Position numbers and translations under genes: made by a program | In this document: one piece after another, positions 1 through 46,484 of the stretch | How positions within the stretch are numbered: position 1 is the first letter of the stretch | Layout: each line of letters opens with the position of its first letter | Notes under the pieces: model-generated | Told to the model about the DNA's origin: nothing | Seen by the model: the letters and a program-made list of their open reading frames with translations, nothing else | Databases searched by the model: none | IMG/VR virus record: IMGVR_UViG_3300021792_000001 | Span: 1 to 46,484 of that record | Reading direction: 5' to 3' (one strand) | DNA length: 46,484 nucleotides | From: a virus

Positions 1-389
1 TCATGATTGTCGTTAATAAGAGCGTGAATGCATTCTGTCTGCTCGCCGATCAAACGGTGGGTATCATCGAAAGACTGGCTCAATAGCTCAATGGCACTTT
101 TCTGTGTTGTTAATACATTATCTAGGTCTTCATTACAGACCCCAAGAATAGGAACAAGCTCATCATGAAATAACTTCTGGGCTTCATTTTTTTCAGCTGC
201 AATGGGGTCTACATTAAGCGATGAATCCGAATCATCATTTGAAGCGTAACTGACTTTAGGACGTGCAAGAAACACTAATAAGCACCCCGACAGGGCAAGA
301 ACGAAAAACGCAGGCCAAAAATAACCAGACGTAGCAAGGATTGCCGCTACAACCACAGCAAAAACTTGTGTTAAAGACAATTTCAGCAT
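1..389 (-). CDS. Host membrane protein, 5' part only (runs off left edge)
   Basis: An open frame starts at an ATG at 389 and runs left beyond the window, so only about 129 N-terminal residues are visible. Two closely spaced hydrophobic segments (about residues 5-22 and 25-42) are followed by a soluble acidic, helix-rich stretch. It looks like an inner-membrane protein with a cytoplasmic helical domain, somewhat like the start of a chemotaxis-transducer-type protein, but the diagnostic part is missing. It lies outside the prophage and belongs to the chromosome next to the tRNA-Val integration site. Confidence 0.6.
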   Translation of the reverse strand, partial: MLKLSLTQVFAVVVAAILATSGYFWPAFFVLALSGCLLVFLARPKVSYASNDDSDSSLNVDPIAAEKNEAQKLFHDELVPILGVCNEDLDNVLTTQKSAIELLSQSFDDTHRLIGEQTECIHALINDNH

Positions 390-832
390 AAAAAAATCCT
401 TAGCGTTCAACCTTGAGCACTATGCTCCATACCTAAAGCCAACAAATGACACGAAGACAATAATCTCATATAACAAGACTAAGCCTTTTACGCACTCATT
501 TCATCCTCGACTAACGAAACCTTACAATAATTAAGTCATTAATTTTATTGACTTTTATGCTAAATATCACAAAAAACAACACCGTTAAGTAAGAACTATA
601 AATGATTTGCATCTGCATACACAGATCTATACTCAACTTTAACGGGAAATCATTAATCAATATGACCACACATAGTCATGGCTATTAAGCTTAGCTCAGA
701 ATATAGAAAAGCAACAAAGACTTACGAAATAAATGCTACACAACCCTTATGCACGGAAGCTCGCATTTTAGTCAGACAGAGAAATGACATCAGATAAAAG
801 TAGAATGAAGTAGACATTCCTAGAACGGAAAC
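390..832. other. Chromosomal intergenic region left of the prophage
   Basis: AT-rich DNA between the leftward host gene and the displaced tRNA terminator. Minus-strand frames here are short and have no convincing ribosome binding site. It probably contains the promoter of the leftward host gene. I see no repeat or RNA gene. Confidence 0.5.
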
Positions 833-861
833 AAAAAAGCCGAGCTTGGCGCTCGGCTTTT
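833..861 (-). terminator. Intrinsic terminator of the original tRNA-Val gene
   Basis: A perfect GCCGAGC/GCTCGGC stem is followed on the minus strand by a run of T. It lies directly beyond the displaced tRNA 3' end at 865-921. It therefore looks like the native tRNA terminator, separated from the functional tRNA by 45 kb when the prophage inserted. Confidence 0.8.
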
Positions 862-864
862 CGT

Positions 865-921
865 AAATTCTGGTAGGTCTAAGCAGATTCGAACTGCTGA
901 CCTCTACCATGTCAAAGTAGC
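865..921 (-). repeat. attL: att repeat, left end (displaced tRNA-Val 3' part)
   Basis: This 57-bp stretch matches 46302-46358 at 54 positions. It covers the anticodon arm, T arm, acceptor 3' strand and CCA of tRNA-Val, but has no 5' half. Two of the three differences fall on opposite sides of the same T-stem pair and keep it paired (G-C to A-U). The third changes an anticodon-stem C-G pair to U-G. It marks the left end of the integrated element. Confidence 0.92.
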
Positions 922-1105
922 TATGCATTGCACGTAAACCAATGATTATATTAAGAAATACACGCCATTTGATGGTAGCTTTAGACCGCTCTCATGGATA
1001 ATAAAAACAATGACTTAGATTAGGTTTAGATAAACAAGACTTCCCTTTCTGCTGTAACCTGACCTAATATGAAAGATCACTTTTGTCATTAAAAAGGAGT
1101 TGAAC

Positions 1106-1321
1106 ATGGATAAGTTCGATCAGCTGTACAATGATGTAAAAGCCATATCTTTCGATGATATCTCTTCTCTACCGAGGGAACACCAATCAGAGATCGCTGA
1201 AGCGATAGATCAGCTTGAATTTCTAATCAGGACATCTAAAGGCATAAAAACCATACCTCGCAACATAAGACCATCTAATGATTCGGTACTCATGATCGAG
1301 AGGGAAATATTTAGACGCTAA
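1106..1321 (+). CDS. Small protein of unknown function (71 aa), left-end moron
   Basis: The start is ATG 1106, 6 nt after AAGGAG; the upstream TTG at 1100 directly abuts the Shine-Dalgarno sequence and is unlikely. The protein is helical, acidic in the first half and basic toward the end, with no membrane segment. It lies just inside the left att, faces the late genes, and ends at a bidirectional hairpin (1336-1357). This is a typical site for a gene expressed in the lysogen. I do not recognise the family. Confidence 0.6.
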   Translation: MDKFDQLYNDVKAISFDDISSLPREHQSEIAEAIDQLEFLIRTSKGIKTIPRNIRPSNDSVLMIEREIFRR

Positions 1322-1335
1322 GATTTATTGAGCCA

Positions 1336-1357
1336 TGCGCCCTAACTAAAGGGCGCA
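1336..1357. terminator. Bidirectional hairpin between convergent genes
   Basis: TGCGCCC and GGGCGCA are separated by 8 nt, between the stop of the rightward small gene and the stop of the leftward dam gene. T-rich flanks are modest. Confidence 0.65.
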
Positions 1358-1361
1358 ACAT

Positions 1362-2135
1362 TTAAAACAAGTTATCCTGCCCCTTCCTGCTTTCATCAAA
1401 ATCCCAGTTGCCGTAGATGAGTTCGACACAGTCTGAGGCGCGATCGCTTCCACCCACTGTGTATTGGTAATCAACCTCTTTGACTTTAAGGTCTTTGAAT
1501 ACTTCGCGGATGTCTGGGTGATCGTTGATGGATATGATCATTTTACCTTTGATCGTTTTAGCAAGCTCTGCCATGCGCTCATATTGATCAAACTCAAACG
1601 GCACACCATACCCCTCTGCCTCCCAGTATGGCGGGTCACAGTAAAACAGTGCATCAGGCCGATCGTATTTTTCGATCGTGGCCGATGCCAACCGGAAGTG
1701 CGCGTCGGCAAGGTCTTGTTCAAGTGTGAAGATGTTAAAGCGCGGTCGGGACGTTGCTGACGTGCCGAAGGTCTGACCTTCCACTTTGCCACCAAAAGCC
1801 AGTTTTTGAAGATATAGAAAACGTGCGGCGCGTTGAATATCAGTGAGTACATGCGGCGGGGTCTCCTTTAAAGTTTTCCAATTTTCTCGGCTGGCCAATG
1901 TCCATTTGAATTGCTTGTATAGCTCTTCGAGATGATGCTTTACCACTCGATATAGGTTGACGAGATCGCCGTTTACATCGTTGATGATTTCCGCTTTGGA
2001 TGGCTCTTTTAAAAAGAAGATTGCTGCCGCACCACAGAACGGTTCGACATAGTTTGTGTGTGCTGGGAACAACGGCAGAATATGCTCAGCGAGTTTCCGC
2101 TTGCCCCCGATCCATGGAATGATTGGTTTTGCCAT
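1362..2135 (-). CDS. dam: DNA adenine methylase, D12 class
   Basis: This is an N6-adenine DNA methyltransferase of the Dam/D12 family, about 257 aa from ATG 2135. Residues 7-12 (PWIGGK) and VEPFCG near residue 30 form the SAM-binding region. The catalytic DPPY motif (CDPPYW) is near residue 165. Its start overlaps the 3' end of com in a different frame, and an RNA hairpin sits directly over its ribosome binding site. In Mu, Com activates translation of the DNA-modification gene mom from a masked site. Here a methylase occupies mom's place, so the likely role is protecting phage DNA from host restriction late in infection. An upstream in-frame ATG at 2174 exists but falls inside com. Confidence 0.88.
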   Translation of the reverse strand: MAKPIIPWIGGKRKLAEHILPLFPAHTNYVEPFCGAAAIFFLKEPSKAEIINDVNGDLVNLYRVVKHHLEELYKQFKWTLASRENWKTLKETPPHVLTDIQRAARFLYLQKLAFGGKVEGQTFGTSATSRPRFNIFTLEQDLADAHFRLASATIEKYDRPDALFYCDPPYWEAEGYGVPFEFDQYERMAELAKTIKGKMIISINDHPDIREVFKDLKVKEVDYQYTVGGSDRASDCVELIYGNWDFDESRKGQDNLF

Positions 2136-2268
2136 GGTCTGGTACCCCATGAGTGGGGCTCGTGGCCCTCTCATTTAGGAAAGAACAGCGCGGACATTTG
2201 ATCTCAATCGAGAAAAATACGCCTCGCGCTAATAGTTTATTACATCGTGTGCATCGTATTTCTTGCAT
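2086..2268 (-). CDS. com: Com-like zinc-finger translational activator (60 aa)
   Basis: The protein starts with two knuckles, CTRC near residues 6-9 and CPRC about 20 residues later, separated by a short basic stretch. This is the same layout as Mu Com, a zinc-dependent mRNA-binding protein. ATG 2268 is chosen because the cysteine motif begins right after it and AGTAGG lies upstream. A longer frame back to 2409 is open, but it covers a strongly folded leader. The C-terminal third overlaps the start of dam, as com overlaps mom in Mu. Confidence 0.85.
   Translation of the reverse strand: MQEIRCTRCNKLLARGVFFSIEIKCPRCSFLNERATSPTHGVPDHGKTNHSMDRGQAETR
2145..2158 (-). promoter_or_regulatory. Translational operator hairpin masking the dam ribosome binding site
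   Basis: The minus strand reads CCCCACTCATGGGG, a 5-bp stem with a 4-nt loop that ends 9 nt before the dam ATG. The only G-rich Shine-Dalgarno candidate (GGGG) is the 3' arm of the stem. By analogy with Mu com/mom, Com would bind here and open the site. Confidence 0.6.
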
Positions 2269-2319
2269 TGTGAACCTACTTAAAAAAATGTAGACTCCCG
2301 CCCGCTGCGCAGCAGTGGG

Positions 2320-2398
2320 AGAGCCTTGGGTTGGTTCACGTAGCCTGGTTACGTGCTCTGACGGCTTGACCGGACTGGTACTCTGGCCAAGTCGCTCT
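2320..2398 (-). ncRNA. Structured leader RNA upstream of com (branched fold)
   Basis: A closing stem pairs minus-strand AGAGC-GA-CTTGG (2398-2387) with CCAAG-GCTCT (2329-2320), with a 2-nt bulge. Inside are a CGG/CCG hairpin at 2362-2372 and a CACGTA/TACGTG hairpin at 2337-2355. Downstream, 2295-2319 forms another G/C-rich stem. Together with a 10-bp hairpin at 2412-2442 and a terminator at 2454-2474, this forms a compact folded leader between the tail genes and com. Its function is inferred only. Confidence 0.5.
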
Positions 2399-2453
2399 TT
2401 CATTACCATCGAACCCGCTCAGTCACTTTGATTGAGCGGGTTTATTTTGAACA

Positions 2454-2474
2454 TAAAAAAACCGCTTTCGCGGC
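2454..2474 (-). terminator. Intrinsic terminator between tail genes and com
   Basis: The minus strand has CCGC-GAAA-GCGG followed by seven T. It would separate com-dam from the late operon unless polymerase is antiterminated. Confidence 0.8.
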
Positions 2475-2478
2475 ATTG

Positions 2479-2733
2479 TTACTCTTCAGGTGGAAGGAAT
2501 GGTGCTAGCAGCGTTTCCGCTGTTTCCTTATCTGGAAACTTATAAAAATATGTCACTGCTGGTGATGCATACACATTGTACGGATTTGCTGGCTCTACAA
2601 GATAGTCATCTAGTCCATCGAATTTTTCATTAGCAGTATTTACCAAAAATCCATCTAAAACTGTTGTAACTGGATTTTCCTGATCCAAACTATCTATAAG
2701 TTTAACCACACCTAAAATTTTATAATCAATCAT
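2479..2733 (-). CDS. Small tail-fibre-associated protein (84 aa)
   Basis: ATG 2733 overlaps the stop of the tail fibre gene (ATGA), so translation is coupled. The protein is acidic, with a proline-containing C-terminus and no membrane segment. Its position at the end of the tail operon, directly after the fibre, suggests a fibre assembly or capping protein. The sequence itself is not diagnostic. Confidence 0.6.
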   Translation of the reverse strand: MIDYKILGVVKLIDSLDQENPVTTVLDGFLVNTANEKFDGLDDYLVEPANPYNVYASPAVTYFYKFPDKETAETLLAPFLPPEE

Positions 2734-4475
2734 TGAAATTTCACTCCTAATAAAGTTGCTTTGAGTGCATCTTCTTCTGATAATGATCTAGGATAAATAG
2801 CCACTTTTCTGATGTGACCGTTTAATACACCGAATGCAGTCTCAACCAAGTTGCTACTCCTACCGATTCGCAAAATGGAAGCCTCACTAGGCGTGGTAGA
2901 CTCCACGATAGATGCCGCTCCATTTATATAGAATCTCGATTCGTTTTCACCCCAAACCATCATCACTTTTACTGAATTTAAATCCCCTTCAACAAGACCA
3001 AATTGACGGCTAGTTGTGTTGGAGAACATAGAATTAAGATTACCAATTTCACTGGAAAAAAAGCGGTATAAAAAGCCATTGTCTAAGAGGTAAGAAGCGG
3101 AGCACTCGATGTACATGGCTCCTGAATTACTGTTAAATTCCTCTCCTAAAATTCGCGTCAAAAATGTACCTGACTCTAGAACCGTAGAAGATTCCGTTTT
3201 GCGGTATGGTTGAGGAGCGTAAGTTTCTGTGGCTTGAAATCCGCCACGATAAATTTCGTTATTGTACACAGCTAAGCGGTATGTCGTGACATTTGTCAAC
3301 GAATCATCAGAGCCGTAGATATCAAGCTCATATAGCCCCTCACCTCTATAATTCAAAGTAAACTTATAATTCGTGTTTGAAAGAGAGCCGACCTTATTAT
3401 CAAAATCAAAGTTAAAGTTAACCCCGCTAACGGTATCCCCTCTTATCTCAAACCTAAGCACTACTTTAATACCTGTAAGCACTCCATCGTCTCTAAAAAA
3501 AACTTTAGCAGATCCGTAGGTCTTATCTGTTGAAAAGTCTCTATATATTGGATTTGCAACATTAGGATTATCAAGCGTAATGCCTTTTACTGTCACTAAA
3601 GCACCAGCCCAATTCGCAGAAGACGAAATAGGGTAATTTGTGCCATCAGTCTCTGACCATGTTACAAGGTTTGTAAAGCTTGGATTACAGCGAACGCCAA
3701 GGCTCTTGCCTGTTTCTGCGTGATAATTTAAAGGCGCTACATCAGCATCAATGCTAGATACCGCACCTGTCGGGGTGTTTACTAATGTGCTAGTACTTCT
3801 GCTTATATCTAAAATATCAGATACTGACTTATCCAATATGTGAGATGTTGCACTGTCATATATCTTGTATTCATTGGAAGTGAAGTCTAAGTACATTGTA
3901 GCCTGAACGTTTGGTACGTAAGCTACGTTTGAATCACTAAGATCAATCTGAGAAACCAATTTTGCTCCAACTGCAAGCAACGCCCCCGGCGTTGTATCAT
4001 CACCATCGGTTGTTTTGTTGGCGAGTAGGTCATTCACTTTTTCAGTGTTTTCGTTGATGGCTTCTTGCACTAAACGAGCGTTTTTCGGCAATGACGCGAA
4101 TGTATGATCAGACCCAGTAGGGTCCGTGATCGTGATATCTTTATCTTTTGTAGCTGCCTCAGCTAGCGCGTTATGCACGTCGATCGCGTACTCGTTGGTA
4201 TCCGTCATGAGCTGAGCAATTTCAAGCGCCGGGGCGCTGGTCGGCATAATTTTGGCGGGTAGGTTTGTGATGGTTGATCCATCCCACGCCTCAGCAAGTG
4301 TTAACGCGCTACTGCCGTTGCCATCAGCCGACGTGCCGCTTTTGATTTCGACGTAGTTGCCATTAATAATTAGCGCCCAGCCACTGAGTACGGACGATAA
4401 GTCGACGTTGCCAGTAACGGACACGACAATGTCGCCGTTAGCAACGCTAACAGCGGGTAGTTTTATCCAGGCCAT
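2730..4475 (-). CDS. Tail fibre / receptor-binding protein with LamG-like C-terminus (581 aa)
   Basis: The first 60 residues are beta-rich. A helical DTNEYAIDVHNALAEAA-like stretch follows near residue 95, typical of fibre shafts. A long beta-rich region follows. The C-terminal 150 residues have the spacing of a concanavalin/LamG jelly-roll (YINGAAS, LRIGRSS, IRKVAIYPRSLSEEDA). LamG domains in phage fibres often bind glycans, so this is the likely host-range determinant. It sits downstream of the J-like gene and one small ORF. The middle is more AT-rich than neighbouring tail genes, which fits horizontal exchange of fibre modules. Confidence 0.75.
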   Translation of the reverse strand: MAWIKLPAVSVANGDIVVSVTGNVDLSSVLSGWALIINGNYVEIKSGTSADGNGSSALTLAEAWDGSTITNLPAKIMPTSAPALEIAQLMTDTNEYAIDVHNALAEAATKDKDITITDPTGSDHTFASLPKNARLVQEAINENTEKVNDLLANKTTDGDDTTPGALLAVGAKLVSQIDLSDSNVAYVPNVQATMYLDFTSNEYKIYDSATSHILDKSVSDILDISRSTSTLVNTPTGAVSSIDADVAPLNYHAETGKSLGVRCNPSFTNLVTWSETDGTNYPISSSANWAGALVTVKGITLDNPNVANPIYRDFSTDKTYGSAKVFFRDDGVLTGIKVVLRFEIRGDTVSGVNFNFDFDNKVGSLSNTNYKFTLNYRGEGLYELDIYGSDDSLTNVTTYRLAVYNNEIYRGGFQATETYAPQPYRKTESSTVLESGTFLTRILGEEFNSNSGAMYIECSASYLLDNGFLYRFFSSEIGNLNSMFSNTTSRQFGLVEGDLNSVKVMMVWGENESRFYINGAASIVESTTPSEASILRIGRSSNLVETAFGVLNGHIRKVAIYPRSLSEEDALKATLLGVKFQ

Positions 4476-4531
4476 AAAGGCTCCTTTTAATCAGCAGAAT
4501 GCTGGAGGGAATGATTTAATTTGATGGAAGA

Positions 4532-4981
4532 TTAATCGGCTAACTGGCTTCTGATTTGCTCTCTGTAGAGTCGAACTTCGTTGTCTTCCGGGAGAAGCTT
4601 TTCCAGCTCTTCAAGCAATGCAAAAACGCTTTCTTCGAGCTGGATTTCTACTTCACACTTTTCAGAAAACAATGAAGACGACAAGAGAAGACCGTCATAA
4701 TCCAACAGTTGGTCACTGCTTAGCGAGAGGTCGTCTAAGATGTGAACACAGCCGCTAAAACTGAATTCAGGCAGACTGTGCGTGGCGTCTATTACTACGA
4801 CACCTTTAACAAAATCATCAAGGCTGTCAGGGTTATGCCGTATTTCTGATCCACCGTAGACTTGATGTAGTTTGACCTTGGTTTTGATGGATCGATTCGT
4901 GTAGTCAACAAATAGAACCGTTGGCAAATGCTGAATTTGCTCCAACATTTGCCTTAGTGCTTGCCTGCTTTTTACAATCAT
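4532..4981 (-). CDS. Unknown protein coupled to the tail tip gene (149 aa)
   Basis: ATG 4981 overlaps the J-like stop codon, so it is translated with the tail tip gene. The protein is mixed alpha/beta with a leucine- and glutamate-rich helical C-terminal 45 residues. It has no signal peptide or recognisable motif. The position between tip and fibre genes suggests a fibre connector or chaperone, but I do not recognise it. Confidence 0.6.
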   Translation of the reverse strand: MIVKSRQALRQMLEQIQHLPTVLFVDYTNRSIKTKVKLHQVYGGSEIRHNPDSLDDFVKGVVVIDATHSLPEFSFSGCVHILDDLSLSSDQLLDYDGLLLSSSLFSEKCEVEIQLEESVFALLEELEKLLPEDNEVRLYREQIRSQLAD

Positions 4982-7900
4982 AAGTTCTGCCCCGTATCGC
5001 TGACCGTTATGTGCACTCGTCCACTTGCACGACCCTGTGCGTTGTAGATGTTTGAATAACCCAAAAATAGTACAGGGGTAATTGAACTAATATAGGGGAT
5101 TTCCATGCTTGCTTTCATGTAGTACACGCCCGCACTCTCCTCACCAGTTGTCCAAACGACACCGCCTAGATTGATCTGGGATCCGTTGGTAGAGTGAATC
5201 CTGAATATGTCATATCCAAATGAATAGACTCTTCGTGAGCCTCCAGACAAATCGCCTGTGTACAGTTCAAAACCGACGCCGTTCTTTCTCCAGCCTTTAT
5301 CAATTTCGTCATTAGAACGTATCTCTATATGGACATCGATTTTAATGTTTTCGCGCCTGCACCGATTTGAAACTTCATATGGACTGTGATTCATTGGAAC
5401 CACCGACAATACCATTGGATTGAATACCGATCTCTGGCTCCCCGTGTCACTACTAACAGAGTAACTAATTTGATTTGAGGACGTACGGCCTCCTATTAGC
5501 GTTTGCAAACATATAATCGGTATATTGCCACTGTTCACTATATCCGTTGGAGACATTGTGCCGTATGCGTACTGATTCCAATCACACATCAAATAACGAT
5601 TAGACGAGCCCTCGATGATCGTTGTGTCATACATGTATGCACCAGTGATCGTCCCTCTAAATACACCCGTTTGTGCGTATACAGCTCCATGAAACTCTCC
5701 TGAAGACGCCTCTATATGCCCCGTAACCGTCAAGGTGCCATCATCGGTCATGTTAGTAATGTAGTTGCCTGATTCATCACAAAAGTAAAAGCCACCGTCC
5801 TTATCGATAAATGACCGCCAATTTTCGCCGTCGTGATACCCCATATAGTTGCCATCAGCGTATAAACCTGCCGTACCATCTGGGGCTGGCAACATGCCAT
5901 CATTACCCTTTAGCTGCTCAAACGTGGTTACATCAACTGGCGTCTCATCAGAGCCACTTGTTGGAACTCGTAGAGTTGAGACAATCAGGTTTGAGGCATG
6001 TACCTCATCCCCAATCACAGTGAATGGATTGATGGTCCCGTTCTCTGTTTTGAATGCCATTTGATCAGCAATGAACTCTAGCGAACTCCCATCCTCGCCC
6101 ACGTTTGCAAATACACCCGCCAGCTGCTCGTTCACTAGTGCAAGCAAGGCTGCTGTAGCATTTGCGTTTCCTGCTTCATTGACTAAAGCCTGATACAAAG
6201 CACCAGCGCTGATTGTGATGTCATTACCATCCGAGTCTTTAGCAGCGATCTGAACATTACGCATAGCTTCCGCGATCGGGCGGTTTCCTTGCCAAGTATG
6301 GCCAGCCAGCTCACATGACTCCGCTGTCTCGTGGCTAGTGGGGTTTCCATCAGCATCAACACAGTAACCAATGGCTGCACGCTGGTAGTCCTCTACTTGC
6401 GCTTGGTTCTCATCGACGGTTGCTTTAAGTTCAGTGATACTCTGAGCAAGAGCTCCGTCCTCATCTGCACGAGCTTTGGACTCTTGCGCGATTTGTGCGG
6501 AACTCCTCTTGATCGCATCAGCTTGGGACACCTGCTCGCGTGCCGCAGCAGCAGCTTTACCAGCGCTCAGCAATGCCGCTTCTCCTAGCAGCTCTGTTGC
6601 TGTCTCAGCTTTATAGACACTGCTGATTTGCTGTGTGATTTGAGCGTTCTGTGCATCCAGTGTTTGCTCCACTGCATTAACACGTTCACCAAACTCTGTT
6701 TGGGCTTGAGATTGTGCAATTTGAGCAATTAGCGCTTCGGCACCATCAATCCATTGTGACGCTTCATTCGCTTTTAACAGTGTGCCGTTGCTGTCAAATT
6801 CCGCCAGAGTTGCAGTAATACCATACTCAGTATTCCAACTGTCTAGCGTTTGCTGAACATCACTCTGTTTAAGAGAGTTTTGCTCATACCACGAGGTTGT
6901 AACGTAGTTAGCGAGCTGACCATTTACAGCATCAAGCGTTTGCTCTGCAGTTGAAACACGACCCTGCAGACCTTCGATCGCTGTTTGCGCAGCTGTTCGC
7001 TTACCCGCTTGCACGGAGTACAGGCGATAAACATCAGCAACGGTTGCGCCTAAGATAATACGAAGACCGGTTATCGTATTTGCCGAATAATCGTTGTCAC
7101 TCCCTAAGTCAACGGTGACTGTGTATTGCTGACCATCGTCCGTGATTTCGGCGATCGATGCTTCGTGGCTTGCACTGTATCCGTGTGCATCCGTTTTCCA
7201 TTGAATACGACCACTCCAAACCGCTCCGGACTCACGCGCTAAAGCAAGCTGAATAACGGGGTTATCCGCACCGCTATAACTCATGTCTAGAGCGATATCG
7301 CCAAGGGTCAAATCCACCCAAGCACCGACATTGTAAGAAGCGGTACCGTTTTGAGCAGACCAGCCATCTAACCCTGTATTAAAGTTGGTTGCATAAGCTG
7401 GTTGGATAGCAGCGATCGCAGAGTTAACAGCTTCACTTAGCTCCGTATAAGTTGCTCGCTGATTAATGAGTCCAGATTGAAGCTCAAGCGCAGACTCTGC
7501 TGATTCAATACGACCCTCTGCCGTTTCAATACGGCTCGTTTGAGCTGTGATTGAATTATTGACACCATCGATTAACAGTGCAGCTTCGCTGAATTTTTCG
7601 TTAGTGTATTCGTATGCACGATTGACGATCGTACCGGTTGAAGGATCGATCGATACGACAGCATTTAGAATGCGGTAATACTCATCATTCTGAGATTGCT
7701 GCAGACGACGTTGCTCAGCCACTTTCGCCGCAGCTAGTAAAATTTGCTCCTGCGTTTGAGCGTTAACAGAATACGCCTTGGCATTAATCTGATTGATATC
7801 TGAGCTTATCTCAGCGTCACGCTCCGTTAACTGATTGATAGCGCGATCAACAGCATCCACCAGCGTGGCAGCTGAAAGCTGAGCAGGCTCCCCATAACCA

Positions 7901-10101
7901 AACGCATCATAGGATGCTACTGCAAAATAGTGCTCAGTATCAGACTCTAACCCTGTCACTCCGTACACATCACCGGCACCACGATATACGCGATTATCAT
8001 CAACTATCTGTACAGGTGTTTCTGTTGAAAGCCAGATACCCACACCGTTGGCATTATCAGGCGCTTGCGATGATACACGGATAGAGTCGCTCGACGCAGT
8101 GAAAGAAACCGTCGGTGCGACTGGAGCAGGCTTAGAGATGGCCAACGAAGCATAGTCACCCAACTCGCCGGAGATGTTTACACCATACACATGGATTTCA
8201 AATGACCTCGGATAACCGACTTCTTTGAAAACTTGAAGTCCAATCGACAAGCTCGGCACTTCACTAACTATTGTTGTTAGACTCACACCCTCATGAACAA
8301 TATCAATTTGATAATGGTTTAACTCAGGAGATTCTAGCGCGTCCCAGGTAAGCGTAAGTGAATCATCAAAATCACCAGTGACACGCAACCCGGTAATTTG
8401 TCTAGGAATCGGCACGGCAACAGAAAAGCTAATCTCTGTTGCTGCAGATCGAGTAATAGCGTTTCTTGCTCGAATGCTAGCCGTGTATGTGCCGCTAGGT
8501 AGCATAGGCAGCATAAAAGCAGGACGAAAATCGCCATCCCAGTCACTTGAATGAGCCACAGTAGAGACTACTACTGGGACTGCAGATGAATTAAACACCT
8601 CAATTATGTAATCATGAACAAACGCACTGTCAGGCTGTGACCACGTCAACCTACCAACTGAGCTTTCTCCCCATTGAGCCGCAAAGATTAATGAATCTAT
8701 AGCGGGAAGGCTTCGGGCATCGACAACCTCTGGAGCTGTTACGACCTCCTGGTCAGGCAAATCAATCCATGGAAACACACTAGGATCATAAGCGGCGCAT
8801 TCAAATGAAATGGAACCATCAGCAGAGATGGTTCGCGATGAAATACGCCACAAAATGCCATCGTTTAGACCTGGAACATCCATTACTATCAGATCGCCGC
8901 AGCGCACTTTGATCATCCAAGGCTGGGCCTCAAATGCCAGCTGACCACCATGGCGACTTTCCAATAACGCCTGTCGGGCTATATCAAGCGCTTGGTATCG
9001 ATTAGTGCACGAGTCAACGGTCAGATCTGCATGAGACTCTTCCCAATTATCCTCCTCGAGCAGCGTTTGATATTCAGCATCTTCAACCGGATAAGTTGCC
9101 TCGTTTTTACGCCACTCAGAGTCTGGATCAATGTATTTAACAGTGACTTTATTGTAGCGATCACGCGCACCGTTTGGGTTACGAGCAATATCTCCAATAA
9201 TGTCGTCGTATGTAATCGTATGATTCGGTGTCGCATCGTTCTGGATGATGTAACGCCATTGCCCACCGGTTTGAATCAGGAATGCACGACTTTCACTAAC
9301 TAGACGCTTAATGTTTTCAAGTGGCGGCTGACCAGTGTCGACCACTGTATTACACGCAAATCGTTTTACTTGAACACCACTATCAGTGCGGCTTTCATAG
9401 GTTTCATCGGCAATATTTGCTGACTGAGAAAATGAGTCGAAATCAATAAGATCATCATCCATCCCAACACCAAAACGCTTAGAACGGAAGTAATCAAGCA
9501 CAACCAAGGAGTGGTTGTCGGAAAAGTTCGTTTGACCGCTTCTAGGATCAAACAACTTGCGACCTTCGATGATTGACTCAAAATTGGGTAAGCCGCTATA
9601 TAAATCCTGGTCGTATTCGTAGCGAACTGCACAATAGACAATCCCCTGCAATCGGTGTTCATTTGTCCAGTCACCTAACTCAGACACAAACCTACTGTCT
9701 GCCGAATCATTATCCAACCCTAAATGGGCCGTATAAACCAGCTTTGAACCAAATTCAGAGGATGCCTTATCAGATATTGTTACTCCTTGAACACTCTGAA
9801 CTTCACCCTCACACTGAACTAAAACAGAGTATAGATATTTATTCTTATCTCCACGGCTGGTTAAGTAAACACGCGTTCCGCCGACTCTCATTCTTCCGTA
9901 AACAATAGGTATAGATGCAGACGCCGATGCTTTGTTAACAGTTGTGCCTTGATTTTGATCGGCTTCCTCAGGCTTTAAAAGGTCTGTTACCCAGTCGCCT
10001 GCTGCCTTCCAAGCATCATACACACCACCTAGAACGCCATTTGTTATAACACCAACAAAACTTTTAAATGGTTTAGTAAAGCTCTTAAGTGAAAACCCCA
10101 T
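4978..10101 (-). CDS. J: Central tail fibre / tip attachment protein, gpJ-like (1707 aa)
   Basis: This is the largest gene of the tail operon and the counterpart of lambda J. The N-terminal region (to about residue 430) matches the phage tail-tip hub pattern, with ASIPIVYGRMRVGG near residue 62 and a DLIVMDVPG beta region near 405. It is followed by about three fibronectin type III-like repeats (about 460-760) and long heptad-like coiled coils with many QT/AE residues (about 760-1270). A beta-rich C-terminal 450 residues would contact the receptor. A CVDADGNPTSHETAESCELAGH cysteine loop interrupts the coiled coil. The C-terminal part differs strongly in character from the N-terminal hub, as expected for host-range variation. 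Confidence 0.88.
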   Translation of the reverse strand: MGFSLKSFTKPFKSFVGVITNGVLGGVYDAWKAAGDWVTDLLKPEEADQNQGTTVNKASASASIPIVYGRMRVGGTRVYLTSRGDKNKYLYSVLVQCEGEVQSVQGVTISDKASSEFGSKLVYTAHLGLDNDSADSRFVSELGDWTNEHRLQGIVYCAVRYEYDQDLYSGLPNFESIIEGRKLFDPRSGQTNFSDNHSLVVLDYFRSKRFGVGMDDDLIDFDSFSQSANIADETYESRTDSGVQVKRFACNTVVDTGQPPLENIKRLVSESRAFLIQTGGQWRYIIQNDATPNHTITYDDIIGDIARNPNGARDRYNKVTVKYIDPDSEWRKNEATYPVEDAEYQTLLEEDNWEESHADLTVDSCTNRYQALDIARQALLESRHGGQLAFEAQPWMIKVRCGDLIVMDVPGLNDGILWRISSRTISADGSISFECAAYDPSVFPWIDLPDQEVVTAPEVVDARSLPAIDSLIFAAQWGESSVGRLTWSQPDSAFVHDYIIEVFNSSAVPVVVSTVAHSSDWDGDFRPAFMLPMLPSGTYTASIRARNAITRSAATEISFSVAVPIPRQITGLRVTGDFDDSLTLTWDALESPELNHYQIDIVHEGVSLTTIVSEVPSLSIGLQVFKEVGYPRSFEIHVYGVNISGELGDYASLAISKPAPVAPTVSFTASSDSIRVSSQAPDNANGVGIWLSTETPVQIVDDNRVYRGAGDVYGVTGLESDTEHYFAVASYDAFGYGEPAQLSAATLVDAVDRAINQLTERDAEISSDINQINAKAYSVNAQTQEQILLAAAKVAEQRRLQQSQNDEYYRILNAVVSIDPSTGTIVNRAYEYTNEKFSEAALLIDGVNNSITAQTSRIETAEGRIESAESALELQSGLINQRATYTELSEAVNSAIAAIQPAYATNFNTGLDGWSAQNGTASYNVGAWVDLTLGDIALDMSYSGADNPVIQLALARESGAVWSGRIQWKTDAHGYSASHEASIAEITDDGQQYTVTVDLGSDNDYSANTITGLRIILGATVADVYRLYSVQAGKRTAAQTAIEGLQGRVSTAEQTLDAVNGQLANYVTTSWYEQNSLKQSDVQQTLDSWNTEYGITATLAEFDSNGTLLKANEASQWIDGAEALIAQIAQSQAQTEFGERVNAVEQTLDAQNAQITQQISSVYKAETATELLGEAALLSAGKAAAAAREQVSQADAIKRSSAQIAQESKARADEDGALAQSITELKATVDENQAQVEDYQRAAIGYCVDADGNPTSHETAESCELAGHTWQGNRPIAEAMRNVQIAAKDSDGNDITISAGALYQALVNEAGNANATAALLALVNEQLAGVFANVGEDGSSLEFIADQMAFKTENGTINPFTVIGDEVHASNLIVSTLRVPTSGSDETPVDVTTFEQLKGNDGMLPAPDGTAGLYADGNYMGYHDGENWRSFIDKDGGFYFCDESGNYITNMTDDGTLTVTGHIEASSGEFHGAVYAQTGVFRGTITGAYMYDTTIIEGSSNRYLMCDWNQYAYGTMSPTDIVNSGNIPIICLQTLIGGRTSSNQISYSVSSDTGSQRSVFNPMVLSVVPMNHSPYEVSNRCRRENIKIDVHIEIRSNDEIDKGWRKNGVGFELYTGDLSGGSRRVYSFGYDIFRIHSTNGSQINLGGVVWTTGEESAGVYYMKASMEIPYISSITPVLFLGYSNIYNAQGRASGRVHITVSDTGQNL

Positions 10102-10103
10102 GA

Positions 10104-10613
10104 CTACTTACCCCATTTAATATCAGCTTTTTCTTTGCCAGCAAATTCAAAGCCTTTATCCCCTGGGAAGTGCTGTTGCTGAGAATCTGTATTAGTTGTG
10201 CGCCCACGCATCTGTTGCCAGTAAATAATGTTGGCACTGGCTGTCACTTTGATTTCGTACCCGTTTTCAGAGTCTGTTGCCTCGTACTCAACCATCCTAC
10301 CCTCAAAGATCTTATGAAACTCCTCGGATCCGTCGTCCCAAATGTATTGACGGTAATAGCTCAAACGTTGGTTCAAATATTCATCAGAGTAAAAAGCAAT
10401 AAGCACTGGATCGTTTGGATCAGAAATATTTAGGGTGACATCCATATCGTTAGTGGTGATCTCGAGTGTTTCCTCGACATCACTAATACCCTCCTCAGCC
10501 AAGTAACCGGTTGGCTCATAAGTCTCACCATTGAAGTTGACGGCGATCCCTCCATCGGTCATAGCCATGGAGCCATTCTTAAAATTCAAACTGATCAGGT
10601 TACGAATAATCAT
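10104..10613 (-). CDS. Tail tip assembly protein, baseplate-hub-like (169 aa)
   Basis: It lies 2 bp upstream of the J-like gene and 2 bp downstream of another tail gene. The protein is beta-rich (NFNGETYEPTGYL, then a DVTLNISDPND stretch) and ends basic. It resembles the small hub-domain proteins that precede the tip gene in many siphoviruses (DUF2163-like arrangement). I cannot confirm the family without a search. Lambda has K and I here; no NlpC/P60 peptidase is present. Confidence 0.65.
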   Translation of the reverse strand: MIIRNLISLNFKNGSMAMTDGGIAVNFNGETYEPTGYLAEEGISDVEETLEITTNDMDVTLNISDPNDPVLIAFYSDEYLNQRLSYYRQYIWDDGSEEFHKIFEGRMVEYEATDSENGYEIKVTASANIIYWQQMRGRTTNTDSQQQHFPGDKGFEFAGKEKADIKWGK

Positions 10614-10615
10614 GG

Positions 10616-11167
10616 TTATAATTGCTCTTCAAAACTGGCTGATATTTTTGTCAACGGACCGCTACGCTTGTACGAAATAGCGTCGTCTGTTCGAGTACAG
10701 GAAATCGCGACGCCAGATACAAACACCTGCTCTGATGCGAATACCTGCTTTCGCAAAGACGGATAAATAGAGTAGGCAGCCCCATCTTGAGCAACTACAC
10801 GGTAAACTTTTGAATGATTATAAAAGCGGATGTAATGTCCAACCGTTAACACTCCGGTGCCTGCTAGTGTTAAAAGGTCAGCCCCTGGATTAGCACTATT
10901 TACAACAGACCAAATTCCGCTTGCATCAGAGTGATAACTACGTACAGGGTGAACTATGTCAGCTATACCACTTTGCCCTTTCATCATGTCTAAGGCGACC
11001 TCTAAATCGCACGCTCGTCCATCAAGAAAGTCAGGCCACGATACATCCAGCTCCCAGCGTTGCTGCTCTAGGTTACGAACCACTTTACGTCCGGATCGTG
11101 AGCGCGTAACGACAGTTGGATCATTTGAGGTGATCGTCACCTCACATTCATCTAAATATGGAAGCAT
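10616..11167 (-). CDS. Distal tail protein, lambda M/L position (183 aa)
   Basis: ATG 11167 is preceded by GAGGTGG; the longer frame to 11209 would run over the upstream terminator tail. The protein is mostly beta strand, with a charged RSRSGRKVV segment near residue 20 and a second beta domain from about residue 95. It is the first tail gene after the cargo block, so it depends on read-through or its own promoter. Function is assigned from position. Confidence 0.6.
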   Translation of the reverse strand: MLPYLDECEVTITSNDPTVVTRSRSGRKVVRNLEQQRWELDVSWPDFLDGRACDLEVALDMMKGQSGIADIVHPVRSYHSDASGIWSVVNSANPGADLLTLAGTGVLTVGHYIRFYNHSKVYRVVAQDGAAYSIYPSLRKQVFASEQVFVSGVAISCTRTDDAISYKRSGPLTKISASFEEQL

Positions 11168-11183
11168 CGCCACCTCGCGGGCA

Positions 11184-11206
11184 TAAAAAAACCCGCACTG
11201 GGCGGG
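11184..11206 (-). terminator. Intrinsic terminator upstream of the distal tail gene
   Basis: The minus strand has CCCGC-CCAGT-GCGGG followed by seven T. It separates the cargo block from the tail-tip genes and would need antitermination by the late transcription complex. Confidence 0.8.
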
Positions 11207-11274
11207 CATAGATTTGATATTTTTAAAAGACTATATTGACCTACCAAAATCAAACAATAAGCCAAGGAGGCAGC

Positions 11275-11820
11275 ATGGATGAAATTGATTTAGTCGTAAC
11301 AAAATTAACAAACGCACAAAAAAACGGCGAATACATTGATATCGTTTATTTAGGTGGCTCTCAGCCAAATACCATCAGAACCATATTCCCTATCGAGATA
11401 GGCTACAGTGATGTTCTTGCCGACTGCATCGATACTGATAAAAAAAAGCGATTTACGTTAGAAAAAATCAAAATCGACACTGCCGGTCAAACTAAATACG
11501 ACTGCACACTCTCGTCACCCGATACATTAGAGGAATTTCTATCAGAACATCAGGATACGATACATAAAGCACTAAACAACTTAGACATAGAGGTTTCAGA
11601 TAGAAGCAACGAAGTCAAAGGCTTTATAAGAACGACAAACGCAAAACTAAAACCCAAGCGTGGCAAAGTTGACGTTTTCAGAATATACGCAGATCTAGAC
11701 GACCCAGACATTATTTATGTTTGGACTAGGTTTCCCATGCAAAACCGACCAACACCTTTACAACAATTAGAATCGATAGTTACTAGTGCCATCAACTCAA
11801 TAAAGTTACCAGATATGTAG
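11275..11820 (+). CDS. WYL-like single-domain protein, moron (181 aa)
   Basis: ATG 11275 follows AAGGAGG by 5 nt. Residues 18-65 (IDIVYLGGSQP, TIRTIFPIEI, a cysteine, RFTLEKIKI) have the strand pattern of the C-terminal half of WYL domains, a ligand- or nucleic-acid-sensing fold. No N-terminal HTH is present. The C-terminal half is charged with no clear fold. It is transcribed against the late genes, lies between two terminators, and has lower GC than its neighbours. This is the signature of an independently expressed lysogenic gene. Confidence 0.6.
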   Translation: MDEIDLVVTKLTNAQKNGEYIDIVYLGGSQPNTIRTIFPIEIGYSDVLADCIDTDKKKRFTLEKIKIDTAGQTKYDCTLSSPDTLEEFLSEHQDTIHKALNNLDIEVSDRSNEVKGFIRTTNAKLKPKRGKVDVFRIYADLDDPDIIYVWTRFPMQNRPTPLQQLESIVTSAINSIKLPDM

Positions 11821-11836
11821 CGCCCCGTAGGGCGCT
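11819..11836. terminator. Short hairpin between convergent genes
   Basis: GCGCCC/GGGCGC stem with a short loop immediately after the stop of the WYL-like gene and before the stop of the rha-like gene. The following T run is poor, so it may stop transcription weakly from both sides. Confidence 0.5.
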
Positions 11837-11843
11837 GTATTAC

Positions 11844-12596
11844 TTAATGAAGCTGTGGATGCTCTTTATCCCACAGGGCTTTGAGCTTGGTTAGGCCTTT
11901 TCCTGTCACGACGGTGGTGACGGATTGTTTTAATCCATGCTCTGGGTGTTGGAAGTTACTGAGCTTTACGTTGAGCAAGCCTTGTTGGATTTTCTCTTGA
12001 TATGGCTCGTTTCGTCGGGAAATCCAGCCAATATTGCGGAGAAAGTCGAATAGGCGGCGCTGACCAGTGCCAATGATTTTAGCGGCTTCCGATACGCTAA
12101 TGGTGTCGGGCGCTCGTTGAACCTGTTCAGCAAATAATGCTTTAGGCTCGTACTCTTGCACCTTTGCTTCTAGGGCTTGCCGCTCTTGCTCCAGCTTTAG
12201 GCGTTGTTCTTCTGACTCCATGGCTAGACGCAAAATATCCATTTTGCTGAGCTGGGTCATATCTGGTGTTTGCGCCTGCAACTGGTCGCGCATCTCAAAG
12301 AAGGCTTTAACCAAGCGCTTCTTAAATTGCTTCACCGTTTCATTGTTGCGCATATAGGTCAACAGAAGCGTTGCTTGCTGTTCGTTTAAGATTGCAACTT
12401 CTCGCTTTTGACCACCCTTACCGTCTTCCCTACCCACTCGCATTTCAAATGCGAGTGGCCCGAAGTCTTCTAAATCTACCGTATTCTGGCGAATTAGCTG
12501 TATAACGGTTTTATGGGTATTGCCCACACCTTCTGCGATGGCCAACGATGTGGTGACCGGACAACCGCTCTCTGATTTCATAACTAATGCTTGCAT
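11844..12596 (-). CDS. Rha/KilAC antirepressor-like protein (250 aa)
   Basis: Residues 10-110 match the phage regulatory protein Rha pattern (NTHKTVIQLIRQN, ALLLTYMRN, VKAFFEMRDQL). A glutamate/lysine-rich coiled linker (about 118-155) is followed by a C-terminal KilAC/ANT-type DNA-binding domain (ISVSEAAKIIGTG, LFDFLRNIGWI). This domain pair is typical of phage antirepressors. It lies 2 bp after the upstream gene and shares a structured RNA leader. Its late-operon position is odd for an immunity regulator, so it is probably part of an independently controlled cassette. Confidence 0.85.
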   Translation of the reverse strand: MQALVMKSESGCPVTTSLAIAEGVGNTHKTVIQLIRQNTVDLEDFGPLAFEMRVGREDGKGGQKREVAILNEQQATLLLTYMRNNETVKQFKKRLVKAFFEMRDQLQAQTPDMTQLSKMDILRLAMESEEQRLKLEQERQALEAKVQEYEPKALFAEQVQRAPDTISVSEAAKIIGTGQRRLFDFLRNIGWISRRNEPYQEKIQQGLLNVKLSNFQHPEHGLKQSVTTVVTGKGLTKLKALWDKEHPQLH

Positions 12597-12598
12597 GG

Positions 12599-13000
12599 TT
12601 ATTCCTCCAGTTTTTCGATTCGATCACGACGCGCGGCGATTTCGTCCCATTGTTGTTGGGCTTGCGCTAGGTCTAGGTAAACATCACAGAATGATGCGGC
12701 TTTGCTAAGTTGCTCTTCGAGGTAGCTAAAGAAACCTACCCAATGCCCTTTGGTGGGCGTTTGGTCTTGAAAGTCGATATCACCAGCGATATGCCCGAGC
12801 AACCCCGTCCCTGCTAAGCTTGGATCGGCTTGAATTTGCAATAGGTAACACGCGGCAAGCTTGCGACCATTGGCACAGGCTAAGCGGTAATTATCGGTGT
12901 GAGGTACATCCCAGTTGGATTCTGGGGCGTTTGCCCCAAGGTGTGAAGCAGTAAAGCGAAAGCGCTTGTTTAGGGTCGGTGTCTTACCTTTAGTGATCAT
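12599..13000 (-). CDS. Phage protein of unknown function upstream of rha (133 aa)
   Basis: ATG 13000 overlaps the stop of a 53-codon leader frame (ATGA) and the gene ends 2 bp before rha. The N-terminal half has a CANGRKLAACYLLQI segment and a glycine-rich GTGLLGHIAGDI stretch. The C-terminal 40 residues form an amphipathic helix rich in Q, A, E and R. There is no transmembrane or enzymatic motif. I know similar genes only as unnamed partners of rha in prophages. Confidence 0.65.
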   Translation of the reverse strand: MITKGKTPTLNKRFRFTASHLGANAPESNWDVPHTDNYRLACANGRKLAACYLLQIQADPSLAGTGLLGHIAGDIDFQDQTPTKGHWVGFFSYLEEQLSKAASFCDVYLDLAQAQQQWDEIAARRDRIEKLEE

Positions 13001-13158
13001 CTTGATCCCCTTACATTTCTCTGAATTTGCCCAATAACTGATTGGGTGTCAGGAGGTTCAGAACGGCTGTAAGAAACCGCGAGTAGCTTTCCCCGAAGGT
13101 GTTTTATGACTACTGCCCTCCCGACGCAACAGGAGTGCTGCCCATAAATTTTGGGCAT
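12997..13158 (-). CDS. 53-codon leader frame over the structured RNA
   Basis: ATG 13158 directly follows the terminator T run, and the stop overlaps the ATG of the next gene. Two cysteines and many basic residues are present, with no recognisable fold. No Shine-Dalgarno other than T-rich sequence precedes it, so translation is doubtful. If translated, it would couple the leader to the downstream genes, as icd couples to ant in P1. The underlying RNA structure explains the sequence better. Confidence 0.35.
   Translation of the reverse strand: MPKIYGQHSCCVGRAVVIKHLRGKLLAVSYSRSEPPDTQSVIGQIQRNVRGSR
13048..13125 (-). ncRNA. Three-way-junction leader RNA of the rha cassette
   Basis: The closing stem pairs GTCGGGAGG (13125-13117) with CCTCCTGAC (13056-13048): 9 pairs, one wobble. 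Hairpin A (13113-13083) pairs GTAGT with GCTAC around a CCTTCGGG core. Hairpin B (13079-13064) pairs CGGT with GCCG. The same topology, the same upstream CCTGTT box and the same offset from an upstream terminator occur at 37907-37986, with different stem sequences. Confidence 0.6.
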
Positions 13159-13184
13159 AAAAAAGCCAACGCTGACGGGGTTGG
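13159..13184 (-). terminator. Intrinsic terminator before the rha leader RNA
   Basis: The minus strand has CCAAC-CCCGTCAGC-GTTGG then C and six T. The T run is followed at once by ATG and the folded leader, the same order as at 38019-38043. Confidence 0.75.
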
Positions 13185-13265
13185 TTGCTCATCCGCTTAC
13201 AAGAGGTTCTGACGCCTCAAAACGGATAGTAGATCAGGAAAAGCGAGATTGCAAATAGCGGGTAA

Positions 13266-13290
13266 TAAAAAACCCGCACTTGGCGGGTTT
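13266..13290 (-). terminator. Intrinsic terminator after the DUF2335-like gene
   Basis: AACCCGCC-AAGT-GCGGGTT followed by a T run on the minus strand, overlapping the end of the DUF2335-like coding region. It closes the two-gene membrane module. Confidence 0.8.
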
Positions 13291-13858
13291 ATTCACTTGG
13301 GCTCGGACTGCTCTGTTCAGAATCCTTTGAGCTATTTTTTCTCGCTCTTTTCTTTGTTACAAACACTGTAACAAGTGCAACAACCGTACCTCCACCAATC
13401 ACTCCGGCAAGTTCATCATGCCCCTCCATGCCTAAGTCATATGCAATGTAAAGAGCAAATAAGGCCACTACCAAACCTGCGAATTGGCTCATAAGCCCTT
13501 CGAAAAGAGCAAAATTCATCCCCTTTCTTGCCAAATTCTCTCGAATTTTCAATGACTCTTTCTGAGTCTCTAGCAAATGAGCTATGTAACCTTTATGAGC
13601 TTTCTCGACTATCACCATCTCATCAGCTGGCGGAAACGGGCCAGACCTAGTTATGGTTGTTGACTGATATGACACCAACAACGTCCCTAGTAGCTCTTTA
13701 TTTCTCAGCAACTGTCCCTTGAGGGCAGGGTCTGATTCAACTGCTCTAGCGAACCCCGGGTTCAAGTTTTCAAGCTGAGCTAGCAGCAGCTCTGATTCAG
13801 GTTCAGCCCCTGTATACTCTATAAGATCGGATGATCCCTTTTCCTGATTTTCACTCAT
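13289..13858 (-). CDS. DUF2335-like membrane protein (189 aa), moron
   Basis: Residues 68-85 carry the SGPFPPADEM signature with the following helix, typical of DUF2335. Two hydrophobic segments follow near the C-terminus (about 122-141 and 149-167), then a basic, serine-rich tail. The N-terminal 60 residues are acidic and helical. It should be an inner-membrane protein with most of its mass in the cytoplasm. It overlaps the small upstream gene by 4 bp (ATGA) and ends in its own terminator. DUF2335 has no settled function; superinfection exclusion or host-surface change is a guess. Confidence 0.75.
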   Translation of the reverse strand: MSENQEKGSSDLIEYTGAEPESELLLAQLENLNPGFARAVESDPALKGQLLRNKELLGTLLVSYQSTTITRSGPFPPADEMVIVEKAHKGYIAHLLETQKESLKIRENLARKGMNFALFEGLMSQFAGLVVALFALYIAYDLGMEGHDELAGVIGGGTVVALVTVFVTKKRARKNSSKDSEQSSPSPSE

Positions 13859-14064
13859 CGCACAGTTAACGGTTTCTCAGAGTTTTTGTGGTTAGGTTTA
13901 TACCCGTACTGCCCAGAAAGCTGGTTATACGCATCATTCAAAGTGCGTCCAACGTCCTTCGCAGACTGTTCAAATAATTCACCTTCTTTTGGTACCATTG
14001 CCATGTAATCTGTCTGAGGGAACAGATCAAGGATACTACCCATTCCTCTTAGAAAGTTGGTCAT
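13855..14064 (-). CDS. Small partner of the DUF2335-like protein (69 aa)
   Basis: ATG 14064 follows AAGGGGTGAGTC. The protein has an N-terminal amphipathic stretch (FLRGMGSILDLF), an acidic middle and a polar, basic end, with no transmembrane helix. The stop overlaps the next start, so the two are made together. No family recognised. Confidence 0.6.
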   Translation of the reverse strand: MTNFLRGMGSILDLFPQTDYMAMVPKEGELFEQSAKDVGRTLNDAYNQLSGQYGYKPNHKNSEKPLTVR

Positions 14065-14247
14065 GACTCACCCCTTATTGCATTTGTAGTTTAGAGTGCT
14101 CGAATACATCGACGCACTGTGTGACTCAGAATATATTTACTTTCGTATTAATATATATAGCCCGAATCTTCCAGTATTTGACGCCCACGTCAACATATAT
14201 TAACAAATTCCATAATTTCACTCTTTGCTTACAATGGGGGATTCCAG
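14065..14247 (-). promoter_or_regulatory. Promoter/operator region of the DUF2335 module
   Basis: A very AT-rich gap after the tape measure gene contains the palindrome TGACG-TGGG-CGTCA at 14179-14192 and a TATATATAT-type -10 region just downstream on the minus strand. Neighbouring late genes are separated by only a few bases, so the gap points to an imported cassette with its own regulated promoter. Confidence 0.5.
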
Positions 14248-17200
14248 TCAGCGCACCCCCTTGATCCTTCCTGCGTTTCGCCCAGCTTCCAGCCCGACGG
14301 CAGAGTAAACTGCGCGTTGGCCAGCCCTTGTTTGAATCACTTTAAGCACCATGGGCGCTACATTTTCAGCAACTGCTGAGGCGATTTGCTCTGGCGAAGC
14401 ATCGCTTCCTTCTACCGCGATATGAATATCCCCAAGAGTTACCGTGTTATATTGAACAACACCACCCTCAGTACTTGTAGAAGTATCAGAACGGGATAGT
14501 CGCAAATTATTACGATGCCTTGGATCGCTTTCTGTTAATACTTCTTCGCCGCGCAATAGCACTGTAGGTACTTCATTCTGCGCTAGCTGCTGCGAGAAGT
14601 TATCCGAGTCATAACCTGCAATACCACCTGTGTGATATGTCTGGCTATTTACCCCTGCAATCTGCTCCGCACCAAAAGCAACTACAGCACCCGCAGCGGC
14701 CACACCCAATGCAGGACCAACATAAGGTATGCCAGCCATAGCATTATAAGCAGCCATTGCACCTTCATACGTGTCCAGACCGATGTTATAAATTGCAGCC
14801 GCTTTACCGATCGCCGCTAGCGTCTCGTTTTCACTTTGAGCCATACCAACAAAGATATTGGCAAAATCACGTTGCGATTGAATCCTTGCCGCTAATTCAG
14901 CCTTTTTTATCTCAGACTGCTTCTTCTCTGAGTCCTCGGTTATCTTTGTTGAAATTGTTGCGTATTCTGACTGAGAGATAACGCCCTCTGCCTGATATTT
15001 GCGTAACTGGACTAACTCATCAACCAGTCGCCTTTCTTCAATTTCTAGTGCAGAACGACCAAGGTCCTTATATTGCCCAAGAATATTATCTTTATACTCT
15101 TTAAAGGCCCGCTCCTTTTCAGTGAAAGACTGAGAAGCAAAACTCATGACGCTTTTATCGAAGCGATCAGTCACCCCAGTGTCTTGCATGAACTGCAAAA
15201 TACGCTGTTCGTGCTCAACTCTAAGCTGCTCTTCTTTAGAGAACTGACTTGAAAACATCGACTGCCGTTTTTGAAGAGCGGAGTATGTTGCCGCATTTTC
15301 TGCAAGATCGTTCTTCTCACGTTCAGATTTTCGTAAACGAGCCGCCTCTTTTTTTGAAATCTGCTCGGCAGCCAAAGCAGTATCAATTACTTTAAGGTTT
15401 TTTTGGTACGCTGCCTCACGAGCTTGAGCAATCGTTAATGACGATTCCTGTATAGCCTGAAGGTTACTTAGTTGCTCCTGAGTAGCTATGTTTTTTCTAA
15501 TATTTGCTTGCTGAGTTGCTTCAGCAGTCTTACGACGCTCAATTTCAGCAGCAAGTAGCGCTTCTTTTTCGTATAGATCGCTCTGCTTTCCTACTGGCTT
15601 TTGCTGGCGACGCTCAACGGCTTCCAAGCCTTGAGATATGGCTAATAGACCTTGTGTTGCTTTTTGCCCGTCGATCTCATCAATCTGTGCGTTGACTGCG
15701 ATCAATTCGCCTCTCACTGACTTTAACATCAGCTCTAAGTCTTCTGAGCTGGTAGATTTAAACGAACCACTCAAATCCTCAGTACTAGCAGTCAGGGCAT
15801 CCATTTGCCCGCTGGCTTCACCTGCCGTCGCCCCCATGATAGCCAGTGTCGAAATGCCCATTGTGAGCAATCCGATCGGACCACCAAGAAAGCTCATCGC
15901 CGCACCTAAGCCACGAGTAGCAATGGTGCCAGTTCGAACAGTGGTGTTATACAGTGACTGAGCACGAGTTAGGCTTTTGGTTGATGTCTCTACGTTCTTT
16001 TTCGCTCGATCCAGTGCTTTGGTATTATCCGTCGCGGATTGGATCGCGGCACTGTTTCGGCGCACTGCGGCTTCGTAGGCTTCCTCGGCTTTCGATGTTC
16101 TCGCGGTTGCGGCCGTGAGATCGTCTTTGGCCTTTTTCAGGTTGGCTTCTGAGCGCTGTTTATTTTGACTTTGCAGCAATGAAAACTGCATTTCCTGCTC
16201 TGCTGCAGCGAGCTTTTGCTGTGCTGCTGTCTGAGCTGCTCGGGCACTTGCTAGAGATGCAGCACTAGCCTGCTCACTGGCGGCGGCTTCACGGCGCTTT
16301 TCAGCGATCGATGCTTCATAGGCAGCACGCTCAGTGGTGAGCTTTTGCTGTGCATTCGCGAGCCCCGCTTCGGCTTCCGCTAGGGTTGCCGCGGCATTCT
16401 GACGAGAGGCGATCATGTCGGCGTATTTGGCCTGAGTCGATGCAACGAGCGAGCTCACCACACGCCCCATGTATACAGAGCCTACCAGAGTACCCGCTGT
16501 GGCCATGCCATCAAGCATGTTTGATACCGCATTGCCATCACTGGCAAAGGTGTTAAAGCGCTGACTGATGGCTCTTACAGTGGGCTCAAACTCTGCCGCC
16601 AGCTGCATAGACAGTGTGCGGCTAGCGTTTTGCATGATGTTGATCTCGTTGGCGATGTTACCAAGTCGAGCCGCATCCACTTGAGACAACACTTTGTTGG
16701 TATCAACCGCCTCTTGCTGTAATTCTCGCAGACCGTCAGCATTGCCGCGCAGTACTGGCAACAAGGAGACAAGGTTATCGCCTCCAAGCTGATCCAAATA
16801 AACACGAGCACTTGCGTCGCTGACCCCTTCTAGCTCTTGGGCCACTCGGTATAGGAGCTGATCAGGGGCAAGATCGGCAAAGTCTTTAGCATCTAGGCTT
16901 AGCGTTTCAAAAAAGTCAGCCGCCTCACCTGTACCAATCTGTGCAAACTCTTGAACACGAACAGACATATCCTGCAGGATCGCGTTCATGCTCTCGCCAT
17001 CGACACCAAACTTACTGGCTGCATATTGCAGTGAGGTGATCACTTCAGTGGTTGAATTAAGGCGGTCTGCAGCTAAAAGCGCTGACTCGCCCATCTCCGC
17101 CATTTCCGAAGTAAACGCCACAACACCCACACCACCTAAAGCGGTAGAGATCACTCCCGTTGCCGTTAACGCTGTTTGGCGTAACTGTCCCAGTGATGAA

Positions 17201-17271
17201 GTCACGGAGTTAAAAGCCGCGCGGGTACGATCGCTTGCCGTTAAGACAAACTCATGACGTGTTTCACTCAT
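14248..17271 (-). CDS. H: Tail tape measure protein, gpH-like (1007 aa)
   Basis: This protein sets tail length and is ejected with the DNA. It has an N-terminal lambda H-like region, then alanine- and glutamine-rich coiled coils (about 285-445). A hydrophobic glycine/alanine segment lies near 455-485 and more coiled coil at about 520-800. A strongly hydrophobic stretch (about 820-880) is followed by a C-terminal region with HTGGIAGYD. Lambda H is 853 aa, so a slightly longer tail is expected. Its ATG lies over the end of the GT frameshift product. Confidence 0.9.
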   Translation of the reverse strand: MSETRHEFVLTASDRTRAAFNSVTSSLGQLRQTALTATGVISTALGGVGVVAFTSEMAEMGESALLAADRLNSTTEVITSLQYAASKFGVDGESMNAILQDMSVRVQEFAQIGTGEAADFFETLSLDAKDFADLAPDQLLYRVAQELEGVSDASARVYLDQLGGDNLVSLLPVLRGNADGLRELQQEAVDTNKVLSQVDAARLGNIANEINIMQNASRTLSMQLAAEFEPTVRAISQRFNTFASDGNAVSNMLDGMATAGTLVGSVYMGRVVSSLVASTQAKYADMIASRQNAAATLAEAEAGLANAQQKLTTERAAYEASIAEKRREAAASEQASAASLASARAAQTAAQQKLAAAEQEMQFSLLQSQNKQRSEANLKKAKDDLTAATARTSKAEEAYEAAVRRNSAAIQSATDNTKALDRAKKNVETSTKSLTRAQSLYNTTVRTGTIATRGLGAAMSFLGGPIGLLTMGISTLAIMGATAGEASGQMDALTASTEDLSGSFKSTSSEDLELMLKSVRGELIAVNAQIDEIDGQKATQGLLAISQGLEAVERRQQKPVGKQSDLYEKEALLAAEIERRKTAEATQQANIRKNIATQEQLSNLQAIQESSLTIAQAREAAYQKNLKVIDTALAAEQISKKEAARLRKSEREKNDLAENAATYSALQKRQSMFSSQFSKEEQLRVEHEQRILQFMQDTGVTDRFDKSVMSFASQSFTEKERAFKEYKDNILGQYKDLGRSALEIEERRLVDELVQLRKYQAEGVISQSEYATISTKITEDSEKKQSEIKKAELAARIQSQRDFANIFVGMAQSENETLAAIGKAAAIYNIGLDTYEGAMAAYNAMAGIPYVGPALGVAAAGAVVAFGAEQIAGVNSQTYHTGGIAGYDSDNFSQQLAQNEVPTVLLRGEEVLTESDPRHRNNLRLSRSDTSTSTEGGVVQYNTVTLGDIHIAVEGSDASPEQIASAVAENVAPMVLKVIQTRAGQRAVYSAVGLEAGRNAGRIKGVR

Positions 17272-17904
17272 TGCTTTGCAGTGCCTCTTCGATGACGTTC
17301 ATCGCACGAATAAACCCATGTGGTTGGTCAAGTAGACCACCACTGAGCGGGTAGCGATTTTTCTTGAAATGCTGGTAGAGGCCGATCAGTTCATTTGATG
17401 GCTCATTGATCATGGGCTTGAGGCAGATATCGGATTCGATAACGCCGTCAATTACCCATTGCTTGATGGGGGCGGGGTTGCTTCGGTCGCAGTGTCGCCC
17501 CCAGATACAGGTGTCGCAGTTGAATTGTTCTGCGTTACTGTAGACCGCGACTGCGATGATGAGTTTTTTTGTTCGTACTCGCGCAACATGGCTCGGTCCA
17601 TAACTTCGCGGAACACTTCATTAAGGCTCTGCATAGGTAAGTGATCTAGCAAATGAAAGCTGTATTCAAGCTCCTCACCACTTGGCGTAACCACGCCACG
17701 CCAACCGCGCACGGCAAAACGAAGCGCATCGCGCTGAGCTTGCCCACTGTAAATAAGGTGGCCTTCTTCATTAAGGCGTGCGCCTGACTGCACTTGCATA
17801 AACTCAAAGCCAGAGAGCGGCTTTAACTGCCACTCTAGCGTGCTATCGACTTGAGATTGGTACCACGTCGGCACCAGTTTGCTATCGGGATTGATTGCAA
17901 CCAT
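17266..17904 (-). CDS. GT: gpGT-like frameshift product (-1) of the tail chaperone
   Basis: After the heptamer at 17563-17569 the -1 frame is open to a TGA at 17266-17268, overlapping the tape measure start. The extension begins K-L-I-I-A-V and contains a cysteine/histidine cluster (FNCDTCIWGRHCDR), then a globular part (IKQWVIDG, LIGLYQHFKKNRYP). It has no suitable start of its own, so frameshifting is the only likely route. In lambda the T domain recruits the tail tube protein. Confidence 0.8.
17452..17904 (-). CDS. G: Tail assembly chaperone gpG-like (150 aa)
   Basis: This is the short product of the G/GT pair, located between major tail protein and tape measure as in lambda. It has an N-terminal globular region (WQLKPLSGFEFMQVQSG) and a low-complexity serine/threonine tail after the slippery site. 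It coats the tape measure protein during tail assembly. The A AAA AAC heptamer at 17563-17569 allows a fraction of ribosomes to enter the -1 frame. Confidence 0.85.
   Translation of the reverse strand: MVAINPDSKLVPTWYQSQVDSTLEWQLKPLSGFEFMQVQSGARLNEEGHLIYSGQAQRDALRFAVRGWRGVVTPSGEELEYSFHLLDHLPMQSLNEVFREVMDRAMLREYEQKNSSSQSRSTVTQNNSTATPVSGGDTATEATPPPSSNG
17563..17569 (-). promoter_or_regulatory. -1 ribosomal frameshift site A AAA AAC
   Basis: The minus strand reads CAA AAA AAC in the G frame. This is the classical X XXY YYZ heptamer (A AAA AAC). It is placed where the T frame opens downstream, as expected for siphovirus G/GT. Confidence 0.8.
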
Positions 17905-17911
17905 TGGTCAC

Positions 17912-18844
17912 CTACTTAAATACAATGCTGAATTCGTCATCGCCCGTGGTTGGCAATGCATGGATAGTTAGATCGCGGCTAACTTGACCGTTTCGATCAC
18001 CGGCTTTAGGTGCGGCTGAGTTGTAGACCTTCGGCATACTGACGCTGTAAATATTGCCTGCCGCGGTACCAATATCACCCGTTGTCAGTGCTGACTCTGT
18101 GCCTGCTTTCCAGTCGACCAGGTAGTCTTTGGCGTCGGCTGTTTGGGCTAGTGGGTCAATGGCACCCGTGACGTTACGATCACTGATGTAAATTGAGCCA
18201 TAGCCATTGGCACTGGTCATGCTGTCTGGCGTAGCGACTTCGTTACCTGTATCGATCGTCAGCTTGGAGACATCCACTGCCCCACCTAGTGAGAAGGCAA
18301 CGCCAATCAACGGCACAGGCACAATTGAGCTGTAAGTTGGCGTTGGCATCGGGTTGGCGGAGATATTGCCGCTCTGGTGACCAGTAAAGGTGAATGAGGC
18401 CTTACCAATTGCACCGGTACTGAAGTCAAAGCTCACTTTGCCCATACAGCCAACCAGTTTGATTAGGTCGCCATCTTCCCAAAAGTAGATCGTCGCTGAC
18501 TTCTGCTCCGTTGTTGCGGGCATGTATTCAACCGAAGTATCAGCAGTCACTGTTTCTGAGAAACCACAAGCCATCAAGCACGAGCCAATTTCTGGGGCGG
18601 TTCCCGCCACGCCAGAGCCTTTGATTTCCATGGTAAATGTCACTTCTACCAAGTGACCTGCATAGATTTTTTTCATCTGCCCAAAGGTTGCACGAGTAGA
18701 GTTACGCTCGGCCATACGCTCATTGGCAGGCGCCCACTTTAGGTCCTCAACGAGCTTTGCATGGGTCGCTGCGGACAATGTTTCTTCCACGCCTTGCACG
18801 CCTTCGATGCCGAAGGCGATCACGCTACGCTTTACCAGTTTCAT
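17912..18844 (-). CDS. V: Major tail tube protein, gpV-like (310 aa)
   Basis: It forms the stacked hexamer rings of the tail tube. The protein is beta-rich and acidic, with the tube-protein opening KLVKRSVIAFGIEG and a GKASFTFTGHQSG turn near residue 150. The second half (from about 190) looks like an added domain: VDVSKLTIDTGNEVATPD, then SIYISDRNVTGAIDP. It sits between a small ORF that overlaps its start and the G/GT chaperone, in the lambda order. Confidence 0.85.
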   Translation of the reverse strand: MKLVKRSVIAFGIEGVQGVEETLSAATHAKLVEDLKWAPANERMAERNSTRATFGQMKKIYAGHLVEVTFTMEIKGSGVAGTAPEIGSCLMACGFSETVTADTSVEYMPATTEQKSATIYFWEDGDLIKLVGCMGKVSFDFSTGAIGKASFTFTGHQSGNISANPMPTPTYSSIVPVPLIGVAFSLGGAVDVSKLTIDTGNEVATPDSMTSANGYGSIYISDRNVTGAIDPLAQTADAKDYLVDWKAGTESALTTGDIGTAAGNIYSVSMPKVYNSAAPKAGDRNGQVSRDLTIHALPTTGDDEFSIVFK

Positions 18845-18950
18845 CGGCTACGGCCTCACTTTGGGTTGGAGTTGGTTTTGGTCTGGTGATGGTGCCGCCT
18901 GGGCGCGGTTTGTGCGTCATACGCGGCGGCTGTTTAACTTTTTTGGTCAT
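18825..18950 (-). CDS. Small proline-rich protein between U and V (41 aa)
   Basis: ATG 18950 overlaps the TGA of U (ATGA) and the stop lies 20 nt inside V, so it is coupled on both sides. The product is basic at the start (MTKKVKQPPR), proline- and threonine-rich in the middle and acidic at the end. Lambda has nothing here. The tight overlaps argue that it is real, and it may be a tail assembly accessory. Confidence 0.55.
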   Translation of the reverse strand: MTKKVKQPPRMTHKPRPGGTITRPKPTPTQSEAVADETGKA

Positions 18951-19357
18951 AGACTTGGGTCCTGTGTGTTGTAGCGGTAACGGACGAGATAGATAAGATC
19001 ACGACTCAGCGCCGGCGCTTCGCTATTGATATTGGCGTCATCGACTCGCTGAGTGCTGATCTCAATCATGCCTGGCACTTGGCCTTGCAATGACATCAGC
19101 GCTTTGTGAATGAGTGCACGCTGCTCATTGGCTTTGGATTCCAGCTCACTAGAGGGAGCAAGCACGATCTGACCAACAATCAGCTCAAATGAGGCATCCG
19201 TATAAACGGCCTCGCTTTCTGTGGTTTCGGTGCCTTGACGGATCAGCACGCGCGTTTTATCCGACTTGTAGACGGGTGAGCGCTCTACCAAAACGGGTGC
19301 TAGCTCGATTGACAGCTTTGCTTTGATTGCCTCTAGGATGGTTTCAATCTTGTGCAT
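18947..19357 (-). CDS. U: Tail terminator, gpU-like (136 aa)
   Basis: The length fits lambda U (131 aa), and the gene lies between FII and V. It has an alpha/beta pattern with an N-terminal helix (IETILEAIKAKL), central strands (DASFELIVGQIV) and a C-terminal RYRY strand. It caps the tail tube and joins it to the head. The start shares one base with the FII stop. The Z gene, usually between FII and U, is absent here. Confidence 0.75.
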   Translation of the reverse strand: MHKIETILEAIKAKLSIELAPVLVERSPVYKSDKTRVLIRQGTETTESEAVYTDASFELIVGQIVLAPSSELESKANEQRALIHKALMSLQGQVPGMIEISTQRVDDANINSEAPALSRDLIYLVRYRYNTQDPSL

Positions 19358-19638
19358 TAGGCTGTTCTCTCTACTTGATACTTGGTAACACCTGCTTTGC
19401 CGCCTACTTTCTGGCGGATGTAGTAGGTTTCACCAGCAATGATGATCTGCGAACCGATTGGATCAGCGGGGATATCGACGTCAGCAACGGTTAAAACGAA
19501 GCCTTCGCCAACAAAATCCACGCCGTCCAAGAAATCAGTTTTAAAGCGAACACCAATGGGAGTGTCTGGGGCGTCTTCGTGAATGGCCTCCTCTCCCATG
19601 TGAGTGGCCATCACTCTAAAACGATCGACTGCGTTCAC
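19357..19638 (-). CDS. Head-tail joining protein, gpFII-like (93 aa)
   Basis: The beta-barrel pattern (FVGEGFVLTVADVDIP, GSQIIIAGETYYIRQK, TKYQVERTA) matches FII-family joining proteins, which bind the portal exit and the tail terminator. It is shorter than lambda FII (117 aa). It overlaps both neighbours by 1-4 bp. Confidence 0.75.
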   Translation of the reverse strand: MNAVDRFRVMATHMGEEAIHEDAPDTPIGVRFKTDFLDGVDFVGEGFVLTVADVDIPADPIGSQIIIAGETYYIRQKVGGKAGVTKYQVERTA

Positions 19639-19880
19639 TTTTTAGAAGCCGGTTTAGCGGCACCTAGTGAGATAAAGCGATCAACGGCGGCTTTGTCTTT
19701 GGCCTTGAATTTGTCTCCGGGCTTATAGTTTCCGATCGTATTGATGGCAACCATATCCAAAGTAGAAGTCTTTGCTGCTTCTGCAGCTTTGGCTTCTTCC
19801 GCTGCCTTGGCTTCTTCCGCTGCCTTGGCTTCTTCCGCTGCTTTGGCTTCTGCAGCCTTTGTTTTTTGAGCTTGAGTCAT
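19635..19880 (-). CDS. gpFI-like DNA packaging accessory protein (81 aa)
   Basis: The N-terminal 36 residues are a lysine/alanine/glutamate helix with tandem AEEAK repeats. The C-terminal part (NYKPGDKFKAKDKAAVDRF) resembles the small domain found after the capsid gene in lambda-like phages. In lambda, FI helps terminase-DNA complexes find proheads. It starts after a terminator and overlaps FII by 4 bp. Confidence 0.65.
   Translation of the reverse strand: MTQAQKTKAAEAKAAEEAKAAEEAKAAEEAKAAEAAKTSTLDMVAINTIGNYKPGDKFKAKDKAAVDRFISLGAAKPASKK
19791..19844 (-). repeat. Three 18-bp tandem repeats inside the FI-like gene
   Basis: Three consecutive 18-bp units encode AEEAKA repeats; the third differs by one base. 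A partial fourth unit follows. Such coding repeats change number easily by slippage and would lengthen or shorten the charged helix in 6-residue steps. Confidence 0.85.
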
Positions 19881-19893
19881 GATGTTCCCCCAA

Positions 19894-19930
19894 TAAAAAA
19901 GCGGCGCCAGTGTGAACCGGTACCGCTTTT
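19894..19930 (-). terminator. Intrinsic terminator between capsid and FI-like genes
   Basis: AAAAGCGG and CCGCTTTT arms with an 18-nt loop are followed by a T run on the minus strand. It probably lowers expression of the joining and tail genes relative to the capsid gene. Confidence 0.7.
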
Positions 19931-19955
19931 AGTGGTTATGATTAAGACGCTAGGC

Positions 19956-20987
19956 TTACGCCAAAACCGTCATGCTTGATGTAGCGTTTGGATTGCCTGG
20001 TGCAACCAGTGGGGCGGATTGAGACTCAGCCACACGAACAGATGGGCTATTTTCATTCCAGTGCTTCGAGTACATGCGCATTGCGACCATGGCCTCAACA
20101 TCCAGAATGGCACCAAAGTACTGCGTCGCCTCAACCGCATCAGATAAGAAGGTCACTTTCTTCACTTGTTGTAGCGCTGTTTGCACACCTTTGATGGAAA
20201 CTGTACGAGTATCCACCCACACGCGAAGATTGTTGCCAAGCGTACCTTTAAGCTCAACACCATCAGGCATAGTGACACCACGAGATAGCGCACCCGTTTG
20301 ACCCGCTAAATCAGTGTTCAAAGTATCTTTTACTTGAGCGTTGTTTTTAAAGTGCTGCCACACATCCAACGGCATCACCATATCCGTTGCCGCCACACCG
20401 CCTTTTGCATCAGACATACGCTTCATATGCGTATCAATCTGATCAACGATCTTAGCGTTTTCGTTGCTCCAGTACTCATTGCCCGCAGAGCCATCAAGAA
20501 CAACCGTTAGAGACGCATCACGACCAAAATCAACCAAAGCTTGACGGTCATCTTTGTACGTTAGAGTGATTTTACCGTCGGTGAACGCACGAGAGCACAT
20601 ATACTCAAGCAAGCGAGTTAGGCGCTGATCATGGGTAATAAATTGCTCTGTTGTCGCAGCATTCAAGCGCTGCAAGGGCGTCACTTTGTCACGCACTTTC
20701 TCACCAACACGACGTTTCATGGCGTGCTTTGGCGTGATGATGTCTTTCATCTTAGTGTAAGCTGGCGTTAGCTTCTTGCTTTGAGTTTGACGTTCGTAGA
20801 TAACTTGGCCCTGCTCCATTGGCATTACCAATGGGGCAACCTCTTTACCGGCAAACTTCATTTCCACCAACACTTCTTCATCGTCACTCTCGACGATAGC
20901 CGCCGCAAAGCGATTTAGATAAAAGGTTGGGATTTGGGCTTGCTCTTCAATGTATTGGGCAAGCTCATAACGATCAAATACTGACAT
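19956..20987 (-). CDS. E: Major capsid protein, gpE-like (343 aa)
   Basis: The length matches lambda E (341 aa). The N-terminal region (YEEQAQIPTFYLNRF), a central YTKMKDIITPKHAMKRR segment and KVTFLSDAVEATQYFGAILDVEAMVAMRMYSK toward the C-terminus fit the HK97-fold gpE family. It is bracketed by two terminators and has its own strong ribosome binding site (GGAGAAAAC), consistent with high expression. It assembles with the D-like decoration protein. Confidence 0.92.
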   Translation of the reverse strand: MSVFDRYELAQYIEEQAQIPTFYLNRFAAAIVESDDEEVLVEMKFAGKEVAPLVMPMEQGQVIYERQTQSKKLTPAYTKMKDIITPKHAMKRRVGEKVRDKVTPLQRLNAATTEQFITHDQRLTRLLEYMCSRAFTDGKITLTYKDDRQALVDFGRDASLTVVLDGSAGNEYWSNENAKIVDQIDTHMKRMSDAKGGVAATDMVMPLDVWQHFKNNAQVKDTLNTDLAGQTGALSRGVTMPDGVELKGTLGNNLRVWVDTRTVSIKGVQTALQQVKKVTFLSDAVEATQYFGAILDVEAMVAMRMYSKHWNENSPSVRVAESQSAPLVAPGNPNATSSMTVLA

Positions 20988-21001
20988 TGTGTTTTCTCCA
21001 C

Positions 21002-21025
21002 AAAAAAAGCGCCCGTAGGCGCTTT
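21002..21025 (-). terminator. Intrinsic terminator between D- and E-like genes
   Basis: AAAGCGCC-TACG-GGCGCTTT stem followed by four more T on the minus strand, in the D-E gap. A strong terminator before the capsid gene means that antitermination or a local promoter must supply capsid mRNA. Confidence 0.75.
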
Positions 21026-21060
21026 ATAAACTTAAAGGTTAATTTCTGGTTGGCTTGCTT

Positions 21061-21438
21061 CTACATCGGGCGACGCAGGTAGATACCTTGGTCAGCCAAA
21101 AGCTCTTTCATTTCTTCCGGAGCCCCCCACGAACCGTCGATCACAAGCTCATCAGGATGGCACTCCACTTCACAGTAAACTGGACCCAGCGTATCCGCTG
21201 CGGATGCATCTACTGCATACATGGCAATACGGCGCGGCACCTGCGAGCCGTCGGTCGCTGTTTTGACACATGGAATGTATTTTTCCGAAGCATCAATGCG
21301 GCCAAGCACTGTGTATTGAGCAATCGTGTTGCCACTGGCGATGGTCACCGTGTCGGTGATCTGTTGCTTTTCACCGGTGATAAACGGTACGTAATTTTCT
21401 GATACGTCAGTTGATGACGCGTAACCATAATCTGGCAT
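21061..21438 (-). CDS. D: Head decoration protein, gpD-like (125 aa)
   Basis: The opening YASSTDVSENYVPFITGEKQ and the middle TIASGNTIAQYTVLGRI match the D family, which forms trimers that stabilise the expanded head. Length is close to lambda D (110 aa). It sits between the protease/scaffold gene and the capsid gene, as in lambda. Confidence 0.9.
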   Translation of the reverse strand: MPDYGYASSTDVSENYVPFITGEKQQITDTVTIASGNTIAQYTVLGRIDASEKYIPCVKTATDGSQVPRRIAMYAVDASAADTLGPVYCEVECHPDELVIDGSWGAPEEMKELLADQGIYLRRPM

Positions 21439-21482
21439 GGTAACTTTCCCTTAATTGAGTTGAGTAAGTGCGCAGCCAGTGA

Positions 21483-22796
21483 TTAGGCGTGCATGGATTG
21501 GTGAGCCGCAATCAGCGGATTTTTCGACGTCGGCTCTTCTTGTGCATTGGCTTCTACGCCATCAGTCGTCGCTGGCACATTCGGATCGTAGCTTTGCATC
21601 ACTGTTGCAAAATCCGTGTGTGCTTGCGGCGTGGTTTCTTCCAGCGTTGCTGCGGCTTTAGGTGCCATATTCAGCATGGCCGTAGCGGCTGTCGCATCCA
21701 TGTCGGTGTTAAAGGCGATGTGATGGGCCATATCAATACGACCTTCACTCTCCGCCGACATGATGATGCCCTGAATACGAGCGCGCTCGGCTTGAGCCGC
21801 TTCCGAACGGATCTGGCCTTCGTTTAGCTGTGGGCCTTGTGATTCCGGTGCGGCGGCTTGGTTTTGATCTTGAGGCATGATTGCTACTCCTGAGGTTTGG
21901 TTAATTTGATCAATGAATTCCGCCAGCGAATCTGCTGGCGACATGATTTTGTCAGCGAGCTTTAGCTCAACTGCTTGGGTTGCATTGATCACCGCCGCTT
22001 CGGTGGCCATCAGTGCGTTGTAATCGGCCCCGCGATTGCTCACGAGGGATTGGGCGAACATTTGTCGCAGCTGCTCTAATTCAGCTCGCTTGGCATTGAA
22101 TACCGCCTCGGGCAGTGCTTCGTATGCGTTACCTTCTGCTTTTCGAGCACCTGCTGTAATCAGAGTGATCTTTTGACCACGCCCTTCTAGCATCTTTGAG
22201 ACATCCATATGGGCAGTGATTGCACCAATTGATCCCATTCGGTCCGTTCGTGACAGCGTTACGACATCCGCAATGGCAGCAAATAACTGCGCAGCGCTGG
22301 TGGCCTGCGGATCTACAATCGCGCGAGTCGGCTTAGTCACATAGGCTTTTGCCCAATCCGTTAGATCAAAGAGCCCATCTACTGAGCCACCTGGTGAGTT
22401 AATGTCGTAAATGATGCCGTTAACATCAGGATCACTTTCGGCCATTTCTATGTTGTAGCGCAAACCGTCATAGCCCGTCATACCGCTGGTTGGCTGTAGA
22501 TAGCCAAAGCGGTGACTCAGTGAGCCATGAACCGGAATGATCGCGGCACCGTCTTGCACTCGGTATGGTTTAGGAGCCTCGCGGCTAAAGCCTGCCGCCA
22601 TACTGGACAGCTCGGCGGCTTCGATCTCTTGGTCATCAACGCCAAGTACACTGAAATCAATGCGCCCTTCGTTGTAGAGCGCCCCCATCACGCTGTAAAA
22701 ATACTGAGAGTCGATGGCTAGGTTTCGGTTAAAGATTTGATCAAGCAGCATTTTGAGTGGCGGCTTTCTCATCGTCCTCGCTTTCTTCTGGGTCAT
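21483..22796 (-). CDS. C: Head maturation protease with scaffold domain, gpC/Nu3-like (437 aa)
   Basis: This is an S49 (SppA-like) serine peptidase. INSPGGSVDGLFDL is near residue 130, the nucleophile is probably the serine in ATSAAQLFAA near 167, and the general-base lysine lies in TAGARKAEGNAYEAL near 222. From about residue 300 the chain is alanine-, glutamine- and glutamate-rich, like the Nu3 scaffold that in lambda is also made from an internal start. The frame overlaps the portal gene. ATG 22772 or 22751 may be the real start rather than 22796. Confidence 0.88.
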   Translation of the reverse strand: MTQKKARTMRKPPLKMLLDQIFNRNLAIDSQYFYSVMGALYNEGRIDFSVLGVDDQEIEAAELSSMAAGFSREAPKPYRVQDGAAIIPVHGSLSHRFGYLQPTSGMTGYDGLRYNIEMAESDPDVNGIIYDINSPGGSVDGLFDLTDWAKAYVTKPTRAIVDPQATSAAQLFAAIADVVTLSRTDRMGSIGAITAHMDVSKMLEGRGQKITLITAGARKAEGNAYEALPEAVFNAKRAELEQLRQMFAQSLVSNRGADYNALMATEAAVINATQAVELKLADKIMSPADSLAEFIDQINQTSGVAIMPQDQNQAAAPESQGPQLNEGQIRSEAAQAERARIQGIIMSAESEGRIDMAHHIAFNTDMDATAATAMLNMAPKAAATLEETTPQAHTDFATVMQSYDPNVPATTDGVEANAQEEPTSKNPLIAAHQSMHA

Positions 22797-24306
22797 TGTC
22801 CGGTTCCTCTGGCTCGGGATCTGGGAATAAATCGGCCAGCTTGATACCGCGTGCCGCTAACATTTCGCGCTCTGCTTCGAGCTGATCTAGGTGCTCATCA
22901 ATGTCGAGCCCCTGCTCTGCACACTCAAGCGTTAGACTGGATAGTCCGTACTGCATGCGCAACTTGGCAGCATTGGCCTCTTTGACAGGGTCTACCCAAC
23001 CACGCCCTGAGCTGATCCATGTTGATTGGCAGTAAGCCGCTTTATTGGCGTAGAAATCAGGCGCCTCAATTGCGCCTTTGTTGACTTGTTCTTCTAGCCA
23101 TAGCTCGTAAACCGGCTGACACCATGTGGCGATCAACCAAGCTCGCTGGCTTTTGAAGAAGCGGTAACACTCAAGCAATGACGCACGAGCGCTGGAATAG
23201 TTGGTTTTGCTAAAGTCCTTCATTAGCAATTCATAGCTGACGTTGAAGGCCACACCGATTTGGCGAAAGATATTCTCAACAAATGCCGCATAGGCTTGGT
23301 TAGGACGACCAGGCAAAAACGGTGTCACGTCTTCGTTTGGAAGCAGTGGGATAACACCATTAGGCTTCATGGAGTAATCCATGCCTTCACGGGCATCCAT
23401 GTACTCACTAGCAATCGTGGCGTCTTTATCTTCCGAATCAGCGGGTGGCTGATAGATCTGCATCAGCAGCTCATCAGGCATATCGGATTTAACGAAAGCG
23501 GCTATCAGAGCATTGTTCACCGTGGCTTTAAGCTCAGCTTGGGTGTAGTCGTCTAAGAGTTTGAATTCAGATAAAACCGACACCAGCGCACCAATACCGC
23601 GCGACTGCTCTGGTCGCTCGATGTTGTAGGTGTGGATCATCATGCGACGGCCCCAAGGAGTGCGGGCTGGCACATGGGTCCAAGTAAGCGTTTTCATGTT
23701 GAGATCAGTCGGGTGTCGACTCGCTACTTTGTAGCCGATCGCCTCACCGTCTGCGTTCTTCACAATGCCAGCACGAAGAAACTCATCATCGGCTTTGCCG
23801 TGTGGATTACACACCCGATCAGAGTCAATGATCTGAATACAAAAGGCGTTGTCACGCTGCTTTTTCCAACGCGGTACCGCGAAGGAGTCACCACCATCAA
23901 AGCACTGTTTAAAGGTGAGCTGTGTCATGCCCTGAAAGTTTTGGTTTCGAGCTAGTGAGCAATCTAGTGAGTTTGCCCAAAGCTTAAATGCCGCCCGTGT
24001 TTTCTTACTCCACTCGCGTGCCCACTTGGCATCTTTGCCAAGCATGACGTAGTTTGGTTGTGGGATCGGCATCAAGAACGCACCAACAATGTTGTCGGTT
24101 TGTGTTTGACGAATACCACGCACTACGCCGTTATTGCGGATCAAGTCCGCTTGGCGAGTGTTTAAAATGTCTTTCTCTGGCAGATAGTCCGCATCCGCGC
24201 TGCGCTTCTTGGGTCGCCAGTTTTTAAAGAATCCGTTACCCGCCCCGCGGTAGGCAGGTTCGGAACGAAATAAATTGCCTATTGCGGAGAAGATATTCAT
24301 GTTCAT
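22741..24306 (-). CDS. B: Portal protein, gpB-like (521 aa)
   Basis: Lambda B family portal. It shows the basic N-terminus followed by RNNGVVRGIRQTQTDNIVG, a GMTQLTFKQCFDGGDSF core segment and NYSSARASLLECYRFFKSQ near residue 375. The very acidic C-terminus (EPEEPDNDPEESEDDE) is common in portals. The stop of W overlaps its start. It forms the dodecameric DNA gate of the head. Confidence 0.92.
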   Translation of the reverse strand: MNMNIFSAIGNLFRSEPAYRGAGNGFFKNWRPKKRSADADYLPEKDILNTRQADLIRNNGVVRGIRQTQTDNIVGAFLMPIPQPNYVMLGKDAKWAREWSKKTRAAFKLWANSLDCSLARNQNFQGMTQLTFKQCFDGGDSFAVPRWKKQRDNAFCIQIIDSDRVCNPHGKADDEFLRAGIVKNADGEAIGYKVASRHPTDLNMKTLTWTHVPARTPWGRRMMIHTYNIERPEQSRGIGALVSVLSEFKLLDDYTQAELKATVNNALIAAFVKSDMPDELLMQIYQPPADSEDKDATIASEYMDAREGMDYSMKPNGVIPLLPNEDVTPFLPGRPNQAYAAFVENIFRQIGVAFNVSYELLMKDFSKTNYSSARASLLECYRFFKSQRAWLIATWCQPVYELWLEEQVNKGAIEAPDFYANKAAYCQSTWISSGRGWVDPVKEANAAKLRMQYGLSSLTLECAEQGLDIDEHLDQLEAEREMLAARGIKLADLFPDPEPEEPDNDPEESEDDEKAATQNAA

Positions 24307-24530
24307 CGCGGTACCGGATTAATTGTGACTCGAGAACCACGACCACTTAGCATGCGAATACGCCGCTTAAGTCGCGTGATTTCGGTGTTCATTTGACTAA
24401 TGGAGACATTTGCAAATGTGATGCTGTCCCCATCCCCTGATACGGTTTGTGCCGCTGTTCCCTGTAGACGTTGAGATTTGGCCTTTTGTATCGCGGCCAA
24501 TTCTGCCGTTGCTTCTTCTAGTTCTGTCAT
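24303..24530 (-). CDS. W: Head-tail joining protein, gpW-like (75 aa)
   Basis: Matches gpW in length (lambda W 68 aa), position between A and B and layout: an N-terminal helix (ELEEATAELAAIQKAK), a short beta hairpin and a basic second helix (TEITRLKRRIRML). It overlaps both neighbours by 4 bp. It extends the portal after packaging. Confidence 0.88.
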   Translation of the reverse strand: MTELEEATAELAAIQKAKSQRLQGTAAQTVSGDGDSITFANVSISQMNTEITRLKRRIRMLSGRGSRVTINPVPR

Positions 24531-26503
24531 GTTTGGATTTTCCCGACTTTGCCAAAACTGCGCTTTTTGCGAGGCTTGGCGGCTGGTGCTGGTTGTTCAG
24601 CTGGTTTATCTGGCTGTTGCGATTCGCTCATTTCAACTTGTGGGCTGGTTTGCTCCATGAGTTTGCGTAGCGATCGCAGGTTCATGCCGAAGTTTTGCTG
24701 CAGTATGCGGATCATGACAAAGTTACCCACGCGACAGTCGAGCGGTTCGTTTCGTCCACCCGGAGGGTTTTCAAACTTGAAGTACTCTTGACCGTCTTTA
24801 TAGCGCTTAACCATCTTTTCGATGGTTAAGCCATTGAAGTAGCGATCGTCATATTCCTGTTTCAATGGAAAATGACAGAAGCCAGGGCCGAAGTCCTTGA
24901 GCTTCAGTCGTGAGTAAATCACCTGCTTGGCGATCGTTGTATTTACTTCGGTGTGATAGGTGCCATGCTTTTTGCTTCGGGTTCTTGGGAAGTTAGCCAG
25001 CGGCTTATTTGGTAGAGTCGCACCAAATGTCGGTATATAGCGCAGTGGATCTTGGCGACAGAACTTATGAACCTCTGTCGAATAGTGACCACCGGAGTCA
25101 ATGCCACATAGGCGAGCTTTGTGTATCACGCCAGTTGCACTGACAAATTCGCGCTCCATCTGTTTGCGTAACTCTTCCCAGATCTGTGGTTTGGACAGAT
25201 CGCCGTAGATGCGCACATAACCAAGCGACCACGTTTCCTCATCTGGCCCCCATGCTACAAACTCGCCTTCAAAGCGATCGTCTTGGGTATCAAACCAACA
25301 GGTAATGATGATGCCGTCATGCGGCACATCGGCTTGGTACACTTCGCGGCGGTTTTCCATGCCTGAGCCGTCCACGCCTTCGCCTTGAATCTCGAAGGTT
25401 TCGCCAAGCGAGGTGTTTGTCCATGTGACCATTAGTGTGTGGTCACCGGATTTCATCAGCTTGTCTGCTTCTAAAAATTTCTCTACAACATCTTGCAACC
25501 GCGCATTAGGGAACGGGCTGTAAAGCTCGTTTATGTAGAAACCCGCAACACCGCTAAAGGGTGCGGTGGCTTTCCATTTCCCAAGCTGCAGTGCGTCGTT
25601 CTTTTGCGTGTTGGTGAATAGCTCTTTGCATTCTGGGCATTCAAGCTTAGCCGTTTCTGGTAGATGGGCTCCGAATACCTCGTGCCATTCCGTATCAGCC
25701 TTTTCCCATTTCACCATGCCCCAGTTGAGCGTGATCATTTCGCCACAGCATGGACATGGAATGTGGTAATAGCGCTTATCACTAAGGGCCATTTCCCGTT
25801 CTATTTCGCTCATCCCTTTCCAAGTGGGCGAGCCACCTAGGATGATTTTGCGGTTATAGAAGGTTTTGCCACGCTCATATGCAAGCTTTAGCGAGTTACC
25901 CTCACCACCGGAGTCACGTGAACAGCGGTCTGGTTCTTCGACCATTATCAAGCGGATCGGTGATGATGCCAGCTTGGATGGTGCATTTGAGCCAACGAGC
26001 TCTAAGTGTCCGCCGCGATAATGCTTGGATAATATAGTGTTACCAGCACTGCGGGATTTGATCGCGATCCGTTCGGCCAATGGCTCACTGTCGCGGATCA
26101 TTGGCGAGAATTTCTCTTTCGAGTAACGCTCGGCCATGTCCTCAGTTGGAAACAACACTAATGCTGGGCACGGGTCCAAGTGGATATGGTACCCAAGCAC
26201 GTTATTAATAACACCGTCAGTCCATGCCACCTGCGCGGACTTCTGACACACCACTCGCGGAATGTCTGGATCGCTACAGGCTTCTTGGATTTCTTTAAGA
26301 AATGGCGTTACCGCGACACGATATTTACCAGGTAACGCACAGTTTTCAGGTGAAAGTTCGCGATACTCTTCCGCCCACTCAGTGACAGTAACGTCTGGCG
26401 GTGGTAACCAAAGGCTTTTCAGTCCTTCATAAATTTCGTCAATGTCGGTGAAATTGATCTCTGGCAGGAAATTGGAATCATCAATCGCTAATGACATCAC
26501 CAT
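24527..26503 (-). CDS. terL: Terminase large subunit, gpA-like (658 aa)
   Basis: This packaging motor cuts cos and translocates DNA. The ATPase has a Walker A-like segment (CQKSAQVAWTDG, about residues 84-95) and Walker B (IRLIMVEEPD, near 180). A CPCCGEM / CPECKE cysteine pair near 248 and 285 gives a zinc-ribbon insertion. The C-terminal nuclease has acidic residues in ITCWFDTQDDRF and LCGIDSGGHY. It belongs to the GpA family (lambda A 641 aa). It overlaps Nu1 by 23 bp and W by 4 bp. Confidence 0.95.
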   Translation of the reverse strand: MVMSLAIDDSNFLPEINFTDIDEIYEGLKSLWLPPPDVTVTEWAEEYRELSPENCALPGKYRVAVTPFLKEIQEACSDPDIPRVVCQKSAQVAWTDGVINNVLGYHIHLDPCPALVLFPTEDMAERYSKEKFSPMIRDSEPLAERIAIKSRSAGNTILSKHYRGGHLELVGSNAPSKLASSPIRLIMVEEPDRCSRDSGGEGNSLKLAYERGKTFYNRKIILGGSPTWKGMSEIEREMALSDKRYYHIPCPCCGEMITLNWGMVKWEKADTEWHEVFGAHLPETAKLECPECKELFTNTQKNDALQLGKWKATAPFSGVAGFYINELYSPFPNARLQDVVEKFLEADKLMKSGDHTLMVTWTNTSLGETFEIQGEGVDGSGMENRREVYQADVPHDGIIITCWFDTQDDRFEGEFVAWGPDEETWSLGYVRIYGDLSKPQIWEELRKQMEREFVSATGVIHKARLCGIDSGGHYSTEVHKFCRQDPLRYIPTFGATLPNKPLANFPRTRSKKHGTYHTEVNTTIAKQVIYSRLKLKDFGPGFCHFPLKQEYDDRYFNGLTIEKMVKRYKDGQEYFKFENPPGGRNEPLDCRVGNFVMIRILQQNFGMNLRSLRKLMEQTSPQVEMSESQQPDKPAEQPAPAAKPRKKRSFGKVGKIQT

Positions 26504-26978
26504 CCCCCATGCTAATCAGAGCCGATCGCACCTCATCGTCGACTATTTTTTTTTGCTCTTTGCTCAATGCCAAACGCTGAGCGAGGCGCGGGGCAAGGTT
26601 CATCAAGCCAGACTTAGCAGATGTAATGAGCTGCCCAAGCTTGAATTCAACTTCTTCACGACGCAGTAACTGTTTGGCTTCCTCGCGTACCGAAATCTCT
26701 TTTTCATTCGCTTGCCAGTGCTTCAGTCGTCCGTTCTCTATTTTCTCATCGAATACCGCACTGACTTCCCCACTTTGACCACCTCCCATTTTGGCCACGC
26801 GCTGTGTCACCACCCAGTTGATCACCTCTTCGGTGTCGTAGGTATTGCTCTGGCCACGCCCCCCTTGAACTTCGATTGGCATGCCATTTTTCTGCCATGT
26901 CGTGAGTGTTTTTTCGGAGACACCAAGGATTTCGGCAAGCTCTTTTTTCTGGACTTTTTTACCCATTTTAAAACCCAC
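26481..26978 (-). CDS. terS: Terminase small subunit, Nu1-like (165 aa)
   Basis: A winged-helix DNA-binding domain at residues 8-60 (KKELAEILGVSEKTLTTWQKNG) matches Nu1 and binds cosB. A charged helical region mediates contact with the large subunit. The annotated frame begins at GTG 26978; ATG 26966 just before KKVQKKE is an alternative. The upstream 335 bp without genes should hold cos. Confidence 0.9.
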   Translation of the reverse strand: MGFKMGKKVQKKELAEILGVSEKTLTTWQKNGMPIEVQGGRGQSNTYDTEEVINWVVTQRVAKMGGGQSGEVSAVFDEKIENGRLKHWQANEKEISVREEAKQLLRREEVEFKLGQLITSAKSGLMNLAPRLAQRLALSKEQKKIVDDEVRSALISMGDGDVISD

Positions 26979-27313
26979 AAAGAAAAGCTAACTATTTGAT
27001 AAACATTATTAATTGCGCATAGACGCACTCTCTTAGTTAGACGCTAGAAAGATGAATTGAAATCAGAAAACCAAGAGCAGACAGCAAGGCAATCAGGAAG
27101 CCAAGCAGATGACGAAGCAACAACACCACCGAAACATAACGACCAGCCACCAATCTGCAAAACTGGCGAAGCTGAAGCGCTATAAGCAAAACAAAAAAGT
27201 GATACTTAAAAGAAAGGAAGTCCTAGGGAAAATTTATAGCTAGAAATACCACGGGACCTGAATAACCCCCATAGAGATTAGGGCTGGGAAGGACCCAAGC
27301 CCTTTATTTTCAG
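26979..27313. other. Non-coding region between gpZ-like and Nu1 genes, probable cos
   Basis: No convincing gene lies in these 335 bp. In lambda, cos lies directly upstream of nu1, and the same gap is present here. It is rich in CAA/GAA-type purine runs, and a GGGACC/GGACCC cluster lies at 27252-27300. I cannot locate the nick site by eye; the position is inferred from gene order. Confidence 0.55.
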
Positions 27314-28048
27314 TCACTTAGCCATGCGCGCGGCGTAATATTGAGCAGCTTCCCGAAATTCCTCACTTATGACCCGCACGGTCATCTTTTGAGCTTCGAG
27401 ATAGAATGGTAAGCGAGCCTCGTAATTGGGCGCGTCCTCAGCAAACACTATTGCCTGCTTAAGCTTTCCACCCTGACGCCAGTAGACGCCGATCGGCCTA
27501 TGCGGGTAACGGGGCAACAAGAAATACTTCAACGCTTGGCGTTTGGTATTACGATCATAGCCACCGTCGTTGTATGCCTTAAGGTCTCGCAAGATATGAT
27601 CACTGACACGAGCAGGAATATTGCCGAACCGATCGAGCCGTATATCACCACCGGGTAATGCAAACTGATCCTTGCGAATCAACCCGCTTCTCTTCAAGCG
27701 GCGCTCAAAGTTCTTTGGCCTACGATCACCACCCTCAATCATTGGGTCTAAGTAATCCGCCGCTGCCGATGCAGACTTGGCAACGTATCGCCAGTCCTTG
27801 AATAACACCCTCGCTTCCATGCCGCCTTTTCGGCTAGCATTCCGCACCATTACTGAGTTCAGCGTCCAACGTGTCGGGCGATCAATATACTTTGGCAACA
27901 CCTGTCGTACCGTGTGCTCCTTCACTCGTTCAGCAGTTCGATTAAGCGCACGAACCTTGGCTTTCTGAATAACGTCCGTTTGTAGACCATGGAGAATCTT
28001 CTCCATTCTCTTGAAGTCATTGGAGATATTGAAGCCGATTTCATTCAT
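27314..28048 (-). CDS. Z: Minor tail protein gpZ-like, displaced from its usual place (244 aa)
   Basis: From ATG 28048 the chain shows the GPZ pattern: KARVLNRTAERVKEHTVRQ-type helices near residue 35, YIDRPTRWTLNSV near 60 and a basic C-terminal YPHRPIGVYWRQGGK. Lambda Z (192 aa) lies between FII and U and completes the head-tail joint. Here it sits between the spanins and cos. It is still in the late transcript but at its very start. Its ATG overlaps the o-spanin end. Confidence 0.75.
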   Translation of the reverse strand: MNEIGFNISNDFKRMEKILHGLQTDVIQKAKVRALNRTAERVKEHTVRQVLPKYIDRPTRWTLNSVMVRNASRKGGMEARVLFKDWRYVAKSASAAADYLDPMIEGGDRRPKNFERRLKRSGLIRKDQFALPGGDIRLDRFGNIPARVSDHILRDLKAYNDGGYDRNTKRQALKYFLLPRYPHRPIGVYWRQGGKLKQAIVFAEDAPNYEARLPFYLEAQKMTVRVISEEFREAAQYYAARMAK

Positions 28049-28283
28049 TGTTAACGCACTGCCTGAGCTGCTCGATATAAGAAGTGATCTGCCCCATCTC
28101 ATCTATTGGGACGATGAACGCCTGATCATTGACCGTCGTGTTTATCAGTACCGGCTCCACTGCTGGGCATGGAGTTGGCTGAGTCATCGGACTCAACATG
28201 CCGCACCCTGCCAAACTGACGCAGATACCCAGCAGGATCAGTGCGCGCCTTACGTAGTCGCTGTTGCTTCTGGGCTTCATCAT
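28041..28283 (-). CDS. Outer-membrane spanin (Rz1-like lipoprotein, 80 aa)
   Basis: A signal peptide with a lipobox (SLAGC, cysteine about residue 27) marks an outer-membrane lipoprotein. The mature part is short with two prolines near the start. The gene lies mostly inside the i-spanin gene in another frame, the classical Rz/Rz1 nesting. It joins the i-spanin across the periplasm to fuse the membranes at lysis. Confidence 0.82.
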   Translation of the reverse strand: MMKPRSNSDYVRRALILLGICVSLAGCGMLSPMTQPTPCPAVEPVLINTTVNDQAFIVPIDEMGQITSYIEQLRQCVNNE

Positions 28284-28347
28284 CGCGCCTCTTAACTTGA
28301 ACCGCCCACTCCATCAGAATGAGCAGGAACTTAAGCCAGCTAGCCAT
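28126..28347 (-). CDS. Inner-membrane spanin (Rz-like, 73 aa)
   Basis: ATG 28347 is favoured because a membrane segment (SWLKFLLILMEWAVQV) follows at once. A highly charged helical region (KRRDDEAQKQQRLRK) and a polar tail come next. It is shorter than lambda Rz (153 aa). It is nested with the o-spanin and follows the upstream membrane gene with an overlap. Confidence 0.7.
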   Translation of the reverse strand: MASWLKFLLILMEWAVQVKRRDDEAQKQQRLRKARTDPAGYLRQFGRVRHVESDDSANSMPSSGAGTDKHDGQ

Positions 28348-28642
28348 TGGCGTTCTTAGCCTTGCCATAGTTAGCGGCTAATAAATTAATCAATGACTTC
28401 AACCACTTAGGCCATTTAGCTGTAACCTTTTCGGGTAGTAGTGCTACTGCATGAGCCACGGCATATAGAACACCAATCAAAGCCCCAACCCATGCGGGCA
28501 TCATACTAATTAACGCAGGTAACGCACTGACGATGGCCACAATCAAACCCGACTCGTCAGAAGCGGCCTCTGACGCCATAGCTACTGAAGGCATAAACAC
28601 TAACGCGACCACCCAGAACAACAAACCGCTTAACATCTTCAT
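28340..28642 (-). CDS. Small exported protein with two hydrophobic segments (100 aa), lysis cassette
   Basis: An N-terminal signal sequence ends at a likely AMA-SE cleavage site (residue 23-24). Two hydrophobic stretches (about 32-47 and 50-68) and a basic C-terminus (TAKWPKWLKSL) follow. It overlaps the endolysin stop and the i-spanin start. A signal peptide plus pore-like helices between endolysin and spanin suggests a second holin, antiholin or pinholin-type protein. I do not recognise the family. Confidence 0.6.
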   Translation of the reverse strand: MKMLSGLLFWVVALVFMPSVAMASEAASDESGLIVAIVSALPALISMMPAWVGALIGVLYAVAHAVALLPEKVTAKWPKWLKSLINLLAANYGKAKNANG

Positions 28643-29157
28643 AGATACTCACCTCGCTCTAGTCCGTATATGTCATACGGGAAATTTTTAATGAACTCAC
28701 TCACTGTGCCAGCACCGTGAATGGTGTTGTAGTGATCTTTCCAATACTGTCCTAATGCCTTGATATCATTGGCTTTCGGCAATGCTTGCGGCTTTCGGTA
28801 GTAGTGCATTCGACACATTGCAATGGCGTAACGCAGATTCCAAATCAACGCCACGTGGTCAGGCCAGCCGTGCTGGTCATAGACAAGATCAACCGTGTCA
28901 CTAGTCATACTCAGCAACTTATCTCGCAACTCAGACTTAAACTTGATGAAGTTCAACCACAAATCTTTATGTGTTGCGGGCTCCATCTGGATAAGGCCTA
29001 GCGCTGGACCTTTGCCTAGCTGCTTTAAGTAAGAGCCGTTCGACTCTTGAGCAATCGTGCCCATCACCAACTGCTCAGCAGCCAATGAGTAAAGGCCGAG
29101 CTGCTCTAACGCAGGCTTAACAACGTACTCACGCAACTGTGCAAAGCTGATACTCAT
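28639..29157 (-). CDS. Endolysin, lysozyme-like muralytic enzyme (172 aa)
   Basis: A probable catalytic glutamate sits in AQESNGSYLKQLGKGPALGLIQMEP (residues about 31-55), the usual glutamate then GLIQ spacing of lytic transglycosylase/lysozyme folds. No signal peptide is present, so release depends on the holin. It overlaps the holin stop by 4 bp. The family is a Vibrio/phage transglycosylase-type endolysin by pattern; confirmation needs a profile search. Confidence 0.75.
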   Translation of the reverse strand: MSISFAQLREYVVKPALEQLGLYSLAAEQLVMGTIAQESNGSYLKQLGKGPALGLIQMEPATHKDLWLNFIKFKSELRDKLLSMTSDTVDLVYDQHGWPDHVALIWNLRYAIAMCRMHYYRKPQALPKANDIKALGQYWKDHYNTIHGAGTVSEFIKNFPYDIYGLERGEYL

Positions 29158-29441
29158 GGCAACCTCTTGAACTTACTCGTGTAAAAGCTGATAGCCTCAT
29201 CACCCATCAGGCCAGCCATACCAGCCATGAAGCCGATCATTGGCCCAGACATCCCCATCTCTGTTCCTAAGAAATAAGTGAGCATGCCAAGGAAACCGCC
29301 AGTAATAACGGTGATAAGTAATTGAATAATCGAGAAATCTTTAATCTTTTGCTTAATCTGCCGGAGATACTTCACAGCGCCTCCCAGAACGCCAACCAAG
29401 ACGAACGCAGCAATCTGAATCAGTTCATCTGGTAAGAATTT
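29154..29441 (-). CDS. Holin (about 95 aa)
   Basis: Start chosen at ATG 29441, because the longer frame to 29504 runs through a terminator hairpin. Three hydrophobic segments follow: IQIAAFVLVGVLGGAV, LLITVITGGFLGMLTYFLG and a glycine/methionine-rich MIGFMAGMAGLMG helix, with a basic tail (SKFKRLP). This fits a class I-type holin that times lysis. It is the first gene of the late operon. Confidence 0.72.
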   Translation of the reverse strand, partial: KFLPDELIQIAAFVLVGVLGGAVKYLRQIKQKIKDFSIIQLLITVITGGFLGMLTYFLGTEMGMSGPMIGFMAGMAGLMGDEAISFYTSKFKRLP

Positions 29442-29467
29442 CATATAGGCGATCCAGTCCAGAAACG

Positions 29468-29490
29468 AAAAAGCCCCGCGAATGCGAGGC
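29468..29490 (-). terminator. Late leader terminator just before the holin (tR'-like)
   Basis: GCCTCGC-ATTC-GCGGGGC followed by five T on the minus strand, 27 bp before the holin start. By analogy with lambda tR', it blocks late transcription until antitermination. The 21-bp sequence at 29459-29479 is repeated at 29662-29682. Confidence 0.75.
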
Positions 29491-29504
29491 CTAGAAATAG
29501 TCAT

Positions 29505-29967
29505 GTAACGCTACTTATTCACTAAAGGGGCGCGAACCCTACCTCATCCCTGCCTCACTGGGCCACTTCATGCGGGATACGTCGAAATCACATGTGATCT
29601 AACTGATAAAACGTGTGATCTAACACGCTAAGCAACTATGTAATCACTACATACCCACCTCCCAGAAACGAAAAAGCCCCGCTAATCAGCAGGGCCTCAG
29701 TTCGTTCACTTGCCGCGAACACAAAAATCACAGTATGAACAAAATGTACCTGCTAACTTCCCCTTTTTCCAGCCCTGCGCGCGCGTAAATCGAATTCTAT
29801 AGTCTTAATAGAACTCTATAACTAAGCACCGCAAAGCCTTACCACAAAAGACTTTAGCCTTTAACGCATATGCGGCATCGTGACGGCACTGTGACGGAAA
29901 ATATAGACACATCAAACCCAATAAAGTAGTATCCGCAACCAATTTCAGGGACGACTTTGGGAAATCA
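29505..29967. promoter_or_regulatory. Late control region (non-coding)
   Basis: No gene lies here. It holds the palindrome ATCACATGTGAT at 29587-29598, two direct copies of TGTGATCTAAC at 29593-29603 and 29614-29624 (21-bp pitch), and one of the two duplicated terminators. An AT-rich stretch with near-repeated TCTATA blocks lies around 29795-29825. It must contain the leftward late promoter and probably the rightward promoter of the 29968 gene, but I cannot fix either confidently. Confidence 0.55.
29671..29695 (-). terminator. Second late leader terminator, partial duplicate of the first
   Basis: GCCCTGC and GCGGGGC arms around TGATTA with a five-T run on the minus strand. It shares its 3' half and flank with the terminator 200 bp downstream, so the two arose by duplication or recombination. 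Confidence 0.7.
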
Positions 29968-30759
29968 ATGACTACTCTTTTATGTGACTATGTTAATTCA
30001 ATCGTGACAGCAGACACTCGATGGTCAATCGGTGGAAATCCTGCATCACCTTTAATATTGTCAGATCAAAAGCGCTCCTTAATTTATTGCGACGACACAG
30101 GTTTTGATAAACTGACACCATACCAAGATACATTTGTCTTGATGACGGCTGGCAGCTCTGAATATATAGCTAAGTGGAAAGAGTGGTGGTTAGTATCAAG
30201 GGACATGGCGAGCACGCCTCCGGTATGCGACGAAAATGGCATACCACAAGTAGCTTTAGCCATAGTCGACTTAGTCGATAGCACAACTCTATTTGATTTT
30301 GGGCTAGGTCATGCCCTATATTGTCAAGATGAGCAGATTGTGAAAGCTTTCTCTGCTGGAAGCGGAGGAGAGTTTGCAGCGGCCGCGTTATTTGAATGCG
30401 GATGTGCTAAAACATCCATTCAAATTGCAGCCTTATCGGATTATTGCACAAGCCCAGAAGTGAAGTTTGTGTGTAATACCACTAAACAAAATAATCTATC
30501 GCCCACAATTTATGATATTAACATCATCAATCAGGCTATAGTTTCAAGGGGATTCATAATGGAATTAAATCAAGCAGCAGTTAATAAACCAGTTAAACTT
30601 AGTGAGCACCCTCTTTTCAATGAGGTAGTAGCCCAGCTAGAGTCTGGAAAAACCGTTCCTTCTGCCCCAGCACCTCGCCTACATTCAGCAGAATGGACGG
30701 CTGAGACGGAATCTAAGTTAGCGAAAGCGATGGAAGTGGTTAACTCTCGCATTTCGTGA
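29968..30759 (+). CDS. Proteasome/HslV-like Ntn-hydrolase protein, moron (263 aa)
   Basis: The first 170 residues follow the proteasome beta/HslV pattern. Thr2 would become N-terminal after Met removal. TADTRWS near residue 14 matches the conserved aspartate strand, a lysine near residue 35 could match the catalytic Lys33, VLMTAGSSEY follows, and SAGSGGEFAAAALFECG (about residue 128) matches the GSGG turn and helix. The C-terminal 60 residues are an added polar, helical extension. It is transcribed against the late genes, has its own terminator and stands alone, so it is likely expressed in the lysogen. Activity and substrate are unknown. Confidence 0.65.
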   Translation: MTTLLCDYVNSIVTADTRWSIGGNPASPLILSDQKRSLIYCDDTGFDKLTPYQDTFVLMTAGSSEYIAKWKEWWLVSRDMASTPPVCDENGIPQVALAIVDLVDSTTLFDFGLGHALYCQDEQIVKAFSAGSGGEFAAAALFECGCAKTSIQIAALSDYCTSPEVKFVCNTTKQNNLSPTIYDINIINQAIVSRGFIMELNQAAVNKPVKLSEHPLFNEVVAQLESGKTVPSAPAPRLHSAEWTAETESKLAKAMEVVNSRIS

Positions 30760-30780
30760 AGCTCATAATATGACTTCATT

Positions 30781-30810
30781 GAAAAAGCCCGCACACTGCG
30801 GGCTTTTTTT
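30781..30810 (+). terminator. Intrinsic terminator after the Ntn-hydrolase-like gene
   Basis: AAAAAGCCCGC-ACACT-GCGGGCTTTTTTT. The symmetrical A and T tracts make it effective from both sides, so it also ends the leftward early operon after the second integrase. Confidence 0.88.
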
Positions 30811-30814
30811 GCGC

Positions 30815-31975
30815 CTATTTCAACCTAACAACACCCCCACTCAACGCCCCCACCGCCTCGACCATCAACGGCCAAGCGTATCGGGACTGATAACGCCCAT
30901 CCAGATCGGACTGGGCGTGGTTAAGCAACATTTCACCCACACGGCTATCAACACCACTTTCCTGCCAATAATCACGCGCTAATTTGCGCATATCATGGCT
31001 GGTAAACTTCTGGCCGAACTCAGCCGAAAGCGTCTGGTACCACTTACTTACCGTACTGGTGTGAACAGGCTTCTTACCATTTTGAGAAAATACAAACTGA
31101 CCACCGCGTTTGGCCTTAGCCTCACGAAGCATCGACACCACTGCAGGTGCGATCGGCACTTTATGTTCAACACCCGTTTTCGTATTTTCAGCAGGGATAT
31201 ACCAAACCGCCTCATCAAGTGAAATATGCGTCCACTCAACTAAACACGTTTCCTCAATACGAGTCGCATGGCACAACTGCATAGTAAAAAACAAACGCCG
31301 CCAAAACTGACTTTCACGGATACACGCCGCCAGATCCGGCAACTGATAAGGCTTAATGCGCCCCGATCGCGCTGTTTCCTTATCTTGGGTAAAGTCACGC
31401 CAGCCCACATTCGCCAACGGATCGCGAGCAATCAAGCCCAACTTACCCGCCAGCGAACACGCACGCTTCAAGACGCCCCACACCTTATGCAGCGTCGACA
31501 CCGCCAAAGTAGACTGCTTAGGCATATAAACCCGCTTATAAAAATCCGTCTTAGACAGCAACTTAATCGCCACATCGCCCAGCGACCCCATCAAATGGTT
31601 ATAAATACAACTTTGGGCCGACGCCACATAACCCGCACTAAATGACTTATCCGCTTCGATATGATCCGCAAACCACAGCAACAGTGCTGACACATCCTTA
31701 ATCTGCTCAACCTTAGCCGACGAACGCTCACCCGCCATCAACTGAGTGCGGATCTCGCTTAACCGCTTAAACAAATCCGACGCCTTCAGTGCCGGCCATT
31801 TACCAAGCACCGTCCGCAGCTTCCTCTTGCCCTGGTAACGAACATCGTAAAACGTCCCGCCGGTGCGAGACACATTCGCCCGAAACTCAACACGGCGAGA
31901 ATCAAACAGCCATTCCTTATCACCCGCTGATAAAGTCGCACGAATCAGCGTATCCGTAATACGCTTAGATACCAC
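30815..31975 (-). CDS. Second tyrosine recombinase (386 aa), last gene of the early operon
   Basis: All catalytic positions are visible: Arg in HATRIEETC, Lys in ENTKTGVEHKV, HxxR in SHDMRKLARD, a His in LLNHAQSDLDGRYQ and the tyrosine just after (GRYQSRY). The N-terminal part resembles the arm-binding domain of P4-type integrases. GTG 31975 follows GGAG and overlaps the upstream gene by 11 bp. It is 14 kb from the right att and does not neighbour any att sequence. It occupies the place where lambdoids keep Q. It may resolve multimers, act at another site, or be a captured integrase. Confidence 0.85.
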   Translation of the reverse strand: MVSKRITDTLIRATLSAGDKEWLFDSRRVEFRANVSRTGGTFYDVRYQGKRKLRTVLGKWPALKASDLFKRLSEIRTQLMAGERSSAKVEQIKDVSALLLWFADHIEADKSFSAGYVASAQSCIYNHLMGSLGDVAIKLLSKTDFYKRVYMPKQSTLAVSTLHKVWGVLKRACSLAGKLGLIARDPLANVGWRDFTQDKETARSGRIKPYQLPDLAACIRESQFWRRLFFTMQLCHATRIEETCLVEWTHISLDEAVWYIPAENTKTGVEHKVPIAPAVVSMLREAKAKRGGQFVFSQNGKKPVHTSTVSKWYQTLSAEFGQKFTSHDMRKLARDYWQESGVDSRVGEMLLNHAQSDLDGRYQSRYAWPLMVEAVGALSGGVVRLK

Positions 31976-32468
31976 GCTTGATCAGCTCCTTTTCAACACG
32001 CTTCACAAAAAGGCTCTTACCCTCAGAAACATGCTTTTCAAAACGATTTACCTTAATAGGCTTATGAGGAACCTTAAAGCGCAACTGGGCAGCATAGGCA
32101 GGCAACATCGCCACGATCGCCGCATTACTTGGAGACTTACCGTGCTCATTCTTGCGACCATCCGCCAAGACAGCCACACATAGACACAGCTTTTGGATAT
32201 CAGACAAATCCGAGAACAGATAATCATAGCGACTATCAGGAAAAGTCAATTTCTCAACCTCTCGAATCATCTTCGCATTAGAGTTACCACCACCTTGGAA
32301 ATCAGGCTGAATACCCGTTTCCAACATATCGCAGATCTTCCCCGCATTGGACTGACCATGCCAGCCAGCATCCAAAGACGGACTAATCAAATAAGAAATA
32401 TGACGATTGATAATTTCCCAAGAAATGGCACCTACTGACATAGGCTGATGACGGCCGATCCAGCGCAT
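31965..32468 (-). CDS. Unknown early protein upstream of the second recombinase (167 aa)
   Basis: ATG 32468 follows GAGGAG by about 8 nt. It is an alpha-helical protein with a basic C-terminus (FVKRVEKELIKRG) and no zinc knuckle. The N-terminal MRWIGRHQPMSVGAISWEI motif is unusual. Its position at the end of the early operon matches late activators such as Q or crossover regulators, but sequence support is lacking. It overlaps the recombinase start, so the pair is co-translated. Confidence 0.55.
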   Translation of the reverse strand: MRWIGRHQPMSVGAISWEIINRHISYLISPSLDAGWHGQSNAGKICDMLETGIQPDFQGGGNSNAKMIREVEKLTFPDSRYDYLFSDLSDIQKLCLCVAVLADGRKNEHGKSPSNAAIVAMLPAYAAQLRFKVPHKPIKVNRFEKHVSEGKSLFVKRVEKELIKRGI

Positions 32469-32544
32469 AATAGACTCCTCGTCTCACGACGATGATGATG
32501 GGTTAGCATTGAAAAGCGCGCTCAGCGAACACGCTTTGCAATGC

Positions 32545-32569
32545 AGGCTGACCGAAGCCAGCCGGTTAA
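32545..32569 (-). repeat. 25-bp hairpin repeat after an early gene (copy 1)
   Basis: The minus strand has GGCTG...CAGCC arms in TTAACCGGCTGGCTTCGGTCAGCCT, a few bases past the stop at 32574. It is identical to 33160-33184. It has no T run, so RNA processing or protection is more likely than termination. Confidence 0.75.
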
Positions 32570-32573
32570 CTAC

Positions 32574-33128
32574 TTACTTTTCTGCCAGTGAAAAGACAAC
32601 CTGATTCAGTGTGCAGATCTGCTCCATCAATCCGTTAATGCGATCATGAATCTCCCCAAGCGGGCATTTCTCTGACTCTTGAGCCGAACCAGCACGAATA
32701 CGCGGTTTAGAAACAGAGCTAACTAAAGTATCGCCTGAGCTAATCGGCGCCTCGACATGCAGTCCTTTTACAGCAGCATTAAAACCACTAAATGCTTTGC
32801 CTGGCTCCCACGAACGTAAATCAAGATCTGGCAAATCAGCCGCATCCGCCATCTCTTTGCCTTCCCACTCTCTGGCAAGCTCATCGAAGTCAGCTCGCAA
32901 ATCCCCAGCGAAATTACTCTCGATTGTCGCGACACCATCTTCAACCGTCAGCTTTGTTTCTGGCAACAGAAAACGTTCCCCTTCATCGAACACAGTAATA
33001 TCCGCACCGTTTTCATCACGATCGATCACCACCACGCCTTCTGGGGCCAACTGCTCCACCACAGACTGAACCAACGCCGAACTAGCCGCCGCACTTAACC
33101 CAACATAACTAATATTTACCTTTTGCAT
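32574..33128 (-). CDS. Unknown early phage protein (184 aa)
   Basis: ATG 33128 (MQKVNISY) is preferred over the longer frame from 33149. The chain is acidic, with an N-terminal alpha/beta region (SALVQSVVEQL, VVVIDRDENGADITVFDEG) and a C-terminal helix after a CPLGEIHDRINGLMEQIC segment. It is flanked on both sides by the same hairpin repeat. Function unknown; a single-stranded DNA-handling or recombination role is possible but only from context. Confidence 0.55.
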   Translation of the reverse strand: MQKVNISYVGLSAAASSALVQSVVEQLAPEGVVVIDRDENGADITVFDEGERFLLPETKLTVEDGVATIESNFAGDLRADFDELAREWEGKEMADAADLPDLDLRSWEPGKAFSGFNAAVKGLHVEAPISSGDTLVSSVSKPRIRAGSAQESEKCPLGEIHDRINGLMEQICTLNQVVFSLAEK

Positions 33129-33159
33129 AAACGTCTCTCTATTTCCCAACAGTGAAAGA

Positions 33160-33184
33160 AGGCTGACCGAAGCCAGCCGGTTAA
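33160..33184 (-). repeat. 25-bp hairpin repeat after an early gene (copy 2)
   Basis: Identical to 32545-32569 and placed directly after the stop of the exonuclease-like gene. Two identical intergenic hairpins in one operon suggest RNA processing sites. Confidence 0.75.
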
Positions 33185-34054
33185 TTAAATACGTGCATCG
33201 CCCTCTGGGCCCTGATCGGGACCGACTTCATCTAGTAGGCGCAAAGTGTCGAATTGCTTACGAGTGGCCTTGTACAAGAAAGTCTCAATCTCTGTATTGT
33301 TAGTCTGAATCGACAATGAACGATCAGACTCATCCCCTTTGATTCGCTCAGTCTTCGCAGCAATTTCCTTGGCTACCTTTGGCAGCAACTCTTCCAGCTT
33401 CCAACCATTCGGATTGTCACGACTCATCAACACGTTTGCCGCTGGGCGCTCCAAATGATCCGTATAATCCACCAGCTCAAAATACGTCTCGTGAATATCA
33501 GCCATTGCGGTATGGGCATACTGCTTCTCAGCTTTAGGTAAGCCAATACCAGCCCAAGCCGTTTGACGCAGTAGATCAATGCTAGACACATCGATAGTGC
33601 GGTAGTGAAAGAAATCCTTAAGCGCTGGCATCTGCGCATCGATGTACGAAGCATCGAAACCAATGCTATTGCCAAACATCACAGCGCCTGTTTTCGCCTT
33701 GCGATCGTAAATGGACACACCAAAGTGCAGCAGCGTTTCAATAGCAAAAAGCTCAGCATCTTCGATATCAGAAAACACACCCAAGTGCTCGCCAGACTGG
33801 TTGCGCAGTTGGTCGATCAAGCCCGACTTGGTATGCGCCTCACGTGCCCATGGACCCATACGCTCTAAAAAAGATTCATTCCAAATACCAACCGAGAACG
33901 AAAAATCCTTATTAAGGTTTTCATCACAAACGATAAACGCCATTTCAAGGATTGGGTAATACGCCGCACCATGCACCCGCTCACCAGATGGCAACGTCTC
34001 GTAACCGTTCAAACCGCCCGTTTCTAAATCAACACCCACTAATTGCAGACTCAT
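33185..34054 (-). CDS. DEDDh 3'-5' exonuclease, oligoribonuclease-like (289 aa)
   Basis: Three exonuclease motifs are visible: VDLETGG (Exo I, residues 8-14), GNSIGFDASYID near 128-139 (Exo II) and HTAMADIHETYFEL near 183 (DEDDh Exo III with His). This spacing is that of Orn/RNase T-type enzymes. A C-terminal 70-residue helical extension is extra. It may degrade short RNA or DNA ends during replication. An Orn-like enzyme could also cleave small signalling nucleotides, but that is speculation. Ends at the hairpin repeat. Confidence 0.82.
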   Translation of the reverse strand: MSLQLVGVDLETGGLNGYETLPSGERVHGAAYYPILEMAFIVCDENLNKDFSFSVGIWNESFLERMGPWAREAHTKSGLIDQLRNQSGEHLGVFSDIEDAELFAIETLLHFGVSIYDRKAKTGAVMFGNSIGFDASYIDAQMPALKDFFHYRTIDVSSIDLLRQTAWAGIGLPKAEKQYAHTAMADIHETYFELVDYTDHLERPAANVLMSRDNPNGWKLEELLPKVAKEIAAKTERIKGDESDRSLSIQTNNTEIETFLYKATRKQFDTLRLLDEVGPDQGPEGDARI

Positions 34055-34062
34055 ATCACCCC

Positions 34063-34428
34063 CTAAAACAAAATACTCATACCGTTGCCAAGCTCGACAA
34101 CGCGCTCATCTTTAGCCGTGGACAGCACTTCTTTGATCTTCTTGTAACAAGCGTCCTTGTCTGTTTCGTAAAGGTGGTCAAGCTCATCCCAACACACCGC
34201 CAGCGCCGCCCATCGTTCAGATCGGCTTGCCATTTCAGAAATGCGTGAACGAAACTCAGGAAAAAGCTTCAGAAGACGGTGACAACGACCAAAATCATCA
34301 GTATCGAATGGATAGTCGCTGACGTATTTAAATGCTTCGATCTCTGTCATCTGAGATACAATCGCCATGGAAGACACGCCCGTGTCACCAGTCAAAAACC
34401 ACTTTATTAATCGCTCGTTTAATTCCAT
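34063..34428 (-). CDS. Unknown early phage protein (121 aa)
   Basis: ATG 34428 follows AAGGTG by 6 nt; the GTG at 34437 is too close to that site. It is a helical, mildly acidic protein with a WFLTGDTGVSSMAIV N-terminal segment reminiscent of small phage proteins that sense gene order or copy. No known motif. Confidence 0.5.
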   Translation of the reverse strand: MELNERLIKWFLTGDTGVSSMAIVSQMTEIEAFKYVSDYPFDTDDFGRCHRLLKLFPEFRSRISEMASRSERWAALAVCWDELDHLYETDKDACYKKIKEVLSTAKDERVVELGNGMSILF

Positions 34429-34438
34429 GTTATTCACC

Positions 34439-34615
34439 TTAAGCTTTCATTCCGCGCTGTACGAACCAATCAAGCGCCTCATTAATTTCTATATCATCCC
34501 ACCATTTACCAAACGGCCGCTCTAACCACCGGTCGTGAAAGAACTCTGGCCCCAGATAGCGGTGCCACTCCATAAACACATAACGACCATCGGATAGACG
34601 AAGCCTAAAAACCAT
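34439..34615 (-). CDS. Small early protein (58 aa)
   Basis: ATG 34615 is preceded by GGAGG then a G run, a very strong site. The product is tryptophan- and aromatic-rich (MEWHRYLGPEFFHDRW, then KWWDDIEINEALDWF) with no membrane segment. It fills the gap between two operon genes. Family unknown. Confidence 0.55.
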   Translation of the reverse strand: MVFRLRLSDGRYVFMEWHRYLGPEFFHDRWLERPFGKWWDDIEINEALDWFVQRGMKA

Positions 34616-34620
34616 CCCCC

Positions 34621-34974
34621 CTACCTCCCCAGCAGTGCTTTAACGTCATTGATACGTGCTCGACCGATCATCTTGCGCTCAAACGCTTCCTTGTCCGTGA
34701 GCTTTTCGCGGCCTGTTGCATCCCTTGGAGCCACAACGTCACGCTTGAATCGCTCGCCACGCAGATAAGCCTTACAGACTTCCTTGTACTGCTTCGCAAA
34801 GCCGCGCTTACCCGCTCCGGTATCACGGCGCCTTAAAGCAGAGAAACCGACTCGTCTTGCTGCCTCAAATACAACGTCATGACTTGGTTTCCAGTGCGCG
34901 ACATCATGAGAATGGTTTGCCGCTTCGTGATACGCAGCCTCAACAGACGGGAATTCATCAAACAAATCACTCAT
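34621..34974 (-). CDS. Small unknown protein after P (117 aa)
   Basis: It overlaps the P-like stop by 4 bp. A helical N-terminus (FDEFPSVEAAYHEAANHSHD) is followed by a very basic C-terminal half (RRRDTGAGKRGFAKQYKEVCKAYLRGERFKRD), suggesting nucleic-acid binding. In lambda, the ren/nin genes follow P. No family recognised. Confidence 0.55.
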   Translation of the reverse strand: MSDLFDEFPSVEAAYHEAANHSHDVAHWKPSHDVVFEAARRVGFSALRRRDTGAGKRGFAKQYKEVCKAYLRGERFKRDVVAPRDATGREKLTDKEAFERKMIGRARINDVKALLGR

Positions 34975-35669
34975 GCGGCACCTCCACGCAACATAGCGCG
35001 CAATGCTGCGGCTTTTTTACCGCCAGCCTCTCGATCAGCGGCACGCTCTTCTTTGGACATGCGCTTGTAGCGGCTTGCTGAGTTCTGGTCTTCCAACATA
35101 TCGCCCGTCTTTACAACATGACGTTTGGTCAATGGCTTGCCTGCTGCAATATCCGTTACCACTCCACCATAAGCGCGGTTAAACGCTTGCTTGGCTTCCT
35201 TCTCCTGCATGCGGTAGAAATCAAACGAACCAATGCGGTGAACCGCTTCCCAAATCGCGTTATTGGACCAGTCTTTATCAATCGCCAGTCGAAACGCCGT
35301 CGCCACATCAGGCAGATTGAAATCACCAGGGCGCGGTGCGCACATCTTCGCAAACTCACCCAGCGTTGGCGGCCAAGCCAAATTGTTATGAACACGCTCA
35401 TTCAGTGCACGGTTAACGCGCTCGTAACCAAACTCAACCAACGTACGCCCCCAAACCATCGCCGTTGCAGTTAACTGGCGATCAGCGCCCAGCAACTCAC
35501 CGTACTGACTCGACCAACGACTGCCGAACATGCTACTCATCCCCGCCCAGATATTCGCCGAGAACGTCTTGATATCCTCCGTCGGCGTATTGGCTTGTTT
35601 CTGGTTGGCTGAGTAATTCGTTGGCGTCGGCAATTGCACGCTCTGCAGCAGAGAGTTTACGTGTTGCAT
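34971..35669 (-). CDS. P: Replication protein P-like, helicase loader (232 aa)
   Basis: Length equals lambda P (233 aa). It has AMVWGRTLVEFGYERVNRALN near residue 70, WPPTLGEFAKMC near 99 and a basic C-terminal tail. It should bring host DnaB to the O-like protein at the origin. ATG 35669 has GGAGG 8 nt upstream. The first 137 nt overlap the O-like gene in another frame, a longer overlap than usual for lambda. Confidence 0.8.
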   Translation of the reverse strand: MQHVNSLLQSVQLPTPTNYSANQKQANTPTEDIKTFSANIWAGMSSMFGSRWSSQYGELLGADRQLTATAMVWGRTLVEFGYERVNRALNERVHNNLAWPPTLGEFAKMCAPRPGDFNLPDVATAFRLAIDKDWSNNAIWEAVHRIGSFDFYRMQEKEAKQAFNRAYGGVVTDIAAGKPLTKRHVVKTGDMLEDQNSASRYKRMSKEERAADREAGGKKAAALRAMLRGGAA

Positions 35670-36543
35670 GGTGGTGACCTCCGTGGGATGGCTGAGCTTG
35701 GCTAGTTTTTAGGGTTGGCAGGTGTTCATCGTTCCATTTTTCTTCGTTAATCCAGCGCACGCAGTGTGGCTGCCATTGAGCCTCGTTAGGGTTCTGAGCG
35801 TACAACGCCCCCCACTGCTCGGCTTTGGTGATGATGTTTTGCAGGTAGGCCAACGCCTCGTTGTAATTGTCTGCCAGCTTGAGTTTTAAGAATTTCTCCT
35901 TAGCTGGTTTCTTGCTACCACGACGACCGTAGCCAGCCCAGACGTGTTCAAACGCTTTGGCTAACAACTCGCGTTTGGCTTTGGCATCGAATTTTTGATC
36001 AACCACCACCGGAGCGGTTTCGTTCGATTCGACCGAATCGGACAAATGATCTAATGATTCACTGACTGATTCATTGACTGGTTCTAAAGTGACTGGTTCT
36101 GGGTGCATCTGATTCACCCCACCTAGTGCATCAGATTCACTAGGGGGTGCATCTGGTTCACTAGGGGATGCATCTGGTTCACTAGGGGATGCATCTGGTT
36201 CACTAGGGGATGCATCTGGTTCACTAGGTAATAAATACCCGATAATGTCGCCTTCTTCGTTATAAATTGGCTTCAATAGATGAAAATTCAGTTTGTAAAC
36301 GTTAGACGAATTTCCCTTAACCCCCTTGCGAACTGTCTTAGTCAATACGCCCGTTTTTTCCAAGAACTTGATATGCAATTGCACAGCACGCTTGCTGATT
36401 TCACACTGTTCAGCAATATAGTGATAACTAGGCCAGCACTCCCCTTGATCGCTTGCATTGTCTGCCAGCTTTAACAGTACGAGTTTACGCAGAGGGTTAC
36501 CCACCTTCGTTTTCATGGCTTTTACCATGAGATTCATACTCAT
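35533..36543 (-). CDS. O: Replication initiator O-like (336 aa), contains the origin
   Basis: Residues 12-80 form a winged-helix DNA-binding domain (NPLRKLVLLKLADNASDQGECWPSY, EISKRAVQLHIKFLE). A low-complexity SEPDASP repeat (about 105-140) is encoded by 21-bp iterons, so the origin lies inside the gene as in lambda O. A C-terminal domain (AFEHVWAGYGRRGSKKPAKEKF) follows. It overlaps the upstream gene by 4 bp and P by 137 bp. It binds its own iterons and recruits P-DnaB. Confidence 0.85.
   Translation of the reverse strand: MSMNLMVKAMKTKVGNPLRKLVLLKLADNASDQGECWPSYHYIAEQCEISKRAVQLHIKFLEKTGVLTKTVRKGVKGNSSNVYKLNFHLLKPIYNEEGDIIGYLLPSEPDASPSEPDASPSEPDASPSEPDAPPSESDALGGVNQMHPEPVTLEPVNESVSESLDHLSDSVESNETAPVVVDQKFDAKAKRELLAKAFEHVWAGYGRRGSKKPAKEKFLKLKLADNYNEALAYLQNIITKAEQWGALYAQNPNEAQWQPHCVRWINEEKWNDEHLPTLKTSQAQPSHGGHHHATRKLSAAERAIADANELLSQPETSQYADGGYQDVLGEYLGGDE
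36104..36231. repeat. ori: Replication origin iterons, 21-bp tandem repeats
   Basis: Copies of a 21-bp unit with TGCATCTGGTTCACTAGG begin at 36127, 36148, 36169, 36190 and 36211; an extra divergent copy starts at 36104. Each carries the GATGCATC palindrome in the middle copies. An AT-rich stretch follows at 36229-36300. This is the arrangement of the lambda origin inside gene O. Confidence 0.85.
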
Positions 36544-36866
36544 AGCCCAACCCCCAATCTGTTGACAGCGTCAACAAGCGGTCGAATATGAGGAACGTTC
36601 TGGGCAACAAGACCAGATATACAAGCCTCTTTTAATTCTATTTCAATGAGACCCATTGATTTGAGGCGCTTCAAACCATCAGTAGCTTCTCGCTTAGTAA
36701 AACCTACTGCCTCCGCATACCAACTGTATCCAGCAACGATCGGGTAGCCCTGATCATGCGAAGCAATATAAGAAAGCAACAGAACAGCTTTTGTATCAAC
36801 TTTTCCTTTTTCTGTTTTAATAGCGTGTAGCCAAGACAATGGAATAATTAAATCGCTCACTTCCAC
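36540..36866 (-). CDS. Winged-helix protein upstream of O (108 aa)
   Basis: Residues 20-75 fit a winged helix (KAVLLLSYIASHDQ, YAEAVGFTKREATDGLKRLKSMGLIEI). ATG 36866 lies 10 bp inside the upstream gene and the stop overlaps O by 4 bp. It is one of three adjacent small winged-helix proteins and could be a replication or early regulatory factor. Confidence 0.6.
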   Translation of the reverse strand: MEVSDLIIPLSWLHAIKTEKGKVDTKAVLLLSYIASHDQGYPIVAGYSWYAEAVGFTKREATDGLKRLKSMGLIEIELKEACISGLVAQNVPHIRPLVDAVNRLGVGL

Positions 36867-37141
36867 CCCCTCGCTTTATCAAGCAATGTGAAGGTGGCGA
36901 AGCCGTTACGCTTCTCAAAAGAAATCAGTCCTAGCTTGGCGAGTTGGAGCATCAAACGATAGGCTGTGTCATGCTTATCAACCACCGCTGGCAACTCAGA
37001 AATCACGCCGCTGTAGCTAACCATGCACTCAAGCTGCTTGCCTTTGGCAATGTCGTAAAGGTGCGAAAATACAGCCGCTTGAGAGAGGTTTAACCCCCAC
37101 TCAATGGCCTTCTGCTGATTGATGAAAATAGTCTGTTTCAC
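36857..37141 (-). CDS. Winged-helix protein (94 aa)
   Basis: The GTG start at 37141 overlaps the upstream stop. The sequence WGLNLSQAAVFSHLYD, then DKHDTAYRLMLQLAKLGLISFEKR fits an HTH with wing. Second in the row of winged-helix genes before O. No family name. Confidence 0.6.
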   Translation of the reverse strand: MKQTIFINQQKAIEWGLNLSQAAVFSHLYDIAKGKQLECMVSYSGVISELPAVVDKHDTAYRLMLQLAKLGLISFEKRNGFATFTLLDKARGWK

Positions 37142-37557
37142 GCCTCACCCCCAAAGCCATACGCCTGCATCATAAGCTTACGAGCACGCTCTGTGCGGAT
37201 TGCCAGCAGGTGTCGATCTGCCTTGGCGAACACTTGCTTAGGCGTGGCAGTCTTGGTGAACACCATCATGATCTTTAAAAACTCATACGCGGAATAAACA
37301 TGCAGATCATTGTCATACAAATTTTTAACGCGCTGAACGTAGCATGGCGTATTTTTCCATGGCTCATTTGGTCGCATATGAACACGTCCAAATCGGCTAG
37401 ATTTTAGGTGATCACAGTGTTTTAGATCACAATTGTGCAGAATCGATGACTCGATCGTTAATACATGCTCAGGCAAACAAAGCTCACCACAGTGCGGGAG
37501 AATGCGCAGATACTGATCTGCGCGTTTTGATAATTTTTTAAGGATGCGTAGATTCAT
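37138..37557 (-). CDS. Unknown early protein (139 aa)
   Basis: ATG 37557 follows GGAGGTG and overlaps the upstream stop (ATGA). Basic protein with several cysteines and histidines (LPHCGELCLPEHV, NCDLKHCDH), possibly a zinc-binding fold, then a basic helical C-terminus. It resembles small Vibrio phage regulators only in general character. Confidence 0.55.
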   Translation of the reverse strand: MNLRILKKLSKRADQYLRILPHCGELCLPEHVLTIESSILHNCDLKHCDHLKSSRFGRVHMRPNEPWKNTPCYVQRVKNLYDNDLHVYSAYEFLKIMMVFTKTATPKQVFAKADRHLLAIRTERARKLMMQAYGFGGEA

Positions 37558-37844
37558 ACCCACACCTCCATCACGTCACCGGATAGAGAAGGATTTTGCA
37601 GGGCGTAGACGCTGCATTTTGACTTGCGACCATTGTAAAACGGCGCGATATAACCTTCGCGCTGTAGCTCATCGATAGCCACGCGAACCTTATCAACGGA
37701 AATCTTGGATAATTCAGAAATTTCCTGTTCGTCCAACAGGATGCGAGGGGAACCGCCGAATACAGGCAGTTGTTTGATAGCGTTGCGAACTCGCTTAGCG
37801 TAAACGCTTAGGCGATCGTCAACCAATAGGCGTAATTGTGCCAT
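37554..37844 (-). CDS. Winged-helix protein after the Ash-like leader (96 aa)
   Basis: ATG 37844 with GGAG 8 nt upstream is the best start. Residues 40-75 form a winged-helix (DEQEISELSKISVDKVRVAIDELQREGYI). An in-frame extension reaches back to ATG 38120, but that part is dominated by an RNA fold and a terminator and reads like Ash/Icd-type frames. The gene is the first of the tightly overlapped early operon. It may be a Cro-like or replication regulator. Confidence 0.68.
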   Translation of the reverse strand: MAQLRLLVDDRLSVYAKRVRNAIKQLPVFGGSPRILLDEQEISELSKISVDKVRVAIDELQREGYIAPFYNGRKSKCSVYALQNPSLSGDVMEVWV

Positions 37845-37906
37845 GGTGAGTCTCCGAATGTGTTTTTTCAGGGACCACCAAATCGAAGTGCGAATTTCAA
37901 TAGGGT

Positions 37907-37986
37907 GGTCGGTCAAGTGGAGTTTCGCACTATCGGCACACAAACGGAAAGCCGACCTACCCGAAGGTAGCTCCACCCAACCGACC
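37907..37986 (-). ncRNA. Three-way-junction RNA in the Ash-like leader
   Basis: The closing stem pairs 37986-37971 with 37922-37907: 16 consecutive pairs, 13 Watson-Crick and 3 G-U, no bulge. Hairpin A, CTACC-TTCG-GGTAG (37970-37957), starts at the next base. Hairpin B, GTCGGC/GCCGAT with a 13-nt loop (37956-37932), follows without linker. A 9-nt single strand (37931-37923) leads back to the closing stem. A second copy with the same topology lies at 13048-13125. Confidence 0.75.
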
Positions 37987-38018
37987 ATAACAGGTAGGCA
38001 CAGGCGTGCAGCAGACAT

Positions 38019-38043
38019 AAAAAAACCGCTATTAAGGGCGGTT
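38019..38043 (-). terminator. Intrinsic terminator in the early operon leader
   Basis: AACCGC-CCTTAATA-GCGGTT followed by a T run on the minus strand, inside the Ash-like frame. It comes 33 nt before the three-way-junction RNA and stops early transcription before the replication genes unless it is suppressed. Confidence 0.85.
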
Positions 38044-38169
38044 CGTCTGCCCGTTTGTGAATTATCCGGAGTGCGAGTCCAGGCTGCCGATTTTGCGGCA
38101 ACGGTTAAATTATTGCTCATTGCTCTGTACCTGTCAAAAATTTTACAGATACATCGATTTATTAGTCTC

Positions 38170-38475
38170 TTACTTTTGATTGGCCTCTTGCCGATCGATG
38201 TTTCTTAGTTGTCCGAATCGCTGGTCTATGTCTTTCACCAGCTTACAAAGTTCAGGGTCGCCCCAATCTATGATTTCACACTTTGCTAAAAAAGCCCCTT
38301 GCGGGGCAATGTCGTAATGGCGTTCATCTAACAAAAGGGTCGATCTCAAATGCGGGTCAGTCGTTCCACTATCAAGACAACCATCATGGCCGCACTTACT
38401 AAAGTGTGATAGCTTCACAAGGACATCCCCCAATACTCTGCTCGGGCGCTTCACAGCGTGCCGACTAAGAGCCAT
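38170..38475 (-). CDS. Small early protein whose start lies in the C4-like repeat (101 aa)
   Basis: ATG 38475 lies in the 53-bp repeat, so residues 1-12 are shared with the short leader peptide of the other repeat copy. The rest has CGHDGC near residue 33 and an acidic C-terminus. A strong terminator (38288-38307) sits inside the frame, encoding PQGAFLA. This makes the protein-coding status uncertain; the region may serve chiefly as C4-like antisense and target RNA. Confidence 0.45.
   Translation of the reverse strand: MALSRHAVKRPSRVLGDVLVKLSHFSKCGHDGCLDSGTTDPHLRSTLLLDERHYDIAPQGAFLAKCEIIDWGDPELCKLVKDIDQRFGQLRNIDRQEANQK
38288..38307 (-). terminator. Intrinsic terminator downstream of the C4-like targets
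   Basis: GCCCC-GCAA-GGGGC followed by six T on the minus strand, about 50 nt after the second complementary target. It is the first of two terminators that early leftward transcription must pass. Confidence 0.85.
38357..38385 (-). promoter_or_regulatory. Candidate targets of the C4-like antisense RNA
   Basis: Minus-strand GATGGTTGT (38385-38377) is perfectly complementary to ACAACCATC of the repeat (38489-38481). CGACTGA (38363-38357) pairs with TTAGTCG (38468-38462) with one wobble. Two short targets in the same order as the antisense segments match the a'/b' and a''/b'' scheme of phage C4 RNA. Confidence 0.6.
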
Positions 38476-38492
38476 CTAACGATGGTTGTTTA
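38440..38492 (-). ncRNA. C4-like antisense RNA element, copy 1 (53-bp repeat)
   Basis: On the minus strand it has two short hairpins: CCATC-GTTA-GATGG, and a CGCT/AGCG stem. The sequence is identical to 38997-39049. Its 5' half and the linker between the hairpins are complementary to targets about 100 nt downstream. It overlaps the start codon of the 38475 frame. Confidence 0.65.
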
Positions 38493-38539
38493 TCCAACAC
38501 TAAGCTGGATGTATTTCTTACCCCACAAGGAGGTTTTGC

Positions 38540-38803
38540 ATGATCATAGAGATCTACACAAAAAATAACGCGCTTACTCAAACCATCGAATCGGTAAAAG
38601 GCCCTATTCCGAGGTTTGGCGAATTATTAACCCTGCAACAAGATGGTGGCTATTTGCAGGGTGTTGAAACTGTCATCGTCAGAGAGGTAGATTACACACT
38701 CAAAGACAATGAGCTAACGCCAGTCATTCGATGCCAGCCATACTTTGGCGAGCACACCAGATCATTTCTGGTTAAAGAGTTCGGTTGGAACGGGGATAGC
38801 TGA
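38540..38803 (+). CDS. Small phage protein between the repeat copies (87 aa)
   Basis: ATG 38540 follows AAGGAGG by 7 nt. The small beta-rich chain (PIPRFGELLTLQQDG, VREVDYTLKDNELTPVIRC) resembles the 42157 minus-strand gene in strand pattern (PRVGDSV...), suggesting one small-protein family. It is transcribed against the early leader and overlaps the 38762 gene tail to tail by 42 bp. Confidence 0.65.
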   Translation: MIIEIYTKNNALTQTIESVKGPIPRFGELLTLQQDGGYLQGVETVIVREVDYTLKDNELTPVIRCQPYFGEHTRSFLVKEFGWNGDS

Positions 38804-38974
38804 TAGGTTTTTCACCAGACCATCTATCATTTCGCCGGTTGCATCCAACTGGCGAAACACCTCCGTATCACGTAAACCAGCATCGGAAAGCTTGGCTGTC
38901 GTACTCCAAAGGTTCGCGCTTAGACCCTCTAAGCTCACTTGAACATTGGCGACGCTTGGTTGTGGTTTACTCAT
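38762..38974 (-). CDS. Small early protein after the second C4-like copy (70 aa)
   Basis: ATG 38974 follows AAGGAGC by 6 nt. Amphipathic helical sequence (SLEGLSANLWSTTAKLSDAGLRDTEVFRQLD). It is preceded by a 15-codon leader peptide from the 53-bp repeat. Its 3' end overlaps the convergent plus-strand gene. Function unknown; the place resembles kil/cro-type small early genes. Confidence 0.6.
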   Translation of the reverse strand: MSKPQPSVANVQVSLEGLSANLWSTTAKLSDAGLRDTEVFRQLDATGEMIDGLVKNLSAIPVPTELFNQK

Positions 38975-38984
38975 ATCGTGCTCC

Positions 38985-39032
38985 TTAACTTGTTCCGCTC
39001 GGGCGCTTCACAGCGTGCCGACTAAGAGCCAT
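38985..39032 (-). CDS. 15-codon leader peptide in the second repeat
   Basis: Starts in the repeat and ends just before the ribosome binding site of the 70-aa gene. The first 12 codons equal those of the 38475 frame. Stop codons appear at once after divergence, so translation, if any, is of a short leader. Confidence 0.4.
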   Translation of the reverse strand: MALSRHAVKRPSGTS

Positions 39033-39049
39033 CTAACGATGGTTGTTTA
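38997..39049 (-). ncRNA. C4-like antisense RNA element, copy 2 (53-bp repeat)
   Basis: Identical to 38440-38492 at all 53 positions. Here the shared ATG (39032) leads only to a 15-codon peptide (MALSRHAVKRPSGTS) ending at 38985. No matching target pair lies downstream, so this copy may give a free antisense RNA acting in trans on copy 1 transcripts. Confidence 0.62.
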
Positions 39050-39280
39050 CAGCGGATTACCTAAAACAGTAATTCTATACAAAATACTGATTGCCAATTT
39101 CGCTGAATATTTTCTAATTTTAAACACCTAATTAACTTTTTGTAAATCTTTTCAGTTGAATTAATTGATGCTTTTTACAGATTACACAAAATCATGTGCA
39201 TTACACACAACACAATGTGTGATGAGCTAAATCAAAAGTTCACTCACTGCACATACAACAAATAAGGCTGACACCGCTAT
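39050..39280. promoter_or_regulatory. Repressor/early operator region
   Basis: AT-rich intergenic DNA between the leftward early leader and the rightward repressor-like gene. A partial dyad CACACA-ACACAA-TGTGTG with flanking CAT/ATG lies at about 39203-39226, and ACAGATTACACA lies at 39176-39187. Both divergent promoters should be here, with operators for the repressor-like protein. I could not assign -10/-35 boxes confidently. Confidence 0.55.
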
Positions 39281-40033
39281 ATGCCAACCATTGAACCCCT
39301 TGATAAAGAAGTGAAGGCAAGCACTGCTGGTGCATGTTCGCTTGCCATGCAACGTATTATCAATGCATCACGCTATGAACGTAGCGAGGTGGCGGAGTAC
39401 TTAGGATTGTCGCTTGTTGCACTAGGCAGCCGAATGCGCGGTAGCGTGTCATTCTCGCTTGAAGAGGCCGTGATGATCTGCAAACTTGCGGAGATCCCCC
39501 TGGCTGATGCACTTAAAATTGGTGAAATGAGCCAAGAAGAGTTTGAAAACGCGTGGATCTACCAATGGCGGAGACGCAATTTTGCCAAGCATGTTGCGCA
39601 TCTAGTGGCTGACAAGGGATTAAATCACAGAGAAATCGCGGACATCTGTGGCTATAGCCAAAGCTGGCTAAGCACTGTCTTGAGTGGCAACCGAAAACTA
39701 ACTGGGCGAATTGCTCGCGTTATCGAAAAACGCCTAGAGCTTCCAGAAGATTTTCTTGATCGTAAGCCGCTAACACCACCCAAAGCCGCACAGATCGACG
39801 GCTCATTACTGGCTAAGACAGCCGCTCAACTGGTGGCGACCGTGCGCGGCGAAGGCTTCGAGATCGACAGTGATTTATTTAATATTTACGTAACGGCTAT
39901 AGTTCAACTTTATAATGCCCGTATCGCTACACGGGGCGGATATGACCCTGAAACCGATGCAGCCCAATTCCAGTCAGTTTATGACCAATTAGTACTACAG
40001 TTGAAAATGAAAGAAGGGCTTTGGAAGTATTAG
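39281..40033 (+). CDS. Repressor-like protein with two HTH domains, no S24 peptidase (250 aa)
   Basis: Two helix-turn-helix regions are visible: residues 20-65 (ERSEVAEYLGLSLVALGSRMRG) and 105-150 (NHREIADICGYSQSWLSTVLSGNRKLTGRIARVIEKRLELP). The C-terminal 80 residues are helical and contain no Ser/Lys S24 (LexA/CI) catalytic pattern, so it cannot self-cleave in SOS. It diverges from the early leftward transcript and is the best candidate for the lysogeny regulator. Prophage induction would therefore need an antirepressor or RNA control. Confidence 0.75.
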   Translation: MPTIEPLDKEVKASTAGACSLAMQRIINASRYERSEVAEYLGLSLVALGSRMRGSVSFSLEEAVMICKLAEIPLADALKIGEMSQEEFENAWIYQWRRRNFAKHVAHLVADKGLNHREIADICGYSQSWLSTVLSGNRKLTGRIARVIEKRLELPEDFLDRKPLTPPKAAQIDGSLLAKTAAQLVATVRGEGFEIDSDLFNIYVTAIVQLYNARIATRGGYDPETDAAQFQSVYDQLVLQLKMKEGLWKY

Positions 40034-40062
40034 TTTAAGAATTAAAAGAAAGGGAGTTCAGT

Positions 40063-40908
40063 TTGAAAAGCTACATACACAACACCTTCCCCATCACCTA
40101 TGATGGAAATGATGCTGATCGGCATGAAATCGATCTTTCAGAGCTTTCCAAGTCGCTTGAAGGGCTTTCTAAAATCCTCAGCATTACGGCTAATTTCGTC
40201 ATAACAGGCCACTATACGACCGTATCAAGCGCACACCAAGTCAAGGTATTTGCCAGTGAGCCGAAGGCGAAATGCTATCAATTTCTAGTTGACGTACAAG
40301 CATTAGCACAGCATCCTCTTTTTTCTGGGTTTGGCGGAGCTCTCATTATGCTCATAGTCAACTATGCTATATCAAAGCACAGCGGAAGAAGTGAAGAGAT
40401 GAAAATGCTTAAAGCAGCTCTTAGCGAAGCAATACAAGAGCTTGGCAAAAGAGACGAAGAAACCATATCTAAACTCTTGTCGACCATTGATAAAATGACC
40501 GACAACTTCGCCGCGCCGCTAAGAAATGCTGTAGCTCCAGTAGGAAATAGCTGTGAAACCCTTGAAATTGGCGAGAAGGGCCGACATACCATTCCAATCA
40601 ATGCCGAAATGAAGGCGGCGATCTTAGAGGAAATTGAAGAAATCACATCTGAGCAAACATATTATGCTGTAATAACAGAGCTGGACCTAGAGAATCAGAC
40701 CTGCAAACTTAGGTTTTGCAACGAAAATGGCGAGATTGCCAAAGACTCAAATAGGGTAAAGGGACAAATCACAGATCCAACTATAATGACCTCAGAGAAC
40801 CATTATATTGTTAGTATGGTATCGGCTAAGCCAATTCAAATAAAAGCCAAAGCAGCGCTAAAGAATGGTCAAATTCAAAAGCTGTTTATCTCTGATGCTA
40901 CAACTTAG
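40063..40908 (+). CDS. Unknown protein following the repressor (281 aa)
   Basis: TTG 40063 follows AAAGGGAG by 7 nt; no ATG fits. Opening motif YDGNDADRHEIDLSELSKSLEGLSKIL is characteristic of a conserved but unnamed family in phages and defence-like loci. A hydrophobic segment (FSGFGGALIMLIVNYAI, about residues 90-106) and a charged helix follow, then a C-terminal beta-rich part. Possible membrane-linked immunity or superinfection gene expressed with the repressor. Confidence 0.6.
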   Translation: MKSYIHNTFPITYDGNDADRHEIDLSELSKSLEGLSKILSITANFVITGHYTTVSSAHQVKVFASEPKAKCYQFLVDVQALAQHPLFSGFGGALIMLIVNYAISKHSGRSEEMKMLKAALSEAIQELGKRDEETISKLLSTIDKMTDNFAAPLRNAVAPVGNSCETLEIGEKGRHTIPINAEMKAAILEEIEEITSEQTYYAVITELDLENQTCKLRFCNENGEIAKDSNRVKGQITDPTIMTSENHYIVSMVSAKPIQIKAKAALKNGQIQKLFISDATT

Positions 40909-41037
40909 AGTAGTAGGAACCTTATACTTAAGCTCATCAATCCGAATCTCATACCACAACACCATGCCGACCTTGCCGTCGGCTTTGGCCGCTTCCATTA
41001 GCACTTCCAAGCGCGCAATTTCCTTTAACACATCCAT
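40858..41037 (-). CDS. Possible small helical protein (59 aa)
   Basis: From ATG 41037, after AGGTGGAAAG, a short leucine/alanine helix (MDVLKEIARLEVLMEAAKADGK) is followed by an alpha/beta tail. It overlaps the end of the unknown plus-strand gene. The codon pattern looks coding at the 5' half; overall support is modest. Confidence 0.4.
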   Translation of the reverse strand: MDVLKEIARLEVLMEAAKADGKVGMVLWYEIRIDELKYKVPTTLSCSIRDKQLLNLTIL

Positions 41038-41417
41038 CTTTCCACCTACCATGGCGAACACAATCGCCGCAGAATGATGCGTTGCACGCCGCCAAAGTGC
41101 AATAGCATCTGTAAAAGTCTACACGTTTACCGCAACGTCACTTCATGCACAACTCGTTCGGCAAACGCCTAAGAGCTGCACGGATCACCACCAGCCGACC
41201 AAACACATCATTAAAAAAATCGAGCAAATCTTAAGATACTCTTTGGCTCCGTGTGACATAGGTCATATAGATTCAACTCTTGCCAACGTTCGCGACGCCA
41301 TTATTTCACTACCAAAAGAGCGCAGATCAGCCGCCATCTTGATGCTAGAAAACCTAGCAAAATCCTACCGTTAACTTTCAATTCTCACAGAGCATATCAT
41401 TTATGATATTAAATATC

Positions 41418-41433
41418 CTGTATGTATATACAG
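41418..41433. promoter_or_regulatory. LexA (SOS) box
   Basis: CTG-TATGTATATA-CAG exactly fits the CTG-N10-CAG LexA consensus with an alternating TA spacer. It lies 98 bp upstream of the LuxR-type HTH gene. Only one such box was found at a promoter in the window. Confidence 0.75.
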
Positions 41434-41464
41434 TTTTATTTATTACATTATTTTATTCTCATAC

Positions 41465-41493
41465 TTGACGAAATATTATCTTTAGATTAACTT
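41465..41493 (+). promoter_or_regulatory. Probable promoter of the rightward operon
   Basis: TTGACG, a 17-bp AT-rich spacer and TAACTT. The LexA box ends 31 bp before the -35, close enough for control only if another promoter overlaps the box directly; both may operate. Confidence 0.45.
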
Positions 41494-41531
41494 TCTGTAA
41501 TCAGAGTTAAAACTAGGCAAGAGGCCGAATC

Positions 41532-41981
41532 ATGCAAGATGCAAAAAACATCACGTTTTACCCTTCAGAAAGCGCCCCGCACATCAGCGGCCGCGCAGTT
41601 GAAATTCTAGCGCTAACGGCCCAAGGCCTTAAGTCACCACAGATCGCCGACATCATGTGTCGCTCTGTACCCACTATTCGCTTTCATCAAGTTGAAGCCC
41701 GTAAGTTCTACCACGCGCGCTGCTTGACCGAAGCAGTCGCCAAAGCAATTGCCCTTGGCGATATCCAGTTTCGTGTCGAAACGGCCACCGAAAAAACAAC
41801 AGCCCACAGCATGATGACCTACGGCTTTATCTTCGCTGCGCTGATCACCGCCTTAGTAGACACACCTTTTTTCAGTGACACAGACCAAGACTTGGCACGT
41901 CACAACAAAGTACGCACCACTCGAACCGTCAGGGTACGCCACGGGCGCCTTGATCTAATCAATGAAGAATTAATCGGATAG
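41532..41981 (+). CDS. LuxR-type HTH protein with a hydrophobic segment (149 aa)
   Basis: Residues 17-75 match the LuxR/GerE DNA-binding domain (SGRAVEILALTAQGLKSPQIADIM, then TIRFHQVEARKFY and an AVAKAIALGDI end). There is no N-terminal autoinducer-binding or receiver domain. Residues about 96-112 are hydrophobic and may anchor the protein in the membrane; the tail is basic. First gene after the LexA box, so it is a candidate SOS-induced activator or antirepressor of the prophage. Confidence 0.72.
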   Translation: MQDAKNITFYPSESAPHISGRAVEILALTAQGLKSPQIADIMCRSVPTIRFHQVEARKFYHARCLTEAVAKAIALGDIQFRVETATEKTTAHSMMTYGFIFAALITALVDTPFFSDTDQDLARHNKVRTTRTVRVRHGRLDLINEELIG

Positions 41982-41991
41982 GAGAAGGGAA

Positions 41992-42279
41992 ATGCAGCTA
42001 TTTCAAGCAGATATTGCGCTGGAGTTTTTTGAGGCGATTTGCAAGGCAAACGAAGAGCTAGGCAAAGCGGTAGATGCAGCAAGCGTAGATGAAAAATCCC
42101 CAGTAACAGCTGAGCTACTGGAGATTTCAAAAAAGCTAAATCAGTTCGTTCACCGCTTAAATCCAGCCGTGACGCTCAAGGATGCTACGACGGATAGCTT
42201 TGACAGTCTGCCCCGCTATGGGCAGAACGACGACCAAGTAGGGGGAGCCGCGCTGGATATCAAAAATATCAGTACCTGA
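41992..42279 (+). CDS. Small unknown protein (95 aa)
   Basis: ATG 41992 follows AGGAGAAGGG. Helical N-terminal half (ALEFFEAICKANEELGKAV, LLEISKKLNQFVHRL), disordered acidic end. The last 120 nt overlap the convergent 42157 gene in the opposite direction; one of the two ends may be misjudged. No family. Confidence 0.5.
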   Translation: MQLFQADIALEFFEAICKANEELGKAVDAASVDEKSPVTAELLEISKKLNQFVHRLNPAVTLKDATTDSFDSLPRYGQNDDQVGGAALDIKNIST

Positions 42280-42468
42280 CTCCAACACTACACCTTTATC
42301 GCCCTCAAGACTTGGGTATCTGGCTTTCAGGTCTCTTATCAAGGCAGGAACGTCCACGCTATCGCCAACGCGAGGCATAAAGTCTAGGTCGATCTCAGAC
42401 GAATAAAGAGTTTTGATGCTATCCCAAGTGGCATCAACGCGAACAACAAACGAAATATTAACTTGCAT
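42157..42468 (-). CDS. Small unknown minus-strand protein (103 aa)
   Basis: ATG 42468 is 6 nt after AAGGA. Beta-rich with MPRVGDSVDVPALIRD in the middle and FDIQRGSPYLVVVLPIAG near the end; similar in pattern to the 38540 gene. It is the only leftward gene within the rightward Xis/Int operon. Confidence 0.55.
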   Translation of the reverse strand: MQVNISFVVRVDATWDSIKTLYSSEIDLDFMPRVGDSVDVPALIRDLKARYPSLEGDKGVVLESGTDIFDIQRGSPYLVVVLPIAGQTVKAIRRSILERHGWI

Positions 42469-42539
42469 AAGCATTCCTTACTTATTGATTGGAAGCTCAA
42501 AAGTACTGGAAGGCCTAGCAAACAACAAGGAGACAAGTC

Positions 42540-42743
42540 ATGCACAACGGATTAATCCTAAGTCGCACAAAGGACGAAGGCATCACTATCAAAGTACCAC
42601 CTTCGACAACTGAAACCACCGTGCACGTCACCACGCTGTCATGCACACACTCACGTGCGCGCCTGCACATCGCAGCACCACGTGACACCAGCATCGTCCG
42701 TGACGAGTTATTGGAAATCTCAAAGGAAGGGGACGCCGCATGA
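42540..42743 (+). CDS. csrA: CsrA/RsmA-like RNA-binding regulator (67 aa)
   Basis: The CsrA fold is recognisable: LILSRTKDEGITI at the N-terminus (strand 1 with Arg6-type residue) and ARLHIAAPRDTSIVRDELLE at the C-terminus, matching the IGVNAPKEVSVHREEI core. The key RNA-contact arginine of strand 5 is kept (IVRDE); the second N-terminal Arg is replaced by Thr. CsrA binds GGA in mRNA leaders. A phage-borne copy could alter host translation or protect the prophage's own leader RNAs. It overlaps the next gene by 4 bp. Confidence 0.75.
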   Translation: MHNGLILSRTKDEGITIKVPPSTTETTVHVTTLSCTHSRARLHIAAPRDTSIVRDELLEISKEGDAA

Positions 42744-43072
42744 GCGAAGTAAAAACATTCAGCCAAACGCTTTACCCAAACAAAGCACTGATCGTGCTAA
42801 ACGGCGAGCACAACCCACTGTTTCGTATCGCACACGTTTCGCACGAACTAACGAATCTAGGCAACTGCTACACCGTGCAAATCAGCTCAGTGAACGCAGC
42901 CAGCCGCAAGCGCACTTACTACCAAAACGAAGTAATGCGCCTCGGTCAGCTTCTAATCCGCTTCGAGCCAAGCACCAACCACCCAGCCGCCGCAAAACTG
43001 GTGTTTGTGGAGAAACCAAGCTCTTTCACCGTCATTGCTGACACAACAGCCAAACAAGTGGCCAACGCGTAA
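42740..43072 (+). CDS. Unknown protein coupled to CsrA-like gene (110 aa)
   Basis: ATG 42740 overlaps the csrA stop (ATGA). Small alpha/beta protein with FRIAHVSHEL and YYQNEVMRLGQLLIRFEP segments. No family recognised. Confidence 0.6.
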   Translation: MSEVKTFSQTLYPNKALIVLNGEHNPLFRIAHVSHELTNLGNCYTVQISSVNAASRKRTYYQNEVMRLGQLLIRFEPSTNHPAAAKLVFVEKPSSFTVIADTTAKQVANA

Positions 43073-43082
43073 GGAGACAACC

Positions 43083-43469
43083 ATGACAACTAAAGACAAG
43101 CAGGATGCGGCGCGGGATATCGCTTTGATTACGTTTCAGTCTGGAGCGCAAAGACTGCCCTCAGAAGAGGAGATTTCAACATATGCGCAAATGCTGGCGA
43201 CTATTTCCATCAAGCTGATCCACGGCTTGGAAGGCCAAAAATTAAGCGACTTAAATGACCATCTTTTTTCTCAGCTTGAGCGTCTTGGTGATGAATCCCT
43301 TACCAAAGAAGACTTGGAAAAAGAGATCGACCGAGCAAAAGCGATCAGCGGCATAGCAAAAGACATTGTGTCAAATGCTTCACTGGTCCTTAAAGCTGAG
43401 CATATGCGTCACGAAGGCATGATCGCAAGCCAAAATACACCAAAGCTTCTGGGGATTGGCAATGGCTAG
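43083..43469 (+). CDS. Unknown helical protein (128 aa)
   Basis: ATG 43083 follows AAGGAGAC. Helical protein with IALITFQSGAQRLPSEEEI and a long coil (EDLEKEIDRAKAISGIAKDI). The longer frame to 43005 lies in the previous gene and is not used. No family known. Confidence 0.6.
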   Translation: MTTKDKQDAARDIALITFQSGAQRLPSEEEISTYAQMLATISIKLIHGLEGQKLSDLNDHLFSQLERLGDESLTKEDLEKEIDRAKAISGIAKDIVSNASLVLKAEHMRHEGMIASQNTPKLLGIGNG

Positions 43470-44234
43470 ACAACCATACACAGCTGAGCAACTTGCTTTT
43501 ATTGAGGAAGCTTACAAAAAAGCCCCTCTTTCGACTGTCGCAAAGCAGTTTAATAGCAAGTTTGGACAGAACCGCTCTGCATCTGCAATCAAGTCGCAAG
43601 CTTCTAAGCATGGTTTTGTTTGCGGTCGAAAGCCTGGTAATGCGAAAGGTGCGGCTCCGTGTTTACTAAATGATGCAGAGATTGCTTTCATTACGGAGCA
43701 ATTCAAGGTTTTGGACATTAACAAACTAACTCAAGCATTTAACGCTCACTTTGGGCGCAACTTGACTAAGTCACAATTGCGAAGCCAAACAAAGAATCGC
43801 GGCATTAAATCTGGCCGCACGGGCCAATTTAAACCAGGGCAAAGCAGCTGGAACGCAGGCACAAAAGGCATCTGCCAAGCTAACAGCGGCTCGTTTAAAA
43901 AGGGTCAACAGCCACATAATCATGTACCAGTCGCACTGAACGCGTCAACGAAGATGGTTATGTGCAAGTAAAGGTTGCTGAGCCACGCGAGTGGAAATTC
44001 AAACACCGACTTGTGTGGGAGCAGGAGCACGGGCCGCTGGAGCCAGGCGATGTGGTCTTAATGATCGACGGCAATAAGCAGAACTTCGCCCCAAGCAACC
44101 TACGCAAAGTTGAAAACAAACATTTAGGAAAGTTAAACCGACAATACCGCTTCCTACAGCAACCACTGGAGATGCGCGACACATTGATCGCAATCACCAA
44201 ATTAGAAATTAAAGCAAAGGAAATGACAGCATGA
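43462..44234 (+). pseudogene. HNH endonuclease split by a frameshift
   Basis: Frame 1 (43462-43971) has an N-terminal HTH-like region repeated twice, a glycine/lysine-rich linker (TGQFKPGQSSWNAGTKG) and PHNHVPV. It then shifts. The next frame continues with TERVNEDGYVQVKVAEP and KFKHRLVWEQEHGPLEPGDVVLMIDGNKQNFAPSNL, the expected His-Asn-His core. One base is missing near 43938 (GTCG-CACT, expected GTCGGCACT). Either a pseudogene or a sequencing or assembly error; the second half also has its own start at 43962 by chance. Confidence 0.75.
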
Positions 44235-44569
44235 GCCTAGAACGCGACTTGCAACTTTGGCAGCAAACGGGCAACAGCACCCACGCGCGCAACATCGCCA
44301 ACCACTTAGTGACTGTGCTCGACCAAAGCAAATACGAAAGCATCGATAAGCTCAAAGATATCACCGTTGGCCACGGATCGGGCGCAGAAATCAAAAGCGG
44401 TTTGCTTTGGGCCGTGATCGAAAGCCACGAAGCCAAGAACCAAGCACTGCGCCGCCAAAACGTAATCATGACAGAGGCACTGCAGATTATTCGCAACAAC
44501 ACACACCGCGCGCCGACAGCCGGTGAGCTAGCGAACGAAACATTAAAGAAAGTATTGGAGGGATTATGA
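44231..44569 (+). CDS. Unknown protein (112 aa) upstream of Xis
   Basis: ATG 44231 overlaps the HNH stop by 4 bp. Helical, with STHARNIANHLVTVLDQSKYES and EAKNQALRRQNVIMTEALQII. Its stop overlaps the Xis-like start. A regulator or accessory of integration is possible; no family. Confidence 0.55.
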   Translation: MSLERDLQLWQQTGNSTHARNIANHLVTVLDQSKYESIDKLKDITVGHGSGAEIKSGLLWAVIESHEAKNQALRRQNVIMTEALQIIRNNTHRAPTAGELANETLKKVLEGL

Positions 44570-44880
44570 GCGAGTTCATTAAGCCTAAATGGCCACGCAA
44601 ACAACGCATTCGTGATTACGCCAAGCAGCACTTTACTGACCCTGAAAAAGAGTTATCACGCTTACGCCGCCAACTAAAGGCTGGCGAATTACCGGGCATT
44701 TTGGAAGGAAAACTATGGTTTGTGTGGATTTTACCAGATGGCCAACCCGCGTATGGTTACAGTGAAGACGCACCAGTAAAGCCAGAAGTGAAGCGAGTGG
44801 AGCAAATCTCAACAGGTAACGCGATCGCAGACGCGATCCTTTTCAAACACGAAATTAAGCAAGGCACGGAATTACGATGA
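44566..44880 (+). CDS. xis: Excisionase-like protein (104 aa)
   Basis: The N-terminal half has a winged-helix of the excisionase type (RIRDYAKQHFTDPEKELSRLRRQLKAGELPG, then EGKLWFVWIL). Basic and adjacent to int with a 4-bp overlap, the usual Xis-Int order. It would bend DNA at attR and drive excision. The C-terminus is longer than lambda Xis (72 aa). Confidence 0.75.
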   Translation: MSEFIKPKWPRKQRIRDYAKQHFTDPEKELSRLRRQLKAGELPGILEGKLWFVWILPDGQPAYGYSEDAPVKPEVKRVEQISTGNAIADAILFKHEIKQGTELR

Positions 44881-46112
44881 ACCCACCAAGACCCAACCAA
44901 CTAGCACGCAATTTAAAGGTAATGCGTAACAAGTCCGGTACGTATTACTACTACAAAATGCCTGACGGAAAGCTAGAAGCGTTGGGCAAGAACATTGGTG
45001 ATGAGGTCGCACGAGATGCGGCCACCGCCCTAAACATTGCGTTAGCTGATCAAGAGTCATTGGTAAACCGTATCGCTCGCCGTGCCGAAGAGCTGAAAAC
45101 CTACAATCCAAGTAATCCGCCAATGAGCCAAGTGCTGGATGAGTTCAAGCACACGCTAGAAGTTGCAGTGGCTAACAAAAAGCAGGGCAAAGAAACAGTT
45201 AAGATCAAGCTGGGTAAGATCGACGAATATATGCAGCTGTGGTCAAAGATTCGCGTACAAGACATGCGCACCTTTGACCTAAACAATCTGCTGAAAACCA
45301 AAACACCACACGCCCAAAAAAAGCATGCACCACTGATGCGCGATATCTTCCGCTATGCGATCACTGCAGGTTACTGCGACATCAACCCAGCCGATCAGCT
45401 CAAAGCACAAGAGCCTGATCCGCGCGTTCGCCAACGCCACACCTGGGACGGCTTTATGAAAGTGTACCAAACGGCACCCGATTGGCTAAAACGTGCCATG
45501 GACATTGCGCTTTACAGTCTGCAACGTCGTAGCGACTTAGTAGAGATACAGATCGCCCGTGACATCGACACACCAACACGTTCGATCAAGATACTGCAGC
45601 GTAAAACGCGCAACTACAAAACACCAGTGCACCTAAGCATCAAGATGGGTGATCCACTATGGCAAGCCGTACACAGCGCTATCACCAGCCCAACGCACTG
45701 CCCTTACCTGATTCATTGCAGACCAGGGCGAATGGATAAGCGCGACCTAGCTGCTAAACCACACCCATTTGCGGTATTGCCAGATTACCTGACCAAAAAG
45801 TTCAGAGAGTTTCGAGATAAAAGCGGCGCTTACGATCACCTAGCACCAAAAGAACGCCCATCGTTCCACGACATCCGCGCACTAGGCATTATGCTCTACT
45901 TCAAAGCGGGATACCCAAAAGAATACATCATGGCACTGGCTGGCCACGCCACTGCAGAAATGACTGATCACTACATCGACGGCCACGAACAAGCCCAACC
46001 ACTAAGAGTCGCAGCTGGGCTCGACATTACTAAAGTCGACATGAACAACATCAACTGGAAAGACCACCGCATACCAAGCGAGTTGGTTAAGCTGATGGAT
46101 GAAGAGGGCTAA
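44877..46112 (+). CDS. int: Prophage integrase, tyrosine recombinase (411 aa)
   Basis: Catalytic residues are all in place: Arg in LQRRSDL, Lys in ILQRKTRNYKT, HxxR in FHDIRALG, His in LAGHATAEM and the nucleophilic Tyr in TDHYID. The N-terminal 60 residues form an arm-binding domain (YYYYKMPDGKLEALG); residues 80-165 form the core-binding domain. It ends 195 bp from the right tRNA repeat, so it is the integrase for this site. The stop lies inside the following terminator hairpin. Confidence 0.93.
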   Translation: MNPPRPNQLARNLKVMRNKSGTYYYYKMPDGKLEALGKNIGDEVARDAATALNIALADQESLVNRIARRAEELKTYNPSNPPMSQVLDEFKHTLEVAVANKKQGKETVKIKLGKIDEYMQLWSKIRVQDMRTFDLNNLLKTKTPHAQKKHAPLMRDIFRYAITAGYCDINPADQLKAQEPDPRVRQRHTWDGFMKVYQTAPDWLKRAMDIALYSLQRRSDLVEIQIARDIDTPTRSIKILQRKTRNYKTPVHLSIKMGDPLWQAVHSAITSPTHCPYLIHCRPGRMDKRDLAAKPHPFAVLPDYLTKKFREFRDKSGAYDHLAPKERPSFHDIRALGIMLYFKAGYPKEYIMALAGHATAEMTDHYIDGHEQAQPLRVAAGLDITKVDMNNINWKDHRIPSELVKLMDEEG

Positions 46113-46126
46113 GCCCTCTTTTTTTA
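46103..46126 (+). terminator. Terminator of the int operon
   Basis: AGAGGGCT-A-AGCCCTCT followed by seven T; the int stop codon is part of the stem loop. Confidence 0.85.
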
Positions 46127-46220
46127 TGCCTGAACAAAATTGTCAGCTATAAATGTGATTAAAAAAACGCTGTGAACACAGCAAAGACACGTTAAACGCT
46201 ACTTAAATTTGGTAACGTAA

Positions 46221-46248
46221 GGATAAGGATTGGATAAAATACGGATAA
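46221..46248. repeat. Three phased GGATAA repeats next to attR (arm-type sites)
   Basis: GGATAA at 46221, 46232 and 46243, spaced exactly 11 bp. A further GGATAA is near the left end (996-1001). Phased hexamers beside the core are typical of integrase arm-type binding sites. Confidence 0.55.
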
Positions 46249-46255
46249 AGAAAAT

Positions 46256-46294
46256 AAAAAAAGGGCTTACGCGTTAACGTAAGCCCTTCTTTTT
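46256..46294. terminator. Bidirectional terminator between int and attR
   Basis: GGGCTTACG-CGTTAA-CGTAAGCCC with A- and T-rich sides. It protects int from tRNA read-through and the tRNA locus from phage transcripts. Confidence 0.8.
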
Positions 46295-46301
46295 ATTACT
46301 A

Positions 46302-46384
<83 letters not shown>

Positions 46385-46398
46385 AGAAAGTGATGGCT

Positions 46399-46426
46399 AT
46401 TATACGCAGCACTTTTATCAGTTCAA
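46399..46426 (-). promoter_or_regulatory. Promoter of the tRNA-Val gene
   Basis: TTGAAC, a 16-bp spacer and TATAAT on the minus strand, 15 bp upstream of the tRNA 5' end. A strong consensus-like sigma-70 promoter on the chromosomal side. Confidence 0.8.
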
Positions 46427-46484
46427 GCACTTTAAATAAAATTTTAAGTATTTGTTTTTAAAAGGTGAATGAAGGAAAAGCTCA

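What the first reader, a model, noticed from the sequence alone, without database searches (positions are those of the whole stretch)
13048..13184. Second copy of the same RNA class before the Rha antirepressor cassette
The leader at 13048-13125 shows the same order as 37907-38043: terminator, T run, ATG, small hairpin, CCTGTT box, closing stem, hairpin A with CCTTCGGG, hairpin B, single strand, closing arm. The offset from ATG to the closing stem is 33 nt here and 32 nt there. Stem sequences differ but stay paired, and the encoded peptides are not alike. So RNA structure, not protein, is what is shared. Two loci in one phage with one RNA family point to a common trans-acting regulator.
Basis: seen in the sequence. 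Interest (0 to 1): 0.85.

Follow-up and report, generated by a model that had tools for sequence, protein, structure and literature searches.

The report
C4-style antisense switch controlling prophage antirepressor
In front of a prophage antirepressor gene sits a small RNA of a known but functionally unassigned family (sRNA-Xcc1), and its loops match its own gene's ribosome-binding site the way the phage P1 immunity RNA C4 does, so this widespread RNA, usually described as virulence-linked, is most likely a portable off-switch for antirepressor and toxin genes.

Summary
The RNA is real and on the minus strand: 13125-13040 scores 58.2 bits against Rfam RF02221 sRNA-Xcc1 (cut-off 53). The comparison locus, 37992-37901, is a true C4 antisense RNA (62.8 bits) behind an isrK leader. 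They share an architecture but are different RNA families. The 'common trans-acting regulator' is not supported: each RNA carries its own two-part antisense code (a'/b'), which pairs with its own leader (a1/b1) and its own gene's Shine-Dalgarno region (a2/b2); neither fits the other's sites.

Across 40 loci, own pairing far exceeds mismatched pairing (0 of 10,000 permutations at leader and at start site). The a2 block covers or abuts the SD in 29 of 32 scorable cases. I read sRNA-Xcc1 as a C4-type switch that blocks translation of the downstream gene, here a 133-aa ORF plus a Rha/KilAC antirepressor. It also precedes AntA and KilA-N antirepressors and, in Xanthomonadaceae, SymE toxin genes. 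Papers I could search call sRNA-Xcc1 a virulence or integron sRNA; none mentions an antirepressor. The C4 model does not match these RNAs, so this is a new variant of a known kind. No experiment was run here.

The parts
13226..13254 (-). weak promoter-like TTGCAA-N17-TACTAT upstream of the leader
   Evidence: read from sequence; 8 of 12 consensus bases, below the scanner's threshold, so tentative
13196..13212 (-). a1/b1 target in the leader: 5'-UCAGAAC (b1) ... UGUAAG (a1)-3'; b1 lies in a predicted hairpin loop GAGG/CCUC
   Evidence: 13 Watson-Crick pairs to the RNA's loops; 5/3000 shuffles as good; fold
13159..13184 (-). terminator-like hairpin CCAAC/GTTGG followed by T6, then a conserved RTGYC motif
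   Evidence: sequence; conserved with the leader in Rac-SA53, VaK and a Stx-like E. coli phage; RTGYC tally
13048..13125 (-). sRNA-Xcc1 type RNA (RF02221; the model match extends to 13040): 9-bp closing stem, hairpin A with internal loop, hairpin B, single strand, then ACC
   Evidence: 58.2 bits, cut-off 53; covariation of the family
13067..13073 (-). a' antisense stretch CUUACAG in the loop of hairpin B
13058..13064 (-). b' antisense stretch GUUCUGA (end of hairpin B and single strand)
13010..13025 (-). a2/b2 target UUCAGA ... UGUAAG, overlapping the SD AAGGGG (13012-13007) of the next ORF
   Evidence: 12 Watson-Crick pairs; 64/3000 shuffles as good alone, 0/10000 across loci
12599..13000 (-). 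first gene of the cassette, 133 aa, unknown function (weak phrog_12849 match)
11844..12596 (-). Rha + KilAC (ANT) antirepressor, 250 aa
   Evidence: PF09669 and PF03374; phrog_63 anti-repressor Ant
12997..13158 (-). 53-aa frame running through the RNA and overlapping the next start codon (ATGA); not conserved as a peptide
38109..38137 (-). promoter TTGACA-N17-AATAAT of the comparison cassette
   Evidence: 11 of 12 bases
38019..38102 (-). isrK-type leader with terminator; b1/a1 = UCGCACU ... CACAAACGG at 38076-38051
   Evidence: RF01394 50.7 bits; 16 pairs, 1/3000 shuffles
37901..37992 (-). C4 antisense RNA (comparison locus)
   Evidence: RF01695 62.8 bits, cut-off 45
37853..37894 (-). a2/b2 region of the C4 cassette: UUCGCACU (37894-37887) and CACAUUCGGA (37862-37853, two mismatches) at the SD of ORF 37844-37554
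37554..37844 (-). first gene of the C4 cassette, 96 aa, weakly like a replication helicase loader; upstream of replication genes

Best explanation
13125-13048 is the antisense repressor RNA of its own cassette and works like C4 of phages P1/P7. A transcript starting near 13225 runs through the a1/b1 leader and a leaky terminator. The RNA is cut from the read-through product, probably by RNase P at its 5' end. Its loop a' (CUUACAG) and strand b' (GUUCUGA) pair with a2/b2 (13025-13010), covering the SD of the first gene and so silencing that gene and the Rha/KilAC antirepressor behind it, which keeps the prophage quiet. The same a'/b' also pair with a1/b1 in the leader; by analogy with IsrK of Gifsy-1 the short terminated leader would titrate the RNA and turn the cassette on. 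The C4 RNA at 37992 does the same for its own operon with a different code. Shown by sequence: RNA family, structure, both complementary target pairs, their covariation and the SD overlap. Inferred: processing, silencing, titration, role in lysogeny.
For: Family match above cut-off and covarying structure. Across 40 loci (39 Xcc1-type and the window's C4), two-block complementarity to the own leader averages 12.7 pairs against 8.3 to other loci's leaders, and to the own start region 11.1 against 7.2; 0/10000 permutations for each. The a2 block overlaps or abuts the SD in 29 of 32 scorable cases, median 8 nt from the start codon. Close relatives show compensatory changes: in M. spartinae L113 b' is GUUUCGA, b1 UCGAAAC and b2 UUCGGAA, where the window has GUUCUGA, UCAGAAC and UUCAGAG. 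Within 46 kb the minus strand holds only these two sites that include both the b and the UGUAAG block. Downstream genes are antirepressors in unrelated phages: AntA in Rac-SA53, KilA-N in Vibrio VaK, 'phage antirepressor Ant' in E. coli. Gifsy-1 isrK-orf45-anrP, tested experimentally, is the same plan with a C4 RNA in orf45 (PMC4825925). In E. coli EDL933 sRNA-Xcc1 has 40,293 reads and ribosome coverage 0.02, C4_2 108,363 reads and 0.06 (PMC5331693). Most RNAs show a closing stem followed by RCC, as RNase P substrates do.
Against: No expression, processing or reporter data for this prophage. The window's own a2/b2 match is only moderately improbable taken alone (64/3000 shuffles). The C4 covariance model does not match these RNAs even at E 10, so common descent with C4 is unproven. 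An 83-86-nt Xanthomonadaceae subtype has a1/b1 but no a2/b2 (own 8.1 against other 7.8), so not every member can act on an SD. The promoter and terminator at 13254-13159 are below the scanner's thresholds. In Gifsy-1, extra STnc1160 did not counteract IsrK (PMC4825925).
Confidence: 0.85

Rival explanations
1. One reading: two copies of one RNA element that a single phage factor binds to control read-through at both terminators.
For: Shared order of elements and similar spacing, 33 and 32 nt; both have a conserved terminator plus T-run plus RTGYC motif.
Against: Different Rfam families with no cross-match. The variable loops are locus-specific and match the own targets; neither RNA has a site at the other locus. 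Other phages carry either family alone (Rac-SA53 and VaK: Xcc1 without C4).
Confidence: 0.05
2. The RNA acts mainly on transcription, as P4 CI RNA is reported to do with seqA and seqC: pairing with the leader promotes premature termination, and SD pairing is secondary.
For: a1/b1 in the leader is at least as well matched as a2/b2; the 83-86-nt subtype keeps only a1/b1; the IsrK paper proposes a CI-like role for STnc1160 (PMC4825925).
Against: The a2 block sits on the SD in 29 of 32 cases, which termination alone does not need.
Confidence: 0.25
3. The conserved element is a translated leader peptide (orf45-like) coupled to the next gene; RNA folding is incidental.
For: A 53-aa frame runs through the RNA and overlaps the next start (ATGA); orf45-anrP coupling was shown in Gifsy-1 (PMC4825925).
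Against: ATG, GTG and GCG alternate at that site and only 29 of 58 frames are open through the RNA; base pairs covary; the E. coli homologue has ribosome coverage 0.02.
Confidence: 0.04
4. A host-targeting virulence or RNA-interference sRNA, as suggested for sRNA-Xcc1 in Xanthomonas and Xylella.
For: Control of sRNA-Xcc1 by HrpG/HrpX is reported (as cited in PMC12444791 and PMC12189769).
Against: Every prophage or symE cassette examined carries its own matching targets next to the RNA; the present host is a marine Marinomonas-type phage. It remains possible as an additional role.
Confidence: 0.04

Closest known systems
C4 antisense RNA of phages P1/P7 (Rfam RF01695, with c4-a1b1 RF03163)
   Same: About 80 nt; closing stem with two hairpins; loop a' and strand b' complementary to an upstream a1/b1 and to a2/b2 at the SD; upstream of an antirepressor; RNase P-like ends
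   Different: Covariance model does not match; shorter closing stem; hairpin A has a conserved internal loop; leader is neither isrK nor c4-a1b1 by model
isrK-orf45(STnc1160)-anrP of Salmonella prophage Gifsy-1
   Same: Terminated leader carrying the target, read-through, processed RNA, antirepressor; orf45 overlaps the RNA; C4 found there
   Different: Gifsy-1 uses the C4-type RNA; the window's 13 kb locus uses the Xcc1-type RNA. The window's second locus (37.9 kb) is the close parallel but precedes replication genes
sRNA-Xcc1 (Rfam RF02221) of Xanthomonas
   Same: Member by covariance model
   Different: Described as integron-encoded and virulence-regulated with no target; here it sits in a prophage antirepressor cassette and has identifiable targets
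P4 CI RNA with seqA/seqC
   Same: Processed antisense RNA with targets upstream and downstream (as described in PMC4825925)
   Different: Acts by transcription termination on replication genes; not compared by model here
SymE/SymR type I toxin-antitoxin
   Same: SymE downstream of the 88-nt Xcc1 RNA in Xanthomonadaceae
   Different: SymR is antisense on the opposite strand; here the RNA lies upstream on the same strand with C4-type targets

Membership tests
sRNA-Xcc1 (RF02221) | Covariance-model score at or above 53 bits | tested here: met
   58.2 bits at 13125-13040
C4 antisense RNA (RF01695) | Covariance-model match at the 13 kb locus | tested here: not met
   no match at E up to 1 in the window, none on 13 related Xcc1 loci at E up to 10; the 37.9 kb locus does match (62.8 bits)
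C4-type mechanism | a'/b' complementary to upstream a1/b1 and to a2/b2 at the SD of the downstream gene | tested here: met
C4-type mechanism | Closing stem plus two hairpins, with covariation | tested here: met
C4-type mechanism | 5' processing by RNase P | tested here: inconclusive
   stem followed by RCC in most members, ACC in the window; cleavage itself not testable
C4-type mechanism | Downstream antirepressor | tested here: met
   PF09669/PF03374 as second gene
C4-type mechanism | Repression in trans and superinfection immunity | not testable with these tools
   needs reporter and immunity assays
isrK leader (RF01394) | Covariance-model match of the leader at 13 kb | tested here: not met
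   no match; the 38 kb leader matches at 50.7 bits
SymR-type antitoxin RNA | Opposite-strand overlap with the toxin mRNA | tested here: not met
   RNA lies upstream on the same strand as symE in the 88-nt loci examined
P4 CI RNA | Termination control through seqA/seqC pairing | not tested
   no model or assay used

The most novel reading that the evidence does not exclude
sRNA-Xcc1 is a second, sequence-unrelated family of C4-type RNA switches: a reprogrammable antisense module that moves between prophages, chromosomes and integron cassettes and silences whatever gene lies behind it (antirepressors, SymE toxins, unknown small proteins), with two or three mutually blind switches in one prophage. 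The virulence role given to it in plant pathogens would then be secondary.
Probability: 0.75. Interest if true: 0.72.

Novelty: new variant of a known kind. Interest (0 to 1): 0.62.

Why it matters
It gives a concrete, testable mechanism to an RNA family with no assigned target that automatic annotation reports by the dozen (up to 14 copies per Xanthomonadaceae genome; 15 copies reported in an Aeromonas salmonicida genome) and that papers read as virulence- or plant-targeting. It predicts immunity groups from 14 bases of sequence, explains why the 'orf45' nucleotide sequence is conserved but its peptide is not, and suggests that symE cassettes of integrons are toxins held in check by a phage-style RNA.

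Tried and rejected
Plain duplex energies between the whole 3' half of the RNA and flanks separated own from other only weakly, because the GC-rich stem arms pair with everything; replaced by a two-block exact-pair score on the loop region. The 133-aa protein was a poor bait: one relative only in viral contigs and none in phages. Peptide conservation of the 53-aa frame: rejected. One regulator for both loci: rejected. Direct descent from C4: tested by cross-scoring, no support. A downstream SD target for the 83-86-nt subtype: searched to +500, not found. My C4 scoring window was badly placed and was redone. The 2011 sRNA-Xcc1 paper (PMC3256417) is not held, so what it says is known here only through later papers.

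Full report
What is there. The window is an IMG/VR virus record of 46,484 bases; its nearest relatives are prophages of Marinomonas. Everything of interest lies on the minus strand. Rfam at gathering thresholds finds sRNA-Xcc1 (RF02221, 58.2 bits) at 13125-13040, C4 antisense RNA (RF01695, 62.8 bits) at 37992-37901 and isrK (RF01394, 50.7 bits) at 38102-38019. The fold of the 13 kb RNA is closing stem, hairpin A, hairpin B, single strand; alone it is not remarkable (z -1.55), but 36 family members covary (94% of cells paired; 43 cells with double changes against 11.6 shuffled; 0/500; slid controls 43-56% paired).

Same plan, two families. The 13 kb and 38 kb RNAs are built on the same plan but belong to different Rfam families. 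The Xcc1 model finds no C4 RNA, and the C4 model finds no Xcc1 RNA even at E 10 over 14 Xcc1 loci. Xcc1-type RNAs carry a conserved internal loop in hairpin A (AUAMAA...GGGRAA; A19, T20, A23, A24, A26, A37 invariant) that C4 lacks. So the RNA is a member of RF02221 and not of RF01695, whatever its mechanism.

The antisense code. The loop of hairpin B holds CUUACAG (a') and the following strand GUUCUGA (b'). The leader holds UCAGAAC...UGUAAG (13212-13196) and the start region holds UUCAGA...UGUAAGGGG (13025-13007), the latter including the SD AAGGGG of the 133-aa ORF. In 46 kb the minus strand has only these two sites containing both blocks; the other chance matches listed lack the UGUAAG block. 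Taken alone the matches are improbable at 5/3000 (leader) and 64/3000 (start region) shuffles. The strong evidence is comparative. Across 40 loci, whose RNAs have widely different loops, own complementarity averages 12.7 (leader) and 11.1 (start region) pairs, against 8.3 and 7.2 with other loci's flanks and 8.7 and 7.6 with the reversed own flank; no permutation of 10,000 reached the observed sum at either site. The a2 block abuts or overlaps an SD in 29 of 32 scorable loci, median 8 nt from the start codon. Near relatives show double compensation: M. spartinae L113 changes b' from GUUCUGA to GUUUCGA and both targets follow (UCGAAAC, UUCGGAA).

What lies downstream. The window cassette is a 133-aa protein of unknown function followed by a Rha plus KilAC antirepressor. 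In unrelated phages the RNA precedes AntA (Rac-SA53), KilA-N (Vibrio VaK) and 'phage antirepressor Ant' in E. coli. In Xanthomonadaceae 98 of 297 sampled genomes carry the RNA, up to 14 copies. The 88-nt subtype precedes SymE-type proteins (PF08845 confirmed for the representative scanned) and has both targets (own 14.1 and 12.1 pairs against 10.7 and 9.0); a published survey independently notes sRNA-Xcc1 upstream of symE as the most widespread Xanthomonas integron cassette, without proposing a target (PMC12444791). SymE-like genes also follow Xcc1 RNAs outside that family (L117, confirmed; L119, L142 and L143 by eye). In the Gammaproteobacteria sample 26 of 369 genomes have a match, in 14 control genomes none.

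Mechanism. The plan matches Gifsy-1 isrK-orf45-anrP, where C4 lies in orf45 and where the paper reports leaky termination, a processed stable RNA (STnc1160), activation of anrP translation by short IsrK in trans, and complementarity between IsrK and STnc1160 (PMC4825925). It also matches C4 as described for P1/P7: RNase P processing, and a' and b' loops acting at the ribosome-binding site (PMC5320573). In E. coli EDL933 both RNA types are abundant and hardly touched by ribosomes (PMC5331693). The closing stem is followed by RCC in most members. I infer that the Xcc1 RNA is cut from the leader transcript, silences its own cassette, and is titrated by the terminated leader. Shown: family, structure, targets, covariation, SD overlap. 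Inferred: processing, silencing, titration, role in lysogeny.

One phage, two codes. The C4 RNA at 37992 has its own code (UCGCACU...CACAAACGG in the leader, 16 pairs, 1/3000 shuffles; TTCGCACT and CACATTCGGA near the next SD, the latter with two mismatches) and precedes replication genes. Neither RNA has a site at the other's cassette. The same combination occurs in other phages: two Xcc1 plus one sub-threshold C4 in M. piezotolerans, one plus one in M. spartinae, two plus one in a Stx-like E. coli phage. Two loci in one phage thus point to two independent switches, the opposite of a common regulator.

Limits. Nothing here is experimental for this phage. An 83-86-nt Xanthomonadaceae subtype has an excellent a1/b1 (13.7 pairs against 9.2) and no a2/b2 (8.1 against 7.8); its target is unexplained. 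Literature was limited to open-licence papers; no paper there holds both 'sRNA-Xcc1' and 'antirepressor', and the original 2011 paper is not held. Rfam lists RF02221 with no clan while C4 is in CL00128.

Noticed in passing
L146-L154, L157 (downstream of match at 1501): In Xanthomonadaceae the 88-nt sRNA-Xcc1 RNA precedes SymE-type genes and carries matching targets in the leader and near the symE SD, implying C4-type control of a toxin gene.
   Followed up: yes
L155-L175 (83-86-nt RNAs): A multi-copy Xanthomonadaceae subtype pairs perfectly with its own leader but has no target at the downstream SD; the downstream ORFs are mostly ~90-aa proteins without a Pfam match (one, L162, is SymE-like).
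   Followed up: partly
L176:34316-34131 (Gifsy-1): orf45/STnc1160 of the experimentally studied isrK-anrP locus is a C4 RNA (69 bits); the passages of the paper I read compare it to P4 CI RNA.
   Followed up: yes
L106 and L108 (E. coli phage PPwrbA_EH2201): Two Xcc1 RNAs about 450 nt apart, each before an AntA-type antirepressor gene and with different a'/b' codes, plus a C4 RNA elsewhere in the same phage.
   Followed up: partly
window 13164-13154 and relatives: The T-run after the leader terminator is followed by a conserved RTGYC/GCGYC motif that is not a start codon; its role is unknown.
   Followed up: partly
L116 (M. piezotolerans): A sub-threshold orphan Xcc1 RNA lacking the leader but keeping a2/b2-like sequence before a KilA-N-like gene.
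   Followed up: no

Follow-up and report, generated by a model that had tools for sequence, protein, structure and literature searches.

A proteasome-like protein with a C-terminal extension, encoded in a variable cargo slot of a prophage related to those of Marinomonas

P0001, a gene in a prophage related to those of the marine bacterium Marinomonas, in all likelihood encodes a functional proteasome-like enzyme of the PPH/RPC type, which the prophage carries as cargo. The sequence analysed, referred to here as the window, is the whole 46,484-nucleotide stretch of the virus record IMGVR_UViG_3300021792_000001. Feature coordinates are collected in Table 1.

In 2021, Fuchs, Alva and Lupas described 22 new proteasome-like subfamilies with functions unassigned (PMC8665760). 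These include PPH, of about 140 residues and present in phages and prophages; AAH, a proteasome homolog subfamily also found in phages; and RPC, which is related to PPH, has a C-terminal extension and is listed for Proteobacteria (PMC8665760). The novelty of P0001 is limited by these descriptions. HslV-like genes have also been reported for Salmonella phage pSal-SNUABM-04, with the express statement that HslU is missing (PMC7823757), and for Alteromonas phage V22 (PMC7289586), and numerous phages of Vibrio, Aeromonas and Rhizobium carry similar ones. The paper on JSS1_004 was set aside, as it mentions HslV as a host gene only. The initial annotation of P0001, made from the sequence, considered such a self-standing gene unusual; this is not supported, as HslV-like proteins that occur in phages without HslU are common and already described in the literature. 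Viral proteasome homologs are widespread, and the clean genetic setting of P0001 makes it well suited to finding their function.

Table 1. Features of P0001 and its surroundings, in window coordinates
Feature	Position	Strand	Evidence
P0001, proteasome/HslV-like Ntn-hydrolase gene, 263 aa	29968..30759	+	ORF; PHROG_1040; profile match; structure; purifying selection
Ntn-hydrolase core, residues 1-170	29968..30477	+	hhalign to phage PPH profile (1-166); VIA alignment to HslV
C-terminal extension, residues 171-263 (~93)	30478..30756	+	missing from aligned PPHs; pLDDT pattern; dN/dS 0.16
Thr2 codon, expected catalytic N-terminal Thr1 once Met is removed	29971..29973	+	Met-Thr(-Thr) start kept in 30 sequences, one has Ser
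Asp16 codon (proteasome Asp17)	30013..30015	+	invariant in alignment
Lys48 codon (proteasome Lys33)	30109..30111	+	invariant in 30 aligned sequences
Gly62 codon (oxyanion-hole Gly47)	30151..30153	+	invariant in alignment
GSGG motif, residues 131-134	30358..30369	+	G131, G133 invariant; S132 nearly invariant
Second tyrosine recombinase (int2), slot neighbour	30815..31975	-	PF00589 E 2e-19; phrog_1 E 2e-43
Holin, other slot neighbour	29154..29504	-	phrog_785 E 3.5e-20
Weak promoter-like site upstream of P0001	29904..29932	+	9/12 consensus matches; partly conserved in L001/L002
Symmetric (bidirectional) intrinsic terminator, P0001/int2	30781..30809	.	hairpin -19 kcal/mol, z -4.2
Variable cargo slot	29905..30814	.	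edges inferred from sibling prophages

The gene and its prophage

P0001 is an intact open reading frame of 263 codons, which opens with ATG and reads Met-Thr-Thr. Copies at 92% amino acid identity were found in two viral contigs and in the prophages of two Marinomonas species, and the copies in both viral contigs are identical to the chromosomal ones of Marinomonas piezotolerans and M. atlantica. The dN/dS ratio is 0.08 overall, 0.06 for the core and 0.16 for the C-terminal part. Synonymous changes thus greatly outnumber non-synonymous ones, which indicates a maintained protein; on these sequence comparisons, P0001 is a real gene under strong purifying selection.

The distribution of the gene is narrow. 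It is present in 2 of 48 Marinomonas genomes, within this prophage type only, and a tblastn search of phages and plasmids gave no real match. A match in a Sinorhizobium phage was rejected because it lies antisense inside an unrelated gene, and a weak hit in a different genome belonging to the same order was taken as chance, there being no proteasome-like reading frame at that place. Profiles were run against 369, 340 and 398 genomes; they detected HslV, PPH and BPH-like genes, but no other relative of P0001 with an extended C terminus.

The window carries genes for terminase, portal, head protease, capsid, tape measure, holin and lambda O- and P-like replication proteins, together with a repressor-like gene and two tyrosine recombinases. 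As judged from this gene set, the element is a temperate siphovirus. The prophage of M. piezotolerans is collinear with the window over nearly its whole length and lies inside a 567-kb contig. The prophage of M. atlantica has only the early side and the P0001 slot in common with the window; its late genes differ. The internal tyrosine recombinase (int2; 30815-31975, minus strand) is conserved among sibling prophages and adjoins the cargo slot, while the terminal one (44877-46112, plus strand) adjoins a tRNA-Val gene (46308-46384) and varies among siblings.

To the left of P0001, between 29504 and about 1.4 kb, lie the late genes, which run leftward. Since these genes and the recombinase on the right are all read leftward, P0001 is divergent from its left neighbour and convergent with its right one. 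The orientation against the late genes, and the presence of a terminator, are as originally annotated; the strong terminator hairpin, which carries both an A-run and a T-run, is common to P0001 and the convergent int2. Promoter-like sites are about as many in the window as in shuffled sequence, so that by count the site upstream of P0001 is at chance level. A further terminator-like hairpin (29673-29698, minus strand) lies between P0001 and the holin gene, with similar ones upstream of the holin in sibling prophages; it may insulate the late genes.

Fold of P0001

The PHROG_1040 profile ('peptidase HslV family') matches residues 1-169 of P0001 with an E value of 6.4e-9, using the single sequence as query. 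As a control, the same profile also matches in well-known genomes in which HslV or proteasomes are encoded. A profile-profile comparison with hhalign aligned residues 1-166 of the P0001 family to seven HslV-like phage PPHs (E 6.9e-7), and the profile of these seven in turn matches the solved BPH (4e-6) and HslV (9e-6). Scans of P0001 against Pfam, NCBIfam and PADLOC gave no match, and the NCBIfam equivalog cut-off for HslV was not reached. A sequence search of solved structures with P0001 alone returned a colicin only, which was judged to be chance.

AlphaFold2 was used to predict the structure of P0001. With the PPH alignment, the core was modelled with a pLDDT of about 85, while a prediction made from three near-identical close relatives alone gave a pLDDT of 31. 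The model thus depends on the PPH alignment, and the homology rests first on the PHROG_1040 and PPH profile matches. Structures of HslV are the best match to the model (Z 13.3, rmsd 3.0 over 137 residues), with a VIA alignment to HslV that spans model residues 2-172, and Foldseek matched the model to a proteasome beta subunit (E 4e-6). This is the comparison that had been proposed as a check on the original assignment to the proteasome beta-subunit fold, and it agrees with it: the model has the alpha-beta-beta-alpha arrangement of the family, and it is virtually certain that P0001 adopts a proteasome-like fold. Between a long helix (64-77, following the strand 56-62) and the strand 95-101, there is no second long helix in the model. 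PPH and RPC are both reported to lack helix H2 (PMC8665760).

Active site

The active site was examined in an alignment of 30 sequences, 27 of them phage relatives. Positions T2, T3, D7, D16, K48, G62, G131-S132-G133, A137, G144, A147, A154 and D158 are invariant or nearly so. By this alignment, P0001 has an N-terminal nucleophile and the equivalents of Asp17, Lys33 and Gly47 of the proteasome, at T2, D16, K48 and G62 respectively; the roles of Thr1, Asp17, Lys33 and Gly47 are taken from PMC8665760. The N-terminal threonine, the ADTR strand (residues 15-18) and the GSGG motif pointed out in the initial annotation are all present. Its catalytic lysine near position 34 corresponds most likely to K35; that residue is not conserved, and K48 takes this place. 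Because the threonine directly follows the start methionine, no autocatalytic propeptide is expected.

It is concluded that the active site is very likely intact. That P0001 is a peptidase seems probable, with rather less confidence. A proteasome-like fold does not in itself imply proteolysis, since connectase, a member of the same family, is a monomeric ligase (PMC8665760). Our search of the literature for biochemical data on any PPH or RPC found none.

C-terminal extension

The PPHs in the alignment end at 130-190 residues. P0001 continues to residue 263, and its additional part, of about 93 residues, is longer than the 60 residues first estimated. In the AlphaFold2 model, the tail consists of a low-confidence linker and one confident helix (245-262).

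Relationship to known systems

In a tree of 52 core sequences, P0001 groups with the PPHs of Pseudomonas phage M1 and Alteromonas phage V22 (support 80/80), and HslV forms a separate clade (support 100/96) with P0001 outside. The branch leading to the P0001 family is very long, at 2.99 changes per column, and support for its placement is moderate. P0001 is an unusually divergent, C-terminally extended variant that branches, at this moderate support, among the PPHs of marine phages.

P0001 resembles PPH in having the threonine directly after the methionine, the Asp/Lys/Gly site, and a modelled compact core with neither propeptide nor helix H2; it also resembles PPH in its location in a phage genome with no AAA+ partner. 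The setting, a chromosomal prophage of M. piezotolerans with the gene set of a temperate siphovirus, matches the tailed phages and prophages in which PPH occurs. It differs in sequence, with about 20% identity, and in the extension, which makes it far longer than the typical PPH. RPC was compared by description only: like P0001, it is proteobacterial and joins a core related to PPH to a C-terminal extension whose fold is unassigned (residues 171-263 in P0001), although in the published table its entry under Proteobacteria bears no phage mark. The gene 206 product of Aeromonas phage 4L372XY (QEG08921, 275 aa) is likewise a phage PPH with a long C-terminal extension. However, its extension is not recognisably similar in sequence to that of P0001, it belongs to another PPH branch, and it comes from a myovirus described as likely virulent, in which a second HslV-like gene adjoins.

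HslV (ClpQ) has the same fold and active-site residues as P0001, but differs in its low identity (about 20%), in the extension, in the separate clade and in that the phage has no HslU. BPH, the best match of the PPH profile among solved sequences, and connectase are both members of the proteasome-like family; P0001 differs from them in its long extension and phage context, and the connectase insertion is not seen in it.

The HslV/PPH-like genes in 4L372XY form a tandem pair (929-1480 and 1498-2325 of contig L133), and an apparent second such pair is found in contig L080 (941-1501 and 1501-1953). These tandem genes hint at hetero-oligomers.

The cargo slot

P0001 lies alone in a slot between int2 and the lysis genes. 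The slot was surveyed with the adjoining recombinase as query, a relative of which is present in 16 of the 48 Marinomonas genomes, and the six closest siblings lacking P0001 (L121 and L123-L127) were compared. In all six, other genes occupy the slot, which runs from the recombinase stop codon to the lysis genes. Most of them are oriented against the recombinase, and a proteasome-like gene is not among them. The GC3 of P0001 (0.36) is the lowest of 22 window genes compared. Given the variable slot, the low GC3, the opposite strand and the patchy distribution, there is good evidence from the sequences that the slot is exchangeable and P0001 a moron, in agreement with its first description as a lone prophage moron: it is accessory, has its own orientation and terminator, varies among related phages and is deviant in composition. 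It is a favourable test case, being strongly selected and the only cargo gene in its slot of a chromosomal prophage, with the sibling prophages carrying other genes in the slot as natural controls.

Two siblings carry regulators of the Aca2/YdiL type in the slot (L123 3730-4218 and L124 3786-4274, minus strand). The L123 protein matches PF08965 (E 8e-26) and the L124 protein is recognisably alike by eye. Together with slot neighbours of 77-296 residues and of no known function, these regulator genes form candidate anti-CRISPR or anti-defence operons, and the slot looks like a place to seek anti-defence genes in Marinomonas phages. PADLOC assigned no defence family to P0001 and gave one marginal JAB match, to a RadC-like cargo protein. 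In two other siblings (L121 4999-5799 and L126 2833-3597), the slot encodes apparently homologous cysteine-rich, zinc-ribbon-like proteins of 254-266 residues; a family scan of one of them gave no match.

Possible role of P0001

P0001 would be transcribed alone from the prophage. Removal of the start methionine would expose Thr2, which, to judge from the alignment and model, would act as nucleophile together with Asp16, Lys48 and the Gly62 oxyanion hole. The product is most likely a small peptidase, probably oligomeric, that works without a dedicated AAA+ unfoldase. The extension may serve as an adaptor or interaction arm that chooses a substrate or partner, and the enzyme might then inactivate a protein of the host or of a competing phage, to the benefit of the prophage.

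Our best guess at its role, a weak and tentative one, is anti-defence or competition between prophages, for example superinfection exclusion. Independent action that helps the prophage against host defences or rival phages is favoured because of the slot, and this step is a weak one: the evidence is the company that P0001 keeps there, where most cargo neighbours match no known function. The more specific proposal, that P0001 is a stand-alone, AAA+-independent effector of counter-defence or superinfection exclusion with the extension picking its target, is doubtful as a whole. If it is true, this would be the first function for a viral proteasome homolog, as far as the literature shows.

Only slightly less plausible than the anti-defence role, and still unlikely, is that P0001 serves host physiology by lysogenic conversion or stress proteolysis. 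Its own transcription unit opposing the late genes would suit this, as would UmuC-like and RadC-like proteins (named from sequence) among the other slot cargo, but its restriction to one prophage type in 2 of the 48 genomes and the Aca2/YdiL-type regulators at the same slot speak against it.

The initial annotation saw no HslU context for P0001, and no HslU-like protein was found in the window. P0001 could act independently on specific or unfolded targets, or it could use the host HslU. An HslV-like match is present in 48 of 48 Marinomonas genomes searched, and HslU adjoins HslV in the one genome inspected (L006). P0001 might therefore join host HslV rings or dock on host HslU, redirecting or blocking the host HslVU, as the similarity of its model to HslV would allow. 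We regard this as improbable, because the core shares only about 20% identity with HslV and clusters among PPHs instead, and a long extension replaces the C-terminal side.

A connectase-like protein ligase, or another highly specific transferase, is less probable again. The family precedent and the missing AAA+ partner are consistent with it, and the additional C-terminal part could select the substrate. However, the two-helix insertion of connectase between strands 3 and 4 is not seen in the model, in which residues 34-45 at that place are of low confidence, and the closest relatives of P0001 are PPHs, to which no activity is assigned. Finally, a decaying or non-functional phage reading frame, which would fit the narrow distribution and long branch, is scarcely credible in view of the dN/dS of 0.08 and the complete conservation of the active-site residues.

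Follow-up and report, generated by a model that had tools for sequence, protein, structure and literature searches.

The 46,484-nt stretch of viral DNA analysed here (IMG/VR virus record IMGVR_UViG_3300021792_000001, positions 1 to 46,484; hereafter the window) carries on its minus strand a leader made up of a promoter, a1, b1, a terminator, C4, a2, b2 and the ribosome-binding site of a small ORF, which are all the elements known from phage P1 in the same order. The promoter is of the sigma-70 type (TTGACA-17-AATAAT, 38109..38137, minus strand; 11/12 hexamer matches) and its -10 box lies 12 nt before the motif GCAAAAT, a distance equal to that in relatives. Transcription would be expected to start at about 38102, the first base of a match to isrK RNA (RF01394, 38019..38102, minus strand), which carries a1 and b1 and barely reaches the curated cut-off of its family (50.7 bits versus 50). 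An intrinsic terminator (38023..38044, minus strand, with a U tract to about 38019) ends the isrK RNA, in agreement with the isrK alignment. C4 follows, and beyond it lie a2 and b2, the latter holding the Shine-Dalgarno sequence GGAG (37855-37852) of a 96-aa ORF (37554..37844, minus strand, ATG at 37844). This ORF occupies the place of icd in P1 and of kil in P4, is predicted to be controlled by C4 and has weak winged-helix matches below the cut-off (HTH_36, E 0.0045). Located downstream (35533..37563, minus strand) are genes of 141, 94 and 108 aa, along with a replication initiator of 336 aa (phrog_270, E 2e-39). A divergent 250-aa protein with tandem helix-turn-helix motifs (39281..40033, plus strand), which matches helix-turn-helix repressor families, is a probable repressor.

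Between the leader and the divergent gene are two 56-nt direct repeats (38437-38492 and 38994-39049), which are 98% identical, are 557 nt apart and each hold the palindrome CCATC-TAAC-GATGG, so that they could be operator sites. A terminator-like site (38307-38294, minus strand) is found upstream of the leader within a 101-aa ORF (38475-38170). Elsewhere in the window, two ORFs resemble tyrosine integrases as judged by eye (30815-31975, minus strand, and 44877-46112, plus strand), the second of which adjoins a tRNA (46384-46311, minus strand) that probably marks the attachment site.

Folded alone, the minus strand of 37986-37907 forms a three-way junction of -41.4 kcal/mol (z -4.96; 0/200 shuffled sequences equally stable), whereas the plus strand of the same 80 nt gives a weaker and different structure (-31.5, z -4.18). 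The junction is composed of a 16-bp outer stem (P1), a 5-bp hairpin with a UUCG loop at 37965-37962 (P2) and a 6-bp hairpin with a 13-nt loop (P3), P2 and P3 being joined by a linker of zero nt. The 16-bp stem, the two linkerless hairpins and the UUCG loop described in an initial annotation of this DNA are hence real and belong to the minus strand, but nine unpaired nucleotides that come after P3 (37931-37923) had been overlooked there. A blind comparison of the entire window with the 4,227 RNA families of Rfam gave four matches in total, and the region was recognized as C4 antisense RNA (RF01695, 37901..37992, minus strand), with 62.8 bits against a curated cut-off of 45 (E 6e-10) and a match spanning the full model (positions 1-87). 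A separate match in the same window, to sRNA-Xcc1 (RF02221, 13125-13040, minus strand, 58.2 bits versus 53), lies upstream of two ORFs.

The P3 loop (37938..37950, minus strand) and the nine nucleotides after P3 (37923..37931, minus strand) are the two antisense segments of the window C4, termed b' and a', respectively; both are unpaired in the fold and are positioned as their counterparts in phage P1. The segment a' pairs with a1 (CUCGCACUC, 38069..38077, minus strand, -11.0 kcal/mol) upstream of C4 and with a2 (AUUCGCACUUCG, 37884..37895, minus strand, -12.9 kcal/mol) downstream of it. Likewise, b' pairs with b1 (UCACAAACGGGC, 38049..38060, minus strand, -14.4 kcal/mol) and with b2 (ACACAUUCGGAGA, 37850..37864, minus strand, -15.3 kcal/mol), the latter duplex having two U-U mismatches in its middle. 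Rfam also holds a c4-a1b1 family (RF03163), described as "a1, b1 targets of C4", to which a permissive scan assigned only 21.0 bits at 38115-38063 (minus strand), below the curated cut-off of 46.7, although the complementarity of a1 and b1 to C4 is present in the window. As far as sequence can settle the matter, the feature at 37986-37907 is a C4 antisense RNA and thus one more member of a known family; a novel RNA class is ruled out by the clear Rfam membership.

The frame that overlies C4 is open for 188 aa (37554..38120, minus strand) and encloses the 96-aa ORF in frame, as eta encloses kil in P4, the inner ATG at 37844 lying within an ORF whose own ATG at 38120 is upstream of the start site. 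Since the ATG of the 188-aa frame sits between the -35 and -10 boxes of the leader promoter, this promoter cannot express the 188-aa frame. The initial annotation had likened the frame to Ash/Icd-like phage proteins, a likeness that holds for its position and architecture but does not extend to its sequence: no match was obtained to PF10554 at E values up to 1 (Pfam, membership threshold 26 bits) or to the Icd-like model NF033153 at E values up to 0.01 (NCBIfam, membership threshold 25 bits), and tblastn with the 188-aa frame as query yielded no relative among viral contigs and phages.

The fold of C4 is maintained by compensatory change in relatives. Among 68 diverse C4s that share less than 80% identity in pairwise comparison, standard base pairs are formed in 96.7% of 1,833 stem cells, and both partners have changed in 22 of the 27 stem pairs, with a covariation score of 0.570 compared to 0.245 ± 0.009 in shuffled alignments (0/500) and 0.09-0.12 when the partners were slid. 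Covariation of the stems, which the initial annotation had proposed as a check on the fold, is therefore strong. The loops were compared with their targets in 237 loci, of which 231 were parsed by a rule-based parser, 227 were usable and 126 were kept below 85% identity; this parser replaced one based on minimum free energy, by which 163 of 167 folded to the junction and only 74 were usable for pairing. All four loop-target pairings were better than those with swapped partners (z -20 to -31, 0/2,000 permutations each, 126 nonredundant loci), and, depending on the pairing, the locus's own target ranked within the top 5% of partners at 71 to 97 of the 126 loci. Because targets bind their own locus better than swapped ones, the sequences argue that the antisense system is real and co-evolves locus by locus. 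These data also bear on the idea that the repeat acts as DNA, namely as a cruciform or a protein-binding palindrome, rather than as RNA. A 16-bp inverted repeat would be able to extrude, yet G-U pairs are tolerated in the stems (e.g. pairs 10-89, 11-88 and 18-81), the loops pair with RNA targets, and a promoter and a terminator flank the unit, which leaves this idea hardly credible; the G-U pairs and RNA targets led us to discard a DNA cruciform.

The relation of C4 to the Ash protein family was followed in 149 genomes of one bacterial family, in which a profile search with PF10554 (Phage_ASH) gave 114 matches in 56 genomes and a search with RF01695 gave at least 150 C4s (150 matches listed). 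Among the matches listed, 97 of the 114 PF10554 matches overlap a C4 on the same strand. When the remaining 17 were scanned singly, all had a C4, with which 16 overlap (one by 3 nt only), while the last lies 4 nt upstream of its C4, within isrK. Six further matches in other genomes and one in a class-wide sample of 321 genomes all overlap a C4 as well, which brings the total to 120 out of 121 distinct PF10554 matches that have a same-strand C4 beneath them. The codon phase relative to C4 is identical in 109/114 matches, and in-frame stops are present in 50/114. The converse relation is weaker, with a PF10554 match on 95 of the 150 C4s among the matches listed. Up to 20 C4 matches per genome were observed in four genomes, which could reflect either many separate immunity groups or host-adopted copies, the latter having been proposed for Acinetobacter in the sections covered of a study on C4 (PMC5320573).

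The boundaries of the profile coincide with elements of the leader. Position 1 of PF10554 is the first base of a hexamer located 18 nt before the isrK landmark GCAAAAT/A in 41/41 mappable cases; the hexamer is TATAGT or near it in the consensus of 105 loci, and the P1 record labels the corresponding hexamer as the -10 signal of promoter P1c4. Promoter hexamers with at least 9/12 matches occur in 28/105 loci (2/105 on the reverse strand), the -10 box being conserved and the -35 box not. At the other end, the profile terminates 27-36 nt inside the downstream ORF in 26/35 cases. The Icd-like model NF033153 matches only the stretch after C4, and it also matches Icd of P1 and the end of the "cI" ORF of P4. 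The P4 match of PF10554 (59.7 bits) falls on the "cI" ORF, which overlies the CI RNA, a member of the C4 family, whereas epsilon matches PF25738 instead (170 bits); the coordinates in this comparison are 8168-8584 for the "cI" ORF and 7888-8175 for epsilon. Similar DNA occurs in 1,794 of the 5,426 complete genomes of E. coli, and most of the 40 listed out of 1,802 similar E. coli records bear the name "ash family protein", "Icd-like" or Rha. One E. coli prophage (L262) has two successive isrK-C4 units (1130-1318 and 1786-1974), which lie under an "ash family protein" and the next "Rha" gene.

Selection on codons was analysed in 166 loci other than the window, of which 49 are open in the Ash frame over -150..+75, giving 20 or 22 disjoint open pairs. 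In 20 open pairs, the rates at codon positions 1/2/3 are 0.209/0.202/0.187 upstream of C4 (pN/pS 0.92), 0.113/0.135/0.118 within C4 (pN/pS 0.96) and 0.158/0.183/0.163 after C4 (pN/pS 0.90), and pN/pS of the Ash frame is no lower than in the other two frames. Over the whole Ash stretch, the ratio of position 3 to positions 1 and 2 is 0.95 (bootstrap 0.84-1.08, 22 open pairs), and it is 0.88 (bootstrap 0.76-1.00) in the 11 pairs whose Ash frame continues into the next ORF. The downstream ORF, used as a positive control, has rates of 0.215/0.157/0.405 and a pN/pS of 0.34 (40 pairs), demonstrating that the same test is able to detect coding. The Ash stretch hence shows no amino-acid selection, whereas the Icd-like and other downstream ORFs do. 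An ordinary protein-coding gene was discarded for want of a codon signal. Flat codon positions together with covarying stems are the opposite of purifying selection at the protein level without compensatory changes, the outcome that the initial annotation had named as speaking against a misread RNA.

That the frame encodes a genuine Ash/Icd-like protein and that its codons fold well by chance, with the RNA being incidental, is very unlikely given these rates in open loci, the difference in pN/pS between the Ash stretch (0.90-0.96) and the downstream ORF, the stops in almost half of the PF10554 matches, the covariation of the stems and the identity of profile position 1 with the -10 box, even though the window frame is open over 188 aa, the Ash frame is the most open one in relatives, PF10554 has been curated as a family, and translation of P4 eta is reported in the sections covered of a secondary source (PMC10111431). 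The suspicion that the protein family is partly a misread regulatory RNA is accordingly borne out for Ash, by the matches lying on C4, the flat codons and the covariation, but fails for the Icd-like half, which is a real protein as the downstream ORF is plainly coding. "Misread" suits the amino-acid family better than it would a claim that no ribosome passes, considering the translation of eta. The view that the amino-acid likeness among Ash frames is a by-product of the promoter box, isrK, the terminator and C4, rather than of selection on a protein, largely holds as judged from these alignments. PF10554 is thus probably not a protein family in anything but name, the conserved columns being the conceptual translation of an immunity leader and the frame at most a track for ribosomes; its columns would likely represent the -10 box of the isrK promoter (position 1), the a1/b1 RNA, the terminator, C4 and a2/b2.

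Openness of the Ash frame exceeds what a pure by-product needs and counts against that reading. The frame is open in 108 of 150 C4 cores (59 and 60 for the other frames) and, over 130 nt upstream of C4, in 64 of 150 (36 and 33 for the other frames); among 53 distinct cores from other groups that were found by pattern, it is open in 47 compared to 30 and 37. Of the codons that differ within pairs, those with a stop in just one member number 65 of 1,507 for the Ash frame versus 242 of 3,074 for the other two, and the next ORF is in frame in 29/48 open loci. A null model based on column resampling (43/68 open versus 30.8 ± 3.8) was set aside, as it mixes tetraloops and manufactures stops in the Ash frame. 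These observations would fit a general dual use of the eta type, in which the frame is kept open so that ribosomes on transcripts from an upstream promoter can pass and immunity is switched off, stops but not amino acids being selected against. The precedent is P4, where, in the sections covered of the secondary source, a constitutive promoter lies inside eta and its transcript is ended early via CI RNA and seqA, Kil is a truncated Eta, full-length Eta is made only from the upstream late promoter, and translation of Eta prevents termination (PMC10111431). The window has the same nesting. However, a count that allows for mutational opportunity reveals no depletion of stop turnover (observed/expected 1.08 versus 1.12 and 1.00 in the other frames), and stops occur in the Ash frame of 42/150 C4 cores and 86/150 upstream stretches. 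Moreover, an in-frame next ORF makes no significant difference to whether the C4 core is open (p 0.14), and the frame of the next ORF stays open past C4 in 47/143 cases, a small excess over the other two frames (37 and 33). We therefore do not regard stop avoidance as proven, the corrected count standing against the raw openness and pair counts, and hold general dual use to be a tentative proposal that falls a little short of an even chance; it would add to the explanation by a C4 switch, not replace it.

The locus of the window is, with high confidence, an antisense-RNA immunity switch of a prophage, of the type of C4 in P1 and CI in P4. This is carried by the structure, the covariation in relatives, the complementarities, the order of parts, the sequence patterns of promoter and terminator, the position of the ribosome-binding site inside b2 and the missing codon signal in relatives, whereas processing, repression, termination, immunity and override by the long frame are what we infer by analogy with the known systems. 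The promoter at 38137-38109 would produce a leader with isrK (a1, b1), the terminator, C4, a2 and b2, followed by the small ORF that heads the replication-initiator operon. C4 would be excised from this leader, as by RNase P in P1; cleavage by RNase P at GGU is known for the C4 of P1/P7 in the sections covered of PMC5320573, and the GGU at 37986-37984 is a candidate site. Subsequently, a' would pair with a1/a2 and the loop b' with b1/b2 and, as the ribosome-binding site lies within b2, the first ORF would no longer be translated. Transcription of the operon would then end early, as in P4, such that the prophage would stay silent and the cell would be immune to phages with the same sites. For isrK of the window two views can be taken, namely that it is a target of C4 or that it also serves as a decoy for C4. 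The long frame over C4 should be readable only from a promoter upstream of the leader promoter, and such reading may override immunity, as eta carries ribosomes through in P4.

P4 specialists have long been aware that CI lies within a longer frame. C4 and CI RNA are already known, and what is new is the consequence for PF10554. In the parts covered of the literature on PF10554, Phage_ASH, ash or Icd-like proteins, no statement was found that the family is the shadow of an RNA, and a literature search on spurious overlap between Pfam and RNA found nothing. In the sections covered, PF10554 serves a survey of P4-like satellites as its profile for epsilon, the helper-derepression protein (PMC8628076), and work on Shiga phages mentions that Rha proteins carry an "Ash domain" of unknown function (PMC8951638); both are likely to have recorded the immunity RNA. 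If this is true, "ash" gene annotations, "Ash domains" of Rha proteins and surveys that take PF10554 for epsilon are records of C4/CI immunity RNAs. With PF10554 present in 56 of 149 genomes of one bacterial family, in effect always on C4, reading it as an RNA marker would allow gene calls to be corrected and would turn surveys into maps of RNA-based immunity, the specificity of which could be read from the a' and b' loops.

Among the systems compared, the IsrK - STnc1160/orf45 - anrP region of Gifsy-1 shares with the window isrK, a terminator, a processed RNA directly after it that has complementary sequence in common with isrK, and a controlled gene, but the model proposed by its authors is activation of orf45 by a short IsrK and its downstream gene is an antirepressor; the sections covered of the Gifsy-1 study compare the RNA downstream of isrK with P4 CI and do not name it C4 (PMC4825925). 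The PF10554 matches sit on the same leader in relatives (120/121), whereas the frame of the window has no such match. The orf37 region of SfV likewise has isrK and C4 inside a regulator ORF with a replication protein two ORFs on, and in both SfV and Ayreon the same RNA pair lies over an "immunity region" or regulator ORF with a replication protein next; the long ORF of SfV, however, starts far upstream (278 aa), and no sequence similarity to the 188-aa frame of the window was found. SfV was reportedly treated by Roberts et al. in 2007, and P4 eta/kil is said to have been treated by Forti et al. in 1999. The resemblance to CI RNA, seqA and kil-eta of P4 consists in C4 and isrK matches falling on P4 CI and seqA, in a short ORF nested in frame within a longer one whose start precedes the promoter, and in replication genes downstream; the window differs in being a full-size prophage with a divergent helix-turn-helix protein rather than a satellite, and in its short ORF of 96 aa compared to 65 aa for kil. 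Relative to C4 in the immI region of P1/P7 (a1-b1-c4-a2-b2-icd-ant), the ORF controlled in the window is not Icd-like by profile, and a replication operon instead of an antirepressor follows directly. The Rfam family, the order of parts, the antisense segments at the same two places of the fold and the adjoining of b2 to the start codon of a small ORF are nevertheless shared, and the promoter and terminator of the window are placed as in P1 and relatives. In the P1 record AF234172, a1, b1, c4, a2, b2 and icd are annotated in that order. In P1, a1 and a2 are complementary to the single-stranded segment that follows the second hairpin, and b2, as well as b1 but for one base, is complementary to the hairpin loop.

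Follow-up and report, generated by a model that had tools for sequence, protein, structure and literature searches.

Layout of the early region

The window, which is the whole stretch of DNA analyzed here, comprises all 46,484 bp of a virus record in IMG/VR; it carries terminase, portal, tape measure, and integrase genes and has a tRNA-Val gene close to one end. Its putative switch region sits between a divergent HTH repressor-like gene and the replication genes (Table 1). Read leftward, it presents a candidate outer promoter, leader copy 1, leader copy 2, ORF2 with terminator T1, and an inner promoter, followed by isrK ending in terminator T2, C4, a nested gene, small genes, and the O-like and P-like genes. 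A match to the Rfam family sRNA-Xcc1 was also found among the structural genes (13040–13125, minus strand; 58.2 bits, cut-off 53).

Table 1. Features of the putative switch region and replication genes, in window coordinates
Feature	Position	Strand	Remarks
Divergent repressor-like gene	39281–40033	+	Two HTH regions; no S24 domain
Candidate outer early promoter (PLL-like)	39117–39146	-	TTTACA-18-TAAAAT; consensus match only
Leader element, copy 1	38997–39049	-	Hairpin CCATC/GATGG and hairpin CGCU-GUGA-AGCG
ORF1	38762–38974	-	70 aa, between the two leader copies; no family
87-aa ORF	38540–38803	+	Good Shine-Dalgarno; antisense to early operon; in cassette
Leader element, copy 2	38442–38492	-	Directly ahead of ORF2
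ORF2	38170–38475	-	Contains T1; 101 aa from ATG, 82 aa from GTG 38418
Terminator T1	38288–38307	-	Stem 38307–38294, U tract 38293–38288; -10.0 kcal/mol
Inner promoter (PLE-like)	38109–38137	-	TTGACA-17-AATAAT
Eta-like ORF	37554–38120	-	188 aa; runs through T2 and C4 into nested gene
isrK RNA (P4 seqA homologue)	38019–38102	-	RF01394, 50.7 bits, cut-off 50
C4 targets in isrK	a1 38080–38068, b1 38059–38049	-	
Terminator T2	38019–38044	-	3′ end of isrK; AACCGC-loop-GCGGTT and U7 tract; -7.2 kcal/mol
C4 antisense RNA	37901–37992	-	RF01695, 62.8 bits, cut-off 45
C4 loops	b′ about 37947–37939, a′ about 37931–37924	-	
Downstream C4 target	37852–37894	-	a2 37894–37887 (TTCGCACT), b2 37862–37852
Nested winged-helix gene	37554–37844	-	96 aa; at the place of P4 kil
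O-like replication initiation gene	35533–36543	-	
P-like helicase loader gene	34971–35669	-	

Nine loci were compared, namely the window and eight Marinomonas relatives that have the same layout. The first relatives came from M. atlantica, M. ostreistagni, M. piezotolerans, and one MAG, and the others from four more genomes of the genus; two of the relatives are also in IMG/VR. Relatives found by aligning the protein of the nested gene all belonged to Marinomonas, and the GenBank phage collection yielded no direct DNA or protein relative. A homologue of the repressor occupies the corresponding place in loci L003, L033, and L002. Domain matches of the window repressor comprised HTH regions only, in agreement with the initial annotation of a repressor lacking an S24 peptidase domain.

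The inner promoter is present in all nine loci, with a score of 13.0 in eight of them and 10.9 in L007 (maximum of 500 shuffles, 12.5). The outer promoter candidate scored 11.6 in the window, where the 95% point of shuffles was 11.0, and the best candidates in the relatives mostly scored near the null.

Hairpins with U tracts were confirmed at both places near 38.29 and 38.02 kb where terminators had been annotated, each inside an open frame (T1 in ORF2, T2 in the 188-aa ORF) and ahead of every replication gene. On the minus strand, T1 reads GCCCC-GCAA-GGGGC followed by TTTTTT. A strict terminator scan of the whole window returned 19 sites versus 1–9 in six first-order Markov sequences, while a laxer scan of the region gave 14 versus 10.8 ± 3.8 expected, not above chance. 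Since T1 and T2 rank in the middle of the strict sites, strength alone does not make them special; they are set apart by conservation, T1 being found at the corresponding upstream place and T2 at the isrK end in 9/9 loci. The inner promoter lies between the two, and therefore its transcripts meet T2 only, while T1 can act only on outer-promoter transcripts. The earlier statement that leftward transcripts meet both terminators thus holds for those started farther upstream and not for those of the inner promoter.

isrK, C4, and their pairing targets

Both isrK and C4 exceeded their Rfam cut-offs in the window and in most relatives. The isrK match did so narrowly, and its 3′ end is the intrinsic terminator T2. 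The c4-a1b1 model (RF03163) scored 21.0 bits, below its cut-off of 46.7; the a1b1 pairing itself is conserved. Of the "C4-like elements" named in the initial annotation, the C4 RNA proved genuine, and the second element is to be read as isrK/c4-a1b1.

In phages P1 and P7, C4 regulates icd/ant. As in those phages, the C4 described here has a fold with loops a′ and b′ and two target copies, a1b1 and a2b2, with b′ over the ribosome-binding site (PMC5320573); unlike in P1/P7, C4 is itself contained in an open frame and has a nested winged-helix gene as its target. In the window, loop b′ (CCGTTTGTG) forms nine perfect pairs with b1 (CACAAACGG), and loop a′ (AGTGCGAA) forms eight with a2 (TTCGCACT). 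The b2 segment overlies the Shine-Dalgarno sequence of the nested gene, to which loop b′ is imperfectly matched in the window; in most loci, 7–11 loop-b′ bases perfectly complement this region, with letters that differ among phages. Loop and target co-vary, with TCCTTTTTTGC accompanying GCAAAAAAGGA in L018 and CTCCGTGAT accompanying ATCACGGAG in L007, and this covariation of C4 loops with two targets, one of them over the ribosome-binding site, extends over the nine loci.

Between a C4 and the targets of its own locus, pairing averaged -33.9 kcal/mol for a1b1 (permuted, -23.7; 1 in 100,000 permutations) and -32.1 kcal/mol for a2b2 (permuted, -24.9; none in 100,000), figures that overstate independence given the relatedness of the loci. 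When the window was scanned by free energy for C4 targets, no clear extra site emerged and several sites ranked above a1b1 (z -3.7); as the scan fails to single out a1b1, the pairing rests on covariation. The a′ loops fall into classes (window/L010/L019; L007/L008/L009/L017/L020; L018) that, by inspection, do not follow protein similarity, a pattern to be expected if immunity specificities are exchangeable. The 50-bp repeats were ruled out as a C4 target, since phages whose C4 letters differ carry an identical repeat.

By inspection, other Marinomonas C4 loci (L080–L087) are followed by genes that are KilA-N-like or by other short genes, and in several of these loci a C4 loop is, by eye, complementary to the ribosome-binding site there. 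At least 11 C4 loci each occur in several genomes of the order (e.g., G191, G213, G252, G290, G327, and G355).

The GCCC in the 5′ arm of T2 is able to pair with the GGGC of b1, and in L009 the corresponding sequences differ yet can still pair. For transcripts ending before the 3′ arm of T2, the probability of this pairing was about 1 in eight loci and 0.53 in L009. Such an antiterminator was rejected as an equilibrium structure, T2 winning in the full transcript at 9/9 loci; it would form only before the 3′ arm is made, and C4 bound to b1 is predicted to remove this competitor of T2.

Open frames, ORF2, and the leader element

The start codon of the eta-like frame sits inside the inner promoter. 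In 8/9 loci, the window included, this frame has no stop through isrK, T2, and C4, while the other frames have 3–10 stops; it is broken in L010. The ATG-to-ATG distances of 267, 270, 273, 276, and 285 are each a multiple of three. In the frame-specific part, changes are spread evenly over the codon positions (767:732:805) and the peptide is not conserved, which argues that openness is kept rather than the peptide. As a control, none of eight antirepressor-type C4 loci of the same genus was open in the gene's frame (2–5 stops each); the hypergeometric probability for 8/9 versus 0/8 is ~4 in 10,000, an overstatement in view of the kinship among the loci. Among 30 C4 loci sampled more widely from the order, 24 had an open frame, compared with 15.0 expected. 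The layout of a P4-type eta/kil unit, with an open frame that begins upstream of the start of the inner transcript, crosses the terminator and the immunity RNA, and has the nested gene in frame, was found in 8/9 loci. The Ash protein family (Pfam PF10554) gave no match to the window eta-like frame, and the L017 homologue of this frame scored 23.1 bits against Phage_ASH, short of the cut-off (26). For the nested gene, the codon-position changes are 985:692:1667. A fold search with a model of its protein, itself only moderately confident, pointed to a winged helix, with no match at E ≤ 0.001.

ORF2 of five relatives is a genuine coding gene (~105 aa) that resembles winged-helix genes and has an excess of third-position changes; one of them gave weak TrmB/MarR matches. 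The T1 sequence falls within the stretch that encodes xAFLA or similar. The window group has structured RNA in place of the initial part of ORF2, and L009 has a stop shortly ahead of T1. The simplest reading of this layout is that ribosomes on ORF2 probably carry transcription past T1.

The leader element (~50 bp) occurs twice in the window and once in L002/L009, L003/L007, and L008. Its core, CGCTGTGAAGCG, is identical in 9/9 loci, while the flanking stems change in a compensating manner, from CCATC/GATGG to CCATG/CATGG and with several different outer stems. A conserved leader peptide, MALSRHAVKRP, was rejected, as an inserted base in L003 breaks its frame and keeps the hairpins. To judge from these sequence patterns, the element is RNA-like rather than peptide-coding.

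A cassette of ~555 bp (38493–39049) between the leader copies holds ORF1 and the 87-aa plus-strand ORF, of which two other Marinomonas genomes have weak homologues. The single leader copy of L008 matches copy 1 on its upstream side and copy 2 on its downstream side; therefore, the cassette looks like an insertion with duplication. In a family of phage contigs (L024, L025, L028, L030, L032, L036, L039, and L040), apparently Pseudomonas phages, the same leader hairpin core, CCCGCTGTGAAGCGCCA, has compensating outer stems, and in L025 it lies inside a short Ash-like frame.

A putative RNA immunity switch and its alternatives

The sequence shows these parts, their order, the covariation, and the frame conservation, and the logic of the arrangement has a precedent in P4. 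There, a constitutive promoter inside eta gives transcripts that terminate quickly by means of CI and seqA, whereas the transcript of the upstream late promoter is translated across the terminator, so that only the inner promoter is attenuated (PMC10111431). IsrK is described as a structural homologue of seqA (PMC4825925). Like P4 (PMC10111431), the window has a promoter inside an eta-type frame, followed by a seqA-like element and a CI-like RNA, and a nested C-terminal gene in the same frame; as in P4, the upstream-promoter transcript would be translated across the terminator.

We consider it probable that a P4-type RNA immunity switch heads the early operon of this marine prophage, a full-size temperate phage of Marinomonas, in which C4, a small antisense RNA, probably decides if transcription and translation go on. 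In this scheme, how the promoters are used, how the RNA is processed, what C4 does, and that readthrough depends on ribosomes are predictions from sequence. In the lysogen, the inner-promoter transcript would begin with isrK; a fraction would stop at T2 to give short isrK, and the rest would be processed to C4. Pairing of C4 with a1/b1 of nascent isrK would favor termination at T2, its pairing with a2/b2, where ribosomes bind ahead of the nested gene, would block translation of that gene, and the replication genes would be off. Release of the outer promoter beside the divergent repressor would yield a transcript that carries the eta-like start codon, a codon missing from the inner transcript. 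Ribosomes would then cross T2 and C4, so that neither the terminator nor the antisense RNA could form on the outer transcript, and transcription would enter the replication genes. Translation of ORF2 would probably do likewise for T1.

P4-type C4/CI immunity is a known kind of system, of which the arrangement in this full-size phage represents a variant. While P4 is a satellite, the phage in the window is of lambda type and full size, and it has terminase, portal, and tape measure genes as well as O/P replication genes. The main immunity terminator of P4 is Rho-dependent, whereas T2 is intrinsic. Unlike in P4, an additional intrinsic terminator, T1, lies in an upstream ORF, the nested gene is of the winged-helix type, and the phage's own divergent HTH repressor gene adjoins. 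The Gifsy-1 isrK locus has an intrinsic terminator with partial readthrough and controls translation of the next gene, as predicted here, and a processed RNA just downstream (PMC4825925), STnc1160 in Gifsy-1 and C4 here, where processing is presumed. Gifsy-1 controls orf45/anrP and antQ, with short IsrK activating in trans (PMC4825925), while in the window the RNA heads a replication operon.

Homology and covariation support attenuation of the inner promoter, and the proposal of P4-type termination control in the initial annotation is upheld for T2 by isrK, the CI homologue C4, the covarying targets, and the eta-like frame. For T1, which lies upstream of the inner promoter, a place in the C4 circuit is not supported; no C4-type target was seen by eye in its leader. 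The further proposal that attenuation replaces a promoter block in keeping lysogeny is not established, given the divergent HTH repressor and the upstream promoter candidate, and is unsupported by P4 itself, in which the upstream promoter reads through and only the inner one is attenuated (PMC10111431).

The repressor alone could keep lysogeny by blocking the outer promoter, with isrK and C4 in a secondary role that silences the nested gene or excludes incoming phages that are related. The repressor gene beside an outer promoter candidate in several relatives would fit this idea, as would the C4-isrK units that elsewhere in the genus precede KilA-N-like genes without an eta-like frame, and the C4 recognition letters, whose few classes could act as immunity groups. 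However, a strong, conserved inner promoter lies downstream of the repressor region and, unless termination or a block of translation intervened, would run into the replication genes; we regard the idea as unlikely.

Readthrough of T1 and T2 could also depend on antitermination by the leader RNA, with its repeated CGCU-GUGA-AGCG hairpin, instead of translation. From its position and shape, a nut- or put-like function of the leader element is possible, in line with the invariant core amid compensating stems, the hairpins spared in L003, and a boxA-like GCTCTTA stretch in four loci. This stretch is, however, absent in the remaining relatives, and no N-type arginine-rich protein was recognized by inspection. 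The core, with 20 viral matches, several in one Pseudomonas-like phage family, was rejected as a widespread element, as 3 matches in 759 genomes versus 1 in the control indicate no general enrichment. We hold leader-driven readthrough to be decidedly improbable. A combined scheme, in which b1 and the T2 arm make a kinetic attenuator, C4 frees T2, and the duplicated leader hairpin is a new antitermination element, is in our estimation improbable; if true, the two terminators would be under two different RNA controls.

We give hardly any credence to the notion that the open frames are coincidental, RNA structure excluding stops and T1 and T2 being plain terminators that limit leaky transcription: the lack of codon-position bias in the frame-specific part would suit it, but the frame survives indels of several lengths in 8/9 loci, the antirepressor-type loci hold stops in that frame within the same RNA folds, and the wider C4 sample is open beyond expectation.

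A P4-type switch at this locus would mean that the eta/kil design, known from satellites, also serves the replication operon in full-size temperate phages beyond the Enterobacteria. The natural C4 specificity classes (CGCAC, TACCAC, and CACCAC types) would predict which phages are mutually immune, and the antirepressor-type C4 loci would offer a within-genus control that separates the translation-dependent from the antisense part of the switch.
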